Positions 1 to 53,953 of a stretch of DNA of 53,953 bases are shown in pieces. Source of the DNA: Alphaproteobacteria bacterium (GTDB lineage Bacteria > Pseudomonadota > Alphaproteobacteria > M2410); NCBI GenBank assembly GCA_030614785.1, contig JAUWTJ010000021.1, positions 1-53,953 on the forward strand, read 5' to 3'. A model generated the notes under the pieces. It made no database searches. It was not told where the DNA came from and was given only the letters and a program-made list of their open reading frames with translations. Position 1 is the stretch's first letter. The number at the start of each line of letters is the position of its first letter. A program made the translations under genes and the position numbers.

Positions 1-755
<755 letters not shown>

Positions 756-775
756 TTGCGGTTTTGACAAGAGTT

Positions 776-894
776 CGTCACCCCGGATGCGTTGCGGCGC
801 AAAGTGCCGCCATGCTGGTCCGGGGCCTAAATCTGACATGTAGATCCCGGACCAGCGGAGCAACATTGCATATTGCACCGCATCCGGGATGACG
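776..894. repeat. REP/BIME-like nested palindromic repeat between serS and surE
   Basis: A nested inverted repeat fills nearly all of the serS-surE gap. Outer arms of 16 nt (776-791 and 879-894) pair with one G/U-type difference. Inner arms GCTGGTCCGGG (814-824) and CCCGGACCAGC (846-856) pair perfectly, and a third small stem GCGGC/GCCGC lies within the left half. The outer arm begins CGTCACCCCGGATGCG, the kind of arm seen in dispersed palindromic repeats of many alphaproteobacteria. It has no ORF or T-tract and is most likely a non-autonomous repeat that could also fold in the serS-surE mRNA. Confidence 0.75.
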
Positions 895-920
895 AGTTTA
901 TTTGAGGATGAGGAAAACCA

Positions 921-1730
921 GTGACCAAACGCGATATCAGAATTCTGCTCACCAATGATGACGGCATTCATGCTCCCGGCTTTGAAGTGCTGGAAGAGAT
1001 CGCCCGCACGCTTTCGGACGATATCTGGGTCGTCGCGCCCGAGGCCGAGCAGAGCGGGGCGTCGCATTCGCTGACCCTCCATATGCCGCTGCGGCTGCGC
1101 CAGCTCGGCGATAAGCGTTTTGGCGTGCACGGGACACCGACCGATTGCGTCATGATGGCGATCAAGCATGTTCAACCAAAATATGGCGCCGACAAACCGT
1201 TCGATCTGGTGCTCTCCGGCGTTAATCGTGGCTCCAATATCGCCGACGATGTGACCTATTCAGGCACCGTCGCCGGAGCAATGGAAGGAACGGTCCTTGG
1301 CATTCCGTCCATTGCGCTGAGCCAGACCTACTCCTTTGCACCGGGCGCGGACATCAACTGGGAGCCGGCCCGGACCTTTGCGCCGGGCATTATCAGCCAG
1401 CTGCTCGACAGTGGTTGGTCCGAAAAAGTCCTTATAAACATCAACTTCCCGGGAAGTCCTGTCGAAGAAATCCAGCATGTTGAAGTGACACATCAAGGGC
1501 ATCGCGATCAGTCGATCACCATCATTGACGAGCGCGTCGATCCGCGCAGCGAGGATTACTTCTGGATTGGCTTTAAGGGTAAGATGTCGAACCCGCCCGA
1601 AGGCACCGACTTGCGCGCCATCTACAATGGCCGGATCTCGGTCACGCCATTGCATCTCAATTTGACAGAAGTTTCGGCGGTCGAAACATTGAAGGCGTCG
1701 GTGAGCGTTGTGCCGCCGGGCAGAGACTGA
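921..1730 (+). CDS. surE: 5'/3'-nucleotidase SurE
   Basis: Survival protein E, a divalent-metal-dependent nucleoside monophosphatase. The 269-residue protein has the N-terminal metal-binding motif LLTNDDGIHAPG with the Asp pair at residues 13-14, a SGASHS segment around residue 46, and the SGVNRGSNIADDVTYSGTVAGAMEG block that carries the conserved Asn and the catalytic loop. Length and motif order fit the family well. Translation starts at GTG 921, preceded by an AGGA at 911-914. pcm follows 23 bp after the stop. The surE-pcm pairing is classical and is linked to stationary-phase survival in other bacteria. Confidence 0.96.
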   Translation: MTKRDIRILLTNDDGIHAPGFEVLEEIARTLSDDIWVVAPEAEQSGASHSLTLHMPLRLRQLGDKRFGVHGTPTDCVMMAIKHVQPKYGADKPFDLVLSGVNRGSNIADDVTYSGTVAGAMEGTVLGIPSIALSQTYSFAPGADINWEPARTFAPGIISQLLDSGWSEKVLININFPGSPVEEIQHVEVTHQGHRDQSITIIDERVDPRSEDYFWIGFKGKMSNPPEGTDLRAIYNGRISVTPLHLNLTEVSAVETLKASVSVVPPGRD

Positions 1731-1753
1731 CATCAGCAGCGGGGGCGTTTTGC

Positions 1754-2395
1754 ATGGATGATCCATCCGACAGAATTCAGCTGATCATGACACTGCGCCG
1801 TCAGGGCATCGTTGATGCCCGCGTCTTGTCAGCGATCGAGAAAGTCCCGCGTGAGGTCTTTGTACAGGCCGAAGATCAATTGAAGGCGTGGGACGACAAC
1901 GCTCTGCCGATCGATTGCGGGCAGACCATTTCGCAGCCCTATATCGTCGCCTTTATGACCTGCGCTCTTGAGATTGGCGAGCGCGAGCGTATGCTGGAGA
2001 TTGGCACCGGATCGGGGTATCAGGCGGCCGTGCTGAGCCATCTTTGTCGACGGGTCTACACCATGGAGCGCCATCCTGCGCTGATGAGGCAGGCCCAGAA
2101 GAGGTTACACGACCTCGGGTATGACAATGTCACAACACTTCTGGCGGACGGCACCAACGGCTGGCCGGAACAGGCCCCCTTCGACAAGATCATCGTGACA
2201 GCGGCGGCGGACAGTATTCCCCAGGTGCTTATCGACCAACTCAGGGAGGGCGGTATTCTGGTCGCGCCCATTGGCGAATCGCGAGATAATCAAACGTTGG
2301 TAAGGGTGCGCAAATTGGGGGGCCGGGTTGAACAAGAGGACTTGCTTCCGGTTCGATTTGTGCCTTTACTAAAAGGGGTTGCACGAGAAACCTGA
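1754..2395 (+). CDS. pcm: Protein-L-isoaspartate O-methyltransferase
   Basis: S-adenosylmethionine-dependent methyltransferase that methylates isoaspartyl residues in aged proteins as the first step of their repair; cytoplasmic. The 213-residue protein contains the SAM-binding motif LEIGTGSGYQAAVL (about residues 77-90), the acidic tip after VYTMERH, and the post-motif segment ADGTNGWPEQAPFDKIIVTAA. It starts at ATG 1754, 23 bp after surE, and is followed by the LysM/LytM lipoprotein gene, so the three are probably cotranscribed. No unusual residues were noticed. Confidence 0.95.
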   Translation: MDDPSDRIQLIMTLRRQGIVDARVLSAIEKVPREVFVQAEDQLKAWDDNALPIDCGQTISQPYIVAFMTCALEIGERERMLEIGTGSGYQAAVLSHLCRRVYTMERHPALMRQAQKRLHDLGYDNVTTLLADGTNGWPEQAPFDKIIVTAAADSIPQVLIDQLREGGILVAPIGESRDNQTLVRVRKLGGRVEQEDLLPVRFVPLLKGVARET

Positions 2396-2408
2396 CGGGG
2401 ACATTCAA

Positions 2409-3383
2409 GTGATTAGTGGACGAGACGGGCTGCGAAATGCCAAGCGAGGGTTGAGCCAGGTGTGTGTTGGCCTGATCTGTGCGGTTTTCCTTCAGTCCTG
2501 CACGATCTCGGGCGCCGGGTTTCTGACCAGTAATTCTGACGGCAGGCGGACAGAGCCCTATTCCTATCCGGTGCAGCAGAACCAGGGCATGACCATCCAG
2601 GTCCTGAAAGGCGATACGCTTTACTCGATTTCCAAGACCAATCAGATCGACCTTCAGGCTCTGGCCAAGGAAAACGGGCTTTATCCGCCCTACGATATAA
2701 AGCCGGGAGACGTGCTTCGTGTTCCTGGCCCCCGCGCCCATAAAGTGGCGCGCGGCGAAACGATCTACAGCATCGCCAAAGACTACAGTATTGAGCCGCT
2801 GACCCTCGCCTCGCTCAATGGCCTCGGTGCCCCCTATACAATTCAGGTCGGCAACACGCTTCAGCTTCCCGGCAATGCGAAGAGCAAGGCCAGCAAGAAA
2901 TCCGGCTGGCGTCCGGGATTTAAAGGTTCAAAGGGAAAAAAGGCTAACAACAAATTTGTTGGTAAAAAAACCTCCGCCATTGCCCGCTCGACGCCAAGAG
3001 GCGGTGGCAGATTTCTGTGGCCGTCTCATGGCACGATCATCTCCACATTCGGAGAAAAAGGTGGTGGACGACGCAACGACGGCATCAACATCGCTGTAAA
3101 AATGGACGCACAGGTTCTGGCCGCCGATGACGGAACTGTCTCTTATGTTGGCAACGAAGTTGGCGGTTATGGCAATCTCATCCTCATTCGCCACCACGGA
3201 AACTGGGTAACGGCCTACGCGCACAACAGTGATACCTGGGTCAAAAAGGGCCAGGCGGTCAGCCGGGGGCAACATATCGCCAACGCCGGAAGTTCCGGGG
3301 ACGCGGATCAACCCCAGGTGCATTTTGAGCTCAGACGCGGCCGGAAATCTGTCGACCCGCAAAAGTATTTGAATATGAAATAG
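2409..3383 (+). CDS. LysM/LytM-domain lipoprotein with degenerate M23 site (NlpD/DipM-like amidase activator)
   Basis: Predicted envelope lipoprotein of 324 residues. A short basic N-terminus and hydrophobic stretch end in the lipobox LQSC (Cys31). Two LysM peptidoglycan-binding repeats follow (roughly residues 61-105 and 113-157), then a Lys-rich linker and a C-terminal LytM/M23 domain (about 215-315). The metal ligands of active M23 enzymes are missing: the HxxxD position reads NDGIN and the HxH position reads QVH. The domain is therefore probably non-catalytic, as in NlpD/EnvC-type factors that activate amidases at the division site. I prefer the GTG at 2409 because an ACGGGGA ribosome site precedes it; TTG at 2379 would overlap pcm and is the alternative. 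Confidence 0.9.
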   Translation: MISGRDGLRNAKRGLSQVCVGLICAVFLQSCTISGAGFLTSNSDGRRTEPYSYPVQQNQGMTIQVLKGDTLYSISKTNQIDLQALAKENGLYPPYDIKPGDVLRVPGPRAHKVARGETIYSIAKDYSIEPLTLASLNGLGAPYTIQVGNTLQLPGNAKSKASKKSGWRPGFKGSKGKKANNKFVGKKTSAIARSTPRGGGRFLWPSHGTIISTFGEKGGGRRNDGINIAVKMDAQVLAADDGTVSYVGNEVGGYGNLILIRHHGNWVTAYAHNSDTWVKKGQAVSRGQHIANAGSSGDADQPQVHFELRRGRKSVDPQKYLNMK

Positions 3384-3475
3384 GGTCAGCACTTCTGTGT
3401 AAACTCGTTAGCAGTCCCGGCTGCCAGCCTGATGTTTGATGGTCCCATCGCAATCAAAGAATCAGGAATAAGACC

Positions 3476-3805
3476 ATGACCATCAAGACTTCAGTTTTTG
3501 CAGCCGTTGTTGCTGCCAGTTTTGCGTTTTCCCCCATGGCTTCTGCCGGTATCCACATCAATGTCAACGAGGATATCGAGGATATGTCAGACGAAGAGCT
3601 TGCCGAGGCAAGAGATGGTCTGCGTGAAGGTCTTGAGGAAATCAGGGAGAGCCGTGAAGAGATCGCCGAGCGCAAGGTCGAGGAAGAAACCGGCAGGATC
3701 GAGGCTGCGGCCCTGGGTGTTGCAGACGGAGCCCTTGACGCAGCTGAAGAAGTTCTCGAAGAAGTTCTGGAAGAAATTGAAGATGAACAAAAGTCCCGCA
3801 GTTAG
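3476..3805 (+). CDS. Small acidic exported protein of unknown function
   Basis: A 109-residue protein that I do not recognise. It begins with a clear Sec signal peptide (MTIKTSVFAAVVAASFAFSP, cleavage likely after ASA), giving a mature chain starting GIHINVNEDIED. The mature part is almost entirely Glu/Arg/Ala-rich helix with coiled-coil-like heptads (EELAEARDGLREGLEEIRES and EEVLEEVLEEIEDEQ), so it is expected to be periplasmic, very acidic and possibly oligomeric. ATG 3476 follows AGGAATAAG, a good ribosome site. It is convergent with the DUF815 ATPase gene, 18 bp away. Its upstream region contains TTCTGTGTAAA at 3393-3403, resembling a half of the palindromes seen near 48.3 and 49.2 kb. 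Confidence 0.8.
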   Translation: MTIKTSVFAAVVAASFAFSPMASAGIHINVNEDIEDMSDEELAEARDGLREGLEEIRESREEIAERKVEEETGRIEAAALGVADGALDAAEEVLEEVLEEIEDEQKSRS

Positions 3806-3823
3806 GCGGACAGCTTCTTCGTT

Positions 3824-4702
3824 TTACGGTTCTTTCCCGAGCCGGTCCTGAATGAATTGCCAGGCAACCCGCCCGGAGCGCGCACCGCGCGTCGCAGCCC
3901 ATTCAATGGCCTCGGTCTTCAGGGTCTCGGGGTCGGCAGCGAGCCTGAAATGATCTGCGTAGCCTTCGATCATGGCGAGGAACTCGTCCTGGCTGCAATT
4001 GTGGAACCCGAGCCACAAGCCAAAGCGGTCCGACAGCGAAACCTTTTCCTCGACCGCCTCAGAGGGAGCGATGGCTGTTGAGCGCTCATTTTCCATCATA
4101 TCGCGCGGCATCAGGTGCCGCCGATTGGAGGTCGCGTAAAAGCACACGTTCCCGGGGCGCCCCTCGAGACCGCCGTCAAGCACAGCCTTCAGGGATTTAT
4201 AGCTCGCATCATCCGTATCGAAGGAAAGATCGTCGCAAAAGATGAGGCAGCGTCTGGCAGGGGTCCCGACCTCGCCCCTCAAGAGCTTCATGAGCTGGGG
4301 CAGGGTGGCGATATCCTCCCGGTGGATCTCGATGAGCACAAGGGTTCCAGGGGCTGACCCATTGATTTCAGCGTGAACCGCCTTCACCAGAGAGCTTTTG
4401 CCCATGCCGCGCGCACCCCACAGAAGGGCGTTATTGGCGGGCTTTCCGGCCGCAAACTGGCGTGTATTCGCCATCAGAATATCGCGAACCCGGTCAATCC
4501 CTTGTAAAAGTTCTATCGCAACCCGATTTACGTGTGGCACTGGCTCAAGCGAACTGGTAGTCGCTGTCCATGTGAAAGCATCCGCGCCTTCAAGGTCCGG
4601 AGCGGAGGCTTCTGGCGGCGCAAGGCGCTCAAGGGCCTCGGCTATCCGGGTTAACGGGCCAATCAGGGATTTGGTTAAAGGATCGTTGGATCGCGGGGTC
4701 AT
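3824..4702 (-). CDS. DUF815-family P-loop ATPase
   Basis: A 292-residue ATP-binding protein of the DUF815/AAA-like family. Walker A is GARGMGKSSLVKA (about residues 95-107), and a Walker B-like LIFCDDLSF follows at about 150. The family sensor segment NVCFYATSNRRHLMPRDM and the C-terminal WQFIQDRLG helix are present. The biochemical role of the family is not established; proteins of this type are common single-copy genes next to yajC or secDF in alphaproteobacteria. The start ATG at 4702 is supported by GAGG six to seven bases upstream on the minus strand. It is divergent from yajC, with the shared 147-bp upstream region holding the yajC promoter candidate. Confidence 0.88.
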   Translation of the reverse strand: MTPRSNDPLTKSLIGPLTRIAEALERLAPPEASAPDLEGADAFTWTATTSSLEPVPHVNRVAIELLQGIDRVRDILMANTRQFAAGKPANNALLWGARGMGKSSLVKAVHAEINGSAPGTLVLIEIHREDIATLPQLMKLLRGEVGTPARRCLIFCDDLSFDTDDASYKSLKAVLDGGLEGRPGNVCFYATSNRRHLMPRDMMENERSTAIAPSEAVEEKVSLSDRFGLWLGFHNCSQDEFLAMIEGYADHFRLAADPETLKTEAIEWAATRGARSGRVAWQFIQDRLGKEP

Positions 4703-4747
4703 TCAGGGCCTCATAAAACTTCTTTCGCAAGTCTCGTAGCACGGGGA

Positions 4748-4776
4748 TTTGCAAACCGGCAACCGGCGGGTATAGT
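4748..4776 (+). promoter_or_regulatory. Candidate sigma70-type promoter of yajC-secD-secF
   Basis: A -10-like TATAGT at 4771-4776 lies 17 bp after TTTGCA (4748-4753, four of six matches to TTGACA). The -10 sits between GGCGG and CCGCC arms. It is about 75 bp upstream of the yajC start and is the best promoter-like pair in the gap. Confidence 0.4.
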
Positions 4777-4849
4777 CCGCCCGATTTTTCAAGGGGATTG
4801 CGCTGATTCCAACGTGAACAGCGATCTCAAGAGGTCTGAGGAGACATAT

Positions 4850-5194
4850 ATGTTTATTTCGCCAGCATTTGCCCAGGGCGCAGACGCAGTGGCAACGGGT
4901 AATCCGATTATGCAGTTTTTGCCTTTCGTCTTCATAATCGTGATTTTCTACTTCCTGCTAATCCGTCCGCAGCAAAAAAAGGCCAAAGACCATCAGTCCA
5001 TGGTGACGGCGGTCAGGCGCGGCGATGTCGTCATCACCGCCGGCGGCATGATTGGCAAGGTCTCAAAGGTTATCGATGATCGCGAAGTGCTGGTGGAGAT
5101 CGCCGAGGGCGTGAAGGTCAAAGTCCTGAAATCGACCCTGCAGGACATTCGCAGTAAAACGGAACCGGTAGACGACCAGCCGGCCTCCAGCTAG
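4850..5194 (+). CDS. yajC: Preprotein translocase subunit YajC
   Basis: Small inner-membrane partner of SecDF in the Sec holotranslocon. The 114-residue protein has one N-terminal transmembrane helix (about residues 18-37, FLPFVFIIVIFYFLLIRPQ), the family signature RPQQKK directly after it, and a basic cytoplasmic domain containing RRGDVVITAGGMIGKV. ATG 4850 is chosen because GAGGAG sits seven bases upstream; an in-frame GTG 36 bases earlier (4814) has no such site. secD starts 58 bp downstream, so yajC-secD-secF form one operon. Confidence 0.95.
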   Translation: MFISPAFAQGADAVATGNPIMQFLPFVFIIVIFYFLLIRPQQKKAKDHQSMVTAVRRGDVVITAGGMIGKVSKVIDDREVLVEIAEGVKVKVLKSTLQDIRSKTEPVDDQPASS

Positions 5195-5252
5195 AAATAC
5201 AACAGGAAGGCGGTCCGGTAACGAGGGCCGCTTTGACTTTTCGGGGATAGCT

Positions 5253-6875
5253 ATGCTCCATTTTTCCAAATCAAAGATCGCATGGATCCTGGGCGTTTGC
5301 CTGGTTGGTGTGATCTTTGCCCTTCCAAATGTTCTGCCATCCTCGGTGACCGAGAAGAGCTGGTATATCGGACCGAAGAACACGATTAACCTTGGGCTCG
5401 ATTTGCAGGGTGGCGCGCACCTCCTGCTGGAAGTTCAGGTCGATGTGGTATACCGCGAGCGGCTCGAAAACCTGAAATCGGATGTCCGGCGCGCCTTGCG
5501 CAACAGGGAAGAAAATATCCGCATTCAACATGGCACCCGGGTTTCCGGCGATGTGTTGCGGGTCATGATCACCGATCCGTCCCAGATGGATCTGGCGATG
5601 ACACAGTTGAAAGACCTTGCATCAGCGGTTCAAGGCCCTCTGGGAATTGGAGCAGCGGCAAAGGAGTTTGATCTTGCACGCACATCGGATGGTGACATTA
5701 CGTTTACGCTGACCGAGGCGGCCAAACACTCCATTGAGTCGAGCGCTGTTTCGCAGTCGATTGAAATCGTACGCCGCCGGATCGATGAGTTGGGAACCCG
5801 TGAGCCGATCATTCAACGTCAGGGCTCAAACCGGATTATTGTTCAGGTCCCCGGCGAGACCAATCCTCAACGGTTGAAGGAACTTCTAAACCAGACCGCC
5901 AAACTTACGTTCCAGATGGTCTACTCAAATGACCCCGGCAGCATCCAGGAGGCTCTCGATGGCCGGGTTTTCCGCGACGCTGTATTGATGCAGACGGAGG
6001 ATGCCAGAGAACCCTATTTGCTGATCGCGAGCGAAGTGCTCGTATCGGGTGAGGATCTTGTTGGCGCCTCTCCGGGTTTCGACTCGCGGGACAATCAGCC
6101 TGTTGTGAATTTTCGCTTTAACAATCGCGGTTCTCTCAAATTCGGCCGGGTGACCACCGAATCGATCGGAAAACGCTTCGCCATCGTCCTTGATGACATT
6201 GTCGTCAGTGCGCCAACAATCCAGTCCGCGATCACGGGTGGATCGGGCCAGATATCGGGAAGCTTCACAGTTGAGTCGGCCAACAATCTCGCCATTCTGC
6301 TCAGATCCGGCGCGCTGCCCGCGCCCATGCAAATCCTTGAAGAACGTACTGTCGGGGCCGGGCTTGGCGCCGATTCAGTGGCGGCCGGTAAAAGTGCCGC
6401 CGTCATTGGTTTTCTTGCGGTGATCGTCTTTATCATCGCGGCGTACGGACGCTTTGGCATCTACGCCAATATCGCACTGGTAACCAACCTGTTGCTGATT
6501 GCCGGGGCCCTGTCTTTGTTACAGGCAACTCTGACCTTGCCGGGTATCGCCGGGATTGTTCTGACAATTGGTATGGCGGTTGATGCCAATGTGTTGATCT
6601 TCGAGCGAATGCGCGAGGAGATTAAAGCTGGCAAGTCGCCGATCAATGCGGTTGAGTCGGGTTATTCAAAGGCTCTGGGCACTATTCTTGATGCCAATAT
6701 CACCACGTTCATTGCTGCCGCGATCCTCTTTCTTATTGGATCAGGTCCGGTCAAAGGGTTCTCGGTAACCTTGGCCATTGGCATTTTGACGTCAGTCTTC
6801 ACGGCCTTCACGCTGACGCGTCTCATGGTGGCCACCTGGATTCGCAAGGCTCGTCCTTCCGAACTGCCTATATAA
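5253..6875 (+). CDS. secD: Protein translocase subunit SecD
   Basis: Inner-membrane subunit of the proton-driven SecDF motor that pulls preproteins through SecYEG on the periplasmic side. The 540-residue protein has one N-terminal membrane helix (about 9-27), the NLGLDLQGGAHLLLEV signature, a large periplasmic P1 region, and five C-terminal helices. The conserved GMAVDANVLIFERMREE segment contains the membrane-embedded Asp needed for proton movement. Size is normal for a stand-alone SecD. secF starts 14 bp after the stop behind a strong TAAGGAGGG ribosome site, indicating cotranslation. Confidence 0.97.
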   Translation: MLHFSKSKIAWILGVCLVGVIFALPNVLPSSVTEKSWYIGPKNTINLGLDLQGGAHLLLEVQVDVVYRERLENLKSDVRRALRNREENIRIQHGTRVSGDVLRVMITDPSQMDLAMTQLKDLASAVQGPLGIGAAAKEFDLARTSDGDITFTLTEAAKHSIESSAVSQSIEIVRRRIDELGTREPIIQRQGSNRIIVQVPGETNPQRLKELLNQTAKLTFQMVYSNDPGSIQEALDGRVFRDAVLMQTEDAREPYLLIASEVLVSGEDLVGASPGFDSRDNQPVVNFRFNNRGSLKFGRVTTESIGKRFAIVLDDIVVSAPTIQSAITGGSGQISGSFTVESANNLAILLRSGALPAPMQILEERTVGAGLGADSVAAGKSAAVIGFLAVIVFIIAAYGRFGIYANIALVTNLLLIAGALSLLQATLTLPGIAGIVLTIGMAVDANVLIFERMREEIKAGKSPINAVESGYSKALGTILDANITTFIAAAILFLIGSGPVKGFSVTLAIGILTSVFTAFTLTRLMVATWIRKARPSELPI

Positions 6876-6889
6876 GGAGGGCTCAACCC

Positions 6890-7876
6890 ATGAAACTTCT
6901 TCGTCTTGTCCCACATGGCACCACCTTCAAATTCGTTGATAAACGCTACTTCGCGTTCGCCGGGTCTGCGGTCGCGGTGGTCGCGTCTATCATCCTGTTC
7001 TTTTCTACAGGTCTCAACTACGGGATCGACTTTCGAGGTGGTACAGTCCTGGAAATCCGGACAGAGGGGCCAGCTGACCTCGAAACAATTCGCAGTGTTA
7101 CCGGCAATCTCGGCCTCGGTGATGTTCAAATTCAGGAATTTGGTTCGCCTGATCACGTGATGATCCGTGTTGAACTGCAGGATACAGATGCCGCCAAAGC
7201 CTCATCTGAGGAGGCTCCTGAAGCTGCCGGCGCTGAACAGGCTCAGCAGAAAGTGGTTGCGATAATCAGCCCAGCGATTGATGAGGCCACAAGCGGAACC
7301 ATTGAGTACCTGCGAACCGAGGTCGTCGGACCGACGGTTTCCGGAGAGCTTGTCCGCACCGGTATCCAAGCAGTTGTTGCCGCAGTCTTGCTGATGCTGT
7401 TCTACATCTGGTTCCGTTTTGAATGGCAGTTCTCTCTCGGTGCCGTCGTTGCTCTGACTCATGATGTGATCCTGACGATCGGGATCTTCGCGATTACACG
7501 GATCGAATTTAATCTATCGATCATCGCAGCGATCCTGACCATTGTCGGCTATTCGATGAATGATACCGTGGTGGTTTATGACCGCGTTCGGGAAAACCTG
7601 CGCAAATACAAGAAGATGCCGCTGAAAGACCTCCTCGACCAGTCGATCAACGATACGCTGTCGCGCACGACCATGACCTCGGTCTCCACCCTGCTGGCGC
7701 TTGGCGGCCTTTATATCTTCGGCGGCGAGGCCATCAGGGGTTTCACTTTTGCCATGATGTGGGGCGTTGTTGTCGGGACCTATTCGTCAATCTTCGTCGC
7801 GGCTCCAATGCTCCTTCTGACCGACGTCAAGCGGGACTGGTCAAGTGAAGCCTCCAAAAGCGTCGCGCCAGCCTGA
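6890..7876 (+). CDS. secF: Protein translocase subunit SecF
   Basis: Partner of SecD in the Sec accessory complex. The 328-residue protein has an N-terminal helix (about residues 21-41), the GIDFRGGTVLEI signature, a periplasmic domain with a low-complexity Ala/Glu insert (KASSEEAPEAAGAEQAQQ), and five C-terminal helices with the conserved SMNDTVVVYDRVREN motif. ATG 6890 is preceded by AAGGAGG. A terminator-like hairpin 22 bp after the stop ends the operon. Confidence 0.97.
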   Translation: MKLLRLVPHGTTFKFVDKRYFAFAGSAVAVVASIILFFSTGLNYGIDFRGGTVLEIRTEGPADLETIRSVTGNLGLGDVQIQEFGSPDHVMIRVELQDTDAAKASSEEAPEAAGAEQAQQKVVAIISPAIDEATSGTIEYLRTEVVGPTVSGELVRTGIQAVVAAVLLMLFYIWFRFEWQFSLGAVVALTHDVILTIGIFAITRIEFNLSIIAAILTIVGYSMNDTVVVYDRVRENLRKYKKMPLKDLLDQSINDTLSRTTMTSVSTLLALGGLYIFGGEAIRGFTFAMMWGVVVGTYSSIFVAAPMLLLTDVKRDWSSEASKSVAPA

Positions 7877-7897
7877 CGAACGAATCAATTCAGCATA

Positions 7898-7931
7898 GAA
7901 AAAGCATCCTGGGAGAACGGGGCGCTTTTTC
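7898..7931 (+). terminator. Terminator-like hairpin after secF
   Basis: GAAAAAGC (7898-7905) pairs perfectly with GCTTTTTC (7924-7931). The A-rich left arm and T-rich right arm resemble an intrinsic terminator. The loop of about 18 nt is longer than usual but can gain extra inner pairs. Confidence 0.55.
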
Positions 7932-7957
7932 CGTAACCGCATCAACTCCCTGAAACA

Positions 7958-7986
7958 ATGACACAATCGAATCTGTGCTATATACT
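7958..7986 (+). promoter_or_regulatory. Sigma70-type promoter of the PuuD-like gene
   Basis: ATGACA (7958-7963) and TATACT (7981-7986) are separated by exactly 17 bp and each match the consensus hexamer at five of six positions. The start codon follows 34 bp after the -10, with a CAGGAG ribosome site between. Confidence 0.65.
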
Positions 7987-8020
7987 TGTCTGGAATTATT
8001 CTTAACTACAGGAGCCCATC

Positions 8021-8623
8021 ATGGCTGCGATTTTGACGAATTTGAGAACAACAGTAATTGCCGGTTTTGTTCTGGCTGTCCTTATGCTGTTGTTATTTGT
8101 TTCATCCGGTGGGGTGCAAATTGCCTCACATGAATTTGGTGCCTATTTCTTCCGTTGGCTGCATGTTCTCAGCGGGGTGATGTGGATCGGTCTGTTGTGG
8201 TATTTCAACTTTGTCCAGATCCCCAACATGCCAAATATCCCCGATGATCAGAAACCGGCGATCAGCAAGGTGATTGCACCGGCTGCCTTGTTCTGGTTCC
8301 GCTGGGGTGCCATGGCCACGATCATTACCGGTCTTATTGTTGCGGCCATGAACGGTTACCTGGTCGGTGCTCTGACCCTTGGCTTCACCGACGGTGTCGC
8401 CAAAAGCACAGCCATCGGTATGGGTATGTGGATGGGCATTATCATGTGGTTCAATGTCTGGTTTGTCATCTGGCCCAATCAAAAGATTGCGCTTGGTATG
8501 GTTCCGGCAGAGGCGGATGCCAAGGCGAAGGCCGGTCGTACGGCGATGTTGTTCTCGCGGACCAACACCTTGCTGTCTATCCCGATGCTCTTTGCAATGG
8601 TTGCCGCTCAGAACCTCTTTTAG
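8021..8623 (+). CDS. PuuD/urate-oxidase-N-type integral membrane protein
   Basis: A 200-residue membrane protein matching the N-terminal membrane domain of the urate hydroxylase PuuD family (Urate_ox_N). It has about five hydrophobic helices, and the family block FFRWLHVLSGVMWIGLLWYF with its conserved His and Trp residues is present, as is the WFVIWPNQKIALG segment. It stops where longer relatives continue into a cytochrome c domain, so electron transfer would need a separate partner. No purine-degradation genes lie nearby, so a urate substrate is only a family-based guess. It has its own sigma70-like promoter upstream and a strong terminator downstream, making it monocistronic. Confidence 0.85.
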   Translation: MAAILTNLRTTVIAGFVLAVLMLLLFVSSGGVQIASHEFGAYFFRWLHVLSGVMWIGLLWYFNFVQIPNMPNIPDDQKPAISKVIAPAALFWFRWGAMATIITGLIVAAMNGYLVGALTLGFTDGVAKSTAIGMGMWMGIIMWFNVWFVIWPNQKIALGMVPAEADAKAKAGRTAMLFSRTNTLLSIPMLFAMVAAQNLF

Positions 8624-8646
8624 GGCACCGTCGAAAATCGAAATCG

Positions 8647-8677
8647 GGCCGTCTCGGGAAACCGGGGCGGCCTTTTT
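8647..8677 (+). terminator. Rho-independent terminator with GAAA tetraloop
   Basis: An 11-bp stem (8647-8657 with 8662-8672, two G/U pairs) closes a GAAA tetraloop at 8658-8661 and is followed by five T residues. It ends the PuuD-like transcript and abuts the stop codon of the converging TetR gene. Confidence 0.85.
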
Positions 8678-9249
8678 CACTTCTGTCGCAAGACCGCCAA
8701 CACACTCCTTGTAAACTGATCGATATGATCCGTCAGGCTGTCTGTGAGGCGGCCATATGTTCTGTGAACAGAGGGCTGCATGACAATGCCAAGCGCCATG
8801 GCTCCCAGCAGAACTGGATCGCCCTCCGGGATCTCTTGCGCTTCGATCGCCTCGGCGATGATCTTTTCAACGTTATCAACCGGGTTCGGCCGCTTGCGTT
8901 CGCCAAACCGGTGGAAGAAAAGATGCTGAAAACGCAAATGATAGGCAAAGAGGAGGCGGTCCTCGTCAGCCAGGTGAACGTAGGTCGTGACAATGGCCCG
9001 GACCTTGTCCTCGAAACTCTGCGCCGAATCAGCGACCGCCTGGATCATATCGGCGAGACGGATGTGAATGGATTTGAACAGCTCGAAGGCGATCTCATCC
9101 TTGCTCTCGAAATGGCGATAGATAGCGCCTTCAGATATTTCAGACCGAGCAGCGATCTCCCGCGTTGTGGTGGCCGCGATACCTTTTTCGACAAAGAGCT
9201 CAAGGGAGGAGCGTAGAATTTTGGCTCGGGTGATTTGTCCGCGGTTCAT
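8677..9249 (-). CDS. TetR/AcrR-family transcriptional regulator
   Basis: One-component repressor of 190 residues. The N-terminal helix-turn-helix is clear: GIAATTTREIAARSEISEGA followed by IYRHFESKDEI, residues about 20-52. The C-terminal ligand-binding domain is helical and not assignable to a ligand. I chose the ATG at 9249 because GAGGT stands six bases upstream on the minus strand; an upstream ATG at 9261 adds four residues and lacks a ribosome site. The gene is divergent from an exported esterase gene, and a TGTGAG-N7-CTCACA palindrome lies between them, so it may control that esterase and itself. Confidence 0.92.
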   Translation of the reverse strand: MNRGQITRAKILRSSLELFVEKGIAATTTREIAARSEISEGAIYRHFESKDEIAFELFKSIHIRLADMIQAVADSAQSFEDKVRAIVTTYVHLADEDRLLFAYHLRFQHLFFHRFGERKRPNPVDNVEKIIAEAIEAQEIPEGDPVLLGAMALGIVMQPSVHRTYGRLTDSLTDHIDQFTRSVLAVLRQK

Positions 9250-9292
9250 AAATGACCTCATGGAATCGAAAGGTTGGGCCGGGAGGCCCCAA

Positions 9293-9311
9293 TGTGAGCG
9301 CCATTCTCACA
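9293..9311. promoter_or_regulatory. Candidate TetR operator between regulator and esterase
   Basis: TGTGAG (9293-9298) and CTCACA (9306-9311) form a perfect inverted repeat with a 7-nt spacer, 44 bp upstream of the regulator start and about 90 bp upstream of the esterase start. Position and symmetry suit a dimeric TetR repressor; binding is inferred. Confidence 0.4.
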
Positions 9312-9401
9312 GAATGTCTTGATTTATACAAGTGAGTGATTACTTTCTATTTCAGAGCGTATCGACCTTCCCGATATCGTGTGATGAATTTGAGGCGAAT
9401 G

Positions 9402-10343
9402 ATGAAATCCCCGAAAATCCTCCTTGCCCTGTTGGCCTGCCTGATCGCCGGAACTGCGTACATCGACCTCGTTGAAGAACCCTCGCAGGCGAGCGATAAC
9501 ATCAATGTGCCAACCGGAACATTCGGTGGCATGCAGCTCTGGGAAGACCTGCGGGTGTTGTCCGGTTGGCGTATTCAGCGCAATGTCGTGACCGGTCATC
9601 ATCGATTGCTTGATGACGGAGATATCAGGCGCGCCTGGGGATCCCGGGATGAATGTGACAGGGCTCTCAATTCTGCCCGCGCGGCCCATAATCTGAAAGC
9701 CAGCAGCGATCACGCCGTTGTCCTGCTACACGGTCTGGGGCGGACCAAATCCATGTACAAGTCCCTCGCAGCCAGGCTGGAGGCCGAAGGGTATGAAGTT
9801 GTCACAATCAATTACCCCAGCACGCGGCGTTCGATCAGCGCTCACGCAGATCAGGTTGAAGAGGTGCTTGGACACCTGGAGGGCATCACATCGGTCTCTT
9901 TTGTCACACATTCGCTTGGCGGCATCGTCATGCGCGCGGTGCTGGCTCGCGATGGCAGCTGGCGACAGACTCTGGAGCCGCGCCGGCTCGTCATGATGGG
10001 ACCTCCCAATCAGGGCTCAGTCCTTGCCCGCGAAGTCCCGAGTGCCGCCGACGGGATTATTGGCGCTTCGCTTGATGAATTGCGCAATGTCAACCTCGCA
10101 GAGTTTCCGGCCCCTGCGATCGAGTTTGGCATCATTGCCGGAGGCCGGGGGCAGGAGGGTTACAACCCGCTCATCCCCGGCAACGACGACGGTGTTGTAG
10201 CGGTCTCAGAGACCCGGCTGGCGGGCGCTTCGGACTTTCTGGTAGTGGACGGCCTCCACAGCTATCTGCCCTCAAATGAGACCGCTGCCACGGCCGCCGT
10301 TCACTTCCTCGCCCACGGGCAATTTCGTCCTGGAGAGGGCTGA
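9402..10343 (+). CDS. Exported alpha/beta-hydrolase (lipase/esterase-like)
   Basis: A 313-residue alpha/beta-hydrolase with an N-terminal signal or anchor helix (KILLALLACLIAGTAYI). The oxyanion-loop segment VVLLHGLGRTKSMY precedes the nucleophile elbow THSLGG, which carries the Ser; the first Gly of the usual GxSxG is Thr here. A probable acidic residue in GNDDGVVAVSE and the catalytic His in the VVDGLHSYLPSN region follow. The substrate is unknown; relatives are annotated as lipases or carboxylesterases. ATG 9402 has GAGG six bases upstream. In-frame ATGs at 9399 and 9384 and a GTG at 9336 are alternatives. It is divergent from the TetR gene. Confidence 0.85.
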   Translation: MKSPKILLALLACLIAGTAYIDLVEEPSQASDNINVPTGTFGGMQLWEDLRVLSGWRIQRNVVTGHHRLLDDGDIRRAWGSRDECDRALNSARAAHNLKASSDHAVVLLHGLGRTKSMYKSLAARLEAEGYEVVTINYPSTRRSISAHADQVEEVLGHLEGITSVSFVTHSLGGIVMRAVLARDGSWRQTLEPRRLVMMGPPNQGSVLAREVPSAADGIIGASLDELRNVNLAEFPAPAIEFGIIAGGRGQEGYNPLIPGNDDGVVAVSETRLAGASDFLVVDGLHSYLPSNETAATAAVHFLAHGQFRPGEG

Positions 10344-10352
10344 ATTCTGTGC

Positions 10353-10381
10353 TTGACTTGAACCGGGCCCAGCCTTATCAA
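10353..10381 (+). promoter_or_regulatory. Promoter of tRNA-Asp
   Basis: TTGACT (10353-10358), a 17-bp spacer and TATCAA (10376-10381) lie 53 bp upstream of the mature tRNA-Asp. The strong -35 is typical of stable-RNA promoters in alphaproteobacteria. Confidence 0.6.
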
Positions 10382-10434
10382 GACGGCCTCGTGCCGGTCC
10401 TGAACCGGCTCCTGGTGCCCGTTTGGGCCCATGC

Positions 10435-10511
<77 letters not shown>

Positions 10512-10632
10512 TTTTTCCTTCGGAATCTCCTGGATAAGTGGCGAACTGAGGATCTTCCGGGCGTCAGCACAACTTTTCGCTTTGTTGCCCGAGTTTCCGC
10601 TTCCCAAGCCCCCAATCATTTGATACATCCCC

Positions 10633-10658
10633 GGCTCCTCCTCCTTTCTCAAGGAGCC
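10633..10658 (+). other. Stem-loop just upstream of tRNA-Leu
   Basis: GGCTCCT (10633-10639) pairs perfectly with AGGAGCC (10652-10658) four bases before the tRNA-Leu acceptor stem. There is no T-run, so it is more likely a processing or leader hairpin between the two tRNAs than a terminator. Confidence 0.5.
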
Positions 10659-10662
10659 CGGT

Positions 10663-10750
10663 GCGGACGTGGCGGAACTGGTAGACGCGCAGCGTTGAGG
10701 TCGCTGTGGGATAATATCCCGTGGAAGTTCGAGTCTTCTCGTCCGCACCA
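10663..10750 (+). tRNA. tRNA-Leu(GAG)
   Basis: An 88-nt class II tRNA with encoded CCA. The acceptor GCGGACG pairs perfectly with CGTCCGC, the anticodon stem CAGCG/CGCTG holds loop TTGAGGT with anticodon GAG at 10697-10699, and the long variable arm contains GGGATAATATCCC. The T-arm is GGAAG/CTTCT around TTCGAGT and the discriminator is A73. Its last 24 nt plus five flanking bases recur downstream at 10821-10849. Confidence 0.96.
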
Positions 10751-10788
10751 ACTTTTTGCGCAGCAATCAGTCCTTTCCACGAACATTC

Positions 10789-10849
10789 GGGCGGCTCGAA
10801 CTGCTTCGCAGTTCAAGCGGGTTCGAGTCTTCTCGTCCGCACCAACTTT
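10789..10849 (+). repeat. Hairpin-headed element carrying a copy of the tRNA-Leu 3' end
   Basis: Positions 10821-10849 repeat 10727-10755 exactly (29 nt), covering the tRNA-Leu T-loop, the 3' acceptor strand, the CCA and five bases beyond. The upstream half is not tRNA: it begins GGGCGGCTC (10789-10797), then a hairpin GAACTGC-TTC-GCAGTTC (10798-10814), then CAAGCGGG. The T-stem cannot form properly here, so it is not a second tRNA. The 56-nt block 10789-10844 aligns without gaps to one on the minus strand at 53884-53829, whose tail is tRNA-Ser instead. Confidence 0.85.
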
Positions 10850-10883
10850 CCTCTGAGCCTGAAACAGGCCGTGCCATAGTCAT

Positions 10884-10911
10884 TTGATTTGGCCGCAGAA
10901 TCTCCTATACC
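10884..10911 (+). promoter_or_regulatory. Candidate mgtE promoter
   Basis: TTGATT (10884-10889) and TATACC (10906-10911) are 16 bp apart, 36 bp before the mgtE start codon. Each hexamer matches the consensus at four of six positions. The leader is too short for a Mg2+ riboswitch, and none was seen. Confidence 0.4.
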
Positions 10912-10947
10912 CTGGGTCGGTCGTTGGACGTCAGGTGGGTTGTGGTT

Positions 10948-12342
10948 ATGACAGATCAGAGTATCGCGGAAAATGGCGCACCGACCCATGACGTGGGCCA
11001 CACGCTTAATCCGGAATTCATCGACAAGGTCTGCGCCGCGCTTGAGGGCGACGACAGGGCCGGTGTCAGCGATCTTCTCGTCAAACTTCATGCCGCTGAC
11101 CAAGCTGACCTCCTCGGCCTTTTGCGCCCGTCACACCGCCGGCATCTGATCCGCCTGATGGGGGACATCCTTCATCCTGACGTTCTATCGGATGTCGAGG
11201 AAGATATTCGCGACGAACTCGTCGAGGTCATGGCGGACGAACACCTCGCCAACGCCGTATCGGAACTCGAGACCGATGATGCGGTTCATCTGGTCGAGGA
11301 TCTTGATGAAGCGCGGCGCGAGGAAGTTCTCGGGTTGGTCTCTGAAGGTGATCGGGCGGCTGTTGAATTCGGACTGACGCATGGCGACGAAACAGCCGGA
11401 CGTCTTATGCAAAGAGAGGTGGTCTCGGCGCCGGAATATTGGACCGTTGGCCAAACTCTTAAATATATTCACTCCAGCGCTGACCTGCCGCGCCGATTTT
11501 TCGAAATCTTTGTCGTCGATGCAAGATCTCATCCAGTGGGAACCATCGTAACGAGTACACTGATGCGCGAGGACCCCGACACCGTCCTCGAGGACATTAT
11601 GCAGACCAAGCAAACCCTTATTCCTGCTTCAATGGACGAAGAAGACGTTGCCTATCTTTTCGACCAATATCATCTGATCTCGGCAGCTGTAGTCGATGAG
11701 TTCGACCGGATCATCGGGATGATCACTGTTGATGATATCGTTGGCATTGTCCGGCAGGCAGCCAGCGAGGACATGCTGGCTCTTGCCGGGGTCCGTGAAG
11801 AAGAAGCCTTGTCCGATTCGGTCATTGAGACGACGCGGTTGAGATTTTCGTGGCTCTTTATCAATCTCATGACGGCCATCACAGCCTCCCTCGTCATTGC
11901 CGTGTTTGAAGATACCATCCAGGAAATTGTGGCGCTCGCCGTCCTCATGCCGATCGTTGCCTCGATGGGGGGCAATGCCGGGACGCAAACCCTGAGCGTT
12001 GCGGTCCGGGCGCTCGCCACGAAGGATTTGACGGCAACCAACGCTCTCAGAATTATCTACCGGGAAACTCTTGTTGGCGGCGTCAACGGCGTTCTGTTTG
12101 CCATCCTCATGGGGACCATCGGCGGCCTTTGGTTTGACCGATTTGAAATCGGTCTGGTGCTCGGTCTCGCCATGATCATCAATATGATCCTTGCTGGACT
12201 GGCAGGAATTTTAGTTCCGCTTGGCCTTGATCGGGCAGGGATCGATCCCGCCGTATCCTCCACCGTGTTCGTGACCACTGTGACTGATATTGTCGGCTTC
12301 TTTGTTTTTCTGGGACTGGCAACCCTGATGTTGATCGGCTGA
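10948..12342 (+). CDS. mgtE: Magnesium transporter MgtE
   Basis: Mg2+-gated Mg2+ channel of the inner membrane. The 464-residue protein shows the family layout: a helical MgtE_N domain (about residues 30-130) with the repeated LVEDLDEARREEVL-type helices, a tandem CBS pair (about 135-255) that senses cytosolic Mg2+, a plug helix, and five membrane helices (about 290-460). The pore signature MGGNAGTQTLSVAVRAL is intact. ATG 10948 is preferred, with AGGTGG ten bases upstream; a TTG at 10924 would add eight residues. The gene is preceded by the tRNA-Leu repeat region and followed 71 bp later by a kelch-protein gene. Confidence 0.95.
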   Translation: MTDQSIAENGAPTHDVGHTLNPEFIDKVCAALEGDDRAGVSDLLVKLHAADQADLLGLLRPSHRRHLIRLMGDILHPDVLSDVEEDIRDELVEVMADEHLANAVSELETDDAVHLVEDLDEARREEVLGLVSEGDRAAVEFGLTHGDETAGRLMQREVVSAPEYWTVGQTLKYIHSSADLPRRFFEIFVVDARSHPVGTIVTSTLMREDPDTVLEDIMQTKQTLIPASMDEEDVAYLFDQYHLISAAVVDEFDRIIGMITVDDIVGIVRQAASEDMLALAGVREEEALSDSVIETTRLRFSWLFINLMTAITASLVIAVFEDTIQEIVALAVLMPIVASMGGNAGTQTLSVAVRALATKDLTATNALRIIYRETLVGGVNGVLFAILMGTIGGLWFDRFEIGLVLGLAMIINMILAGLAGILVPLGLDRAGIDPAVSSTVFVTTVTDIVGFFVFLGLATLMLIG

Positions 12343-12413
12343 GCCTGAATTTGCGCTCTGCCAACATCTCAACTAAGCTGCCGCCAGACTTGAACAAGAG
12401 CTTGTGAGTATTG

Positions 12414-13391
12414 ATGAACCAGATAGTCCGAATTGCGTTGTATAGGGCATTGAGCGCGGTTTCCCTGATTTTTCTATCAACATTTTCGATGGCGCTGGCG
12501 GCCGGAACCTGGACGCAAAATTCGCGGATGACCGAAGGCGGCATCCTGCTGCAAGCGGCAAGCGACGGCAGTAATATCTATGTTGCCGGTGGATCATCGA
12601 TTACCGGGCCGAAGGCGTCCTTTGATCTTTATGATACGGTGAACGATCAGTGGCGGCCGCTGCCGCCGATGCCCACAGCGCGGGAGCGGTTTGGCATGGC
12701 CGCATTCAGCGGCCGGATTTATGTTTCAGGTGGTCGGGCTCGAGACGTGGATGAAGATACGCTATCCACCAGCGCTGCCTTGTGGATCTTTGACACCGTA
12801 TCAAGTGACTGGATTTTGAAAGCAGACATGCCCACGCCGCGCGTTGACCATGTTATGGTCAACTGCGAGGACAAGCTCTATGTCCTGGGTGGCACGGGAG
12901 AATTTTCCAACCGGATCTATATCTATGACCCTGCGGAGGATAAGTGGACCACGGCTGGCGCGACCATGAAAACTCCACGCAAGAATTTTGGAGTGGCGCG
13001 TGACGGGACGTCCATCTATTTGATTGGCGGCATAACGCCCGGCGGCAAGTTGCTGGATGACGTGGATGTCTTTGACACTGTGTCGCAAACCTGGACTTCC
13101 AGGGCCTCATTGCCAAAACCGCGCGCAGGTCTGGCTGCCGCCGTGATCGATGGCCGTCTTCATGTGGCGGGTGGGTCGACACCCGATCCGGCTCAAACCT
13201 TCAATGAGCATCTTTCACTGGGCGCAGGAGAAAACGCCTGGAGGACAGAGCCAGAGCTCCCGACAGCTCGTCACTCCATGGCCTACGCCCTGGCTGGCAA
13301 CAAATGGTATGTAATGGGTGGTGGCTCTGCAGCAGGGTTCTATACGCTTTTCTCAGCCGCCGATGCTGTTGAGTCCTACGACATCAACTAG
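12414..13391 (+). CDS. Exported kelch-repeat beta-propeller protein
   Basis: A 325-residue protein with an N-terminal signal peptide (cleavage likely after MALAA) followed by about six kelch repeats of around 48 residues. Repeats show the double Gly followed by Tyr/Trp spacing, for example IYVAGG ... WRPLPPMPTARERFGMAAF, LYVLGGTG ... WTTAG and WYVMGGGS. It should fold as a beta-propeller in the periplasm or outside the cell. The ligand and role are unknown. ATG 12414 directly follows an in-frame TTG at 12411; no strong ribosome site is visible. Its TAG overlaps, in a shared CTAG at 13388-13391, the stop codon of the convergent kinase gene. Confidence 0.85.
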   Translation: MNQIVRIALYRALSAVSLIFLSTFSMALAAGTWTQNSRMTEGGILLQAASDGSNIYVAGGSSITGPKASFDLYDTVNDQWRPLPPMPTARERFGMAAFSGRIYVSGGRARDVDEDTLSTSAALWIFDTVSSDWILKADMPTPRVDHVMVNCEDKLYVLGGTGEFSNRIYIYDPAEDKWTTAGATMKTPRKNFGVARDGTSIYLIGGITPGGKLLDDVDVFDTVSQTWTSRASLPKPRAGLAAAVIDGRLHVAGGSTPDPAQTFNEHLSLGAGENAWRTEPELPTARHSMAYALAGNKWYVMGGGSAAGFYTLFSAADAVESYDIN

Positions 13392-15085
13392 AGAACCGGT
13401 ATGCGGGTATCGGTCAGAACGCGCAAGGCTCCCGGAGCAATACTGATGGTGGCTGGGCCCCGGCAGGCATAGTCACCATCAATCTGAATCGCGTGGTTCG
13501 AGTTGATTTCCAGCGACTTTACACCTTCCATCTCTATACAATGGCGAGACTTGTTTTTGCTGAGAAGGTAAAGAATCAGGCTGAAAATGTTGCGGGTCGG
13601 AAACAGCAAGACTTCCAGTGCCCCGTCGTCAATAAGAGATTTTGGTGACAGTGTGTATCCGCTGGCATAAAGCTTGGTATTCTGCACAAAGACAAAAAAG
13701 GCCTGAAGATCCAGTCCTTCGCTTGTGCGTACGCGGATCCGGCGGAACGGGTATCGCATAATTTCACGCAGTGCGACCAGGGGGTAGGCCAGAGCGCCCC
13801 ATCTGCTTTTCGTTTTGGTGTCCACCTGACTGACCACATGGGCATCGAAGCCAATCCCGGCCATGATCGTAAAATGACGGTCGTTCACTCTGGCCGTATC
13901 GATCTGCCGGATCTCTCCCCGGGCAATAACCTGGCAGGCCAGGTGAACATTCGTCGGGATGCCTAGTTCAGTGGCGAGCAGGTTCGCGGTGCCCAGGGGG
14001 ATGATACCAAGCGCAGTATCGCTCATGGCCAGACCGTTGACCACTTCATTGATGGTCCCGTCACCGCCCGCCGCAACAACAACATCATATCCTTCTTGCG
14101 CCGCCTGTTTGGCCATTTCGGTGGCGTGACCGGCATAGTGCGTCCAGACAAGCTCCGGTTTGATACTGAAAGCGGAGAACGCTTTGACGATGGCCTCAAG
14201 CGTTTCACCCGAGGAGACTTTGTCTCGGCCTTGAATTTTCAACAGATGCCGCGCAATCGGCGGTAATTGGTATCCGCTTCCGGCGTTGCCATTCAGGATG
14301 ACCATGATCTTGTCATAGCGCTTCCATGGGATCGGCAAGACAGATCCAACCTGGTCAAGGTCGAAAGGGTTGTCGACATCCATTCCAAGTTCGGGATACG
14401 AAGAAACATAAAGACCAATTCTCCAGCCGAGGCGTTTGGAGAGGGCCTCTCCTATGTCCTCCAGGGACTTGCCTTCGAGCCCCAGAACCTTGATAAGATT
14501 TTCCGGATTCTTCCGATACTTTCTCAAGTCGCCGATGACATGTAGCCCATGAAACAGATTGCTGAATCTTCTGATGTAGTAGATTGACGCTCCGGTATAA
14601 AACTTGTCTTTAACCGGAATCCAGTTGCGTTCCACCGGCAGATCCCTACTTTCGAAGCTCGATTTTTCCACGTAGTGCAGAACCAGATCGTGACTACTGT
14701 TCTGGATGTGATGGACAGCATCAGAGATTGCTTCGGGCGTAAGAAAGGCCGCATCACAGAATGAAATGATGTAGCCAGGATGGCGCGGAGACTTTCGGTA
14801 CCAGGTCCAGCGTACATAGGAAATGCCGCGCATGACATTACGCACAAGGCTCGGCGTTGCATCAATGCGTTTATCGACAAAACGCATGCTTTCCAGCCGT
14901 TCGAGTTCTTCAGGACCAACCACAACAATTTTGCCGATGCAGTTACTTGCCCGGAAGGCCTCGACCACCCAGTCAAGCATCGGCTTGCCCAGGATCGGCA
15001 AGAACGCCTTGTTTTCCAATCCATGGTCGCTAAACAGCAAATTTCTGTCGCCACCCGTCAGAATTATGAGATTAGGTTTCTCCAC
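13388..15085 (-). CDS. Fusion of a MobA-like nucleotidyltransferase with a diacylglycerol-kinase-type lipid kinase
   Basis: A 565-residue two-domain protein. Residues 1 to about 250 resemble a GT-A/MobA-like NTP transferase: a modified N-terminal loop IILTGGDRN, a putative metal Asp in FCDAAFL (Asp111) and a C-terminal GMDVDNPFDL block. From about residue 258 onward is a YegS/DgkB-type kinase: NGNAGSG, the catalytic-domain signature AAGGDGTINEVVNGL (GGDGT at 340-344), LGTANLLA, GIGFDAHV and the C-terminal IQIDGDY. The kinase part probably phosphorylates diacylglycerol or a related lipid; the substrate of the transferase part is unknown. The start lies 155 bp from the bactofilin stop. It is convergent with the kelch gene. 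Confidence 0.88.
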   Translation of the reverse strand: MEKPNLIILTGGDRNLLFSDHGLENKAFLPILGKPMLDWVVEAFRASNCIGKIVVVGPEELERLESMRFVDKRIDATPSLVRNVMRGISYVRWTWYRKSPRHPGYIISFCDAAFLTPEAISDAVHHIQNSSHDLVLHYVEKSSFESRDLPVERNWIPVKDKFYTGASIYYIRRFSNLFHGLHVIGDLRKYRKNPENLIKVLGLEGKSLEDIGEALSKRLGWRIGLYVSSYPELGMDVDNPFDLDQVGSVLPIPWKRYDKIMVILNGNAGSGYQLPPIARHLLKIQGRDKVSSGETLEAIVKAFSAFSIKPELVWTHYAGHATEMAKQAAQEGYDVVVAAGGDGTINEVVNGLAMSDTALGIIPLGTANLLATELGIPTNVHLACQVIARGEIRQIDTARVNDRHFTIMAGIGFDAHVVSQVDTKTKSRWGALAYPLVALREIMRYPFRRIRVRTSEGLDLQAFFVFVQNTKLYASGYTLSPKSLIDDGALEVLLFPTRNIFSLILYLLSKNKSRHCIEMEGVKSLEINSNHAIQIDGDYACRGPATISIAPGALRVLTDTRIPVL

Positions 15086-15180
15086 AATCCATTGCCTTCT
15101 TCCCCGCGAGGAGGGTGATGGGTTCCGGGACTCGCCGTCAAGTTCAACCTGCTTACAGGGATTTCAAGATTTCGCCTCAC

Positions 15181-15211
15181 AAAAAAACCCCCGCAACGAC
15201 TGTCGCGAGGG
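15181..15211 (-). terminator. Rho-independent terminator of the bactofilin operon
   Basis: On the minus strand CCCTCGCGAC (15211-15202) pairs with GTTGCGGGGG (15197-15188) around a 4-nt loop, followed by seven T residues. It sits 30 nt after the bactofilin stop codon. Confidence 0.88.
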
Positions 15212-15240
15212 CTTCAGATATCTTTCGTGAGAGACTGTGA

Positions 15241-15855
15241 CTAGTCTTGTCCCTTCCGGTTGGACCCGCCTGTAAGACGTGAGAGGGCGGATTGGGCTTC
15301 AACCGGACCACGACCTCGGCCACCGGGGCTTCTGCGCCCCTCGGGCTTCGGCGGCGTGCCGAAGCTGTCCTTGCCGTTCTGCGCGCCGGAAGCCGGCATA
15401 CCAGCCCCGCCGGAACCCGCCATCAGATTTTTTACACCGCCCTTGCGCCGCGCGCCTCCGCCTTCACCCATCGGATTGTCAGAGTGACGACAGTTACCCT
15501 CAAAGAATGCGCCTGTTTCAACAGCAAGCGCCTGATGGTATATATCGCCTTCAACATGACTTGTCCCGGCAAGGTGAACCCGGTTTGCCCGGACACTGCC
15601 GATCACGCGGCCTCGAATGATCACTTCCTCGCAGTTGACTTCACCGTGGACCGTTGCCTTTTCGCCGATTGTCAGCGAGCCACTCTCGATATCACCTTCG
15701 ACCCTGCCATCAACCTGTATGTCACCGGTTGCGACCAGTGAACCATGAACGATCATATCAGTGCTGATAATTGACGGCGCGGATTTGACCATTCGCCTGG
15801 CTTGCTGCGCGGTCTGTACGTGTTGGTTTTCTGTCTCTTTAGCTTTTGAGAACAT
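15241..15855 (-). CDS. Bactofilin (polymer-forming cytoskeletal protein)
   Basis: A 204-residue bactofilin. The central part (about residues 30-130) is the right-handed beta-helix built from short repeats such as MIVHGSLVATGDIQVDGRVEGDI, ATVHGEVNCEEVIIRGRVIGSV and HVEGDIYHQALAVETGAFFEG. The Gly/Arg/Pro-rich C-terminal tail is probably disordered. Bactofilins assemble into nucleotide-independent filaments that position cell-wall enzymes. AGGGCG stands upstream of the ATG at 15855. The gene overlaps the end of the upstream M23 peptidase gene by 17 nt, so the two proteins are translationally linked, as in other bactofilin/M23 pairs. Confidence 0.93.
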   Translation of the reverse strand: MFSKAKETENQHVQTAQQARRMVKSAPSIISTDMIVHGSLVATGDIQVDGRVEGDIESGSLTIGEKATVHGEVNCEEVIIRGRVIGSVRANRVHLAGTSHVEGDIYHQALAVETGAFFEGNCRHSDNPMGEGGGARRKGGVKNLMAGSGGAGMPASGAQNGKDSFGTPPKPEGRRSPGGRGRGPVEAQSALSRLTGGSNRKGQD

Positions 15856-17215
15856 GACGCCCTACTTTCACAAATTTGTCCGGATCCCTGACTTTTCCCT
15901 CAAACCACACTTCATAGTGAAGATGAGGTCCTGTACTGCGGCCACTTGACCCGAGTAGACCGACCAGCTGTCCGAACTCTACCTGCTGACCGCGTTTCAC
16001 TTTGACACGATACATGTGTCCATATCTTGTTCTGAACCCGTGGCCATGGTCGATTTCAACCATATTCCCGTAAGGTCCACGTCTTCCCGCATGAACAACC
16101 TTGCCTGCGGCTGTAGCATAAATGGAAGACTTGTATGGACCAGCAAAATCCAGGCCAGAATGATGAGCCCCGCGTTTGGTAAAGGGATCACGCCGTGGCC
16201 CGAACCGGCTCGACTTGCGCAATTTGTTACTGACTGGCATGGCCAGCGGAATGGAGGTCAGCGCCGCCTCAAGGCTCGATAACCGTTCCAGCTTGCCGTC
16301 GATCCGCAGCAATTGGCGGTCGTGGTAGGTAAGATCAATGTCACCGAAGTCTGCGTCGTCCCCGAATTCCACCAGCGGACCACCAATCCCCAATGCGCCC
16401 CCGGCGGGAGATGGCAGTGCAGACTTGAATCGGGCGGCAACGCGCTCAAGATCCAGTCCGGTTTCCGTGAGATAGGCTTCATATTCCTCGATGGACAAGG
16501 TCGCCTGTTCTTCCAGTTGGTTGATTTCCCACGCCCTCGACTGCTCAAGGTCTTCGAGTTCGGTACTGACGCGCTCCACTCGGTCGCTAAATCGTGCAGT
16601 ATCCTTGTGAAACGGTCCTTCGCGGCCACTGACAACCGAGCGTATGACGTCGCTTACGTCCCGAAGACGAGCTTGTCGGCGATCAACAACGATCCGGGAA
16701 ACCCGTTCCGTCGGCTCCAGATCAATCGCCTGCATCAAGGTCGAACTGGCGGCAGATGTGGACGAGGTGCCATTCTCGGCACGTTCGGCCAGGCGGGCAC
16801 GCAGGCTATCATAGTCATCCTGCACGGCTGCATGGCGAGATTTGAAATTCGACAATTGATCATGGCGAAGAGTAAATTCCTTCGCCGTTTCTTCAAATCG
16901 ATCCTGGGTCATGGACAGGACGGCATTCAGCTCATCGTAGGACGATTGCCAGTCAGCAAGCTGAACCTCATAGTTCTGCCGCATCATGGTGAGCTTGCGT
17001 TCCTTTGCACTGATAATCTGTTGTTTGAAGACAACGTTTACGGAGGCATACGCAACCCAAAACAGGAAGACAACAAGCACAGCCACCAGTCCAAGCTGGT
17101 TCCGTGCCGACAATGAAATGAATCTGACCTCGCCCAAACTACGATGGTAGAACTGTCTTTCCGGAAAAAAACGTTCTATCCCAGCTTTGACGTTGGCCAC
17201 AGGTCCCGTGGACAT
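15839..17215 (-). CDS. Membrane-anchored M23 peptidoglycan endopeptidase (LmdC-like)
   Basis: A 458-residue protein with a short cytoplasmic N-terminus, one membrane helix (LGLVAVLVVFLFWVAYASV), a long coiled-coil periplasmic region, and a C-terminal M23 domain. The zinc ligands are all present: HSGLD supplies the HxxxD pair and HLHYEV the HxH motif, so it should be an active DD-endopeptidase. ATG 17215 follows GAGGGA seven bases upstream; the frame stays open to 17272 without support. It overlaps the bactofilin gene. In Hyphomonas a comparable bactofilin/M23 pair shapes the stalk or bud neck, so a role in localised wall growth is a reasonable inference. Confidence 0.92.
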   Translation of the reverse strand: MSTGPVANVKAGIERFFPERQFYHRSLGEVRFISLSARNQLGLVAVLVVFLFWVAYASVNVVFKQQIISAKERKLTMMRQNYEVQLADWQSSYDELNAVLSMTQDRFEETAKEFTLRHDQLSNFKSRHAAVQDDYDSLRARLAERAENGTSSTSAASSTLMQAIDLEPTERVSRIVVDRRQARLRDVSDVIRSVVSGREGPFHKDTARFSDRVERVSTELEDLEQSRAWEINQLEEQATLSIEEYEAYLTETGLDLERVAARFKSALPSPAGGALGIGGPLVEFGDDADFGDIDLTYHDRQLLRIDGKLERLSSLEAALTSIPLAMPVSNKLRKSSRFGPRRDPFTKRGAHHSGLDFAGPYKSSIYATAAGKVVHAGRRGPYGNMVEIDHGHGFRTRYGHMYRVKVKRGQQVEFGQLVGLLGSSGRSTGPHLHYEVWFEGKVRDPDKFVKVGRHVLKS

Positions 17216-17372
17216 CGTTACTTCCCTCGATACTTTTTGGTCACCAAACCCTACTACCCCGATGCATTCCACCGAATTTTCGTGATGATTTCAAGCTCTT
17301 ACATCGAATCTGGCACAAGTTTCTGAAATTAAGGTTACTTTCGGCAATCGCAAGGGATAGCAGAACGTAGTT

Positions 17373-18239
17373 CTAGTGTGCAACAGATCGATAAAAGTGG
17401 GGCAAAAGTCCTGCTTGCGTGCGGGCTTCCACGTTAAAGGGAGGTTTGATCTGCCCCTTGAAAAATTCTGCGACCAACGATTTAAAGGTTCCATCAGGCT
17501 TAACGCCATCAACCTCGCACAGCCTTGTGAACCATTTGACGCCAGTCTCCACATGTCTGATTTCATCCTTGTATATTTTCTCCAGGATTTCTGCGGTTTT
17601 TGGGTCGCCATGATCCCGGAGTTCGGCGACAGTGGCGAGCGTGACGTCAAGTCCCCGAGCCTCGAGCACCATGGGAACAATGGCGAGCCGTGCAGACCAG
17701 TTATCTTTCGTATCGACGGCGGCTTGCCACAATCCGTCATGGGCGTTCATCGCGCCATAGAAACTGCCGAGGTCTTTCAGGCGATTTTCGAGAAGCTCAA
17801 AATGTTCAGCCTCCTCGCTGCCAACCCCGATCCAGTCCGATATGAATTCGCGCGCAACGCCGCCAGCACTCATACTGCCAGCACTCACACCGGATGTTTC
17901 ATCGGTAGTCTCTCCAAGCCGGGCCTGGCACTCCCCGGCGAATCGCACTGCCATGTCAAAGGCCAGATCAATGGCGTTCAATTCGATATGTGCCAGAGCA
18001 TGGATCAGCGCAACACGGCCTTTTGCGCTCCCCGTCTTTCGTTTTGGGACCTGCCTGTGGTCAGTTAAAACGGGTTTTGGGGGTCTGGCCGGACGATCCG
18101 GAAGGCCATGCTGTGAGCCAAAGCTTCCAAACTCGGTCGCATTCTTCCAGCAAACGGCGGCCTTGCGAGCGGCCGCAACTTTTTGGAGCGGTTCGGCGGT
18201 CGTCAGAACTTCAAGAGCCAATTGTGTAACGAGGTTCAT
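17373..18239 (-). CDS. DUF455 ferritin-like di-iron protein
   Basis: A 288-residue DUF455 protein with a ferritin-like four-helix fold. Likely metal ligands lie in HIELNAIDLAFDM, GSEEAEHFELL, MVLEARGLDVT and DEIRHVETGVKWF, giving the Glu/ExxH pattern of di-iron carboxylate proteins. The family is uncharacterised; a hydroxylase or oxidase role related to MiaE-like enzymes is possible. A short insert rich in Ser, Ala and Gly (GVSAGSMSAGG) comes from a 15-bp tandem duplication at 17862-17891. The bcp stop lies 10 bp upstream on the same strand, so the two are probably cotranscribed. Confidence 0.87.
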   Translation of the reverse strand: MNLVTQLALEVLTTAEPLQKVAAARKAAVCWKNATEFGSFGSQHGLPDRPARPPKPVLTDHRQVPKRKTGSAKGRVALIHALAHIELNAIDLAFDMAVRFAGECQARLGETTDETSGVSAGSMSAGGVAREFISDWIGVGSEEAEHFELLENRLKDLGSFYGAMNAHDGLWQAAVDTKDNWSARLAIVPMVLEARGLDVTLATVAELRDHGDPKTAEILEKIYKDEIRHVETGVKWFTRLCEVDGVKPDGTFKSLVAEFFKGQIKPPFNVEARTQAGLLPHFYRSVAH

Positions 18240-18249
18240 GGGAAGGAAG

Positions 18250-18726
18250 CTACTCTCTCAATTCCTTGACCGCCGCAAGAACGTCTGCAACATGATCTTT
18301 TACGCGAACTTTTCGCCATATCTTTATGATTTTACCTGATTCATCGATTAAGAACGTGGACCTCTCGATGCCCATATACTTCCGGCCATAGTTGTTTTTC
18401 TCGACCCAGGAACCGTAAGTGTCGATGACATTGGTATCTGCGTCAGAGGCAAGCGTAATCTTTAGGCCCTGCTTGAGTTTGAACTTGTCGTGGGAAGCCA
18501 CACTATCCCGCGACACCCCCAGAACATCGGCCCCGGCACGGCGAAATTTGGACAGGTTTTCGGAAAATTCCACACTTTCGGTGGTGCACCCGGGTGTATT
18601 GTCCTTCGGATAAAAAAACATCACCAGCTTCTTGCCGCTAAAATCCTTAAGTGAAACGGACCCGCTACCATCCGTCGGCATGGTGAAGGCGGGCGCCTTC
18701 TTGCCCTCAACGATCTCTTGGGTCAT
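18250..18726 (-). CDS. bcp: Thioredoxin-dependent peroxiredoxin Bcp (1-Cys type)
   Basis: AhpC/TSA-fold peroxidase of 158 residues that reduces hydroperoxides in the cytoplasm. The peroxidatic Cys lies in YPKDNTPGCTTES. It is the only cysteine in the protein: the resolving Cys found five residues later in E. coli Bcp is absent, so an external thiol must regenerate it. ATG 18726 is chosen because GAGGAA stands upstream at suitable spacing; the frame remains open to 18888 but that extension is not family-like. It reads into the DUF455 gene after 10 bp. Confidence 0.93.
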   Translation of the reverse strand: MTQEIVEGKKAPAFTMPTDGSGSVSLKDFSGKKLVMFFYPKDNTPGCTTESVEFSENLSKFRRAGADVLGVSRDSVASHDKFKLKQGLKITLASDADTNVIDTYGSWVEKNNYGRKYMGIERSTFLIDESGKIIKIWRKVRVKDHVADVLAAVKELRE

Positions 18727-19026
18727 AGGTATTTCCTCATTCCGGGGCATATCTGTAAGGCAGGATTTTCCGGCGCATATTGCACCGCTTTGATCAAATT
18801 CCAACCCGCAAAGAGACGAAATATAAACCTCGGGAGAAGCATAATGCTGCCAGAACTGAATTTTGCCACTTTTACGCCCGAATTTCACTCCAGGTCTGTG
18901 GATAAATCGAATTCCGGTTGAATTTTCAAGGTGCTAAACGTAGCATCGGCCAACCTTCGGGTTTCAGGGTTTGGGCAAAATTTGTGGTGAGAGTGCCGTG
19001 GGCGGGAAGGGGTTCCAGCCAGGGCG

Positions 19027-22000
19027 TTGCGATCCTTTCGCGAAAGACTGACAGTGGTACGTTCTTCATTACGGCGAACTCTAGGACATGTGATTGAAGG
19101 CCTGGCCGGGCTACTGGCCGTGCTCATCGTCGCTTGCTGCGTCCTGATCTGGCGGCTCTCGGAAGGCGCGGTTTCACTGGGAATCCTCTCGCCGATCATC
19201 GAAACTACGCTTAATTCTGCGGTCCGGGATTTCACGATCAAAATCGACGATGCAGTCCTGCGCTGGTCAGAGGAAGACCGATCTATTCACGTCCGGGTGA
19301 TTGGTGTCGATTTTATTGATGAGCACGACACACTGATTGGCAACGTACCTGAAATCGAGGTCGACCTTGACGCTTCATCCCTCATGTACGGCCAGATCAC
19401 TCCATCCCGGATTGAACTTTTTGGTCCCTCCGCCGCCATCGTCCGCCGCGCTGACGGAGGATTTCAACTCGGATTTGGTGACGAGTTAGTGCCCAAAGCG
19501 CCTGCCGATGAACACATTGGTGTGGAGGCCCCCGAAACCAACCCCGGTGAAGTGCTGGGAATGCTGGTCGAACAGCTTCGCAGTGAAGGTGGCGCGGCAA
19601 GCAAACTGAAAACCTTTACAATCCGGGACGCCAAACTCGAGTTCTTTGATCGTCAGTCGGGTACTTTGTGGGTTGCCCCTAATGCACTTCTGTCAATAGA
19701 TCGGGCGATTGACGGCGTTGCATGGCTTATGGCGGGTACTTTTCGGGTTGGCCGTGAAGAAGTCGAAGTTGTACTCAATGGCGCGCTCTCGGAGGAAAAG
19801 GGAACGCTTAGTTCCGAAATTGAGTTCAGCGACGTTCATCCCTCCAGTTTTGCTGCCAAATCAGGTTTTTTCACCGACTGGGCGGGGTTTGACTTTCCGG
19901 TGAAAGGTAAGGCCGCCTTCGACTTGGGCCCCGATGGCAGTGTGACCACTGCCGAACTTGAACTTTCCGCTGGCGAGGGATCTATCAAACTCGGTGTTTT
20001 GGGTGAGGAGGCTCTCGCCGTAGGGTACGGTGCTTTCTCGGCGAAATACTTTGGGGCGGACCATCTCTTCGATATTCAGCGCCTTCACTATGCTGCCGGC
20101 GAAAACCGGGCAACGTTCAGGGGCACGACCCGGGCCGTATTCGACACTTCAGAGCGACTGCGATTGACGTCGGCGCGTTTTGATCTGAAAGGGCAGGACA
20201 TATCGCTGTTTTTCCCCAACGAAATGACCGGCCCTGCGGCCATTGATAAACTGGATGTTGTGGGGTTCGCAGACATAGCCAACAGCTGGCTTTCGATCGA
20301 AAGCGCGTCGGTTAGCGCAGGACCAACCAGTGTTGAGTTCGAGGGCGATATCGTCGCATCCGACAGCTCGCCGATGGTGATACTCAACGCAAAAGTAGAA
20401 AATCTTCCAATAGACAAATTGGATACCTACTGGCCAAAGACTCTGGGGGTCGGCGCGCGTAACTGGGTAATGGAACGGATTCGCGGCGGCGCGATCACAG
20501 CTGGAGATTTGAAGATTAACGCCGCCGCAGGCGAACTCGCTCAAAAGCCTATGCCATACGAGGCCCTTCAGTTTGCCTTTACGGCTGAAGGCGGCGATGT
20601 CAAATACAAGCGTGGCATGCCCTGGATGGAAGAGGCTGCCGGCACCATGCTGCTAACTGGTCGCAGCTTTGATCTGACGTTGGACAAGGGCGTAATTCGC
20701 AGTGACCTCGAGCAACCGATAAAAGTTGCGAAAGGATCCACAGTCTCTATCGCGGCGCTTCATATCAAAGGATCACCGGTTGTTGTTAACACCAACCTGT
20801 CCGGCCGTGCCGAAGACATCCTTGCACTCGTCAACCATGAGCCGCTTAACTACATGTCCAAATTCGGGCTCGATCCTTCATTTATACATGGTCAGGGTGA
20901 CACTGACATGTGGTTCTCCATTCCAATGTCGGCGGTGCTTGTGCCAGGCACTGTGGATTTCCGGGCGAAAGGACACGTGGCGGGGCTCAACCTGAGTGGC
21001 CTGCCAAACGATTTGACCATTGATGATGGCACGTTGGATCTGGACATCGATCTGAATGGTCTTGTTGGTCGGGGCGGTGTGATTGTGGAAGGAGTGCCGG
21101 TCAACGTACTCTGGACAGAGAATTTTCTTTCTACGGATGGAAACTCATCTGTGTTCAATCTCAGCGCCGTCCTTGATGATGTCGCGCGAGATGAATGGGG
21201 TATTGACATGCTCGGTTATTTTTCCGGGCCCATTCCGATTGAAGTTGTGGCAAGCGGCCGGGGGACGAGTGTTCGGGGGCTGGCGGTCAAAGCCGACCTT
21301 GATCAGGCAGAAATCGAAATTGAGAACTTTGGCTATCAAAAGCCATCCGGCGAAAAGGCCGAAGCAACACTCCATGCATCTCTGGGCAAGGACGGCTCAT
21401 TCTCACTAGACGCCCTCAACCTCTCTGGCGAGAATATCGACGTTCAGGGGTCGATGACCCTTGCCGGCGATGGCCGCATGGAGGTGGCGAATTTTGAGAG
21501 GATCTTCATTGACGATGTGGTCGATGTGGCGTTCCTCGCGAACCGTGAGGCCAGTGGAGCGCTCAACCTTGATATCAAAGGGCAGTACCTCAACATCGCA
21601 CCCTTCCTGGAAGATGTCATGAAGGACTTCGCCACAGGTGGAACCTCAGCAGGTGAAAATGTCAACAAGCAGCCAAGCCTGGGCTGGACGCTTCGCGGTG
21701 ACGTAGACAACCTTTATCTGCGCGGCGGCGTTGCCATGCAAAACGTGCAAATGGAAGTCGACAATGATGGTTCCCGATTCCGCATGATTTCGGTGAACGG
21801 TGATATGGGTGATGATCGTGAGGTTTTTGCCGCCCTGACTACGGGTACAGAAGACAAGCGCCACCTTCTGGTGACCGCAACCGATGGAGGCCGGGTCATT
21901 CGCGGCATCACCGGGGCGAACCAGGTCAAGGGCGGAAACTTGTCCTTGCGTATGGAGTTTGATGACAGTCCATCAGATGTTATCACCGCTGCCCAACCTT

Positions 22001-22728
22001 TGACCCTCGCGGAATATCTCAATGATTATGCCCATGCGCGACAGGAAGGCGATGCGGGCGAGGATGTTCGGAGTGCACTTGGTGAAGGCCATTCGCGGTA
22101 TCGGGATATCAAGACACAAAGCGCCATTAACGGATATCTCAAGATGGATGACTTCCGTGTAAACAAGATGCCAATCCTGGCAAAGCTGCTGACCGTTGGC
22201 TCCCTGCGAGGACTCAGCGACACTCTGAACGGTGAGGGTATCCACTTTGACAGTCTGGAGGCCCCGTTCTGGGTCGACAAGAATGGCATGATCGGAATCT
22301 CCGATGCTACAGCGTCGGGATCCGCGCTCGGATTGACCCTCTATGGAACATTTGATCAGGGGACAGACGAAACAGACATGCAGGGGACAATTGTGCCGTC
22401 CTACACATTGAATAGCGTTCTGGGAAATCTCCCGATCTTTGGACCCATTCTGGTATCCCGTGAAGGCGAGGGTGTCTTTGCCTTCACATACGGGATTTCC
22501 GGGCCAACTACGGGACCGACTGTCTATGTGAACCCTCTTGCTGGGCTTGCGCCCGGTGTTCTGCGCCGCGTTTTCCAGCCACGCGATCAGCTTGAAGCCC
22601 GCCGGGTCCCTGTTGAGCGACTTCAAAACACGCAAATGCCGATTAACCCCTCTGATGGCGCGCCTGGTGAAGGCCTCCAGGATTTACCGGAAGAAATGGT
22701 CGATGGGCCATCGGTGAGTGATGGCTAG
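19027..22728 (+). CDS. Large AsmA/YhdP-like envelope protein (DUF3971, AsmA_2)
   Basis: A 1233-residue protein with one N-terminal membrane helix (about residues 24-43, GLAGLLAVLIVACCVLIWRL) and a very long periplasmic beta-rich body, the architecture of YhdP/TamB-type AsmA-like proteins. Such proteins are thought to form grooves that move phospholipids between the inner and outer membranes. Recognisable parts are the DUF3971-like middle section and an AsmA_2-like C-terminal segment (SAINGYLKMDDFRVNKMPILAKLLTVGS onward, with GTIVPSYTLNSVLGNLP). The start TTG at 19027 lacks a good ribosome site; a GTG at 19054 is possible. Its stop is 3 bp from that of the convergent S9 peptidase. Confidence 0.87.
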   Translation: MRSFRERLTVVRSSLRRTLGHVIEGLAGLLAVLIVACCVLIWRLSEGAVSLGILSPIIETTLNSAVRDFTIKIDDAVLRWSEEDRSIHVRVIGVDFIDEHDTLIGNVPEIEVDLDASSLMYGQITPSRIELFGPSAAIVRRADGGFQLGFGDELVPKAPADEHIGVEAPETNPGEVLGMLVEQLRSEGGAASKLKTFTIRDAKLEFFDRQSGTLWVAPNALLSIDRAIDGVAWLMAGTFRVGREEVEVVLNGALSEEKGTLSSEIEFSDVHPSSFAAKSGFFTDWAGFDFPVKGKAAFDLGPDGSVTTAELELSAGEGSIKLGVLGEEALAVGYGAFSAKYFGADHLFDIQRLHYAAGENRATFRGTTRAVFDTSERLRLTSARFDLKGQDISLFFPNEMTGPAAIDKLDVVGFADIANSWLSIESASVSAGPTSVEFEGDIVASDSSPMVILNAKVENLPIDKLDTYWPKTLGVGARNWVMERIRGGAITAGDLKINAAAGELAQKPMPYEALQFAFTAEGGDVKYKRGMPWMEEAAGTMLLTGRSFDLTLDKGVIRSDLEQPIKVAKGSTVSIAALHIKGSPVVVNTNLSGRAEDILALVNHEPLNYMSKFGLDPSFIHGQGDTDMWFSIPMSAVLVPGTVDFRAKGHVAGLNLSGLPNDLTIDDGTLDLDIDLNGLVGRGGVIVEGVPVNVLWTENFLSTDGNSSVFNLSAVLDDVARDEWGIDMLGYFSGPIPIEVVASGRGTSVRGLAVKADLDQAEIEIENFGYQKPSGEKAEATLHASLGKDGSFSLDALNLSGENIDVQGSMTLAGDGRMEVANFERIFIDDVVDVAFLANREASGALNLDIKGQYLNIAPFLEDVMKDFATGGTSAGENVNKQPSLGWTLRGDVDNLYLRGGVAMQNVQMEVDNDGSRFRMISVNGDMGDDREVFAALTTGTEDKRHLLVTATDGGRVIRGITGANQVKGGNLSLRMEFDDSPSDVITAAQPLTLAEYLNDYAHARQEGDAGEDVRSALGEGHSRYRDIKTQSAINGYLKMDDFRVNKMPILAKLLTVGSLRGLSDTLNGEGIHFDSLEAPFWVDKNGMIGISDATASGSALGLTLYGTFDQGTDETDMQGTIVPSYTLNSVLGNLPIFGPILVSREGEGVFAFTYGISGPTTGPTVYVNPLAGLAPGVLRRVFQPRDQLEARRVPVERLQNTQMPINPSDGAPGEGLQDLPEEMVDGPSVSDG

Positions 22729-22731
22729 GTC

Positions 22732-24561
22732 CTAGAGATACTCAGCCAAAAACTTCACATAGGCGTCTGACGCAGCAATACGATTTTTGGTTTTGGTAAA
22801 CCCATGCCCCTCGTCCGGGAAGACGACATAGTTGACAGGCACACCATTGGCCCGGACGGCTTCCACCAGTTCATCACTTTCAATTTGAAGCACGCGCGGG
22901 TCATTGGCGCCCTGAACGACGAGCAGCGGTTTTTTGATGTTAGCCGCATGAAACAGAGGTGAGATGCGCCGAAGGCGTTCTTCATCACTCTCAGGATCAC
23001 CCATTTTGTCAAACAGACTTGCGCGCATTGAGGCCCACCATGCCGGAATGGAGGAAAGCGTGCGCACCCAGTTCGTCACGCCGAAAATATTGATCCCGAG
23101 CCTGAAGACATCCGGGTGAAAGGCGAGGGCGGCGGCTGTGAGGTATCCACCGTATGACCCACCGATAATGCCAATTCGATCAGAGTTAATCCAGTCCTGC
23201 TCGGCGAGATAGTGCCTTGAATAAATAACGTCCTTGAGGTCGGCCTCACCGTGCGCCTTGATGTCCATCTCATGAAAGCTCTTGCCGTAGCCGCCGGAGC
23301 CGCGATTATTCATGGCGAGGACCGCATAGCCGTGATTGACGAGGTGCTGAATGAGTGGATTGTAACCCTTGCGGCACTGGCCTCCAGGCCCGCCATGCAC
23401 ATAGACAAGCGCCGGGACGCGTTTGTTGGCTGAGGCGCCTTTCGGGCGATAGAGAATACCGGGAATGGGAACCTGGTCGTAGGTCGCGTGCCGAATAACA
23501 GTGCTTTCGACCAGATCCTCAGGCTTCACCGGCCCCGTCATGGCATGGGTCAACTGGATCGATGTGTGGTCGGCGAGGTTCATCGTATAGATGTTGTGGC
23601 CGGCCGTGTCGCCGGAGTGAACAAAGGCCGCTCTTGTTTCGTCGGCGGAGAAGAAAAATCGTTCTGTGGTACCTGGCGGCAACTCCGGCTTGTGAATGGT
23701 CCAGCCGCTCTCAAGATCTTTAAGCTCAACCTCGGTCGCGCCATCGGCATTGATCCCGTGGGCACGCAAGTTGCCGCTGTCGGACAGGGATACGGAAACA
23801 ATGTCCCAGTCCGCAGTGATGAAACAGGCGCGCTCGCCGGTAGCAAGTTCATAGGTCCAGGCCTGAACAAACTCGCTGTGTTCATCGCTGCCGTATATAA
23901 GGTGCTTTCCATCCCGCGTAAAATCGAACACGGAATGCATCACATTGCCGTCGCTGAAAGAAATCGGATAGGGCGCGATTTCGGGTGCCTGAAGGTCAAT
24001 GAGATAGAGGCTGGATTTGCGGCTCGACAGGAGATCGACAAAGGCCACATAGCGCCCGTCAGGACTGACGGCTTCCAACGCCATGCCGTGATTTTCGTAG
24101 AGGCAATGACGACCATAGTCATGCGCGCGGTAATGATAGAGATCAAAATAACGGGCATCTCGTTCATTCGAGATCACATAGAACCCGTCGGTTTTTGCGT
24201 TCCAGCCGAAGAAAGCGGACTTGTGGCCCTTGCCCGGTGTCAGGTCCCGTGTCTTTCCGTCAAGGTCACGGACAAAAACGTGATGGAGCTCGTCGCCGCC
24301 GCTGTCGCTTGTGAAGAGTATCCGGTCATCGTCGGGAAACCAGCTGACGGCATAACACGCATCTGTCTGCGAAGTTGTCAGAGGCGTCTGGGTCTTGCCA
24401 TCGAGGGACAGTTGATACGCATTGAAAACGCCTGATCTATTTGACGACACCAACAGGTCGCCGATCGTCGCCCCGAAGGCAATGCCCTTCGGTGACGGCA
24501 TCATATAGTCGACGGTTGTGAAAAAGGCTTCGGCTGAATGATGAGGTGGCTTGTCTCGCAT
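22732..24561 (-). CDS. S9-family prolyl oligopeptidase-like serine peptidase
   Basis: A 609-residue protein with an N-terminal beta-propeller (about residues 20-340) and a C-terminal alpha/beta-hydrolase domain. The catalytic Ser is in GIIGGSYGGYL, the Asp in VQGANDPRV and the His in FPDEGHGF, the full triad order of family S9 (dipeptidyl/acylaminoacyl peptidases). There is no signal peptide, so it is probably cytoplasmic and cleaves short peptides. tyrS lies 20 bp upstream on the same strand and may be cotranscribed. The stop codon nearly touches that of the convergent AsmA-like gene. Confidence 0.92.
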   Translation of the reverse strand: MRDKPPHHSAEAFFTTVDYMMPSPKGIAFGATIGDLLVSSNRSGVFNAYQLSLDGKTQTPLTTSQTDACYAVSWFPDDDRILFTSDSGGDELHHVFVRDLDGKTRDLTPGKGHKSAFFGWNAKTDGFYVISNERDARYFDLYHYRAHDYGRHCLYENHGMALEAVSPDGRYVAFVDLLSSRKSSLYLIDLQAPEIAPYPISFSDGNVMHSVFDFTRDGKHLIYGSDEHSEFVQAWTYELATGERACFITADWDIVSVSLSDSGNLRAHGINADGATEVELKDLESGWTIHKPELPPGTTERFFFSADETRAAFVHSGDTAGHNIYTMNLADHTSIQLTHAMTGPVKPEDLVESTVIRHATYDQVPIPGILYRPKGASANKRVPALVYVHGGPGGQCRKGYNPLIQHLVNHGYAVLAMNNRGSGGYGKSFHEMDIKAHGEADLKDVIYSRHYLAEQDWINSDRIGIIGGSYGGYLTAAALAFHPDVFRLGINIFGVTNWVRTLSSIPAWWASMRASLFDKMGDPESDEERLRRISPLFHAANIKKPLLVVQGANDPRVLQIESDELVEAVRANGVPVNYVVFPDEGHGFTKTKNRIAASDAYVKFLAEYL

Positions 24562-24581
24562 AACTACTTCATATCCCCTGC

Positions 24582-25835
24582 TTACACCGGCTTTACGAGT
24601 ACATGCCGCTTCTTGCCCAGCGATAGTTTTATCACACCATCCTCGTCGAGGTCCTTCGAAGTGATTTGCCTTTTCTCATCGCTGATGACTTTATCATTGA
24701 CCCGGACACCTCCGCCCTTGATCTGGCGGCGTGCGTCACCGTTGGATTTGGTCAACTCAGCTGCAGTAAAGAGTTCGGGAGCCGGGATGCCGACTTCCAG
24801 TTTAGCGGCAGAGACTTCGATGGTCGGCAACCCTTCTGCGGCCATACCTTGCTCGAACGCCTGCCGGGCTGTCTCAGCGGCAGTGGCTGCAGCCTCAGCG
24901 CCATGAAGTAATGTCGTAACTTCATTGGCGAGGAGCTTTTTGGCCTCGTTCAATTCCTGACCTTGCAAAGCCTCAAGCCTGGCAATTTCATCAAGTGGCA
25001 TGTTGGTAAACAGCTTGAGGAATTTGCCAACGTCGGCGTCCTCGGTGTTGCGCCACATTTGCCAGTAATCATAGACTGAGAGCATGTCAGCATTGAGCCA
25101 AATTGCTCCGCCCATGGACTTGCCCATTTTTTGACCTGAAGCTGTCGAAAGCAGCGGGGTCGTCAGTCCAAAAACCTGGGTCTCGTCCTTGCGACGACAC
25201 AGTTCAACCCCGTTGATAATATTGCCCCATTGGTCGGACCCGCCCATCTGCAGGGTGCAACCAAACCGACCCAGGAGATTGTGGTAATCATAGGCCTGCA
25301 TGAGCATGTAATTAAACTCAAGGAAGGTCATCGGCTCTTCGCGTGACAGACGCAGTTTTACACTCTCAAACGTCAGCATACGGTTTATTGTAAAGTGTGT
25401 TCCATAGTCACGCAAAAACTCGAGATAACCAAGTTCACTGAGCCAGTCGTCGTTGTTGACCATGACGGCATCGGTTGGACCTTCGCCGAAGGTCAAAAAC
25501 CTGGCAAAGACAGTCCGAATGCCGTCCATGTTGGCATTGATCTGTTCGTTGGACAGGAGCGGTCGGCTTTTATCCTTGTCGGTCGGGTCGCCGACCTTGG
25601 TGGTTCCGCCACCCATAAGGACGATAGGTTTGTGTCCGCTTTTTTGCAGGTGGCGCTGCATCATGATCTGGATTAGATGGCCGATGTGCAGGCTCGGAGC
25701 CGTGCAATCATAGCCTATATAGGCGGTAACAATACCCTTCATCAACGCTGCATCGAGCGCTTCCATGTCTGTGCACTGGTGAATGAACCCCCGTTCTTCG
25801 AGGGTATTCAGGAATTCTGAACGGTATTGCGCCAT
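24582..25835 (-). CDS. tyrS: Tyrosyl-tRNA synthetase
   Basis: Class I aminoacyl-tRNA synthetase, 417 residues. The HIGH signature appears in [11 protein letters not shown], the tyrosine pocket in [26 protein letters not shown], and the KMSKS loop as KMGKS, a common variant. The C-terminal S4 RNA-binding domain ([13 protein letters not shown] onward) is complete. ATG 25835 gives the family N-terminus [16 protein letters not shown]; the frame stays open to 25928 without support. It is divergent from anmK, with an 81-bp gap that must hold both promoters. Confidence 0.95.
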
Positions 25836-25916
25836 CTTGTCTTGATCTTTTCTCTGGAATTGAGCTCCGCGGGTGTGTATCACGGGTTTTAAGGCAAATG
25901 AAAGGGCTTGTCGCCC

Positions 25917-27035
25917 ATGGCGATGCAAAAAGGCTTTACAGCGCTTGGTCTTATGAGCGGCACATCAATGGACGGTGTTGATGCCGCAATCCTGCGGACC
26001 GACGGTGTTCATGTCCTTGAACACGGCCCCGTTGCCGGCCTGACCTACTCCGATGACAACCGCGAGATTTTGCAGGAAGCCATCGCGGCTGCGGCCAGTT
26101 GGCCCGGTGGGTCCGAACCTCGACCGATCTACAAAGCCGCCGCGCTGGTCAGTGACACTCATGCCCGTCTGGTCAATCGGCTCCTTGATAGTGCGGGGCT
26201 CGAACCACACGATATCGATTTTTTGGGATTTCATGGCCAGACAATCCTGCACCAGCCACAAAACGGTCGGACAGTCCAGATTGGCGACGCTCAGGCCCTT
26301 GCCGATCTCACCGGAATTGATGTGATTGCCGACTTTCGTCTGAACGATGTTGCAGAGGGCGGCGAGGGCGCGCCGCTGGCGCCACTCTATCACCAGGCAA
26401 TCGTGCGCGCCAGCGAGCTGGCTCAGCCGGTCGCGATCATAAATATCGGCGGCGTCGGAAATGTCACATATATTGACGGTGATGAGATATTGGCTTTTGA
26501 CACCGGGCCCGGAAACGGCCTGGTGGACGAATGGATTTCGGAAAAGACCAGCAACAAGTTCGATGAAGGCGGGAAAATTGCCGCCGTCGGTATTGTGGAT
26601 CGGCACGCCCTGCAGACCATGCTTGACAATCCCTGGTTCCGCCGAAAGCCCCCCAAATCCCTTGATCGCTACGACTTTTCAGGCGATCTTGTTTCCGGGT
26701 TGAGCATCGAAGATGGCGCCGCGACGTTGACGGCTTTCTCGGCGGCATCAATTGCAAACTGTGTCGATCATCTTCCGAAAAAACCGGCGACCTGGGTTAT
26801 TTGCGGTGGCGGAAGACACAACAACACCCTGATGGACTGGATACAAACGTATCTTCAGACGTCAGTATGCAAGGCTGAGGATGTAAGTTGGCGCGGTGAT
26901 GATCTTGAAGCCGAGGCGTTCGCATTTCTCGCGGTCAGAAGCTATCTGGGTTTGCCGCTCAGCTTACCGTCCACGACAGGCGTCAAATCGCCATGTACCG
27001 GCGGTAAACTCTACGAGGCTCAGCGCTCCATCTGA
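25917..27035 (+). CDS. anmK: Anhydro-N-acetylmuramic acid kinase
   Basis: Peptidoglycan-recycling kinase that opens and phosphorylates 1,6-anhydro-MurNAc to MurNAc-6-phosphate. The 372-residue protein has the ATP-binding N-terminus [16 protein letters not shown], the [13 protein letters not shown] block, the [11 protein letters not shown] motif and FDTGPGN, all diagnostic of AnmK. ATG 25917 is preferred (AAGGG about eleven bases upstream); ATG 25923 or TTG 25908 are possible. tyrS and anmK arranged divergently is common in this class. The stop is 26 bp from the convergent hydrolase gene. Confidence 0.95.
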
Positions 27036-27061
27036 TGTCAAATACCGGCTTTTGGGGCGTT

Positions 27062-27748
27062 CTACCGCCTGCCCTTAATCTTTCTGGGAGCAAAGGCAGG
27101 ATCGTCAGAAGGCGCAAGGCGTTTTTCAAGATACTTGTCGACCTCGCCAATCATCTCTTCGATCTTGCCCTCGAAAAAGTGGTTCGCACCAGGGATTTTC
27201 ACATGATCAATGACAATGCCCTTTTGGGCCGAGAGGCGCTCGTTGAGCTTGTCGACATCCGCTTCGGGAGCAACACGGTCGGCTGTGCCATGCAGCAACA
27301 AGCCTGATGAAGGACATGGCGCCAGAAACGAGAAGTCATACATATTGGCTTGTGGGGCTATCGAAATAAATCCGGCGATTTCCGGCCGGCGCATCAACAG
27401 TTGCATCGAAATCCAGGCGCCGAAGGAAAACCCGGCAATCCAGCAGAACGGTGAGTTCGGTTTTGTCTGCTGCAGCCAATCGAGCGCCGCCGCCGCATCG
27501 GAGAGTTCTCCAATACCGTTGTCAAATACGCCCTGGCTGCGACCGACGCCGCGAAAGTTAAACCGCAGAACCGAAAATCCGCGCCGCTGAAACGTGTAAA
27601 ACGTCTCATAGACGATCCGATGGTTCATATTCCCGCCGAACTGAGGGTGGGGATGCAAAACCAGCGCTACCGGTGCTGACGGGTCTTCCTGTTCCTGAAA
27701 GCGACCTTCCAGGCGGCCCGCCGGGCCAACAAATGTTACTTCTGGCAT
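27062..27748 (-). CDS. Alpha/beta-hydrolase of the MPEV...GPAGRLEGR family
   Basis: A cytoplasmic alpha/beta-hydrolase of 228 residues, typical of alphaproteobacteria. The N-terminus MPEVTFVGPAGRLEGRF, the oxyanion region LHPHPQFGGNMNH, the FNFRGVGRSQG segment and the nucleophile elbow AGFSFGAW (Ser) are present, followed by LLLHGTADRVAPE (Asp) and the His in IPGANHFFEG. The family shows hydrolase folds, but no substrate is established. ATG 27748 gives the family N-terminus; GTG 27784, preceded by GGAAG, would add twelve residues. Confidence 0.9.
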   Translation of the reverse strand: MPEVTFVGPAGRLEGRFQEQEDPSAPVALVLHPHPQFGGNMNHRIVYETFYTFQRRGFSVLRFNFRGVGRSQGVFDNGIGELSDAAAALDWLQQTKPNSPFCWIAGFSFGAWISMQLLMRRPEIAGFISIAPQANMYDFSFLAPCPSSGLLLHGTADRVAPEADVDKLNERLSAQKGIVIDHVKIPGANHFFEGKIEEMIGEVDKYLEKRLAPSDDPAFAPRKIKGRR

Positions 27749-27894
27749 GGATGTTTTTGGATCCCGAACCAGCGTCAAAGACACAGGTCTTCCGGAGTGT
27801 CCAATCCTTCGTTACGTATTTCCTACTATTTTTCTCGGGTTCTTGTCTAAATGCGACTAAATAGCAGCAAACACCCTCAAAATAACACCGCTTA

Positions 27895-27929
27895 ATACTT
27901 GACTTTATTACTCAGGAAATAGTATTTCC
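27895..27929 (+). promoter_or_regulatory. IscR type-1 box and palindrome at the suf operon promoter
   Basis: The 25-nt stretch 27895-27919 matches the E. coli IscR type-1 consensus ATASYYGACTRWWWYAGTCRRSTAT at 21 positions. It includes a -35-like TTGACT at 27899-27904. The right part overlaps a perfect 15-nt palindrome GGAAATAGTATTTCC (27915-27929). It lies 170 bp upstream of iscR, so the [2Fe-2S] IscR protein probably represses the whole operon here. The exact -10 is uncertain. Confidence 0.7.
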
Positions 27930-28098
27930 ATAGTGTTGGTCAAGGGAATGAAGCGACGACGAGCATCTCATAGCACAATCCGGGGCTCAATTTGCAAGTG
28001 TATTCTTCCCGAAGCCAGCTAGATGCCTCAAATACCGCGGAATTAGGCCGTTTTGAATAGTGATCGGGACGTGCAGAATCCGCGTAAGGGAGATTCGG

Positions 28099-28593
28099 AT
28101 GAAACTGAGTACAAAAGGCCGATATGCCGTTATGGCCATGGTTGACTTGTCGACGCGCTCCGAGGGGCAGCCTGTTACCCTTTCGGACATAGCCAGTCGG
28201 CAGGAGATATCGCTCTCTTATCTCGAGCAGCTCTTTGCAAAACTGCGAAAAGGCGGTCTGGTGACAGCAAACAGGGGCCCTGGTGGTGGCTATAAGCTGG
28301 CCCATCCTGCGGCCTCAATAAGAATTTCCGATGTCATTATGGCTGTCGACGAGCAGATTTCAGCAACCCGCTGTGTCAGCGGATCTTCGAAAGGATGTAT
28401 CGCGCGCGATGGCTCCAGATGTGTGACCCATGACCTGTGGGACGAACTGAGCCGTCAAATTTACCTCTATCTGAGTTCTGTAACTCTTGAGGATGTCACC
28501 GAAAAACGGATATTGGGAAAGGCGCAGATCTTTGATTCAAGTGACTATCCTGAAACGCCTTCCTCCACGCTTCATTCAGTGAGTGCAGATTGA
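28099..28593 (+). CDS. iscR: Fe-S cluster assembly regulator IscR (Rrf2 family)
   Basis: Winged-helix Rrf2 regulator of 164 residues that senses Fe-S cluster status. The N-terminus MKLSTKGRYAVMAMVDL and the HTH segment SLSYLEQLFAKLRKGGLV are diagnostic. The cluster ligands are present: three cysteines in the CVSGSSKGCIARDGSRCVTH block plus the following His, as in E. coli IscR. ATG 28099 follows AAGGGAGA, six bases away; an in-frame start at 28060 is less likely. It is the first gene of an eight-gene suf operon and has its own IscR box upstream, consistent with autorepression. Confidence 0.95.
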   Translation: MKLSTKGRYAVMAMVDLSTRSEGQPVTLSDIASRQEISLSYLEQLFAKLRKGGLVTANRGPGGGYKLAHPAASIRISDVIMAVDEQISATRCVSGSSKGCIARDGSRCVTHDLWDELSRQIYLYLSSVTLEDVTEKRILGKAQIFDSSDYPETPSSTLHSVSAD

Positions 28594-28625
28594 CCCTTGG
28601 CACCCCGTACAGTGTAACAAAATTC

Positions 28626-29822
28626 ATGACCAAATCTTCGGCATATTTCGATTACAACGCAACCGCGCCGGCACTGCCGGAAGTCGCCGAAGCGGTTGCC
28701 CGCGTAATGATCGAGGGTGGCAATCCTTCATCGGTTCATGGCAGCGGCCGCCGAGCCCATGCCAGGGTGGAAGAGGCGCGCCGCAAGGTGGCTGCCCTGA
28801 TCGGCGCTGCGGCCAGGGATGTCATTTTTACCGGTGGCGGGACCGAATCAAATGCATTGGGTCTCAAGGGCCTGATCGCCACGCAGAAGATCGAGCGTCT
28901 TATTGTTTCACCAACAGAACATCCGTCGGTTCTTGATCTTGTCAAAGCTGTCGATGTGGATGTCGCGTTTGTGCCGGTCGATTCAGATGGTCTTGTCGAG
29001 AGGGATGCCTTTTGTACCTTGCTCGAAAGCGATCAAAAGACCCTCGTCTCAATCATGCTGGCAAACAACGAGACAGGAGTTATACAGCCGATTAGTGACC
29101 TTACCAAAATTGCCCGCGGTGCCGGGGCGCTCATTCATACAGATGCTGTTCAGGCCGCCGGAAAAATTCCGGTTAATTTCGAGGATCTGGGTGTTGATCT
29201 CCTGACCCTCTCGGCACACAAACTGGCCGGCCCTCAAGGGGTTGGAGCGCTCGTCCTCAAAAGCGGCCTTGCGCTTGCGCCACTTACCCATGGCGGCGGT
29301 CAGGAACTTGGACGCCGTTCGGGGACAGAAAACGTCGCCGGAATTGTTGGTTTTGGAATGGCTGCAGACATAGCTCTTGGTAAAATTCGAAAGAACATTT
29401 CATCGAAGGATCTGCGCGATGGTCTTGAGGCGGCACTGTTGGCGGCAGCGCCCGAAGCGGTCATTATAGGCGCAGGCGCACCTCGGCTGCCCAATACCAT
29501 TCTGATTGGCCTGCCGGGTGTTCCGGCTGATGCGCAGGTTATCCAAATGGATCTGGCCGGCTTCGCTGTGAGTTCCGGCTCCGCCTGTTCGTCCGGCAAG
29601 GTCTCACGATCCCACGTTCTGGATGCCATGAACGTTGGTGATGCCCTGGCTGGCAGCGCCATGCGCATATCATTGGGTTGGGGTACGGACGAAGAACAGA
29701 TTTCCGGTTTTCTTGATGCGTGGATAAATATGCGTAACAGACTTTCACAACATCCGGCCACAAAGCACGCACCTGGCGCTTCGAACGCCCCGGTGGAAGG
29801 AGAAGCCCGTGTCGCAAGTTGA
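28626..29822 (+). CDS. NifS/IscS-type cysteine desulfurase
   Basis: PLP-dependent class V aminotransferase-fold enzyme that removes sulfur from cysteine for Fe-S clusters. The 398-residue protein has [10 protein letters not shown] at the N-terminus, the PLP lysine in [13 protein letters not shown] and the active-site Cys in [17 protein letters not shown], which marks group I (NifS/IscS) rather than SufS. ATG 28626 gives the usual family N-terminus but has no clear ribosome site; a TTG at 28590 overlaps the iscR stop and may allow coupling. It lies between iscR and sufB, and its end overlaps sufB by 14 nt. Confidence 0.92.
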
Positions 29823-31266
29823 TGAAAAAGTGGAAGATCTTCAGGATAATGCCGGCGACAAGTACAAATATGGCTTTGTCACGGATATCGAAACTGAAAA
29901 GGCTCCCAAAGGTCTGAGCCGCGAAACCGTTCGCTTCATTTCAGCCAAAAAGAATGAACCGGAATGGATGCTGGAATGGCGCCTTGAGGCTTTCGAGCGC
30001 TGGCTGCAGATGGAAGAACCCACCTGGCCCAAAGTCACCTATCCCGAAATCGACTTTCAGGACGCCTACTATTATGCGGCGCCGAAGTCGAATGACGATC
30101 GCCCCAAGAGCCTCGATGAAGTTGATCCCGAGCTTTTGAGGACCTATGAGAAATTGGGTATTCCACTCATCGAACAGCAGATGCTTGCCGGGGTTGCTGT
30201 CGATGCCGTCTTTGACAGTGTTTCTGTGGTGACGACCTTTAAGGAGCGCCTTGCCGAGGACGGGGTCATTTTTTGCCCGATCTCGGAGGCGCTTCAGAGT
30301 CACCCCGAGCTTGTTCGAAAGTATCTCGGGACCGTTGTGCCGCAGAGCGACAATTTTTATGCAGCTCTTAATTCAGCGGTGTTCTCCGATGGCAGCTGTG
30401 TCTATATTCCGAAGGGCGTGCGCTGCCCGATGGAGTTGTCGACCTATTTCCGCATCAATGAAGCCGAGACGGGGCAGTTCGAGCGCACTCTCATTATTGC
30501 CGAAGAGGGGGCTTATTGCTCCTATCTTGAAGGCTGTACCGCGCCGCAGCGCGACGAAAACCAGCTTCATGCTGCCGTCGTCGAACTGGTCATTCTAAAA
30601 GATGCTGAAATCAAATATTCGACAGTTCAAAACTGGTATCCAGGCAATGCGGACGGCGAGGGCGGCATCTACAATTTTGTCACCAAACGCGCTGATTGTC
30701 GCGGGGATAATGCCAAGGTTTCCTGGACCCAAGTCGAGACCGGATCTGCCGTGACCTGGAAATATCCCAGCTGCATCTTGCGCGGGGATAACTCCGTTGG
30801 TGAATTTTATTCCATCGCAATCACCAACAATCATCAGCAAGCCGATACCGGGACAAAGATGATCCATCTCGGCAAAAACACATCCAGCCGGATTATTTCC
30901 AAAGGTATCTCTGCCGGAAAATCCCAGAGTACCTATCGTGGATTGGTGAGCGCTCACAAGCGAGCCGCCAACGCACGTAATTATACCCAGTGCGACTCGC
31001 TCCTCATCGGCGATACCTGCGGCGCTCATACGGTGCCGTACATCGAGGTTAACAATCCATCGGTGATGATTGAGCACGAAGCGACCACATCAAAGATCAG
31101 CGAAGAACAATTATTTTATACAAGGCAACGCGGTATCGACGAAGAGGCGGCGGTTGCCCTCATCGTCAACGGGTTTTGCCGCGAAGTCATGCAGCAACTC
31201 CCCATGGAGTTTGCTGTCGAAGCTCAAAAGCTCGTTGCCATCTCCCTTGAAGGCAGCGTCGGATAG
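29809..31266 (+). CDS. sufB: Fe-S cluster assembly scaffold SufB
   Basis: Core subunit of the SufBCD scaffold complex, on which Fe-S clusters are built. The 485-residue protein carries the SufB signatures [42 protein letters not shown] and [20 protein letters not shown], with conserved cysteines including that in DTCGAHT. The GTG start at 29809 follows AAGGAG seven bases upstream and overlaps the desulfurase gene by 14 nt. Length and order are typical of an alphaproteobacterial suf operon. Confidence 0.97.
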
Positions 31267-31286
31267 ACAAGAAGAAAGTAACTCTG

Positions 31287-32036
31287 ATGCTTGAAGTCAG
31301 GAATTTACATGCCTCGGTTGGTGGAACCGAAATTCTCAAAGGCCTCAATCTCACGATGAAGCCAGGCGAAGTGCACGCGATTATGGGCCCCAATGGAGCC
31401 GGTAAAAGCACGCTTGCCTATGTGCTCGCCGGCCGGGACGGGTATGACGTAACCGAAGGGTCCATCTCCTTTTGCGGCCAGGACCTGTGCAAACTCAACG
31501 TCGATGAACGCGCTGCGGCGGGTGTCTTCCTGGCCTTTCAATATCCGCTGGAAATTCCCGGTGTGCCAACGATGACGTTTCTGAGGACGGCCGTAAATGC
31601 CCAGAGGAAAGCACGCGGAGAGAAAGAAATGGACGCGCCGTCGTTTCTGCGCCTCATTCGAGAAAAGTCAAAGATGTTCAAGGTCGAGGACAAAATGCTG
31701 AAGCGGCCACTCAATGTTGGATTTTCAGGCGGAGAAAAGAAGCGCATGGAAGTTTTGCAAATGGCAGCGCTTGAACCGAAACTCGCTATCCTTGATGAAA
31801 CCGATAGCGGTCTGGACATCGACAGCCTGCGGATTGTTGCCGAGGGCGTTAATGCCTTGCGCTCTCCTGATCACTCGGCGCTTGTCATTACGCACTACCA
31901 ACGCCTGCTTGATTACATTGTTCCGGATGTCGTTCATGTGCTTGCCGATGGACGCATTGTCAAATCAGGTGACAAGACTCTGGCCCTTGAGCTTGAAGAA
32001 CACGGCTATGAAGCCATAGCAACTGACGCGGCGTGA
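31287..32036 (+). CDS. sufC: Fe-S assembly ATPase SufC
   Basis: ABC-type cytoplasmic ATPase of the SufBC2D complex, 249 residues. Walker A is GPNGAGKSTL, the signature region reads NVGFSGGEKKRMEVLQ, Walker B is LAILDETDSGLDID, and the H-loop His lies in VITHYQRLL. ATP hydrolysis is thought to drive the conformational change of SufB/SufD needed for iron entry. It starts 20 bp after sufB, and its TGA is 11 bp before the ATG of sufD (32048). Confidence 0.97.
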   Translation: MLEVRNLHASVGGTEILKGLNLTMKPGEVHAIMGPNGAGKSTLAYVLAGRDGYDVTEGSISFCGQDLCKLNVDERAAAGVFLAFQYPLEIPGVPTMTFLRTAVNAQRKARGEKEMDAPSFLRLIREKSKMFKVEDKMLKRPLNVGFSGGEKKRMEVLQMAALEPKLAILDETDSGLDIDSLRIVAEGVNALRSPDHSALVITHYQRLLDYIVPDVVHVLADGRIVKSGDKTLALELEEHGYEAIATDAA

Positions 32037-32047
32037 AAGAAAGACCA

Positions 32048-33370
32048 ATGACCCTCAAACCTGTGAAATCTGCACCCCGGAGCGACGCTGAAAGTCTCTA
32101 TCTTTCAGCTGCTGGCGCGCGCGCGGACGACGCCCCGTGGCTTGCCGCACTGCGCAAGCAGGCCACTGAAGAATTTTCCCAGATCGGACTGCCGCATCGC
32201 CGCATGGAGGCTTGGAAATATACCGATTTACGGGCGCTTGATCGCGCCGGATTTGCGCCCGCACAGGCCGGCACGACAGTGGTTCCACCGCTTGCTCATG
32301 GGGTCGGTGAAATTGATGAGATCGTTATCCTGAACGGCCTCGTTGTTGAAGAGAGCCTGCGACCGGAAAGGTTTTCCGGCATAACCATCATGTCGATCCG
32401 AACTGCGCTGACCGAGGCGCCACAGGTGCTCGAAAACACCATTGGCGCCGCCCGTCCGCTTGATCGCAGTTCACTCTACGCCCTCAATCTGTCGCTCATG
32501 AACGATGGGCTCGTGCTCATAGCCGAAAAGGGCGCAAGCCATCCACGTCCCATTGTCCTTCGCTATGTGAACGATAGCGTGGAGCCAACGTCCGTCCATG
32601 TCCGCAATGTCATTGTGGCCGGTGAGGGGGCAAAGATCACCCTTGTAGAAAATCGCGAAGCGGGCACCGGTGCAAACTTCCTGAATGCCGTGACGGACCT
32701 CAGGCTCGCCGACACTGCGCAGGTCAATCATTACAAATTCGATCAGTGCAGTTCCGAAAGCCTGACAGTCACTCTGGCGAACGCCGACCTTGGGGCAGAG
32801 GCGCGCTATGAAAATGTTGGTTTGTCGCTCGGCGGCAAGGCTGCACGTGTTGAAACGCAAGTCCGGTTTTCCGGCGAGGGCGGGCTTGCCAGACTGGGTG
32901 GGGTTCTGGCGGGCGAAGGCCGGGATCACATAGACCACACGACACTGGCGCGCCATGACGTTCCTGGCTGCGCGTGTGAAGAGGAATTTCGGGCCATCCT
33001 TACTGATCAGGCCCGCGGCGTCTTTCAGGGTCAAATATCTGTCGCCCCGAACGCTCAAAAAACCGATAGCCGTATGTTGATGCGTGGATTACTTTTGTCA
33101 GAAGACGCGTCGATGCGCTGCAAGCCAGAACTTGAGATCTATGCCGATGACGTCAAATGTGCCCATGGCACATCGGTTGGCAATATCGATGATGACGCCC
33201 TGTTTTATATGATGTCGCGCGGCATCCCCCAGATCGAGGCCAGAGCGTTACTGGTCGAGGCCTTTTCAAAGGACGTTGTGGAACTCATCACAGATGAGTG
33301 GGTTCGTCAGCAGTTTACGCGCCAATTGACTGACAAGCTGGGCAGAATTGTTGGAGACTGGAGCTCATGA
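32048..33370 (+). CDS. sufD: Fe-S assembly protein SufD
   Basis: SufB paralogue in the SufBC2D scaffold, 440 residues. It has the family N-terminal WKYTDLRALDRAGFAP segment, the beta-helix core and the C-terminal DDVKCAHGTSVGNIDDDALFYMMSRGI block with the conserved Cys-Ala-His-Gly motif. ATG 32048 follows GAAAG with suitable spacing; a GTG at 32033 overlapping the sufC stop is the alternative. The stop codon overlaps the sufS start as ATGA (33367-33370). Confidence 0.95.
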   Translation: MTLKPVKSAPRSDAESLYLSAAGARADDAPWLAALRKQATEEFSQIGLPHRRMEAWKYTDLRALDRAGFAPAQAGTTVVPPLAHGVGEIDEIVILNGLVVEESLRPERFSGITIMSIRTALTEAPQVLENTIGAARPLDRSSLYALNLSLMNDGLVLIAEKGASHPRPIVLRYVNDSVEPTSVHVRNVIVAGEGAKITLVENREAGTGANFLNAVTDLRLADTAQVNHYKFDQCSSESLTVTLANADLGAEARYENVGLSLGGKAARVETQVRFSGEGGLARLGGVLAGEGRDHIDHTTLARHDVPGCACEEEFRAILTDQARGVFQGQISVAPNAQKTDSRMLMRGLLLSEDASMRCKPELEIYADDVKCAHGTSVGNIDDDALFYMMSRGIPQIEARALLVEAFSKDVVELITDEWVRQQFTRQLTDKLGRIVGDWSS

Positions 33371-34629
33371 CCGACCAGACCCCCATAACCCAACATAGCG
33401 GGACAAAGCGCGCCTTTGATATTGATACGATCCGGAGGGATTTTCCCATTCTCTCACGCGAGGTCTATGGCAAGCCTCTGGTTTATCTCGACAGTGCGGC
33501 GTCGGCTCAAAAACCTAAAGCGGTGATCGATGCCATGAGCGCCGTCATGGAAAATGAATTCGCGAATGTTCACCGCGGCCTTCATTATCTGTCCAATACC
33601 GCAACCGAGCGTTTCGAGGCAGCGCGGACAACAGTTCGAAAATTTGTCAATGCCAAGGAAGATGCAGAAATTATCTTCACAGGCAACGCCACAGACGCCA
33701 TCAACCTGGTTGCCAGTTCTCTGGGTGTTGACCAGATCGGCGAGGGTGACGAGATTATTCTGTCGGTCATGGAGCATCACTCCAATATCGTGCCGTGGCA
33801 TTTCCTGCGCGAGCGGGCCGGGGCAGTCCTTAAGTGGGTGCCCATGAGCGATGAAGGCGTGCTGGACATGGAGGCCTATGAAGGCCTCTTCAGTTCCAAA
33901 ACAAAGCTTGTGACTCTTACGCACATGTCCAATGCGCTCGGCACCATCAATCCCGCTAAGGAAATCGCCCGCATTGCCCATGATCACGGCGTTCCAGTTC
34001 TGTTTGACGGGTCCCAGTCTGCCGTCCATATGGATATCGACGTCCAGGATATCGATTGTGATTTCTTCGTTTTCACCGGGCACAAGACCTATGGACCAAC
34101 AGGCGTCGGCGTTCTTTATGGCAAGCGAGAGCGCCTCGAGGCCATGCAGCCCTATCGAGGCGGTGGGGAGATGATTTCCAATGTCACCCAAAATGAAGTG
34201 TCCTGGGCTGACCTGCCGCACAAGTTCGAGGCTGGTACGCCGGCCATCGTTGAGGTCATCGGTCTAAAAGCTGCCCTCGACTATATGACGTCATTCGATC
34301 GCTCTGACATTCACGCTCATGAGGCGGACCTCCTGAGTTATGCGACGGAGCGTCTGGGAGAAATGAACTCGATCCGCATCTTCGGCACAGCGCCGAACAA
34401 AGGCTCGATTGTGTCCTTTGAGCTTATCGGCGCCCATGCCCACGATGTGTCGACGATTATTGACCACTCCGGCGTTGCGGTCAGGGCAGGGCATCACTGC
34501 GCCCAGCCCCTGATGGACCGCCTCGGTGTGACATCGACGGCACGCGCCTCGTTTGCACTTTATAACCGGCGTGAAGACGTCGACGCACTTTGTACTGCGC
34601 TTGAAAAGGCGCGAGATCTTTTGGGATAA
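33367..34629 (+). CDS. sufS: Cysteine desulfurase SufS
   Basis: Group II cysteine desulfurase that supplies sulfur to the Suf scaffold, 420 residues. Visible hallmarks are the N-terminal YLDSAASAQKP, the PLP-lysine segment FTGHKTYGPTGVGVLYGK and the SufS-type active Cys in VRAGHHCAQPLMDRLG. Its start ATG overlaps the sufD stop. No sufE or sufU partner is present in this window, so the sulfur acceptor may be encoded elsewhere. With the NifS-type enzyme it makes two desulfurases in one operon. Confidence 0.96.
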   Translation: MTDQTPITQHSGTKRAFDIDTIRRDFPILSREVYGKPLVYLDSAASAQKPKAVIDAMSAVMENEFANVHRGLHYLSNTATERFEAARTTVRKFVNAKEDAEIIFTGNATDAINLVASSLGVDQIGEGDEIILSVMEHHSNIVPWHFLRERAGAVLKWVPMSDEGVLDMEAYEGLFSSKTKLVTLTHMSNALGTINPAKEIARIAHDHGVPVLFDGSQSAVHMDIDVQDIDCDFFVFTGHKTYGPTGVGVLYGKRERLEAMQPYRGGGEMISNVTQNEVSWADLPHKFEAGTPAIVEVIGLKAALDYMTSFDRSDIHAHEADLLSYATERLGEMNSIRIFGTAPNKGSIVSFELIGAHAHDVSTIIDHSGVAVRAGHHCAQPLMDRLGVTSTARASFALYNRREDVDALCTALEKARDLLG

Positions 34630-34635
34630 GTGACC

Positions 34636-35037
34636 ATGGAAGAACAAGAAAAAAACGAAACGATCGAACGCGACATTCTGGTCCCGGGGTCTACAGGAGA
34701 AGCGCAGGATATTAGCGCGGCGACCACTGATATGGACAGATTGACCGAGGATATCATCGCAGCGATCAAGACTGTCTATGATCCGGAAATCCCTGTTGAT
34801 ATGTTCGAACTCGGGCTGATCTACAAAATTGACGTGTCGGACGACAAGGATGTTACCATCGATATGACACTGACAGCGCCGGGTTGCCCTGTTGCCGAGT
34901 ACATGCCGCAGTGGGTCATTGATGCGGTTGGAACCGTTGCCGGTATCCGCGACGTGCGCGTTGACATGACCTTTGATCCTCCCTGGGATCCGAGCCGCAT
35001 GTCCGAAGAAGCTCAACTCGTCCTGAATATGTATTAG
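34636..35037 (+). CDS. sufT: SufT/DUF59 Fe-S assembly protein
   Basis: A 133-residue MIP18/DUF59-type protein. The family core DPEIPVDMFELGLIYKIDV, the Cys-containing LTAPGCPVAEYMPQWV and the C-terminal MTFDPPWDPSRMSEEA segment are present. SufT proteins assist Fe-S cluster maturation or delivery. ATG 34636 is preferred (GGGATAA nine bases upstream); GTG 34630 immediately follows the sufS stop. It is followed 8 bp later by sufA. Confidence 0.92.
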   Translation: MEEQEKNETIERDILVPGSTGEAQDISAATTDMDRLTEDIIAAIKTVYDPEIPVDMFELGLIYKIDVSDDKDVTIDMTLTAPGCPVAEYMPQWVIDAVGTVAGIRDVRVDMTFDPPWDPSRMSEEAQLVLNMY

Positions 35038-35045
35038 AGGAACCT

Positions 35046-35408
35046 ATGGCTCTCAGACCAAGACCTAAAGTCATCACACTGACTGATGCCGCTGCGAACC
35101 GTGTAACCGAGATTATGGAAGCCGGGGATGGCAACTGCATCGGGCTACGCCTTGGCGTCGAAAATGGCGGCTGCGCGGGCATGGCCTATAAGCTGGAATA
35201 TGCCACCGAAGTTAATCCTCTGGATGAAGTGGTCGAGGAAAAAGGCATCAAGGTCATGATTGACCCCAAGGCGATTCTCTTTCTCATCGGCACCGAGATG
35301 GACTATGTCGTCGAAAAGCTCTCGGCCCAATTCACATTCAACAATCCAAACCAGACCGACGCCTGCGGCTGCGGCGAGTCAGTGATGTTGCAGGCAGCCA
35401 AGCTCTAG
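35046..35408 (+). CDS. sufA: A-type Fe-S carrier SufA/ErpA-like
   Basis: HesB/IscA-family carrier of 120 residues that passes assembled clusters to target proteins. The three cluster-binding cysteines are recognisable: one in NGGCAGMAY and two in the C-terminal ACGCGES. ATG 35046 follows GAGGAAC. It is the last gene of the suf operon. IscA, ErpA and SufA are hard to separate by sequence alone, so the symbol is positional. Confidence 0.92.
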   Translation: MALRPRPKVITLTDAAANRVTEIMEAGDGNCIGLRLGVENGGCAGMAYKLEYATEVNPLDEVVEEKGIKVMIDPKAILFLIGTEMDYVVEKLSAQFTFNNPNQTDACGCGESVMLQAAKL

Positions 35409-35458
35409 AGCATACTTCGAATTCTGTTCCGGCACCATTGTATGGAGGAATTCGCGCC

Positions 35459-36646
35459 ATGGCTCATGACCCCGCACGGCCGCTTGAGGGCATAAAGGTG
35501 GTGGAGCTCTCCACCATGATCACGGCCTCGCTTGCTACCATGACGCTCGCGTCGCAAGGCGCCGAGGTCATCAAGGTCGAGCCGCTCGGGTTTGGTGATC
35601 CCATGAGGCTTTTGGGAAGCCAGAAGGCAGGCATCTCCGCCCTCTTCAATAACTGCAATCGCTCCAAACGATCTATTGCCATCGATATCAAGAGTGATGC
35701 CGGCAGGGATGTCGTCCGCAAGCTGGCCAGCGAGGCCGATGTTCTGGTACATAATTTTCGACCAGGTGTCATGGACCGTCTCGGGCTTGGTAGCGAAGAG
35801 CTGCGAGCCGAAAATTCAAGGCTTATCTACCTCGCGATTTCCGGTTTTGGAAACGAAGGACCTCTGGCTGACGCTCCGGCCTATGACCATATCATCCAGG
35901 CCATGGCGGGGTACACATCACTTCAGGGTAAGGGTGATGAATTTACCTTCATGCGGACATTGATTTGCGACAAGATCACTGCCTTCATCGCTGCCCAGGG
36001 AATAACTGCAGCGCTGCTGGCCCGAAAGGACAGTGGGAGGGGGCAGCATCTTGATATTTCAATGCTGCACGCTTCTCTGGCTTTCCTGTGGCCGGATGGA
36101 ATGATGCATCACACGCTGCTCGACGATGACGCAATCGACTTGCCACCGATGTCTGACTATTACCAGACGCTGGAGACCAGTGATGGATGCATTGCCCTGA
36201 CCGGCATGAAGGATGACTACTGGGATGCTCTTTGCGAGATTATTGGCAGAATAGATCTTGCGAGCGATCCCCGTTTCGCCGATGGGGTTTCAAGACTGAT
36301 GAATATGCCAGAGCTTATGAGCGAGTTTGCCAAAACCTCGGTTGCCAAGGACTCAGAGACCGTCCTTGCCGAGCTGGGAGAGCTCGGGGTCCCGTGTGCC
36401 CCGTGTCTCGCGCAGCAAGACCTGCCGCATCATCCGCAGGTCAAGGCAATCGGCGCCATCGAGGAACAGTCTCATCCGCTGATGGGATCCTTGAGGATGG
36501 TATCGCCGCCAGTACGATTTGGCGGCTCCAGCTCGACCCTGGAAGGCCCCAGCCCCTCTCTCGGCCAACACACCCGTGACATTTTGAGGGAACTGGGATG
36601 GAACAACACGGCGATCCATGATCTGGAAGCTGCCGGTTCCATTTGA
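35459..36646 (+). CDS. CaiB/BaiF-type CoA-transferase
   Basis: Family III CoA-transferase of 395 residues that moves CoA between carboxylic acids. The N-terminus PLEGIKVVELSTMI and VIKVEPLGFGDPMR, the VHNFRPGVMDRLGLG block and the catalytic Asp in GRGQHLDISML are present. The substrate cannot be read from sequence; relatives include formyl-CoA, carnitine and racemase-type enzymes. ATG 35459 has GGAGGA nine bases upstream. It is convergent with a PaaG-like gene, only 23 bp away, and separated from sufA by 50 bp. Confidence 0.93.
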   Translation: MAHDPARPLEGIKVVELSTMITASLATMTLASQGAEVIKVEPLGFGDPMRLLGSQKAGISALFNNCNRSKRSIAIDIKSDAGRDVVRKLASEADVLVHNFRPGVMDRLGLGSEELRAENSRLIYLAISGFGNEGPLADAPAYDHIIQAMAGYTSLQGKGDEFTFMRTLICDKITAFIAAQGITAALLARKDSGRGQHLDISMLHASLAFLWPDGMMHHTLLDDDAIDLPPMSDYYQTLETSDGCIALTGMKDDYWDALCEIIGRIDLASDPRFADGVSRLMNMPELMSEFAKTSVAKDSETVLAELGELGVPCAPCLAQQDLPHHPQVKAIGAIEEQSHPLMGSLRMVSPPVRFGGSSSTLEGPSPSLGQHTRDILRELGWNNTAIHDLEAAGSI

Positions 36647-36669
36647 GATGACAAACCGAATGTCGTTGA

Positions 36670-37473
36670 CTACTTTCCCGTAAACTCCGCCTTGCGTTTT
36701 TGCAGAAAGGCTGTGACGCCTTCTCTAAAATCATCTGATAACCCGCACTCTTTTTGATACAGACGCTCCGCCATCAATTGCTCCTCGAAGCTGTTGTCCA
36801 GACTGTCGCGGTAGAGTTTACGAATGCGGGAGAGGGCTGCCGTTGGACCATTGGCAAGTTTTTGCACAAGTAGTTCGGCTTCATCCATCAATTTGTCATC
36901 GTCATGGACGGCATTGATGAGACCCCAATCGAGCGCTTTCTCCGCGGGCAATTTTTCGGCAAGAAGCGACAATTCCATGGCGCGGGCTATGCCGATTTTT
37001 CGTGGCAGAATGTAGGTTGATCCCGCATCCGGCACCAGACCAATCCGTCCAAATGCCTGGAGGAAATAAGCGCTGCGGGCGGCAATGTTGATATCCCCGG
37101 AAAGGGCAAAACTCATGCCCGCACCGGCTGCAACGCCGTTGATTGCATTGACAATTGGCATGTCCAGATTGCGCAATTTGCGCAGGAACGGGTGATAATG
37201 CGAATCCAGTACCGAACCGGCATCGATTTCCCCTGATCCGCCACCGGCACCTGCGGCGCTTCCGCCTGAAAGATTGGCCCCGGAACAAAAGGCGCGGCCT
37301 TTGCCTGTCCATAGGACACAGCGCGCCCCGTTGACGGGATTGGCAATCTCGTCCGCCGCTTTGTTCAGTTCCGCTATCATTTTTCCCGAAACCGCATTCA
37401 AGGTGTCAGGATCGTTCAGTGTGAGGCGGGCAATGGGCCCGTCAAATTCAAGTTCAATGGCCTCGTAAGTCAC
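36670..37473 (-). CDS. Enoyl-CoA hydratase/isomerase (PaaG-like)
   Basis: Crotonase-fold enzyme of 267 residues. The oxyanion-hole segments AFCSGANLSGG and NAINGVAAGAGMSFALSGD are clear, and FGRIGLVPDAGSTYILPR closely resembles the PaaG-type 1,2-epoxyphenylacetyl-CoA isomerase active-site loop with its Asp. It could therefore act as a hydratase or as an isomerase in aromatic-acid breakdown; no other paa genes are in the window. The GTG at 37473 is chosen because GAGG stands six bases upstream; the frame stays open to 37602. Confidence 0.9.
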   Translation of the reverse strand: MTYEAIELEFDGPIARLTLNDPDTLNAVSGKMIAELNKAADEIANPVNGARCVLWTGKGRAFCSGANLSGGSAAGAGGGSGEIDAGSVLDSHYHPFLRKLRNLDMPIVNAINGVAAGAGMSFALSGDINIAARSAYFLQAFGRIGLVPDAGSTYILPRKIGIARAMELSLLAEKLPAEKALDWGLINAVHDDDKLMDEAELLVQKLANGPTAALSRIRKLYRDSLDNSFEEQLMAERLYQKECGLSDDFREGVTAFLQKRKAEFTGK

Positions 37474-37665
37474 GTCCACCCTCTTTTCTTGTTCTTTTGT
37501 AGCGAGGCGCCTCAAACGCCAATGCCAGTGAGTACAGACGGGGAGCATACAACAATTCATGGGGGATTGGTAAAGCTGGAAATCACGGGAAATGACGGGC
37601 ATCGCGCCAAACTTCCCCTAATCAACCATACTGCCAACACTCGAAAGTATTTGTCAGGCTTGGGT

Positions 37666-38727
37666 CTAGCTTGCTTTTTTGGATTTTCGGGCTGCCTTTT
37701 CAAGGACAACACAGTTTCGCCCATTTTCTTTCGCGGCATAGAGACACTCATCGGCGCGCTCTATCAATTTGGCCTGTTCTTCGCCTTTTCGGTACTGAGC
37801 AACACCAAGTGAGATAGTAATCGTCCCCAAATCCTGTCCGGTAGAACGTTTCATAACTTTTTTGGACTGAACCGTCTGGCGAACCTTGTCTGCAACAGAT
37901 TCCGCTTCCTTGAGTGTGGTATCGGGAAGAATCAAAACAAATTCTTCCCCGCCATATCGGGCACTGACATCACTGTCGCGAACGTCGTTCTTGATGCAGG
38001 CCGAGACGAGGCGCAAGACCTGATCGCCGGTTTGGTGTCCCCAGGTATCATTAAACGCCTTGAAGTGATCAATATCCGCCATAATCAGACAAAGCGGACT
38101 TCCATCTTTGTTGGTCCGCACAACTGCTTTGTCCAACTCGATATCGAAGTGTTTGCGATTGCCCAACTTCGTCAATTGATCCGTCAAGGCCTCCTGTTTG
38201 GTCTGCGCAAGATTTTGCTTGAGCTGCTCGACTTCAAGGGAATTTTCGCGCAGCTGACCTTCCAGTTTATTCGAGTGTTCTGACATTTCCTTGGTGGCAG
38301 TCACAAGCGTATCAACCACGGCTTGAAGAGATGACCCTGTCAGATCATCTGTTTTTCTTGCCCCCAGGTCGGTCGAAATGCTGTCAAGAGCGTCGCCGTA
38401 AACCTGCGTGCCGGTTCCGGCCGCCTTGATCAGCTCCAGCGCCGTTGCCAGTTTTTCTGAAAGCTGATCGCCAGTGTCCTGGACCGCATCATTGAAAGCG
38501 GTGCCTTGCGCGAAGAATTGATTGTGCAGGTCAACGGAAGTACTTTCATCGAGTGGTTTCTTTTTACTCTTCAGCAGATCAACAGCTTCATTGAGAGCAG
38601 GAGTGCTCTGGGCAGCATGTTCAAACCAGACCCGGTAATTTGTCGGCCTGGGCGAAATGCCATGCTTTGCCATGAAATCCATGGCATCTCCCGCATACTG
38701 GAAAAACTTTTTGTACTTCTTACTCAT
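37666..38727 (-). CDS. Diguanylate cyclase (GGDEF) with intact I-site
   Basis: Cytoplasmic c-di-GMP synthase of 353 residues. The C-terminal GGDEF domain (about residues 180-345) has the active signature RYGGEEFVLIL and the inhibitory RxxD motif (RDSD) five residues upstream, so product feedback is expected. The N-terminal 170 residues are helical, with a coiled coil preceding GGDEF and the DFMAKHGISPRPTNYRVWFEH start seen in other alphaproteobacterial cyclases. There is no membrane helix. ATG 38727 has a weak ribosome site (AAGAG), and the frame continues to 38877. A palindrome CCGTA-ACA-TACGG lies 45 bp upstream. Confidence 0.92.
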   Translation of the reverse strand: MSKKYKKFFQYAGDAMDFMAKHGISPRPTNYRVWFEHAAQSTPALNEAVDLLKSKKKPLDESTSVDLHNQFFAQGTAFNDAVQDTGDQLSEKLATALELIKAAGTGTQVYGDALDSISTDLGARKTDDLTGSSLQAVVDTLVTATKEMSEHSNKLEGQLRENSLEVEQLKQNLAQTKQEALTDQLTKLGNRKHFDIELDKAVVRTNKDGSPLCLIMADIDHFKAFNDTWGHQTGDQVLRLVSACIKNDVRDSDVSARYGGEEFVLILPDTTLKEAESVADKVRQTVQSKKVMKRSTGQDLGTITISLGVAQYRKGEEQAKLIERADECLYAAKENGRNCVVLEKAARKSKKAS

Positions 38728-38952
38728 GCCCGCTCTTATTCCCTTCGGCCGGATTTGCCGTAAATCCATTGCCGTAACATACGGACAATTCGAGAATAAC
38801 TTGTAAACACAGCCGGTTTTTCTGGCCTGTTTCCGGCCAGTTTTCAGGCAGAAGTTATCCCAAATGCCTGGACCCATCGAGTTGGCTCAGACGTAAGAGC
38901 GGCAGGAAACGAGGGGTTTCTGTGATGTGGCGTCGGGAATGGTCGAATAGGT

Positions 38953-38981
38953 CTTTCAAATCCCTCCAGACTGGTTGAAAG
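38953..38981. promoter_or_regulatory. Inverted repeat upstream of the aldehyde dehydrogenase gene
   Basis: CTTTCAA (38953-38959) and TTGAAAG (38975-38981) form a perfect inverted repeat with centres 22 bp apart, about two helical turns. It lies 38 bp upstream of the dehydrogenase start and may be an operator. Confidence 0.35.
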
Positions 38982-39018
38982 TAGTCAAAAGAATCTCACG
39001 CAATCGGGAGGAATAAAG

Positions 39019-40482
39019 ATGAGCCAGACAAGTCTCAACTCAGCGGGAGCAGGCCAGGGAAATGCAACGTCCGATGATATAAGGGCGCTGCTTGATCGGC
39101 AACGCGCGGCCTTTCTGAAAGATGGCCCTCCGGGCGCTGCCCTGCGCATTGACCGCATCAACCGCGCCATCGGATTGTTAGTCGATTATCAGGATGAGAT
39201 TGCGAACGCTCTCAATGAAGATTTTGGTAATAGGTCAAAACACCAGTCGCTCTTTACTGATGTCGCCTCGTCCATCACACCATTGAAACACGTCCGCAAG
39301 AACCTCACAAAATGGATGAAGACTGACAGGCGCTCCGCCGCGTTTCCGCTCAATCTCCTTGGGGCCAGAGCCAGGCTTGAATATCAGCCGCTTGGTGTCG
39401 TCGGTATCATCAGCCCGTGGAATTTCCCGGTTCAGCTCACCTTTGGCCCGCTCGCCGATGTGCTGGCTGCCGGTAACCGGTGTATCATCAAGCCATCGGA
39501 GTTTACGCCCGCGACCTCCGAGCTGATGGCCCGGATGATCCGGGAGGCGTTCAGCGAGGAAGAGATCGCCGTGGTTACCGGCGGGCCAGAACTTGGGGCA
39601 GCCTTTTCGTCGATGCCGTTTGATCATCTTCTGTTTACCGGCGCCACGTCTGTTGCCCGCCATGTGATGCGCGCGGCAGCAGAGAACCTGGTGCCTGTCA
39701 CGCTTGAACTGGGCGGCAAATCGCCTGTTCTCGTTGGCGAGAGTGCGGATGTTCAGATTACGGCCAACCGGGTCATGTTCGGCAAAACACTGAACGCAGG
39801 CCAAATTTGCCTCGCGCCGGATTACCTGTTCATGCCAAAGGAAAAGACCGGCGCGTTTATCGAGGCGGCAACATCCGCCGTTTCCAAAATGTATCCGACC
39901 CTGAAAAATAATCCTGACTATACCTCGGTCGTCAATCAGCGCCATTTCGATCGCCTGCAAGGCTATATAGCAGATGCAAAAGCCAAGGGCGCACAGGTCG
40001 TGGAAATCAATCCGGCGCATGAGGATTTCACTCAGCAGCCGCACCACCGTATTCCACCGACCTTGATCATCGATCCGACCGACGACATGACCGTCATGCA
40101 AGATGAAATTTTCGGCCCCATCCTGCCGGTGAAGACCTACGCGAAGATCGATGAGGCTATAGACTACGTCAATACCCATCCAAGACCGCTCGGCCTCTAC
40201 TACTTCGGCACCGACAAGGATGAGGAGCGCAAGGTTCTCGACAGCACTACATCAGGCGGCGTCAGCGTCAACGAAGTCGTGTTCCATGTCGCTCAGGACG
40301 ATCTGCCCTTCGGCGGCGTCGGCCCCTCCGGTATGGGCGCCTACCACGGCAAGGATGGCTTCGACACCTTCAGCCACCGCAAGGCTGTCTTCACAGCACC
40401 GAAGAAAGAGGTCATGGCCATGATCCGCCCGCCGTGGGGTGCGAAGCTTGAGAAAATGCTGGGTAGTCAGATCAAGAGGTAG
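39019..40482 (+). CDS. Aldehyde dehydrogenase (coniferyl-aldehyde dehydrogenase-like)
   Basis: NAD(P)-dependent aldehyde dehydrogenase of 487 residues, closest in layout to the coniferyl aldehyde dehydrogenase branch. The PWNFPVQLTFGPLADVLAAGN cofactor segment, FTGATSVARHVM, the catalytic Glu in LELGGKSP, the catalytic Cys in NAGQICLAPDY and the C-terminal LPFGGVGPSGMGAYHG block are all present. The actual aldehyde is unknown. ATG 39019 follows GGGAGGAAT. It is monocistronic, with a converging PAS-protein gene 36 bp downstream. Confidence 0.93.
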   Translation: MSQTSLNSAGAGQGNATSDDIRALLDRQRAAFLKDGPPGAALRIDRINRAIGLLVDYQDEIANALNEDFGNRSKHQSLFTDVASSITPLKHVRKNLTKWMKTDRRSAAFPLNLLGARARLEYQPLGVVGIISPWNFPVQLTFGPLADVLAAGNRCIIKPSEFTPATSELMARMIREAFSEEEIAVVTGGPELGAAFSSMPFDHLLFTGATSVARHVMRAAAENLVPVTLELGGKSPVLVGESADVQITANRVMFGKTLNAGQICLAPDYLFMPKEKTGAFIEAATSAVSKMYPTLKNNPDYTSVVNQRHFDRLQGYIADAKAKGAQVVEINPAHEDFTQQPHHRIPPTLIIDPTDDMTVMQDEIFGPILPVKTYAKIDEAIDYVNTHPRPLGLYYFGTDKDEERKVLDSTTSGGVSVNEVVFHVAQDDLPFGGVGPSGMGAYHGKDGFDTFSHRKAVFTAPKKEVMAMIRPPWGAKLEKMLGSQIKR

Positions 40483-40518
40483 GCAATGTTCCCCACCTAA
40501 AAGGTCAAATTCGATCCA

Positions 40519-40998
40519 TCAATCGTAAACCCTTTGGACCACAGACAGTATATGTGAAATTGCTCCGCCTTTTTCTGCAAAAGGGAACAGCATGATCTCG
40601 AATCTGGCATCATCCTTGCCGATGCCAAAGACGTTGGAGCGAGCACATTCAGGCGCCTTGTGGCGCAGGCACAGGCCGTAAATTGACGACCATCGGTCCT
40701 GGAATTGATCATCCAGTTCATCGGGAGATTGATCAGTCATATCGGCCGCGAACATACTGACACGTCGGGCCCCGTCAAATGTAACCCGGGCATTTTTCAA
40801 GCTGTATCTGTGTCTGTCCGCGAACGGATAATGAACTACGGTCATCCAGCTCACCAGCTCAGGCCACTCAAGAAAATCAAATTGATCATAGATGGGAAGA
40901 CAGTCTTGCGACCATATACGGTACGCTTGCGAAAATTCCTGAAGCCTGTCATCCAGAGGTTCATCCAGGAGCTCGAAGCTCTCATGCACATCAATCAT
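40519..40998 (-). CDS. PAS_5-type domain protein
   Basis: A 159-residue protein resembling the PAS_5 family, which is restricted largely to alphaproteobacteria. It has the typical LPIYDQFDFLEWPELVSWMTVVHY segment, a central SMFAADMTDQSPDELDDQFQDRW stretch and a C-terminal LFPFAEKGGAISHILSVVQ strand. It has no output domain, so it may act as a partner in signalling. ATG 40998 lies just downstream (on the minus strand) of a CGGGA-TGG-TCCCG palindrome. Confidence 0.75.
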   Translation of the reverse strand: MIDVHESFELLDEPLDDRLQEFSQAYRIWSQDCLPIYDQFDFLEWPELVSWMTVVHYPFADRHRYSLKNARVTFDGARRVSMFAADMTDQSPDELDDQFQDRWSSIYGLCLRHKAPECARSNVFGIGKDDARFEIMLFPFAEKGGAISHILSVVQRVYD

Positions 40999-41385
40999 AA
41001 AAATAGCCCGCTCGGGATGGTCCCGATACCTAGTTCCCCAACCATTTTACTATCTAACATAGTGTAAAAACTGGGGCAATACTATCCGTATCGCTGCGTC
41101 TGTTGGCTGCTACAATCAACGGCACAACAGATCTGGGCCTCGGACGAAAATTTGTATATTATTAGTAATATGCTTTCGTTGGATCTCCGTTGGCGCGAAC
41201 AAAACGCGAAGTCCTCAAGGGAATGATTGATATTGTCGTACACGGAATCCACGGATGCCGCATCTGAACCAACTGGACAGTTGTGTTTTTGAAAGAAGCA
41301 GCTCATGATTGAGGTGGTGGCACCAATTCGATTCAGGCGACTTTGAAAAGTTTGACAGAGGGGTGCCTACAGGCACGAAGGGAAT
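40999..41385. other. Non-coding gap between PAS protein and response regulator
   Basis: This 387-bp divergent gap has no convincing gene. It holds a CGGGA/TCCCG palindrome near the PAS start, an AT-rich palindrome ATATTATTAGTAATAT near 41155-41170, and GTGCCTACAGGCAC (41363-41376) just before the response-regulator ribosome site. I saw no tRNA or sRNA that could be named. Confidence 0.5.
41363..41376 (+). promoter_or_regulatory. Short palindrome next to the response regulator ribosome site
   Basis: GTGCCT-AC-AGGCAC is a perfect 6-2-6 palindrome ending three bases before AAGGGA and ten before ATG 41386. It could be an operator or a small RNA hairpin next to the ribosome site. Confidence 0.35.
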
Positions 41386-41757
41386 ATGGCTGAAATAATC
41401 TTGATTGATGATGATGAGAACATGAGGAAAACGCTGGCGGATTGTCTCGACAGCGCTGGGCATGTTGTGGATCAGGCTGAGAACGGCAAGGCAGGGCTAC
41501 AGCTCATTGAGAATGCCGCCTATGACTTGATAATCATGGACGTTTTTATGCCCGAAATGGACGGCATCGAGCTTATTCAACTACTCCAGAAAATCGATAG
41601 TCCTCCGCCGATTATTACCATTTCCGGTGGGGGAGGCCTTCTGCCGCCCAGCTGGTCGACCAAGCTTACAGAGGTCTACGGGGTTGCCGCTGCTTTGACC
41701 AAGCCGATCGACATGGCCTATTTCCTGAACACTGTGGAGCAAGCCTTGAAAAGGTGA
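41386..41757 (+). CDS. Single-domain response regulator
   Basis: A stand-alone CheY-like receiver of 123 residues. The acidic pocket LIDDDENMRKTL, the phosphoacceptor Asp in LIIMDVFMPEMDGIEL, the switch Thr/Ser in TISGGGG and Lys in LTKPIDM are present. There is no output domain, so it likely passes phosphate on or acts by protein contact. ATG 41386 follows AAGGGA with close spacing. The hybrid kinase follows 81 bp later, and the two probably form one signalling unit. Confidence 0.93.
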   Translation: MAEIILIDDDENMRKTLADCLDSAGHVVDQAENGKAGLQLIENAAYDLIIMDVFMPEMDGIELIQLLQKIDSPPPIITISGGGGLLPPSWSTKLTEVYGVAAALTKPIDMAYFLNTVEQALKR

Positions 41758-41838
41758 GGAAGTTCACTCATTGGCCATTACATCTTCGAGCCAGGCTCAA
41801 AGAATAATCCTGGCAAAAGATACGGAGACACCGGCCGA

Positions 41839-44181
41839 GTGCTAATTTCAACTAGAAATATGATCGCGAAATTAATCCCCTCGGACAGCGAATACAAGTC
41901 ACTGTTGGACTGGCGGCTGTGGGCGCCTCCGTTCACCATGGCCCTGGTATTGATTGTTTTCTCCCGGCACAGCTATCTGGCTTTCCATACCTTCGCCGAA
42001 CTATTTTCAATTGTCATTTCATACCTCATCTTTGCGTTTGCGTGGTCCACACGCAATTTTTCAAAAAACAATTTTCTGCTCTTTCTGGCTTGCGGATATT
42101 TCTGGATTGGCTCGCTTGATCTGATGCATACCCTTAGCTACAAGGGGATGAATGTCTTTGTGGAAGGTAACGGAAATCTTGCAGTTCAGTTCTGGATTGG
42201 CACGCGATACCTTGAGGCGTTATTGCTCCTTGCCGCCCCCTTTGCCGCCACAAGAAAACAGAATGGCTATCTGTTGGTAAGCATTTTTGGAATCGTGTCT
42301 GTTGGTCTGACATCACTAATTCTTATAGGGAAATTTCCGGTTGGTTTTATCGAGGGAACAGGTCTTACCAATTTCAAAATATACAGCGAATACCTGATTG
42401 ACCTTATTCTGGCGGTGGCGCTTGTCACTCTTTTTCGCTATGGACGTGAGATCTCGTCAAGTGAAAAGAGTTTGATCGCCGCCGCTATCGTCATGACGAT
42501 GTGCGCTGAACTTGCTTTTACCTTTTACGTCGATGTTTATGGTCTTTCAAATTTAGTCGGGCATATTTTTAAGCTCTTTTCATTCTGGCTGATTTTTCAG
42601 GCGATTGTCACCACGCATTTGACTGGGCCCTATACAGATCTGCAGGAAGGTGAGCGCGAATACCGCAACATGCTCGACACCATGGCTGATACCTTTTATC
42701 GGGCCGACCTGGAGGGGTGCCTGGTCATGATATCGCCGTCGGTGGTGAATATCGGTGGATACACAGCCGAAGAGTTGGTCGGCAAGGAACTTGCCCGGCA
42801 CTATGTGGTTGAGAACAAGAGAGCCGATATCATTGAGCGGCTTGAGGCGGACGATGGCAAAGTCCGTGAGTTTGAATCTGAGATGTATAACAAGGAAGGC
42901 GGTACGATATGGGCATCAATTCGGGTGCGCCACTGGAAGGATGCAAGCGGAATTGTTCTTGGCACTGAGGGGACCATTCGCAATATTACCGAGCACAAGA
43001 TCGCAGAAGAATCTCTTCGGCGGTCCCAAAAGTTGGATGCCGTCGGTCAACTGACAGGTGGCATCGCCCACGACTATAACAATATGCTTGGTGTGATTAT
43101 TGGCAATATACAGCTAATCCAGGGGGCAGGCGAACTTGATGATAAATCCAGGCAGAGACTGGATACGGTCTTTGCCGCAGCGCAGAGGAACGCCGAGCTG
43201 ACAAGCAAGCTTCTCGGGTTTTCTCGTGTGCAAGCCATCGAAACGCGGCTCGCGTCAGTGAACAATTTCATAGAAAATCTCCAGGAGATTTTGGCTACAT
43301 CGTTGACCGCTTCCGTGAAAATCGAAGCCAGCCTTGCCGATGATTTGTGGTTTGTTGACATCGACTCTGCTGAACTTGAAGACATGATTCTGAATCTTGC
43401 CATTAACGCCCGCGATGCGATGCCGGCTGGAGGCATTCTGTCAATTGAAACGGTCAACAAGGTTCTTGACGATAGATTTGTGAGGCAAAACCCCGGCAGC
43501 GAGGCTGGAGATTATGTCATGATTTCCGTATCCGATACCGGTATTGGTATGACGAAAGAGGTTCGTGAGAAAATTTTCGGCCCCTTCTTTTCCACCAAAG
43601 AGGCGGGCATGGGGACGGGTTTAGGTCTCAGCATGGTCTATGCATTCGTCAAGCGATCGCGAGGGTTCATCAAGGTGTTCTCTGAACCAGGGCAAGGAAC
43701 CGCGTTTCACATCTTTCTGCCCAGGGCGCGAGAAGGGACGGGCGGCGACGTGGCAATGCCGACAGACGTCGCGCTACAAGAATGCTCCTATGGGACCGAA
43801 ACCGTACTGGTTGTTGATGACGAGGACTTCCTGGTCGAGCTTGCGGTAACTCATCTTGAAGACCTCGATTATCGAACTCTTGTAGCCAGAGACGGCGAGC
43901 AAGCCCTGAAAATACTCAAGACTCATCCAGGTATTGATCTCCTGTTTAGCGATATCATCATGCCTGGAAAAATGGATGGCTATCATTTGGCGCAGACCGC
44001 AATGAGAGAATATCCATCATTGAAAGTTTTGTTGACCAGCGGATTTGCCAAAAATCGCTCAAAATTCATCAAGGGAAGAGATAAGACCATCGCGCGGCTG
44101 GCGACCGATCTGCTGAGCAAGCCCTATACCCTTGAAGAACTGGCAACAGCCGTACGTCACACTTTGGATGCCGCAGACTGA
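41839..44181 (+). CDS. MASE3-PAS hybrid histidine kinase with C-terminal receiver
   Basis: Membrane sensor kinase of 780 residues. A MASE3-like region with about seven helices occupies residues 30-260 ([13 protein letters not shown] is typical). A PAS domain (about 275-390) precedes the HisKA domain, whose phosphorylated His is His411 in [12 protein letters not shown]. The HATPase follows, with N-box [17 protein letters not shown] (567 onward) and [13 protein letters not shown] receiver domain (about 655-778) has VVDDED, Asp705 in FSDIIMPG and Lys761. The GTG start at 41839 is weakly supported. The adjacent receiver protein is a likely partner. The signal is unknown. Confidence 0.93.
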
Positions 44182-44186
44182 AGATC

Positions 44187-45581
44187 TCAACTCTCCAGCC
44201 ACATCCCAAAATCGATCAGCGCACGCTGCGTCGTTGCCAGCTTCTTCGCGCGGCCTTTATCCTTGCCTCTCAGCTTCTTCCCATCCTCGCTGGTCTTCGA
44301 AAACTCGACCGGCGGGAAGAGACCGAAGTTTATGTTCATGGGCTGGAAGCTCTTTGAGCCTTTTTCCTGCGCCAGGTGACCGCCGGTGATGTGGCCAACC
44401 AGCGCGCCCATGGCGGTTGTTGCCGGGGGCGGAGGGGGGGCTATCTCACTCATTGCGTCTGCCGCGGCAAAGCGCCCGGTGAGGAGGCCTATGGCGGCGC
44501 TTTCGACGTAGCCTTCGACGCCGGTGATCTGCCCGGCGAAGCGCAGGCGCGGGTGGGCTTTGAGGCGCAGCGATTGATCGAGCAGGGCGGGAGAATTCAG
44601 GAATGTGTTGCGGTGCAGACCGCCAAGTCTTGCGAAGACGGCGTTCTCCAGCCCCGGGATCTTTTTGAAGACCCGCTGTTGTTCGCCGTAGGTCAGTTTG
44701 GTCTGAAAGCCGACCATATTGTAGAGCGTCGCCAGAGCATTGTCCTGGCGCAGTTGAACAATTGCATAGGCTTTGACATCGGGCTGGTGCGGGTTGGTCA
44801 GACCAACCGGTTTCATCGGACCAAACCGCAAAGTTTCGGCACCGCGCTCCGCCATGACTTCGATCGGCAGGCAGCCATCGAAATAGGGCGTTGATTTCTC
44901 CCACTCTTTGAAGTCGCCTTTTTCACCCTCGATGAGGTCCTGAATAAAGGAGTTGTACTGATCTTCATCAAGCGGCAGGTTGATATAGTCCTTGCCGGTG
45001 CCGCCGGGTCCTGGCTTGTCGTAACGCGACTGATACCAGGCTTTTTCAAAGTCGATACTGTCTGTGTAGAGGATCGGCGCGATGGCATCAAAGAAGGCCA
45101 GCTCGTCTTCGCCGGTCAGTGCGGCGAGCGCCTCGCCCATGGCAGGAGAGGTGAGGGGTCCGGTCGCGATGATAACGTTGTCCCAGTCTTCAGGCGGCAG
45201 GCCCTCGACTTCCTCGCGAATTATTTCCACATTCGGGTGGGCTTCAAGCTTTGCTTCAACAGTTGCGGCGAAGTTGTCGCGGTCAACCGCCAGAGCCGAT
45301 CCAGCCGGGACCTTGTTTTCATCGGCGGACAACATGATGAGAGATCTGGCCCGGCGCATCTCTTCATGCAACAGACCCACCGCATTCATCTCATGGTCGT
45401 CAGAGCGGAAGGAGTTGGAACAGACCATCTCGGCTAGCCGCCCGGTCTCATGCGCGTCGGTGCCCCGTGTCGGGCGCATCTCATAGAGGCGCACCTTTGC
45501 GCCCCGATTGGCCGCCGTCCAGGCCGCTTCGGAGCCGGCAAGTCCACCACCAATTACATGTACAAGGCCATCGTGCGTCAT
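44187..45581 (-). CDS. trmFO: Folate/FAD-dependent tRNA (uracil-54-C5)-methyltransferase
   Basis: Makes ribothymidine-54 in the T-loop of tRNAs using methylenetetrahydrofolate and FADH2. The 464-residue protein begins with the FAD-binding [15 protein letters not shown] and continues with [28 protein letters not shown], the [18 protein letters not shown] block and the C-terminal NINFGLFPP. The conserved Cys residues of the family are kept. The start ATG at 45581 gives the normal N-terminus. The gene is convergent with the hybrid kinase, 5 bp apart, and divergent from a membrane-protein gene. Confidence 0.96.
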
Positions 45582-45831
45582 AGGGTGTTGTCAATCTTTG
45601 AATATCTGCTCAATTCTGCAAATTCGCAGAAAAACCGGGCGCAATCTACTCAAACCGCGGGCCTTTGTCATGAGGTAAATCCACACTCATTCGCTCCGTG
45701 GCTGATTAGCCAGGCGGAAAATAAGTGGTGCCGCGTTCCGATTGCTGTAAAATACTGTTCATCAAGCGATCATATCAGCGATGCCGGGGGCCGTATCGCT
45801 TGATTTGATTGGTGGCAAACAGGGGTTTCGA

Positions 45832-46797
45832 GTGGTGGACAGGGGAAAAGTACGGGTTATCTCCAGCGTTCTGGCCGGCTATCAATTTCTATTCGGGCGT
45901 CTTCCGCGATTGGTCCACGTCGCCTGGTTTCCCGGTGTTCTCTTCGTCATCGCCGGGATCATCGCCAACGAATATATGCGCCAGATTGACATCATTAATA
46001 TGCCGAACGGCGAGGTAAAAGGCGCCCTGATCCGTCTGCTTGAGATCATGACAGCCTATTCCCTTTTTCAGCTTGCCATGACTCTCGTGGTGATTGTCGG
46101 GTTCTACCGTGTCGCGCTGCAAGAGTTTCGCCCGCGTGGACCACTTTACTTCCGCTTTCGAAATGATGAATTGCGCACTGCAGGAATCTGGTTTCTTGTG
46201 GTCGTCGCCCTCTACGCGCTCTTTATGACACTGGTCTACACACTCATCATTGTGGTTGCCGGATATATCGGGATCTCCAGCAACAGCGCCGGTTCAGGAG
46301 TGGCCCTCGTTGAGCTCATGAGCGTCAACAGCAACGCCTTGCTTTGGGTCTGGCTCGGGCTTTCAATGCTTCTGATGTATTGGGTCTATTCACGCTTCTT
46401 CCTGGCTATACCGGCCGCGCTCGAACACCGTGTAACAACGCTGGGAGAGGTCTGGGCTGTGACCAGAGGCAATGGGTTCAGGTTGGCGTGCTATGTGCTT
46501 TTTCTTGTGATCTCGCTAATTGTCTTCGCCCTGGCTCTGTTCTACCTGATTGAGATTGCGCAGATGGTTGCGGCAAGTATTCTGGTCACAATTCTTTCGC
46601 CTGAGGCGATCAGCGCTGTTGAGCAAAGGTCGCAGGACATGGAAGGCCTGATTGGTAATCTGCCAACCTGGGGACGATACCTTGTAGCCGGGTTGGCCCA
46701 GATAGGTGTCTTCTTTGCCTACATTTTCTCCTGGGCCATCGTGATCGGATCGGCATCCTCGGCCTTTCGAGATATTTGGCCCGCTGAAAGCGATTGA
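45832..46797 (+). CDS. Multi-pass membrane protein of unknown function
   Basis: A protein of about 321 residues that I do not recognise. It has roughly six hydrophobic helices: near VAWFPGVLFVIAGIIA, YSLFQLAMTLVVIVGFY, GIWFLVVVALYALFMTLVYTLIIVVAGY, LLWVWLGLSMLLMYWVY, LACYVLFLVISLIVFALALFYL and LAQIGVFFAYIFSWAIVIGSA. The layout resembles glycerophosphoryl-phosphodiester-membrane or DUF-type integral proteins, but this is uncertain. GTG 45832 is chosen because AGGGG stands six bases upstream; ATG 45781 would add 17 residues. It is convergent with the FemAB-like gene, 7 bp apart. Confidence 0.75.
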   Translation: MVDRGKVRVISSVLAGYQFLFGRLPRLVHVAWFPGVLFVIAGIIANEYMRQIDIINMPNGEVKGALIRLLEIMTAYSLFQLAMTLVVIVGFYRVALQEFRPRGPLYFRFRNDELRTAGIWFLVVVALYALFMTLVYTLIIVVAGYIGISSNSAGSGVALVELMSVNSNALLWVWLGLSMLLMYWVYSRFFLAIPAALEHRVTTLGEVWAVTRGNGFRLACYVLFLVISLIVFALALFYLIEIAQMVAASILVTILSPEAISAVEQRSQDMEGLIGNLPTWGRYLVAGLAQIGVFFAYIFSWAIVIGSASSAFRDIWPAESD

Positions 46798-46804
46798 CGC
46801 GGCG

Positions 46805-47740
46805 CTATTTATACAACCCGACTGTCGTATAGTCCTGCCCGCCAAGCCCCACCTTGAACTGCGTGACGCCCTCTGCTTCGTCAGGATTGATGCCGCCAAG
46901 GTCAAACCAGTCTATGCCGCGTGACTTGAGCCGCGTCATTGCGTGCCAGAGGAGAAGGTGGTGGGCACGGGTTTTTCGGCCCGTATCGCCTGACCATCCG
47001 ATCTGATAGGTCGCTGATACGCCGTGCTGCAGAACGAGAATGCCAGCGACCGGTGTCTCGCCATCCATAGCGCGCAGGATTATAACGCCGTCGTCGAGGA
47101 CCAGATCGTTGATCAACTGTTGCTGGAACTTTGGCTTTGCGCCACCATATCCTCGCTCCGCCTTGTCCGCTGCATAGCGTGACAGGAGCCACTCTGCATG
47201 GCCGCCCTTGAAGTCCTCTTCTACGCTCAGGCCGCTTTTCTCGGCTCCGTTGAGCTTGTTGCGCCAATTACCCTTGAGGTTCTTGCGCAAGGTGTCCGTC
47301 TCGGGACGAAGATCAAGCCAAAGTGTATGATAGCCTTCGCCAACGCGGGTGAACCCGGCGTCTTCCATCCAGCTGCGCGCCTCGAGCGCGTCTTCAAGCT
47401 CCGGCAGGAAGCGACGAATACGGCCGGGGCGCTTGCGAAAGGTGGATGAGTACAGGTCCAGAAAAACCTTCCATTCCGAGGTGCTTGCCGGTTCATCGAG
47501 CCACAGTGGCCCGCGATGAAAGGTGACCGCGTGGATCAGTTTCCCAAGTCCGGCTTCCTGAATTTCTATTAGTCCGCGCGGCTGGCCATCCAGTTCAATG
47601 ACACCAAACCGTGTCATCAGCTGCTGGTGCAGACGCACGGCATGGGCATAACCCCAGGTATTGAGAAGATTGCTCTTCGGAACACGGGCGAGGAGGTCTT
47701 GCCATTCGCCGCGTGTCGTTTCGTCCCAGATAATTTTCAA
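46805..47740 (-). CDS. FemAB/GNAT-like transferase
   Basis: A 311-residue protein of the FemAB-like branch of the GNAT fold. The N-terminal NLLNTWGYAHAVRLHQ, the KNLKGNWRNKLNGAEKSGLSVEE segment and the C-terminal DWFDLGGINPDEAEGVTQFKVGLGG are characteristic; the last resembles the FemX/FemAB signature before the final strand. Relatives transfer aminoacyl groups from tRNA, or act on exopolysaccharide or lipid substrates; the substrate here is unknown. Its upstream region is about 200 bp without a gene, then the small ORF described next. Confidence 0.85.
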   Translation of the reverse strand: MKIIWDETTRGEWQDLLARVPKSNLLNTWGYAHAVRLHQQLMTRFGVIELDGQPRGLIEIQEAGLGKLIHAVTFHRGPLWLDEPASTSEWKVFLDLYSSTFRKRPGRIRRFLPELEDALEARSWMEDAGFTRVGEGYHTLWLDLRPETDTLRKNLKGNWRNKLNGAEKSGLSVEEDFKGGHAEWLLSRYAADKAERGYGGAKPKFQQQLINDLVLDDGVIILRAMDGETPVAGILVLQHGVSATYQIGWSGDTGRKTRAHHLLLWHAMTRLKSRGIDWFDLGGINPDEAEGVTQFKVGLGGQDYTTVGLYK

Positions 47741-47947
47741 AGCGATTGATGACCTTCAAAACAAACAAGCGGTTTCCGGCAGTTTCAGTTTGATAGTTGA
47801 TCCTGCGGTTGGCCCGGAACATGCCGCCGCTGCAAACATGAAGTGGGTCAGTGTCAGTTTATACGGGTTTGTTCGCTCGTTGCGAGGATTTATGAAGGGG
47901 TGGATGCGCTATACCGTTGCATCATTGCCAGAGCCGTTTCGAGGGCT

Positions 47948-48265
47948 TTATGCCAATAGCTGGAAGTCACAACGTGGACCGCCACCCATAGGTCCCGAAA
48001 ATGCAGCACAGAACCCGGTTGGACCGTCATCTTCAGTGGCGGGCTTCTTCCTGGGCGGCTTAACGTGAAGCTCAAGAAGAGGGATAAGGAAACTGGATGC
48101 GGTGCTATTTGAGCTCTGATCACAATCAGCGACTGGCTGAGCCGTTACTCGGACAGATGAAGCATGGGAGACTTGTTGTATGACACGGATCTCACGTGAA
48201 CCGGACGTTCCCGAGATGGAAACCGTAACGATTAACGCACAGGCAAGGCTTGAAAACATCGACAT
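47948..48265 (-). CDS. Candidate small secreted protein under a Crp-like site
   Basis: A 105-residue ORF that I do not recognise. ATG 48265 is preceded by GGGGAG at a seven-base spacing, and the N-terminus MSMFSSLACALIVTVSISG looks like a signal peptide or lipoprotein-like leader. The mature part is Ser/Pro-rich with three further Cys residues and no clear domain. Third-position GC appears lower than in neighbouring genes, which weakens the call. In its favour, a -10-like TACACT and a TGTAAA-N4-TTTACA palindrome lie upstream with class-II activator spacing. It may be a real gene, a lineage-specific one, or chance. Confidence 0.45.
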   Translation of the reverse strand: MSMFSSLACALIVTVSISGTSGSREIRVIQQVSHASSVRVTAQPVADCDQSSNSTASSFLIPLLELHVKPPRKKPATEDDGPTGFCAAFSGPMGGGPRCDFQLLA

Positions 48266-48299
48266 CACAAAACTCCCCATAACCAGTAAGATGTCGTTC

Positions 48300-48346
48300 A
48301 GTGTAACGCCAAACTCAATGTTTCTGTGTAAATCGATTTACACAGA
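48300..48346 (-). promoter_or_regulatory. Crp-like operator and promoter upstream of the small secreted protein
   Basis: A perfect 24-bp palindrome (48323-48346) has the core TGTAAATCGATTTACA at 48327-48342. On the minus strand TACACT (48305-48300) lies 29.5 bp from the palindrome centre. If transcription starts seven bases after the -10, the site is centred at -41.5. The same geometry is found before the crp-like gene. No plus-strand -10 fits at this spacing. Confidence 0.6.
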
Positions 48347-48439
48347 TATGGATGACACCAGACAAATACACACTTGCTGTTACTCATAAAAAGCCAAATA
48401 TATCACCGAGTTAGTATGTGGAGATTCTCTGACTCCCGC

Positions 48440-49141
48440 TCAGGTGTCAAGCCGGGCCTCTATAATATTTTGTAATGATTCACGGTCCTTGATAAGAACC
48501 GTCCCGCGTTTGAGGGTTACCCAATCGCGATCGCGCCAGCGCCGCAAATGCTTGGAAATAGAAATTCGTGATGTTCCCAGCATCTGACCCAGCTCGGCCT
48601 GTGATGGCTGAAGCTTGACGATGATGCCTTCCGGTGTTTGTTCGCCGGAAATCTCGGCCATGTGAAGTAGTTGCTTGGCGAGGCGCGCTGCGACATCAAG
48701 AAACGCCGCGTCTTCGATGCGGTCCGATAGCCATCGCAAGCGTTCGCCGGCCAGTTCAAGGAAGTGAATGGCCAGAGCCGTTTCCTGCTCGATCAACTGT
48801 CTGACATCGCGTCTGTGAATGACCATCAGCTCGCAGCCGATTATCGCGATCGCATCCGCCGTGCGGGGCTTGCCATCGAGCAAGGCAATCTCGCCAAAGA
48901 TCTCATCCTTCTCGATGATGTTGAGTACCAGTTCCTGGCCACCGGCCGTTCCGGTTGAAATCCGGATGCGGCCATCAAGAATGCCATAGAGCGCATCGCC
49001 GTCGTCATTCTTGAAAAACAATGTCTCACCGGCCCGGATTTTTTTGGTCACGGACAGTCTTGCGATCCGATCAATCAGCTCGGGCGGAAGATCCTTGAAC
49101 ATGTAGTGGCTGGCAAGCAGTGCCGAGCGATTGTTCTGCAT
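48440..49141 (-). CDS. Crp/Fnr-family transcriptional regulator
   Basis: A 233-residue regulator with an N-terminal cyclic-nucleotide-binding fold (about 10-125; FFKNDDGDALYGILDGRIRIS and FGEIALLDGKPRTADA) and a C-terminal winged helix. The recognition helix reads GTSRISISKHLRRW, lacking the Glu seen in CRP and FNR, so its target should differ from TGTGA or TTGAT. There are no N-terminal cysteines, so it is not an FNR-type Fe-S sensor. ATG 49141 is preferred (AGGA seven bases upstream); ATG 49189 would add 16 residues. An upstream palindrome suggests autoregulation. Confidence 0.93.
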   Translation of the reverse strand: MQNNRSALLASHYMFKDLPPELIDRIARLSVTKKIRAGETLFFKNDDGDALYGILDGRIRISTGTAGGQELVLNIIEKDEIFGEIALLDGKPRTADAIAIIGCELMVIHRRDVRQLIEQETALAIHFLELAGERLRWLSDRIEDAAFLDVAARLAKQLLHMAEISGEQTPEGIIVKLQPSQAELGQMLGTSRISISKHLRRWRDRDWVTLKRGTVLIKDRESLQNIIEARLDT

Positions 49142-49178
49142 ATGACTGTCCTTTTGCTCGAAGGCGGTACTGCCCAAA

Positions 49179-49221
49179 TGTATAGCCATTGTCGTTCAAA
49201 ACCTCTGTAAACGTGTTTACA
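49179..49221 (-). promoter_or_regulatory. Class-II-type promoter and operator of the Crp/Fnr-like gene
   Basis: TGTAAACGTGTTTACA (49206-49221) has its centre 29.5 bp upstream of a -10-like TATACA (minus strand, 49184-49179). No good -35 is present at 17 bp, as expected for class II activation at -41.5. It lies 65-80 bp before ATG 49141. Confidence 0.6.
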
Positions 49222-49260
49222 TGAATTTTATGCAAATAGCTTTGCACAAAAAGTGTCTGG

Positions 49261-49315
49261 GATACCATGTTTTACCAAAATGGTGCCTGACACCATTTCT
49301 TGAAAACATGGTATC
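49261..49315. repeat. Nested REP-like palindrome at the end of the RND operon
   Basis: Outer arms GATACCATGTTTT (49261-49273) and AAAACATGGTATC (49303-49315) pair perfectly over 13 bp. Inner arms AAATGGTG (49278-49285) and CACCATTT (49291-49298) pair around CCTGA. The right outer arm includes part of the stop codon of the adaptor gene. A TTTTT tract begins seven bases after the element on the minus strand, so it could also act as a terminator. Confidence 0.8.
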
Positions 49316-50372
49316 AGGACGATGCTTCAAGAATCTCGACCTCCTGGTCCGGGCGGAGGAACTCGCCGCCGCGAACAACCAGACGGTCACCTGATGCGAC
49401 AGGCCCTTCAACGGCAACGTAATCGGCTTTGCCAGTCCCGGTTTTGACTTGCAGACGCTCGGCCTTGTTCTCTGCATTGATCCTGAAAACTGACACACCC
49501 GTTGCCCGAATGATCAGGGCGTCGCGCGGAACCGCGATGACATTGCGCGCTTCGCCATTCGGCACAGAAAGGCGCACCGGGCTGCCGACAATCCAGTGGG
49601 GATCATCCAGTTTGACACGAAGTTCAAAGGTCCGTGAAAGTTCGTCACCGACCGGGATGACGGCGCGAACCGGGAAGGACCGGGCACTGCCATTGTAACG
49701 CACCTCAACCAACTGATCCGCCGCGACCCACCGCGCAGCAGCGACAGGGACCTGGGCACGCACCTCAATGTTTTGCGTGTCGACGAAGCGGGCGACAGCG
49801 CGGCCAATGGAGGTGAATTCACCAACCTGGACGAGGCGCTCAACAACACGGCCAGGGAAGGGCGCCCGGACTTCGCTGCGTTCAAGATTGTAGGCGATCC
49901 GTTCACGCTGTATTTCGGCAATCGCGAGAGACTGTCGTAACATTTCACGGCGAGATGTTGTTTCATCAAGTCGTGATTTCGAAATATTACCGTTGCCTGC
50001 CAGCTCCTTCAGACGGTCACTATCGCGGCGCTGATAGTCATAGTCAGCCTTGAGGCGCTTGATATTCGCATCGGCCTCGGCAAGATCAAACTTGAAATCC
50101 CGATCGTCAAGCCGGACAATCACATCACCGATTTCAAGTACTGCGCCCTCATCTGCAACCCAGGCAACGCGGCCCGCCACTTCCGAGGCGATCTGCGCAT
50201 CGTTGCGACTGACTACGGTCCCTGGAATTTCGAAGTCCGGCGCGATCAACATGGATTGGGCAAGATGAACTTCAACTTTTGGTTTTTGTGGCGGCGGCTG
50301 TTGGGCAAAAGCCGGTGATGTGACAAGCGTCAAAGCTGTAGCAATGCCAATGGACCTGAAATGCGGCTTCAT
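49314..50372 (-). CDS. RND efflux periplasmic adaptor (HlyD/MFP family)
   Basis: Membrane-fusion protein of 352 residues that links an RND pump to an outer-membrane channel. It has a signal peptide ending in SPAFA, a split lipoyl/barrel-sandwich domain (GRVAWVADEGAVLEIGDVIVRLDDRDF and VRAPFPGRVVERLVQVGEF), a helical hairpin of about 60 residues between these halves, and a C-terminal beta-barrel. Export is likely to the periplasm without a lipid anchor. AAGGT lies eight bases before the ATG. It is downstream of its transporter gene by 40 bp, an order opposite to acrAB. The stop is within a palindromic repeat. Confidence 0.92.
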   Translation of the reverse strand: MKPHFRSIGIATALTLVTSPAFAQQPPPQKPKVEVHLAQSMLIAPDFEIPGTVVSRNDAQIASEVAGRVAWVADEGAVLEIGDVIVRLDDRDFKFDLAEADANIKRLKADYDYQRRDSDRLKELAGNGNISKSRLDETTSRREMLRQSLAIAEIQRERIAYNLERSEVRAPFPGRVVERLVQVGEFTSIGRAVARFVDTQNIEVRAQVPVAAARWVAADQLVEVRYNGSARSFPVRAVIPVGDELSRTFELRVKLDDPHWIVGSPVRLSVPNGEARNVIAVPRDALIIRATGVSVFRINAENKAERLQVKTGTGKADYVAVEGPVASGDRLVVRGGEFLRPDQEVEILEASS

Positions 50373-50412
50373 GATTATTACCTTTTACAATCAAAAACGA
50401 AAACGTCCTAAC

Positions 50413-53400
50413 TCAAGCGGCTTCCTCGAGTTTTTCATCCGGACGGCGAAGTGAATAGATCTTCCCTGACCATTGTTTTGGCCATTGTCTCGCCCACGGC
50501 TGGCCACTTTCGGCAAGGCGCAGGAGACAGGGAAGAAGAATGAGTGTGAATATTGTGCTGACGGCCATCCCGCCGACAATTGTCGCGGCGAGACCTCGGT
50601 AGATTGCACTTCCAGCGCCCGGGATGAGAACCATCGGAAGCATGCCGCAAATTGATGTCAATGTACTCATAAAAATAGGACGCAGACGGAACTGCAAAGC
50701 TTGTTCAACTGCATCCCGGCGTGACAAGCCTTCTGCTTCTCCCTGGCGCGTTCGGTAGACCAGCAGGATGGCATTGTTGACCACGAGACCCAGCAGAATG
50801 ATGAAACCAATCATGGTGAGAAGGTCCATGGGTTGGAAGGTCACCAGATTCAACAATCGCAAGGCCGCGACGCCGCCGACTGTGGCCAGCGGAATGGTAA
50901 TAACAACAAGCAATGCGTCCTTGCCGGATCGGAACAGCGCGGCCAAAAGCAGAAACAGGAGCCCGATCGCGAAGAGAAAGTTTTCGCTCATGGTGCGAAT
51001 GGCATTCTTAAGCCCGTTTGCACTGCCGCCATACTGAATGCTGCCATCTTCAGGCAGCAACGCCGCGACCTTTGGTTCAACCTGGGCCTCAATGATTTTG
51101 AGAGCCTCGCCAAGCGGCATACCCTCGGGCGGATTGATGTTGAGCGTCACAGTTCGGCGTCCGTCAATGCGGTTCACGCCTTGTGGCCCAACTGTTCTGC
51201 GGACTTCGGCGAGCTCTCCCAGCGGGATGACGCCGCCGGTCGGGGTCACGAGAGGCACTTTTTCAAGATCGCCGGCGCTGGTTGCAGGCGTTGATTTCAG
51301 GATAATGTTCAGGCGCTTGTCGCCATTGAAATATTCACCGACATACAAACCATCCCCAAGGGTCCGAACGATGGAGGCAAGATCGTTTCGCGTCCATCCG
51401 GCTTCGCGAATTCTATCATCATTGGGCGTGATGCGGATTTCCGGCTGAGCCTGGTTCGGGTTCGGGTTGGAAAAGGCATTCGCACCCGGCAAGGCTTCGC
51501 GGATCAGCTCCAGACCGAGAGCGGACGCATCAGCCACAGCGCTGTCGTCTTTCGATTGAATGTGCATGGCAATTGAACCGCCGTCGCCGAAGCCTCCGAA
51601 GAGATTGCCCTGCTGCGCGAAGACGTTGGCATCAGGAAAGTCGATCAAGACCTCATCGCGCACAATCGCAAGAAGTTCCTCGACCTTACCCTGATCTTTC
51701 GCCCTGACGCCAACAGCAAACCCGTCATTTCCTGGCCACTTGGAGACATAGTAGTTCCGAAGGGCTGGTTCTTTCTCACCGCTCATATAGGGCGCAAGAC
51801 GTTGAATGATGACCTCTGCAAACTCCTTTTCCATGAGTTGAGGGGTGGATCCGGGAGGAAGGTTTACAAAGGCATCAACGGCATCGCGTTTGACCGGCGG
51901 TAGATAGTTGAGTTGTGGCAAGAGAAGCCAGGTCGCTATCATCGGCCCGATCATCAGACCTGTAATCCACATGATCCGACGCCGTCCGGTGCCGGTCATT
52001 TTCATGATAAGCCCGGTGAGTTTCTGGTAAAACCTTTCACCGCGCTCCATTTTCGGTAGTTCTGCCAGGTACGAGCGAGCAGCAGTTGGCAAGACCGTTA
52101 CGGCAACAATCAGCGACATCGAGACCCCGATCGCAATCGTGAGCGCCAGATCCGCGAACAGCTGACCTTCAACGTCGCGGAGGAAAATAATCGGTGCGAA
52201 AATCGCGACGGTCGTCGCCGTTGACGCAAGGAGGGCGCCCCAAACCTGAGAGGTTCCTTTTTCGGAGGCACTTTCAGGACTTTCGCCTTTCTCTCTAAGC
52301 CGTACAATATTCTCCAGCACAACGATGGCGGCATCGAGCACCATACCCACGGCAAAGGCGAGGCCCGCCAGCGAGATTACATTGAGGGTTCGCCCGGTAA
52401 GCTGAAGGACGATGAGAGTTGCCAGAAGACTAATCGGGATTGTCAGTGCAATCAGAAGTGTCGCCTTGATCTGACGCAGGAACAGCCAAAGGATACCGAC
52501 AGCAAAGAAAATGCCGATGCCGAGGTTGGTTGTTAAGAGTGAAATGGCGCGGCGTATGAAAACTGAGGGATCATAGGATTGTTCAATCGTCAGTCCACGT
52601 TCTTTGAAGGCAGTGCTGTCCAGTTCAGAAAGCACCTCCTTGACGGCATCCAGTGTACTCAGGACATTGGCACCACTTTCCCTGTAGACACGCATCCCAA
52701 TGGCGAGATTGCCATTCTGATAGGAAAACGCTTCCCGGCGGCCTTGCGATACAAAGACAGTTGCAATATCGCCCAATCGAACGGGGCTCCCGTTTCGCCA
52801 TTCGAGAATTTGATCTGCGAATTCTTCGGGCGTCCGCCGACCCTCGAACCGCAAACTGTAACGCCTGCGGCCGACATCGACATACCCCCCTGATGCATCA
52901 GATGAACGTCCAACCACACGTGCTATTTGAGGCAGCTGAATGCCATATTGTGCAGCAAGAAAGGGATCAAACTCGATCTGGATCTCTTCGCCAACGCCTG
53001 CCGAGGCCTCCAGTGAAGCACGCGATACCCCGGGAACGGCTTCGACTTTCGGAATCACAAAATCCCGCACCCAACCGTTGAAATCAGTCAGCTTGCGCGT
53101 ATTGCCAGGGAGCTGCTGGATAAAAAAGAAACTCAGGGTCTCATTGGCCCCGCCGCCTTCGCCGAGCACAAGCTGGGGCGGTTCGGCATCCGCTGGCAGG
53201 GTCGGGAGACGATTGAGACGGGAGATAATGTCCAGCAGAGTGACAGTCATGTCAGTCTTGAGATCGAAAGTCAGGTTCACAAAAGCCGCGCCCTGGCCCG
53301 CATAGGCTCGCATTTCGACCAATCCCGGAATACCCTCAAGGACATCTTCCTGGGGCTCCAGAAGCTCGGATTCGACCTCGCTCGGAGAAGCGGCCCGCCA

Positions 53401-53550
53401 GAACGTCTGGATGGAAACTTGCGGTCTTTCAATTGCCGGGAAGAGTTGCAGCGGCAGTTTGGTCAGGCTGAACATGCCGACAAAGAAGACAATCGCAACA
53501 GCCACTGCGATGATGGCCGGGTTCTTGAGGCAATTCCGAGTCAAAAACAT
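50413..53550 (-). CDS. RND efflux transporter (AcrB/MMPL-like inner-membrane pump)
   Basis: Proton-driven resistance-nodulation-division pump of 1045 residues with twelve predicted helices and two large periplasmic loops. The N-terminal KLPLQLFPAIERPQVSI resembles the family start, and the pore-domain sequences are intact. In transmembrane helix 4 the AcrB DD pair (407/408) reads DA (GMVLDAAIVVLEN), and the helix-10 Lys reads Asn (GLVVNNAILLV), so the proton relay differs from AcrB and resembles that of other RND branches. Substrate cannot be predicted. It is the first gene of a two-gene unit with the adaptor. Confidence 0.93.
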   Translation of the reverse strand: MFLTRNCLKNPAIIAVAVAIVFFVGMFSLTKLPLQLFPAIERPQVSIQTFWRAASPSEVESELLEPQEDVLEGIPGLVEMRAYAGQGAAFVNLTFDLKTDMTVTLLDIISRLNRLPTLPADAEPPQLVLGEGGGANETLSFFFIQQLPGNTRKLTDFNGWVRDFVIPKVEAVPGVSRASLEASAGVGEEIQIEFDPFLAAQYGIQLPQIARVVGRSSDASGGYVDVGRRRYSLRFEGRRTPEEFADQILEWRNGSPVRLGDIATVFVSQGRREAFSYQNGNLAIGMRVYRESGANVLSTLDAVKEVLSELDSTAFKERGLTIEQSYDPSVFIRRAISLLTTNLGIGIFFAVGILWLFLRQIKATLLIALTIPISLLATLIVLQLTGRTLNVISLAGLAFAVGMVLDAAIVVLENIVRLREKGESPESASEKGTSQVWGALLASTATTVAIFAPIIFLRDVEGQLFADLALTIAIGVSMSLIVAVTVLPTAARSYLAELPKMERGERFYQKLTGLIMKMTGTGRRRIMWITGLMIGPMIATWLLLPQLNYLPPVKRDAVDAFVNLPPGSTPQLMEKEFAEVIIQRLAPYMSGEKEPALRNYYVSKWPGNDGFAVGVRAKDQGKVEELLAIVRDEVLIDFPDANVFAQQGNLFGGFGDGGSIAMHIQSKDDSAVADASALGLELIREALPGANAFSNPNPNQAQPEIRITPNDDRIREAGWTRNDLASIVRTLGDGLYVGEYFNGDKRLNIILKSTPATSAGDLEKVPLVTPTGGVIPLGELAEVRRTVGPQGVNRIDGRRTVTLNINPPEGMPLGEALKIIEAQVEPKVAALLPEDGSIQYGGSANGLKNAIRTMSENFLFAIGLLFLLLAALFRSGKDALLVVITIPLATVGGVAALRLLNLVTFQPMDLLTMIGFIILLGLVVNNAILLVYRTRQGEAEGLSRRDAVEQALQFRLRPIFMSTLTSICGMLPMVLIPGAGSAIYRGLAATIVGGMAVSTIFTLILLPCLLRLAESGQPWARQWPKQWSGKIYSLRRPDEKLEEAA

Positions 53551-53827
53551 GAGGCTCTACTACTCTGTAATTTGAAAGGCGGGGCGGGTGCTTGTGAACT
53601 CTCGTGGTGGAAGTACTACCCGCGGTTAACGCAAACCCCGTGCCACAGAAGATATGCAGCAAAAACAATATGTTAAAGGTGGGTTTTGATACCCGCCGGC
53701 GTAACTTGTACGAATTCGATCACGGCCTTGTACGATATCGCACAGTCAAATATCAGCCGGTTTTGATAATTTGTGGGCTGGCGCCGGGGAAGCCGTGGCC
53801 TGCCACCCGAAGCTCGAAGAGCGCAGG
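53551..53827. other. Upstream region of the RND transporter operon
   Basis: This region has no convincing gene. It contains paired direct repeats: GGTTTTGATA at 53682-53691 and 53759-53768, and CTTGTACGAATTCG (53705-53718) with CTTGTACGATATCG (53727-53740). The second pair is spaced 22 bp apart, two helical turns, and each has a palindromic right part. Further right is a GTGGC-CT-GCCAC palindrome. These may be regulator sites for the RND operon. Confidence 0.5.
53705..53740. promoter_or_regulatory. Tandem direct repeats upstream of the RND operon
   Basis: CTTGTACGAATTCG and CTTGTACGATATCG differ at two of 14 positions and are phased 22 bp apart. They lie about 155-190 bp before the transporter start and could bind an activator or repressor; no regulator gene is adjacent. 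Confidence 0.35.
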
Positions 53828-53884
53828 GTGGCGGAGAGACAGGGATTCGAGCCAGCTTGAAATGCAGTGCATTTGGAGCCGCCC
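53828..53884 (-). repeat. Hairpin-headed element with a tRNA-Ser 3' tail (copy 1)
   Basis: Read on the minus strand from 53884, the element begins GGGCGGCTC, has a hairpin AAATGC-ACT-GCATTT, continues CAAGCTGG, then runs into TCGAATCCCTGTCTCTCCG and CCA, a tRNA-Ser 3' end. The block 53884-53829 is 56 nt, the same length as the tRNA-Leu element, and aligns to it without gaps through the head. The upstream T-stem half cannot pair with CCCTG, so it is not part of a tRNA. Confidence 0.85.
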
Positions 53885-53924
53885 GTGACGGGGCTGGCTT
53901 TGGCTCGGCGCTTTGCGCCAAGTA

Positions 53925-53953
53925 GTGGCGGAGAGACAGGGATTCGAGCCAGC
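53925..53953 (-). repeat. Second tRNA-Ser 3' tail copy at the window edge
   Basis: The last 29 bases repeat 53828-53856 exactly, 97 bp apart. They too carry CTGGCTCGAAT, which would not give a proper T-stem, so this is another element copy rather than the true tRNA. The head would lie beyond the edge. A source tRNA-Ser gene probably lies further right on the minus strand. Confidence 0.75.

Follow-up and report, generated by a model that had tools for sequence, protein, structure and literature searches.

A family of short repeats follows tRNA genes in the draft genome of this alphaproteobacterium (G000), in which a common hairpin-bearing head runs, from a junction at the T-loop, into a copy of the local tRNA 3′ end. 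This anatomy is secure. The kind is already known from the RtT repeats of E. coli, and what is new here is a head of unrelated sequence, which fails both to match the RtT model (RF00391) and to form the RtT closing stem. It is an even call that the units are lineage-specific ‘tRNA-tail repeats’ working in the manner of RtT, sharing the transcript of the tRNA and giving rise, on processing, to a small RNA with a CCA end; such a function is what we infer.

The window, the whole 53,953-nucleotide stretch of DNA that was analysed, is an entire contig (C2), and its gene order, serS-surE-pcm-peptidase-secD-secF, suggests an alphaproteobacterium. The features that concern the family are as follows.

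10663 to 10750, plus strand: tRNA-Leu(GAG) gene, CCA encoded (ARAGORN).
10727 to 10755, plus strand: original tRNA-Leu 3′ end, T-loop to CCA and 5 nt more; copy 1 of a 29-bp direct repeat.
10751 to 10787, plus strand: spacer from CCA to head, its hairpin reduced in this Leu(GAG) copy.
10788 to 10820, plus strand: head common to the family, CGGGCGGCTCGAACTGCTTCGCAGTTCAAGCGG (covariance model R1, 75.5 bits).
10794 to 10818, plus strand: hairpin stem of 11 positions with one C.A mismatch (family alignment).
10821 to 10849, plus strand: copied tRNA-Leu tail, T-loop to CCA (10844) and 5 nt more; 29/29 repeat.
53795 to 53828, minus strand: copy of a second palindromic family, after the copied Ser tail.
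53828 to 53856, minus strand: copied tRNA-Ser tail, at 97-bp spacing to the next copy.
53829 to 53885, minus strand: unit of the Ser(TGA) array, head with Ser tail (models R1 and R2).
53925 to 53953, minus strand: preceding Ser tail, cut by the contig end and continuing on contig C41.

The first-pass annotation had described an exact copy of the tRNA-Leu 3′ end 94 bp downstream of the original, fused to a non-tRNA head with the hairpin GAACTGC-TTC-GCAGTTC, and both are borne out. The 29-nt GTTCGAGTCTTCTCGTCCGCACCAACTTT is present at 10727–10755 and again, with 29/29 identity and a spacing of 94, at 10821–10849; the hairpin core is at 10798–10814, with the stem reaching 10794–10818, and a model of the head alone (R2) gives 48.3 bits at 10786–10821. 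There is a single 94-bp unit at this locus, made up of spacer, head and tail copy on the same strand as the tRNA, and about 65 bp separate its two direct repeats. The spacer hairpin is clear in the Arg, Leu(CAA), Ser and Gly units. Within the window neither an intrinsic terminator nor a promoter-like site was found between tRNA-Leu(GAG) and the unit, and a promoter-like site for the unit is absent on both strands. The opposite-strand unit with a tRNA-Ser tail that the same annotation placed at the right edge is indeed there. The contig break falls within this tRNA-Ser array, which contig C41 carries onward as far as tRNA-Ser(TGA); the whole array has at least three 97-bp units. Agreement of the Leu and Ser heads at 32 of their first 41 positions was reproduced by eye, and the compensatory change reported between their hairpins, C-G to A-T, is real; one adjoining pair, G-C in the Leu copy, becomes C.C in the Ser copy.

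With RF00005, 40 tRNA places were found in G000 and their flanks examined. A tail copy lies no more than 250 nt downstream in 5 of the 40 tRNAs with enough flank: Leu(GAG), Leu(CAA), Ser(TGA), Arg(CCT) and Gly(CCC), each with its own tail. The controls on the same 40 gave no tail copies upstream, none on the reverse strand, and no copies of the tRNA 5′ end or middle. As five downstream copies stand against zero in all controls, the Leu and Ser tail copies are not due to chance. The units, one to several in tandem, are downstream of the tRNA on the same strand with the head joined to the tail copy at the T-loop, and the five loci bear out the proposal of a repeat family whose head is fixed and whose tail is a copy from the local tRNA.

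R1, the covariance model that combines head and tail, scores 60–75 bits at ten places in G000 and 37–41 bits at three tRNA-Phe-derived sites. With R2, all 16 matches with E<1e-3 are at tRNA ends or tRNA-derived sites, and no significant match elsewhere in G000 was obtained; the result that the annotation had named as refuting it, a head as frequent away from tRNA genes as near them, did not appear. To its question whether each head match ends in the 3′ end of the adjacent tRNA, the answer is yes at the five tRNA loci; one copy, at 21053 on contig C112, has no clear tail. Four of the R2 matches are on C112, at tRNA-Phe 3′ halves; others include an orphan array that is split over C53 and C105 and has a Ser(CGA)-like tail, a pair of copies on C65 that are fused to, or close to, a partial tRNA-Arg, and, some 1.2 kb away from tRNA-Leu(CAA), a decayed copy. 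At the Leu(CAA) locus a second unit is present but degenerate. Decayed family copies are found in the orphan array and in tRNA-derived integration sites.

The surroundings of some of these copies can be described further. Three attachment-like sites about 3.1 kb apart, near 15121, 18337 and 21131 of C112 (L129), each have the tRNA-Phe 3′ half from the anticodon loop, with the hairpin within the T arm and GTTACATA-type repeats before it; the cargo between them includes genes for a TonB receptor, GFA and Sel1, and no integrase was seen in the stretch of C112 that was read. On C65 (L054), cargo of about 2.6 kb (methyltransferase, cupin, LysR) is bracketed by two attachment-like copies, at 1–70 and 2625–2790, that derive from tRNA-Arg(CCT) and contain the hairpin unit.

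These distributions bear on the main rival explanation, a DNA-level element with tRNA 3′ ends as its target and the T-loop as its point of entry, be it a small mobile palindrome or the terminus of an integrative element. On that view the original tRNA end would have been displaced to become the copied tail, the hairpin would serve a recombinase or transposase as its site, and any RNA would be incidental. This is a tentative reading, clearly short of an even chance. What speaks for it most is that one head is scattered over many tRNAs within G000 (it is absent from relatives), together with the second palindromic family; the copies at attachment-like sites that derive from tRNA-Arg and tRNA-Phe, in apparent islands (on C65, and three on C112), are also in its favour. 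A recombinase is nonetheless absent beside the units, the left boundary of the element is not conserved, and one attachment core would hardly yield tails that track so many tRNA types. The units resemble the attachment sites of tRNA-integrating phages and islands in their direct repeat of the tRNA 3′ end from T-loop to CCA, and differ from attL/attR in that the repeats are only about 65 bp apart, an integrase is lacking and each unit has the conserved hairpin. Like REP/BIME palindromes they are short, dispersed and lineage-specific; unlike them they are only at tRNA 3′ ends and carry a tRNA tail, and no Y1/RAYT transposase adjoins them. There are three Y1-type transposase genes in G000, a further point for a DNA-level element, but neither units nor second-family copies are near them.

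The second palindromic family (CCCTGCGCTCTTCGAGCTTCGGGTGGCAGGCCACCC...) is about 85 bp long, has terminal inverted repeats of about 23 bp and is present at seven places in G000. In addition to the copy in the window these include the following.

1501 to 1588 of L244 (C91): second-family copy.
L245 (C113), L246 (C12), L247 (C80), L248 (C143) and L249/L250 (C120): second-family copies.

In 7/7 cases its first base is the one directly 3′ of a CCA, the hosts being five tRNAs (Val, Leu twice, Tyr and Thr) and two copied tails (in the Ser array and at Leu(CAA)). That it begins after copied tails just as elsewhere after the CCA of tRNAs suits a DNA-level element, and shows that a copied tail is treated as a tRNA end. 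At Leu(CAA) it sits between the tail and the degenerate second unit and so probably came after the array formed. GGGTGG has two possible pairing partners, the CCACCC that includes the tRNA's CCA and another CCACCC downstream. A relative of this repeat, CCCTTCGCTGCTGCGCAGCTTCGGGTGGCAGGCCAC, was seen in a member of another family of the class (G017, L059, minus strand) after the CCA of tRNA-Arg(CCT).

The hairpin of the head covaries. Across eight or nine units there are two-sided changes in 8 of the 11 stem pairs, where shuffles expect 1.8–2.3, and the covariation score collapses once the stem register is slid. Covarying pairs, together with the lack of a terminator or promoter-like site before the unit, argue for a co-transcribed RNA. 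On the other side, there are no one-sided G.U changes in about 88 paired stem cells and indeed no one-sided changes at all, which is unusual under RNA selection and, stem variation being all two-sided, favours a DNA-level element; the C.A mismatch, retained in 7/9 units, would be a G.U pair on the opposite strand. The missing one-sided changes and the kept C.A fit RNA selection less well than upkeep of a DNA palindrome or shared descent. The minus strand folds better as well (z −3.93, plus strand z −2.5). An RNA from that strand, antisense to the tRNA 3′ end and with the tail complement first and then a near-perfect hairpin, would account for both the better fold and the G.U, but no promoter-like site exists on either strand and RtT, the best-known relative, is transcribed from the tRNA strand, leaving this a very improbable source of the pattern. 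A pairing of the head 5′ strand with the tail or acceptor strand, as an RtT-like closing stem or minihelix, was tried and rejected: tail swaps showed no preference for the own tail, and unit-bearing tRNAs were not favoured by GGGCGGC (p = 0.065). No other Rfam family was found in a search of the unit loci.

RtT has been known since 1991, its function is unsettled, and it is usually described from one operon. Release from the tRNA transcript as a stable RNA and an effect on the stringent response are among the traits by which an RtT would be recognised. The comparison that had been drawn with E. coli rtT is apt, and reaches well past tRNA-Tyr. In strain K-12, RtT loci are at tRNA-Tyr (tyrT/tyrV), tRNA-Lys (lysT operon, five units), tRNA-Arg (argVYZQ, three), tRNA-Pro (proK) and tRNA-Ser (serX, two or more units), and at all five tRNA types the units have a common head and then the local tRNA tail; the rule of fixed head and local tail was therefore already true of RtT. 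Many E. coli units are annotated in RefSeq as RtT sRNA, and one unit is the annotated RNA rttR; RtT is transcribed from the tRNA strand. RtT relatives in Actinobacillus have been detected by Northern blot and RNA-seq (PMC4986893).

The units of G000 share with RtT (RF00391; E. coli and other gammaproteobacteria) a position 3′ of the tRNA on the same strand, a tail copy with CCA, a hairpin head common to several tRNA loci and fused near the T-loop, and an occurrence in tandem with variable copy number (the Ser array has at least three 97-bp units, Leu(GAG) one). The element is nevertheless not a member of RtT, though laid out alike: the head sequence is unrelated, with one main hairpin where RtT has several, and head and tail meet where the T-loop starts (GG|GTTCGA) and not, as in RtT, just past it (A|ATCC). 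RF00391 matches nothing in G000, and nothing within the unit loci at E<=1, while the tyr units of K-12, as positive reference, score 133–138 bits. The G000 units also lack a closing stem of head with tail. In E. coli the RtT 5′ strand pairs with the tail, the own tail being best or tied-best in 8 of 10 units. At L170, L177, L179, L182 and L186 of K-12 it complements the local T-stem 3′ strand and tracks tRNA identity, as at lysW, where CGTGTAGGAT pairs with ATCCTGCACG.

Among E. coli strains the number of RtT copies changes by whole units, in steps of 168 bp at proK and 181 bp at serX. A proK allele that is one unit shorter is a contraction and not an untouched site, since the truncated last unit is still there. 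Such shifts are what would be expected if tRNA 3′ ends were merely duplicated by slippage or recombination, the array then drifting without function. For G000 this neutral origin is unlikely, as local duplication explains neither one head common to five tRNA loci nor the covarying stems, nor why the tail is copied and never the tRNA 5′ end or middle.

For the units as co-transcribed precursors of a CCA-ended RNA, the remaining arguments are that all five loci have own-tail units and all significant head matches are tRNA-associated, and that RtT, with the same rule, whole-unit variation, an annotated rttR and relatives seen as RNA in Actinobacillus, suggests a like product here. Read-through from the tRNA would transcribe the unit, cutting of the tRNA 3′ trailer would free it, and its 3′ end would be matured as a tRNA end is, yielding a hairpin RNA some 56 nt long, or some 94 nt if the spacer is included. 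Recombination between tails may alter copy number, as for RtT among E. coli strains, and local duplication with gene conversion may keep the tail matched to its tRNA. Against this count the absence of a closing stem and, in E. coli itself, the position of the proK and serX units past an intrinsic-terminator-like hairpin. Of the two explanations that the annotation had offered, a processed CCA-ended RNA and the scar of a mobile element, each thus has evidence on its side.

Across 384 other genomes of the class, R1 found nothing above about 33 bits, and those of its weak matches there (about 30 bits) that were inspected proved to be ordinary tRNA genes. A pattern for Ser-tail arrays, run across the class, was set aside, its matches being mostly chance ones within coding sequence, and paper searches on tRNA-end repeats gave no relevant result. 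Relatives do have tail-copy arrays, with heads unlike that of G000: in G001 at tRNA-Arg(CCT) (two units of 85 bp) and tRNA-Val(GAC) (at least four of 110 bp), and in G003 at tRNA-Val (two of 109 bp) and tRNA-Gly (173 bp). Reading of the sequences shows two differences in the Val array hairpin from G001 to G003, a G-C pair replaced by A-T and one G.U. Within the tRNA-Val(GAC) array of G001 (contig C112 of that genome, 92–530, L132), GATTGAACC exactly complements the tRNA-Val T-loop region GGTTCAATC. Further tail copies, in a non-random sample of loci fetched for other reasons, are at tRNA-His (G138) and tRNA-Ser (G360 and G035), and behind tRNA-Pro of G203 there is a weak RtT match whose tail is that of Pro.

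As the G000 family has the RtT layout and unrelated sequence, the tail-copy arrangement exists in more than one bacterial lineage. An independent family shows which features recur, namely the hairpin, the T-loop junction and the local tRNA tail with CCA, and thereby makes an RtT-type function testable by comparison; it also has a bearing on how repeats and islands are drawn to tRNA 3′ ends. It is possible, though still rather doubtful, that tail capture is general and recurring, with unrelated hairpin elements in proteobacterial lineages moving to tRNAs, joining at the T-loop and, as part of the same conjecture, adopting the 3′ end of whichever tRNA adjoins the landing place. RtT and the G000 family would then be instances, and the tRNA-Val, Arg, Gly, His, Ser and Pro arrays of other genomes more of them; the copied end would be a portable tRNA 3′ end, serving as an RNA processing signal or a DNA landing site.
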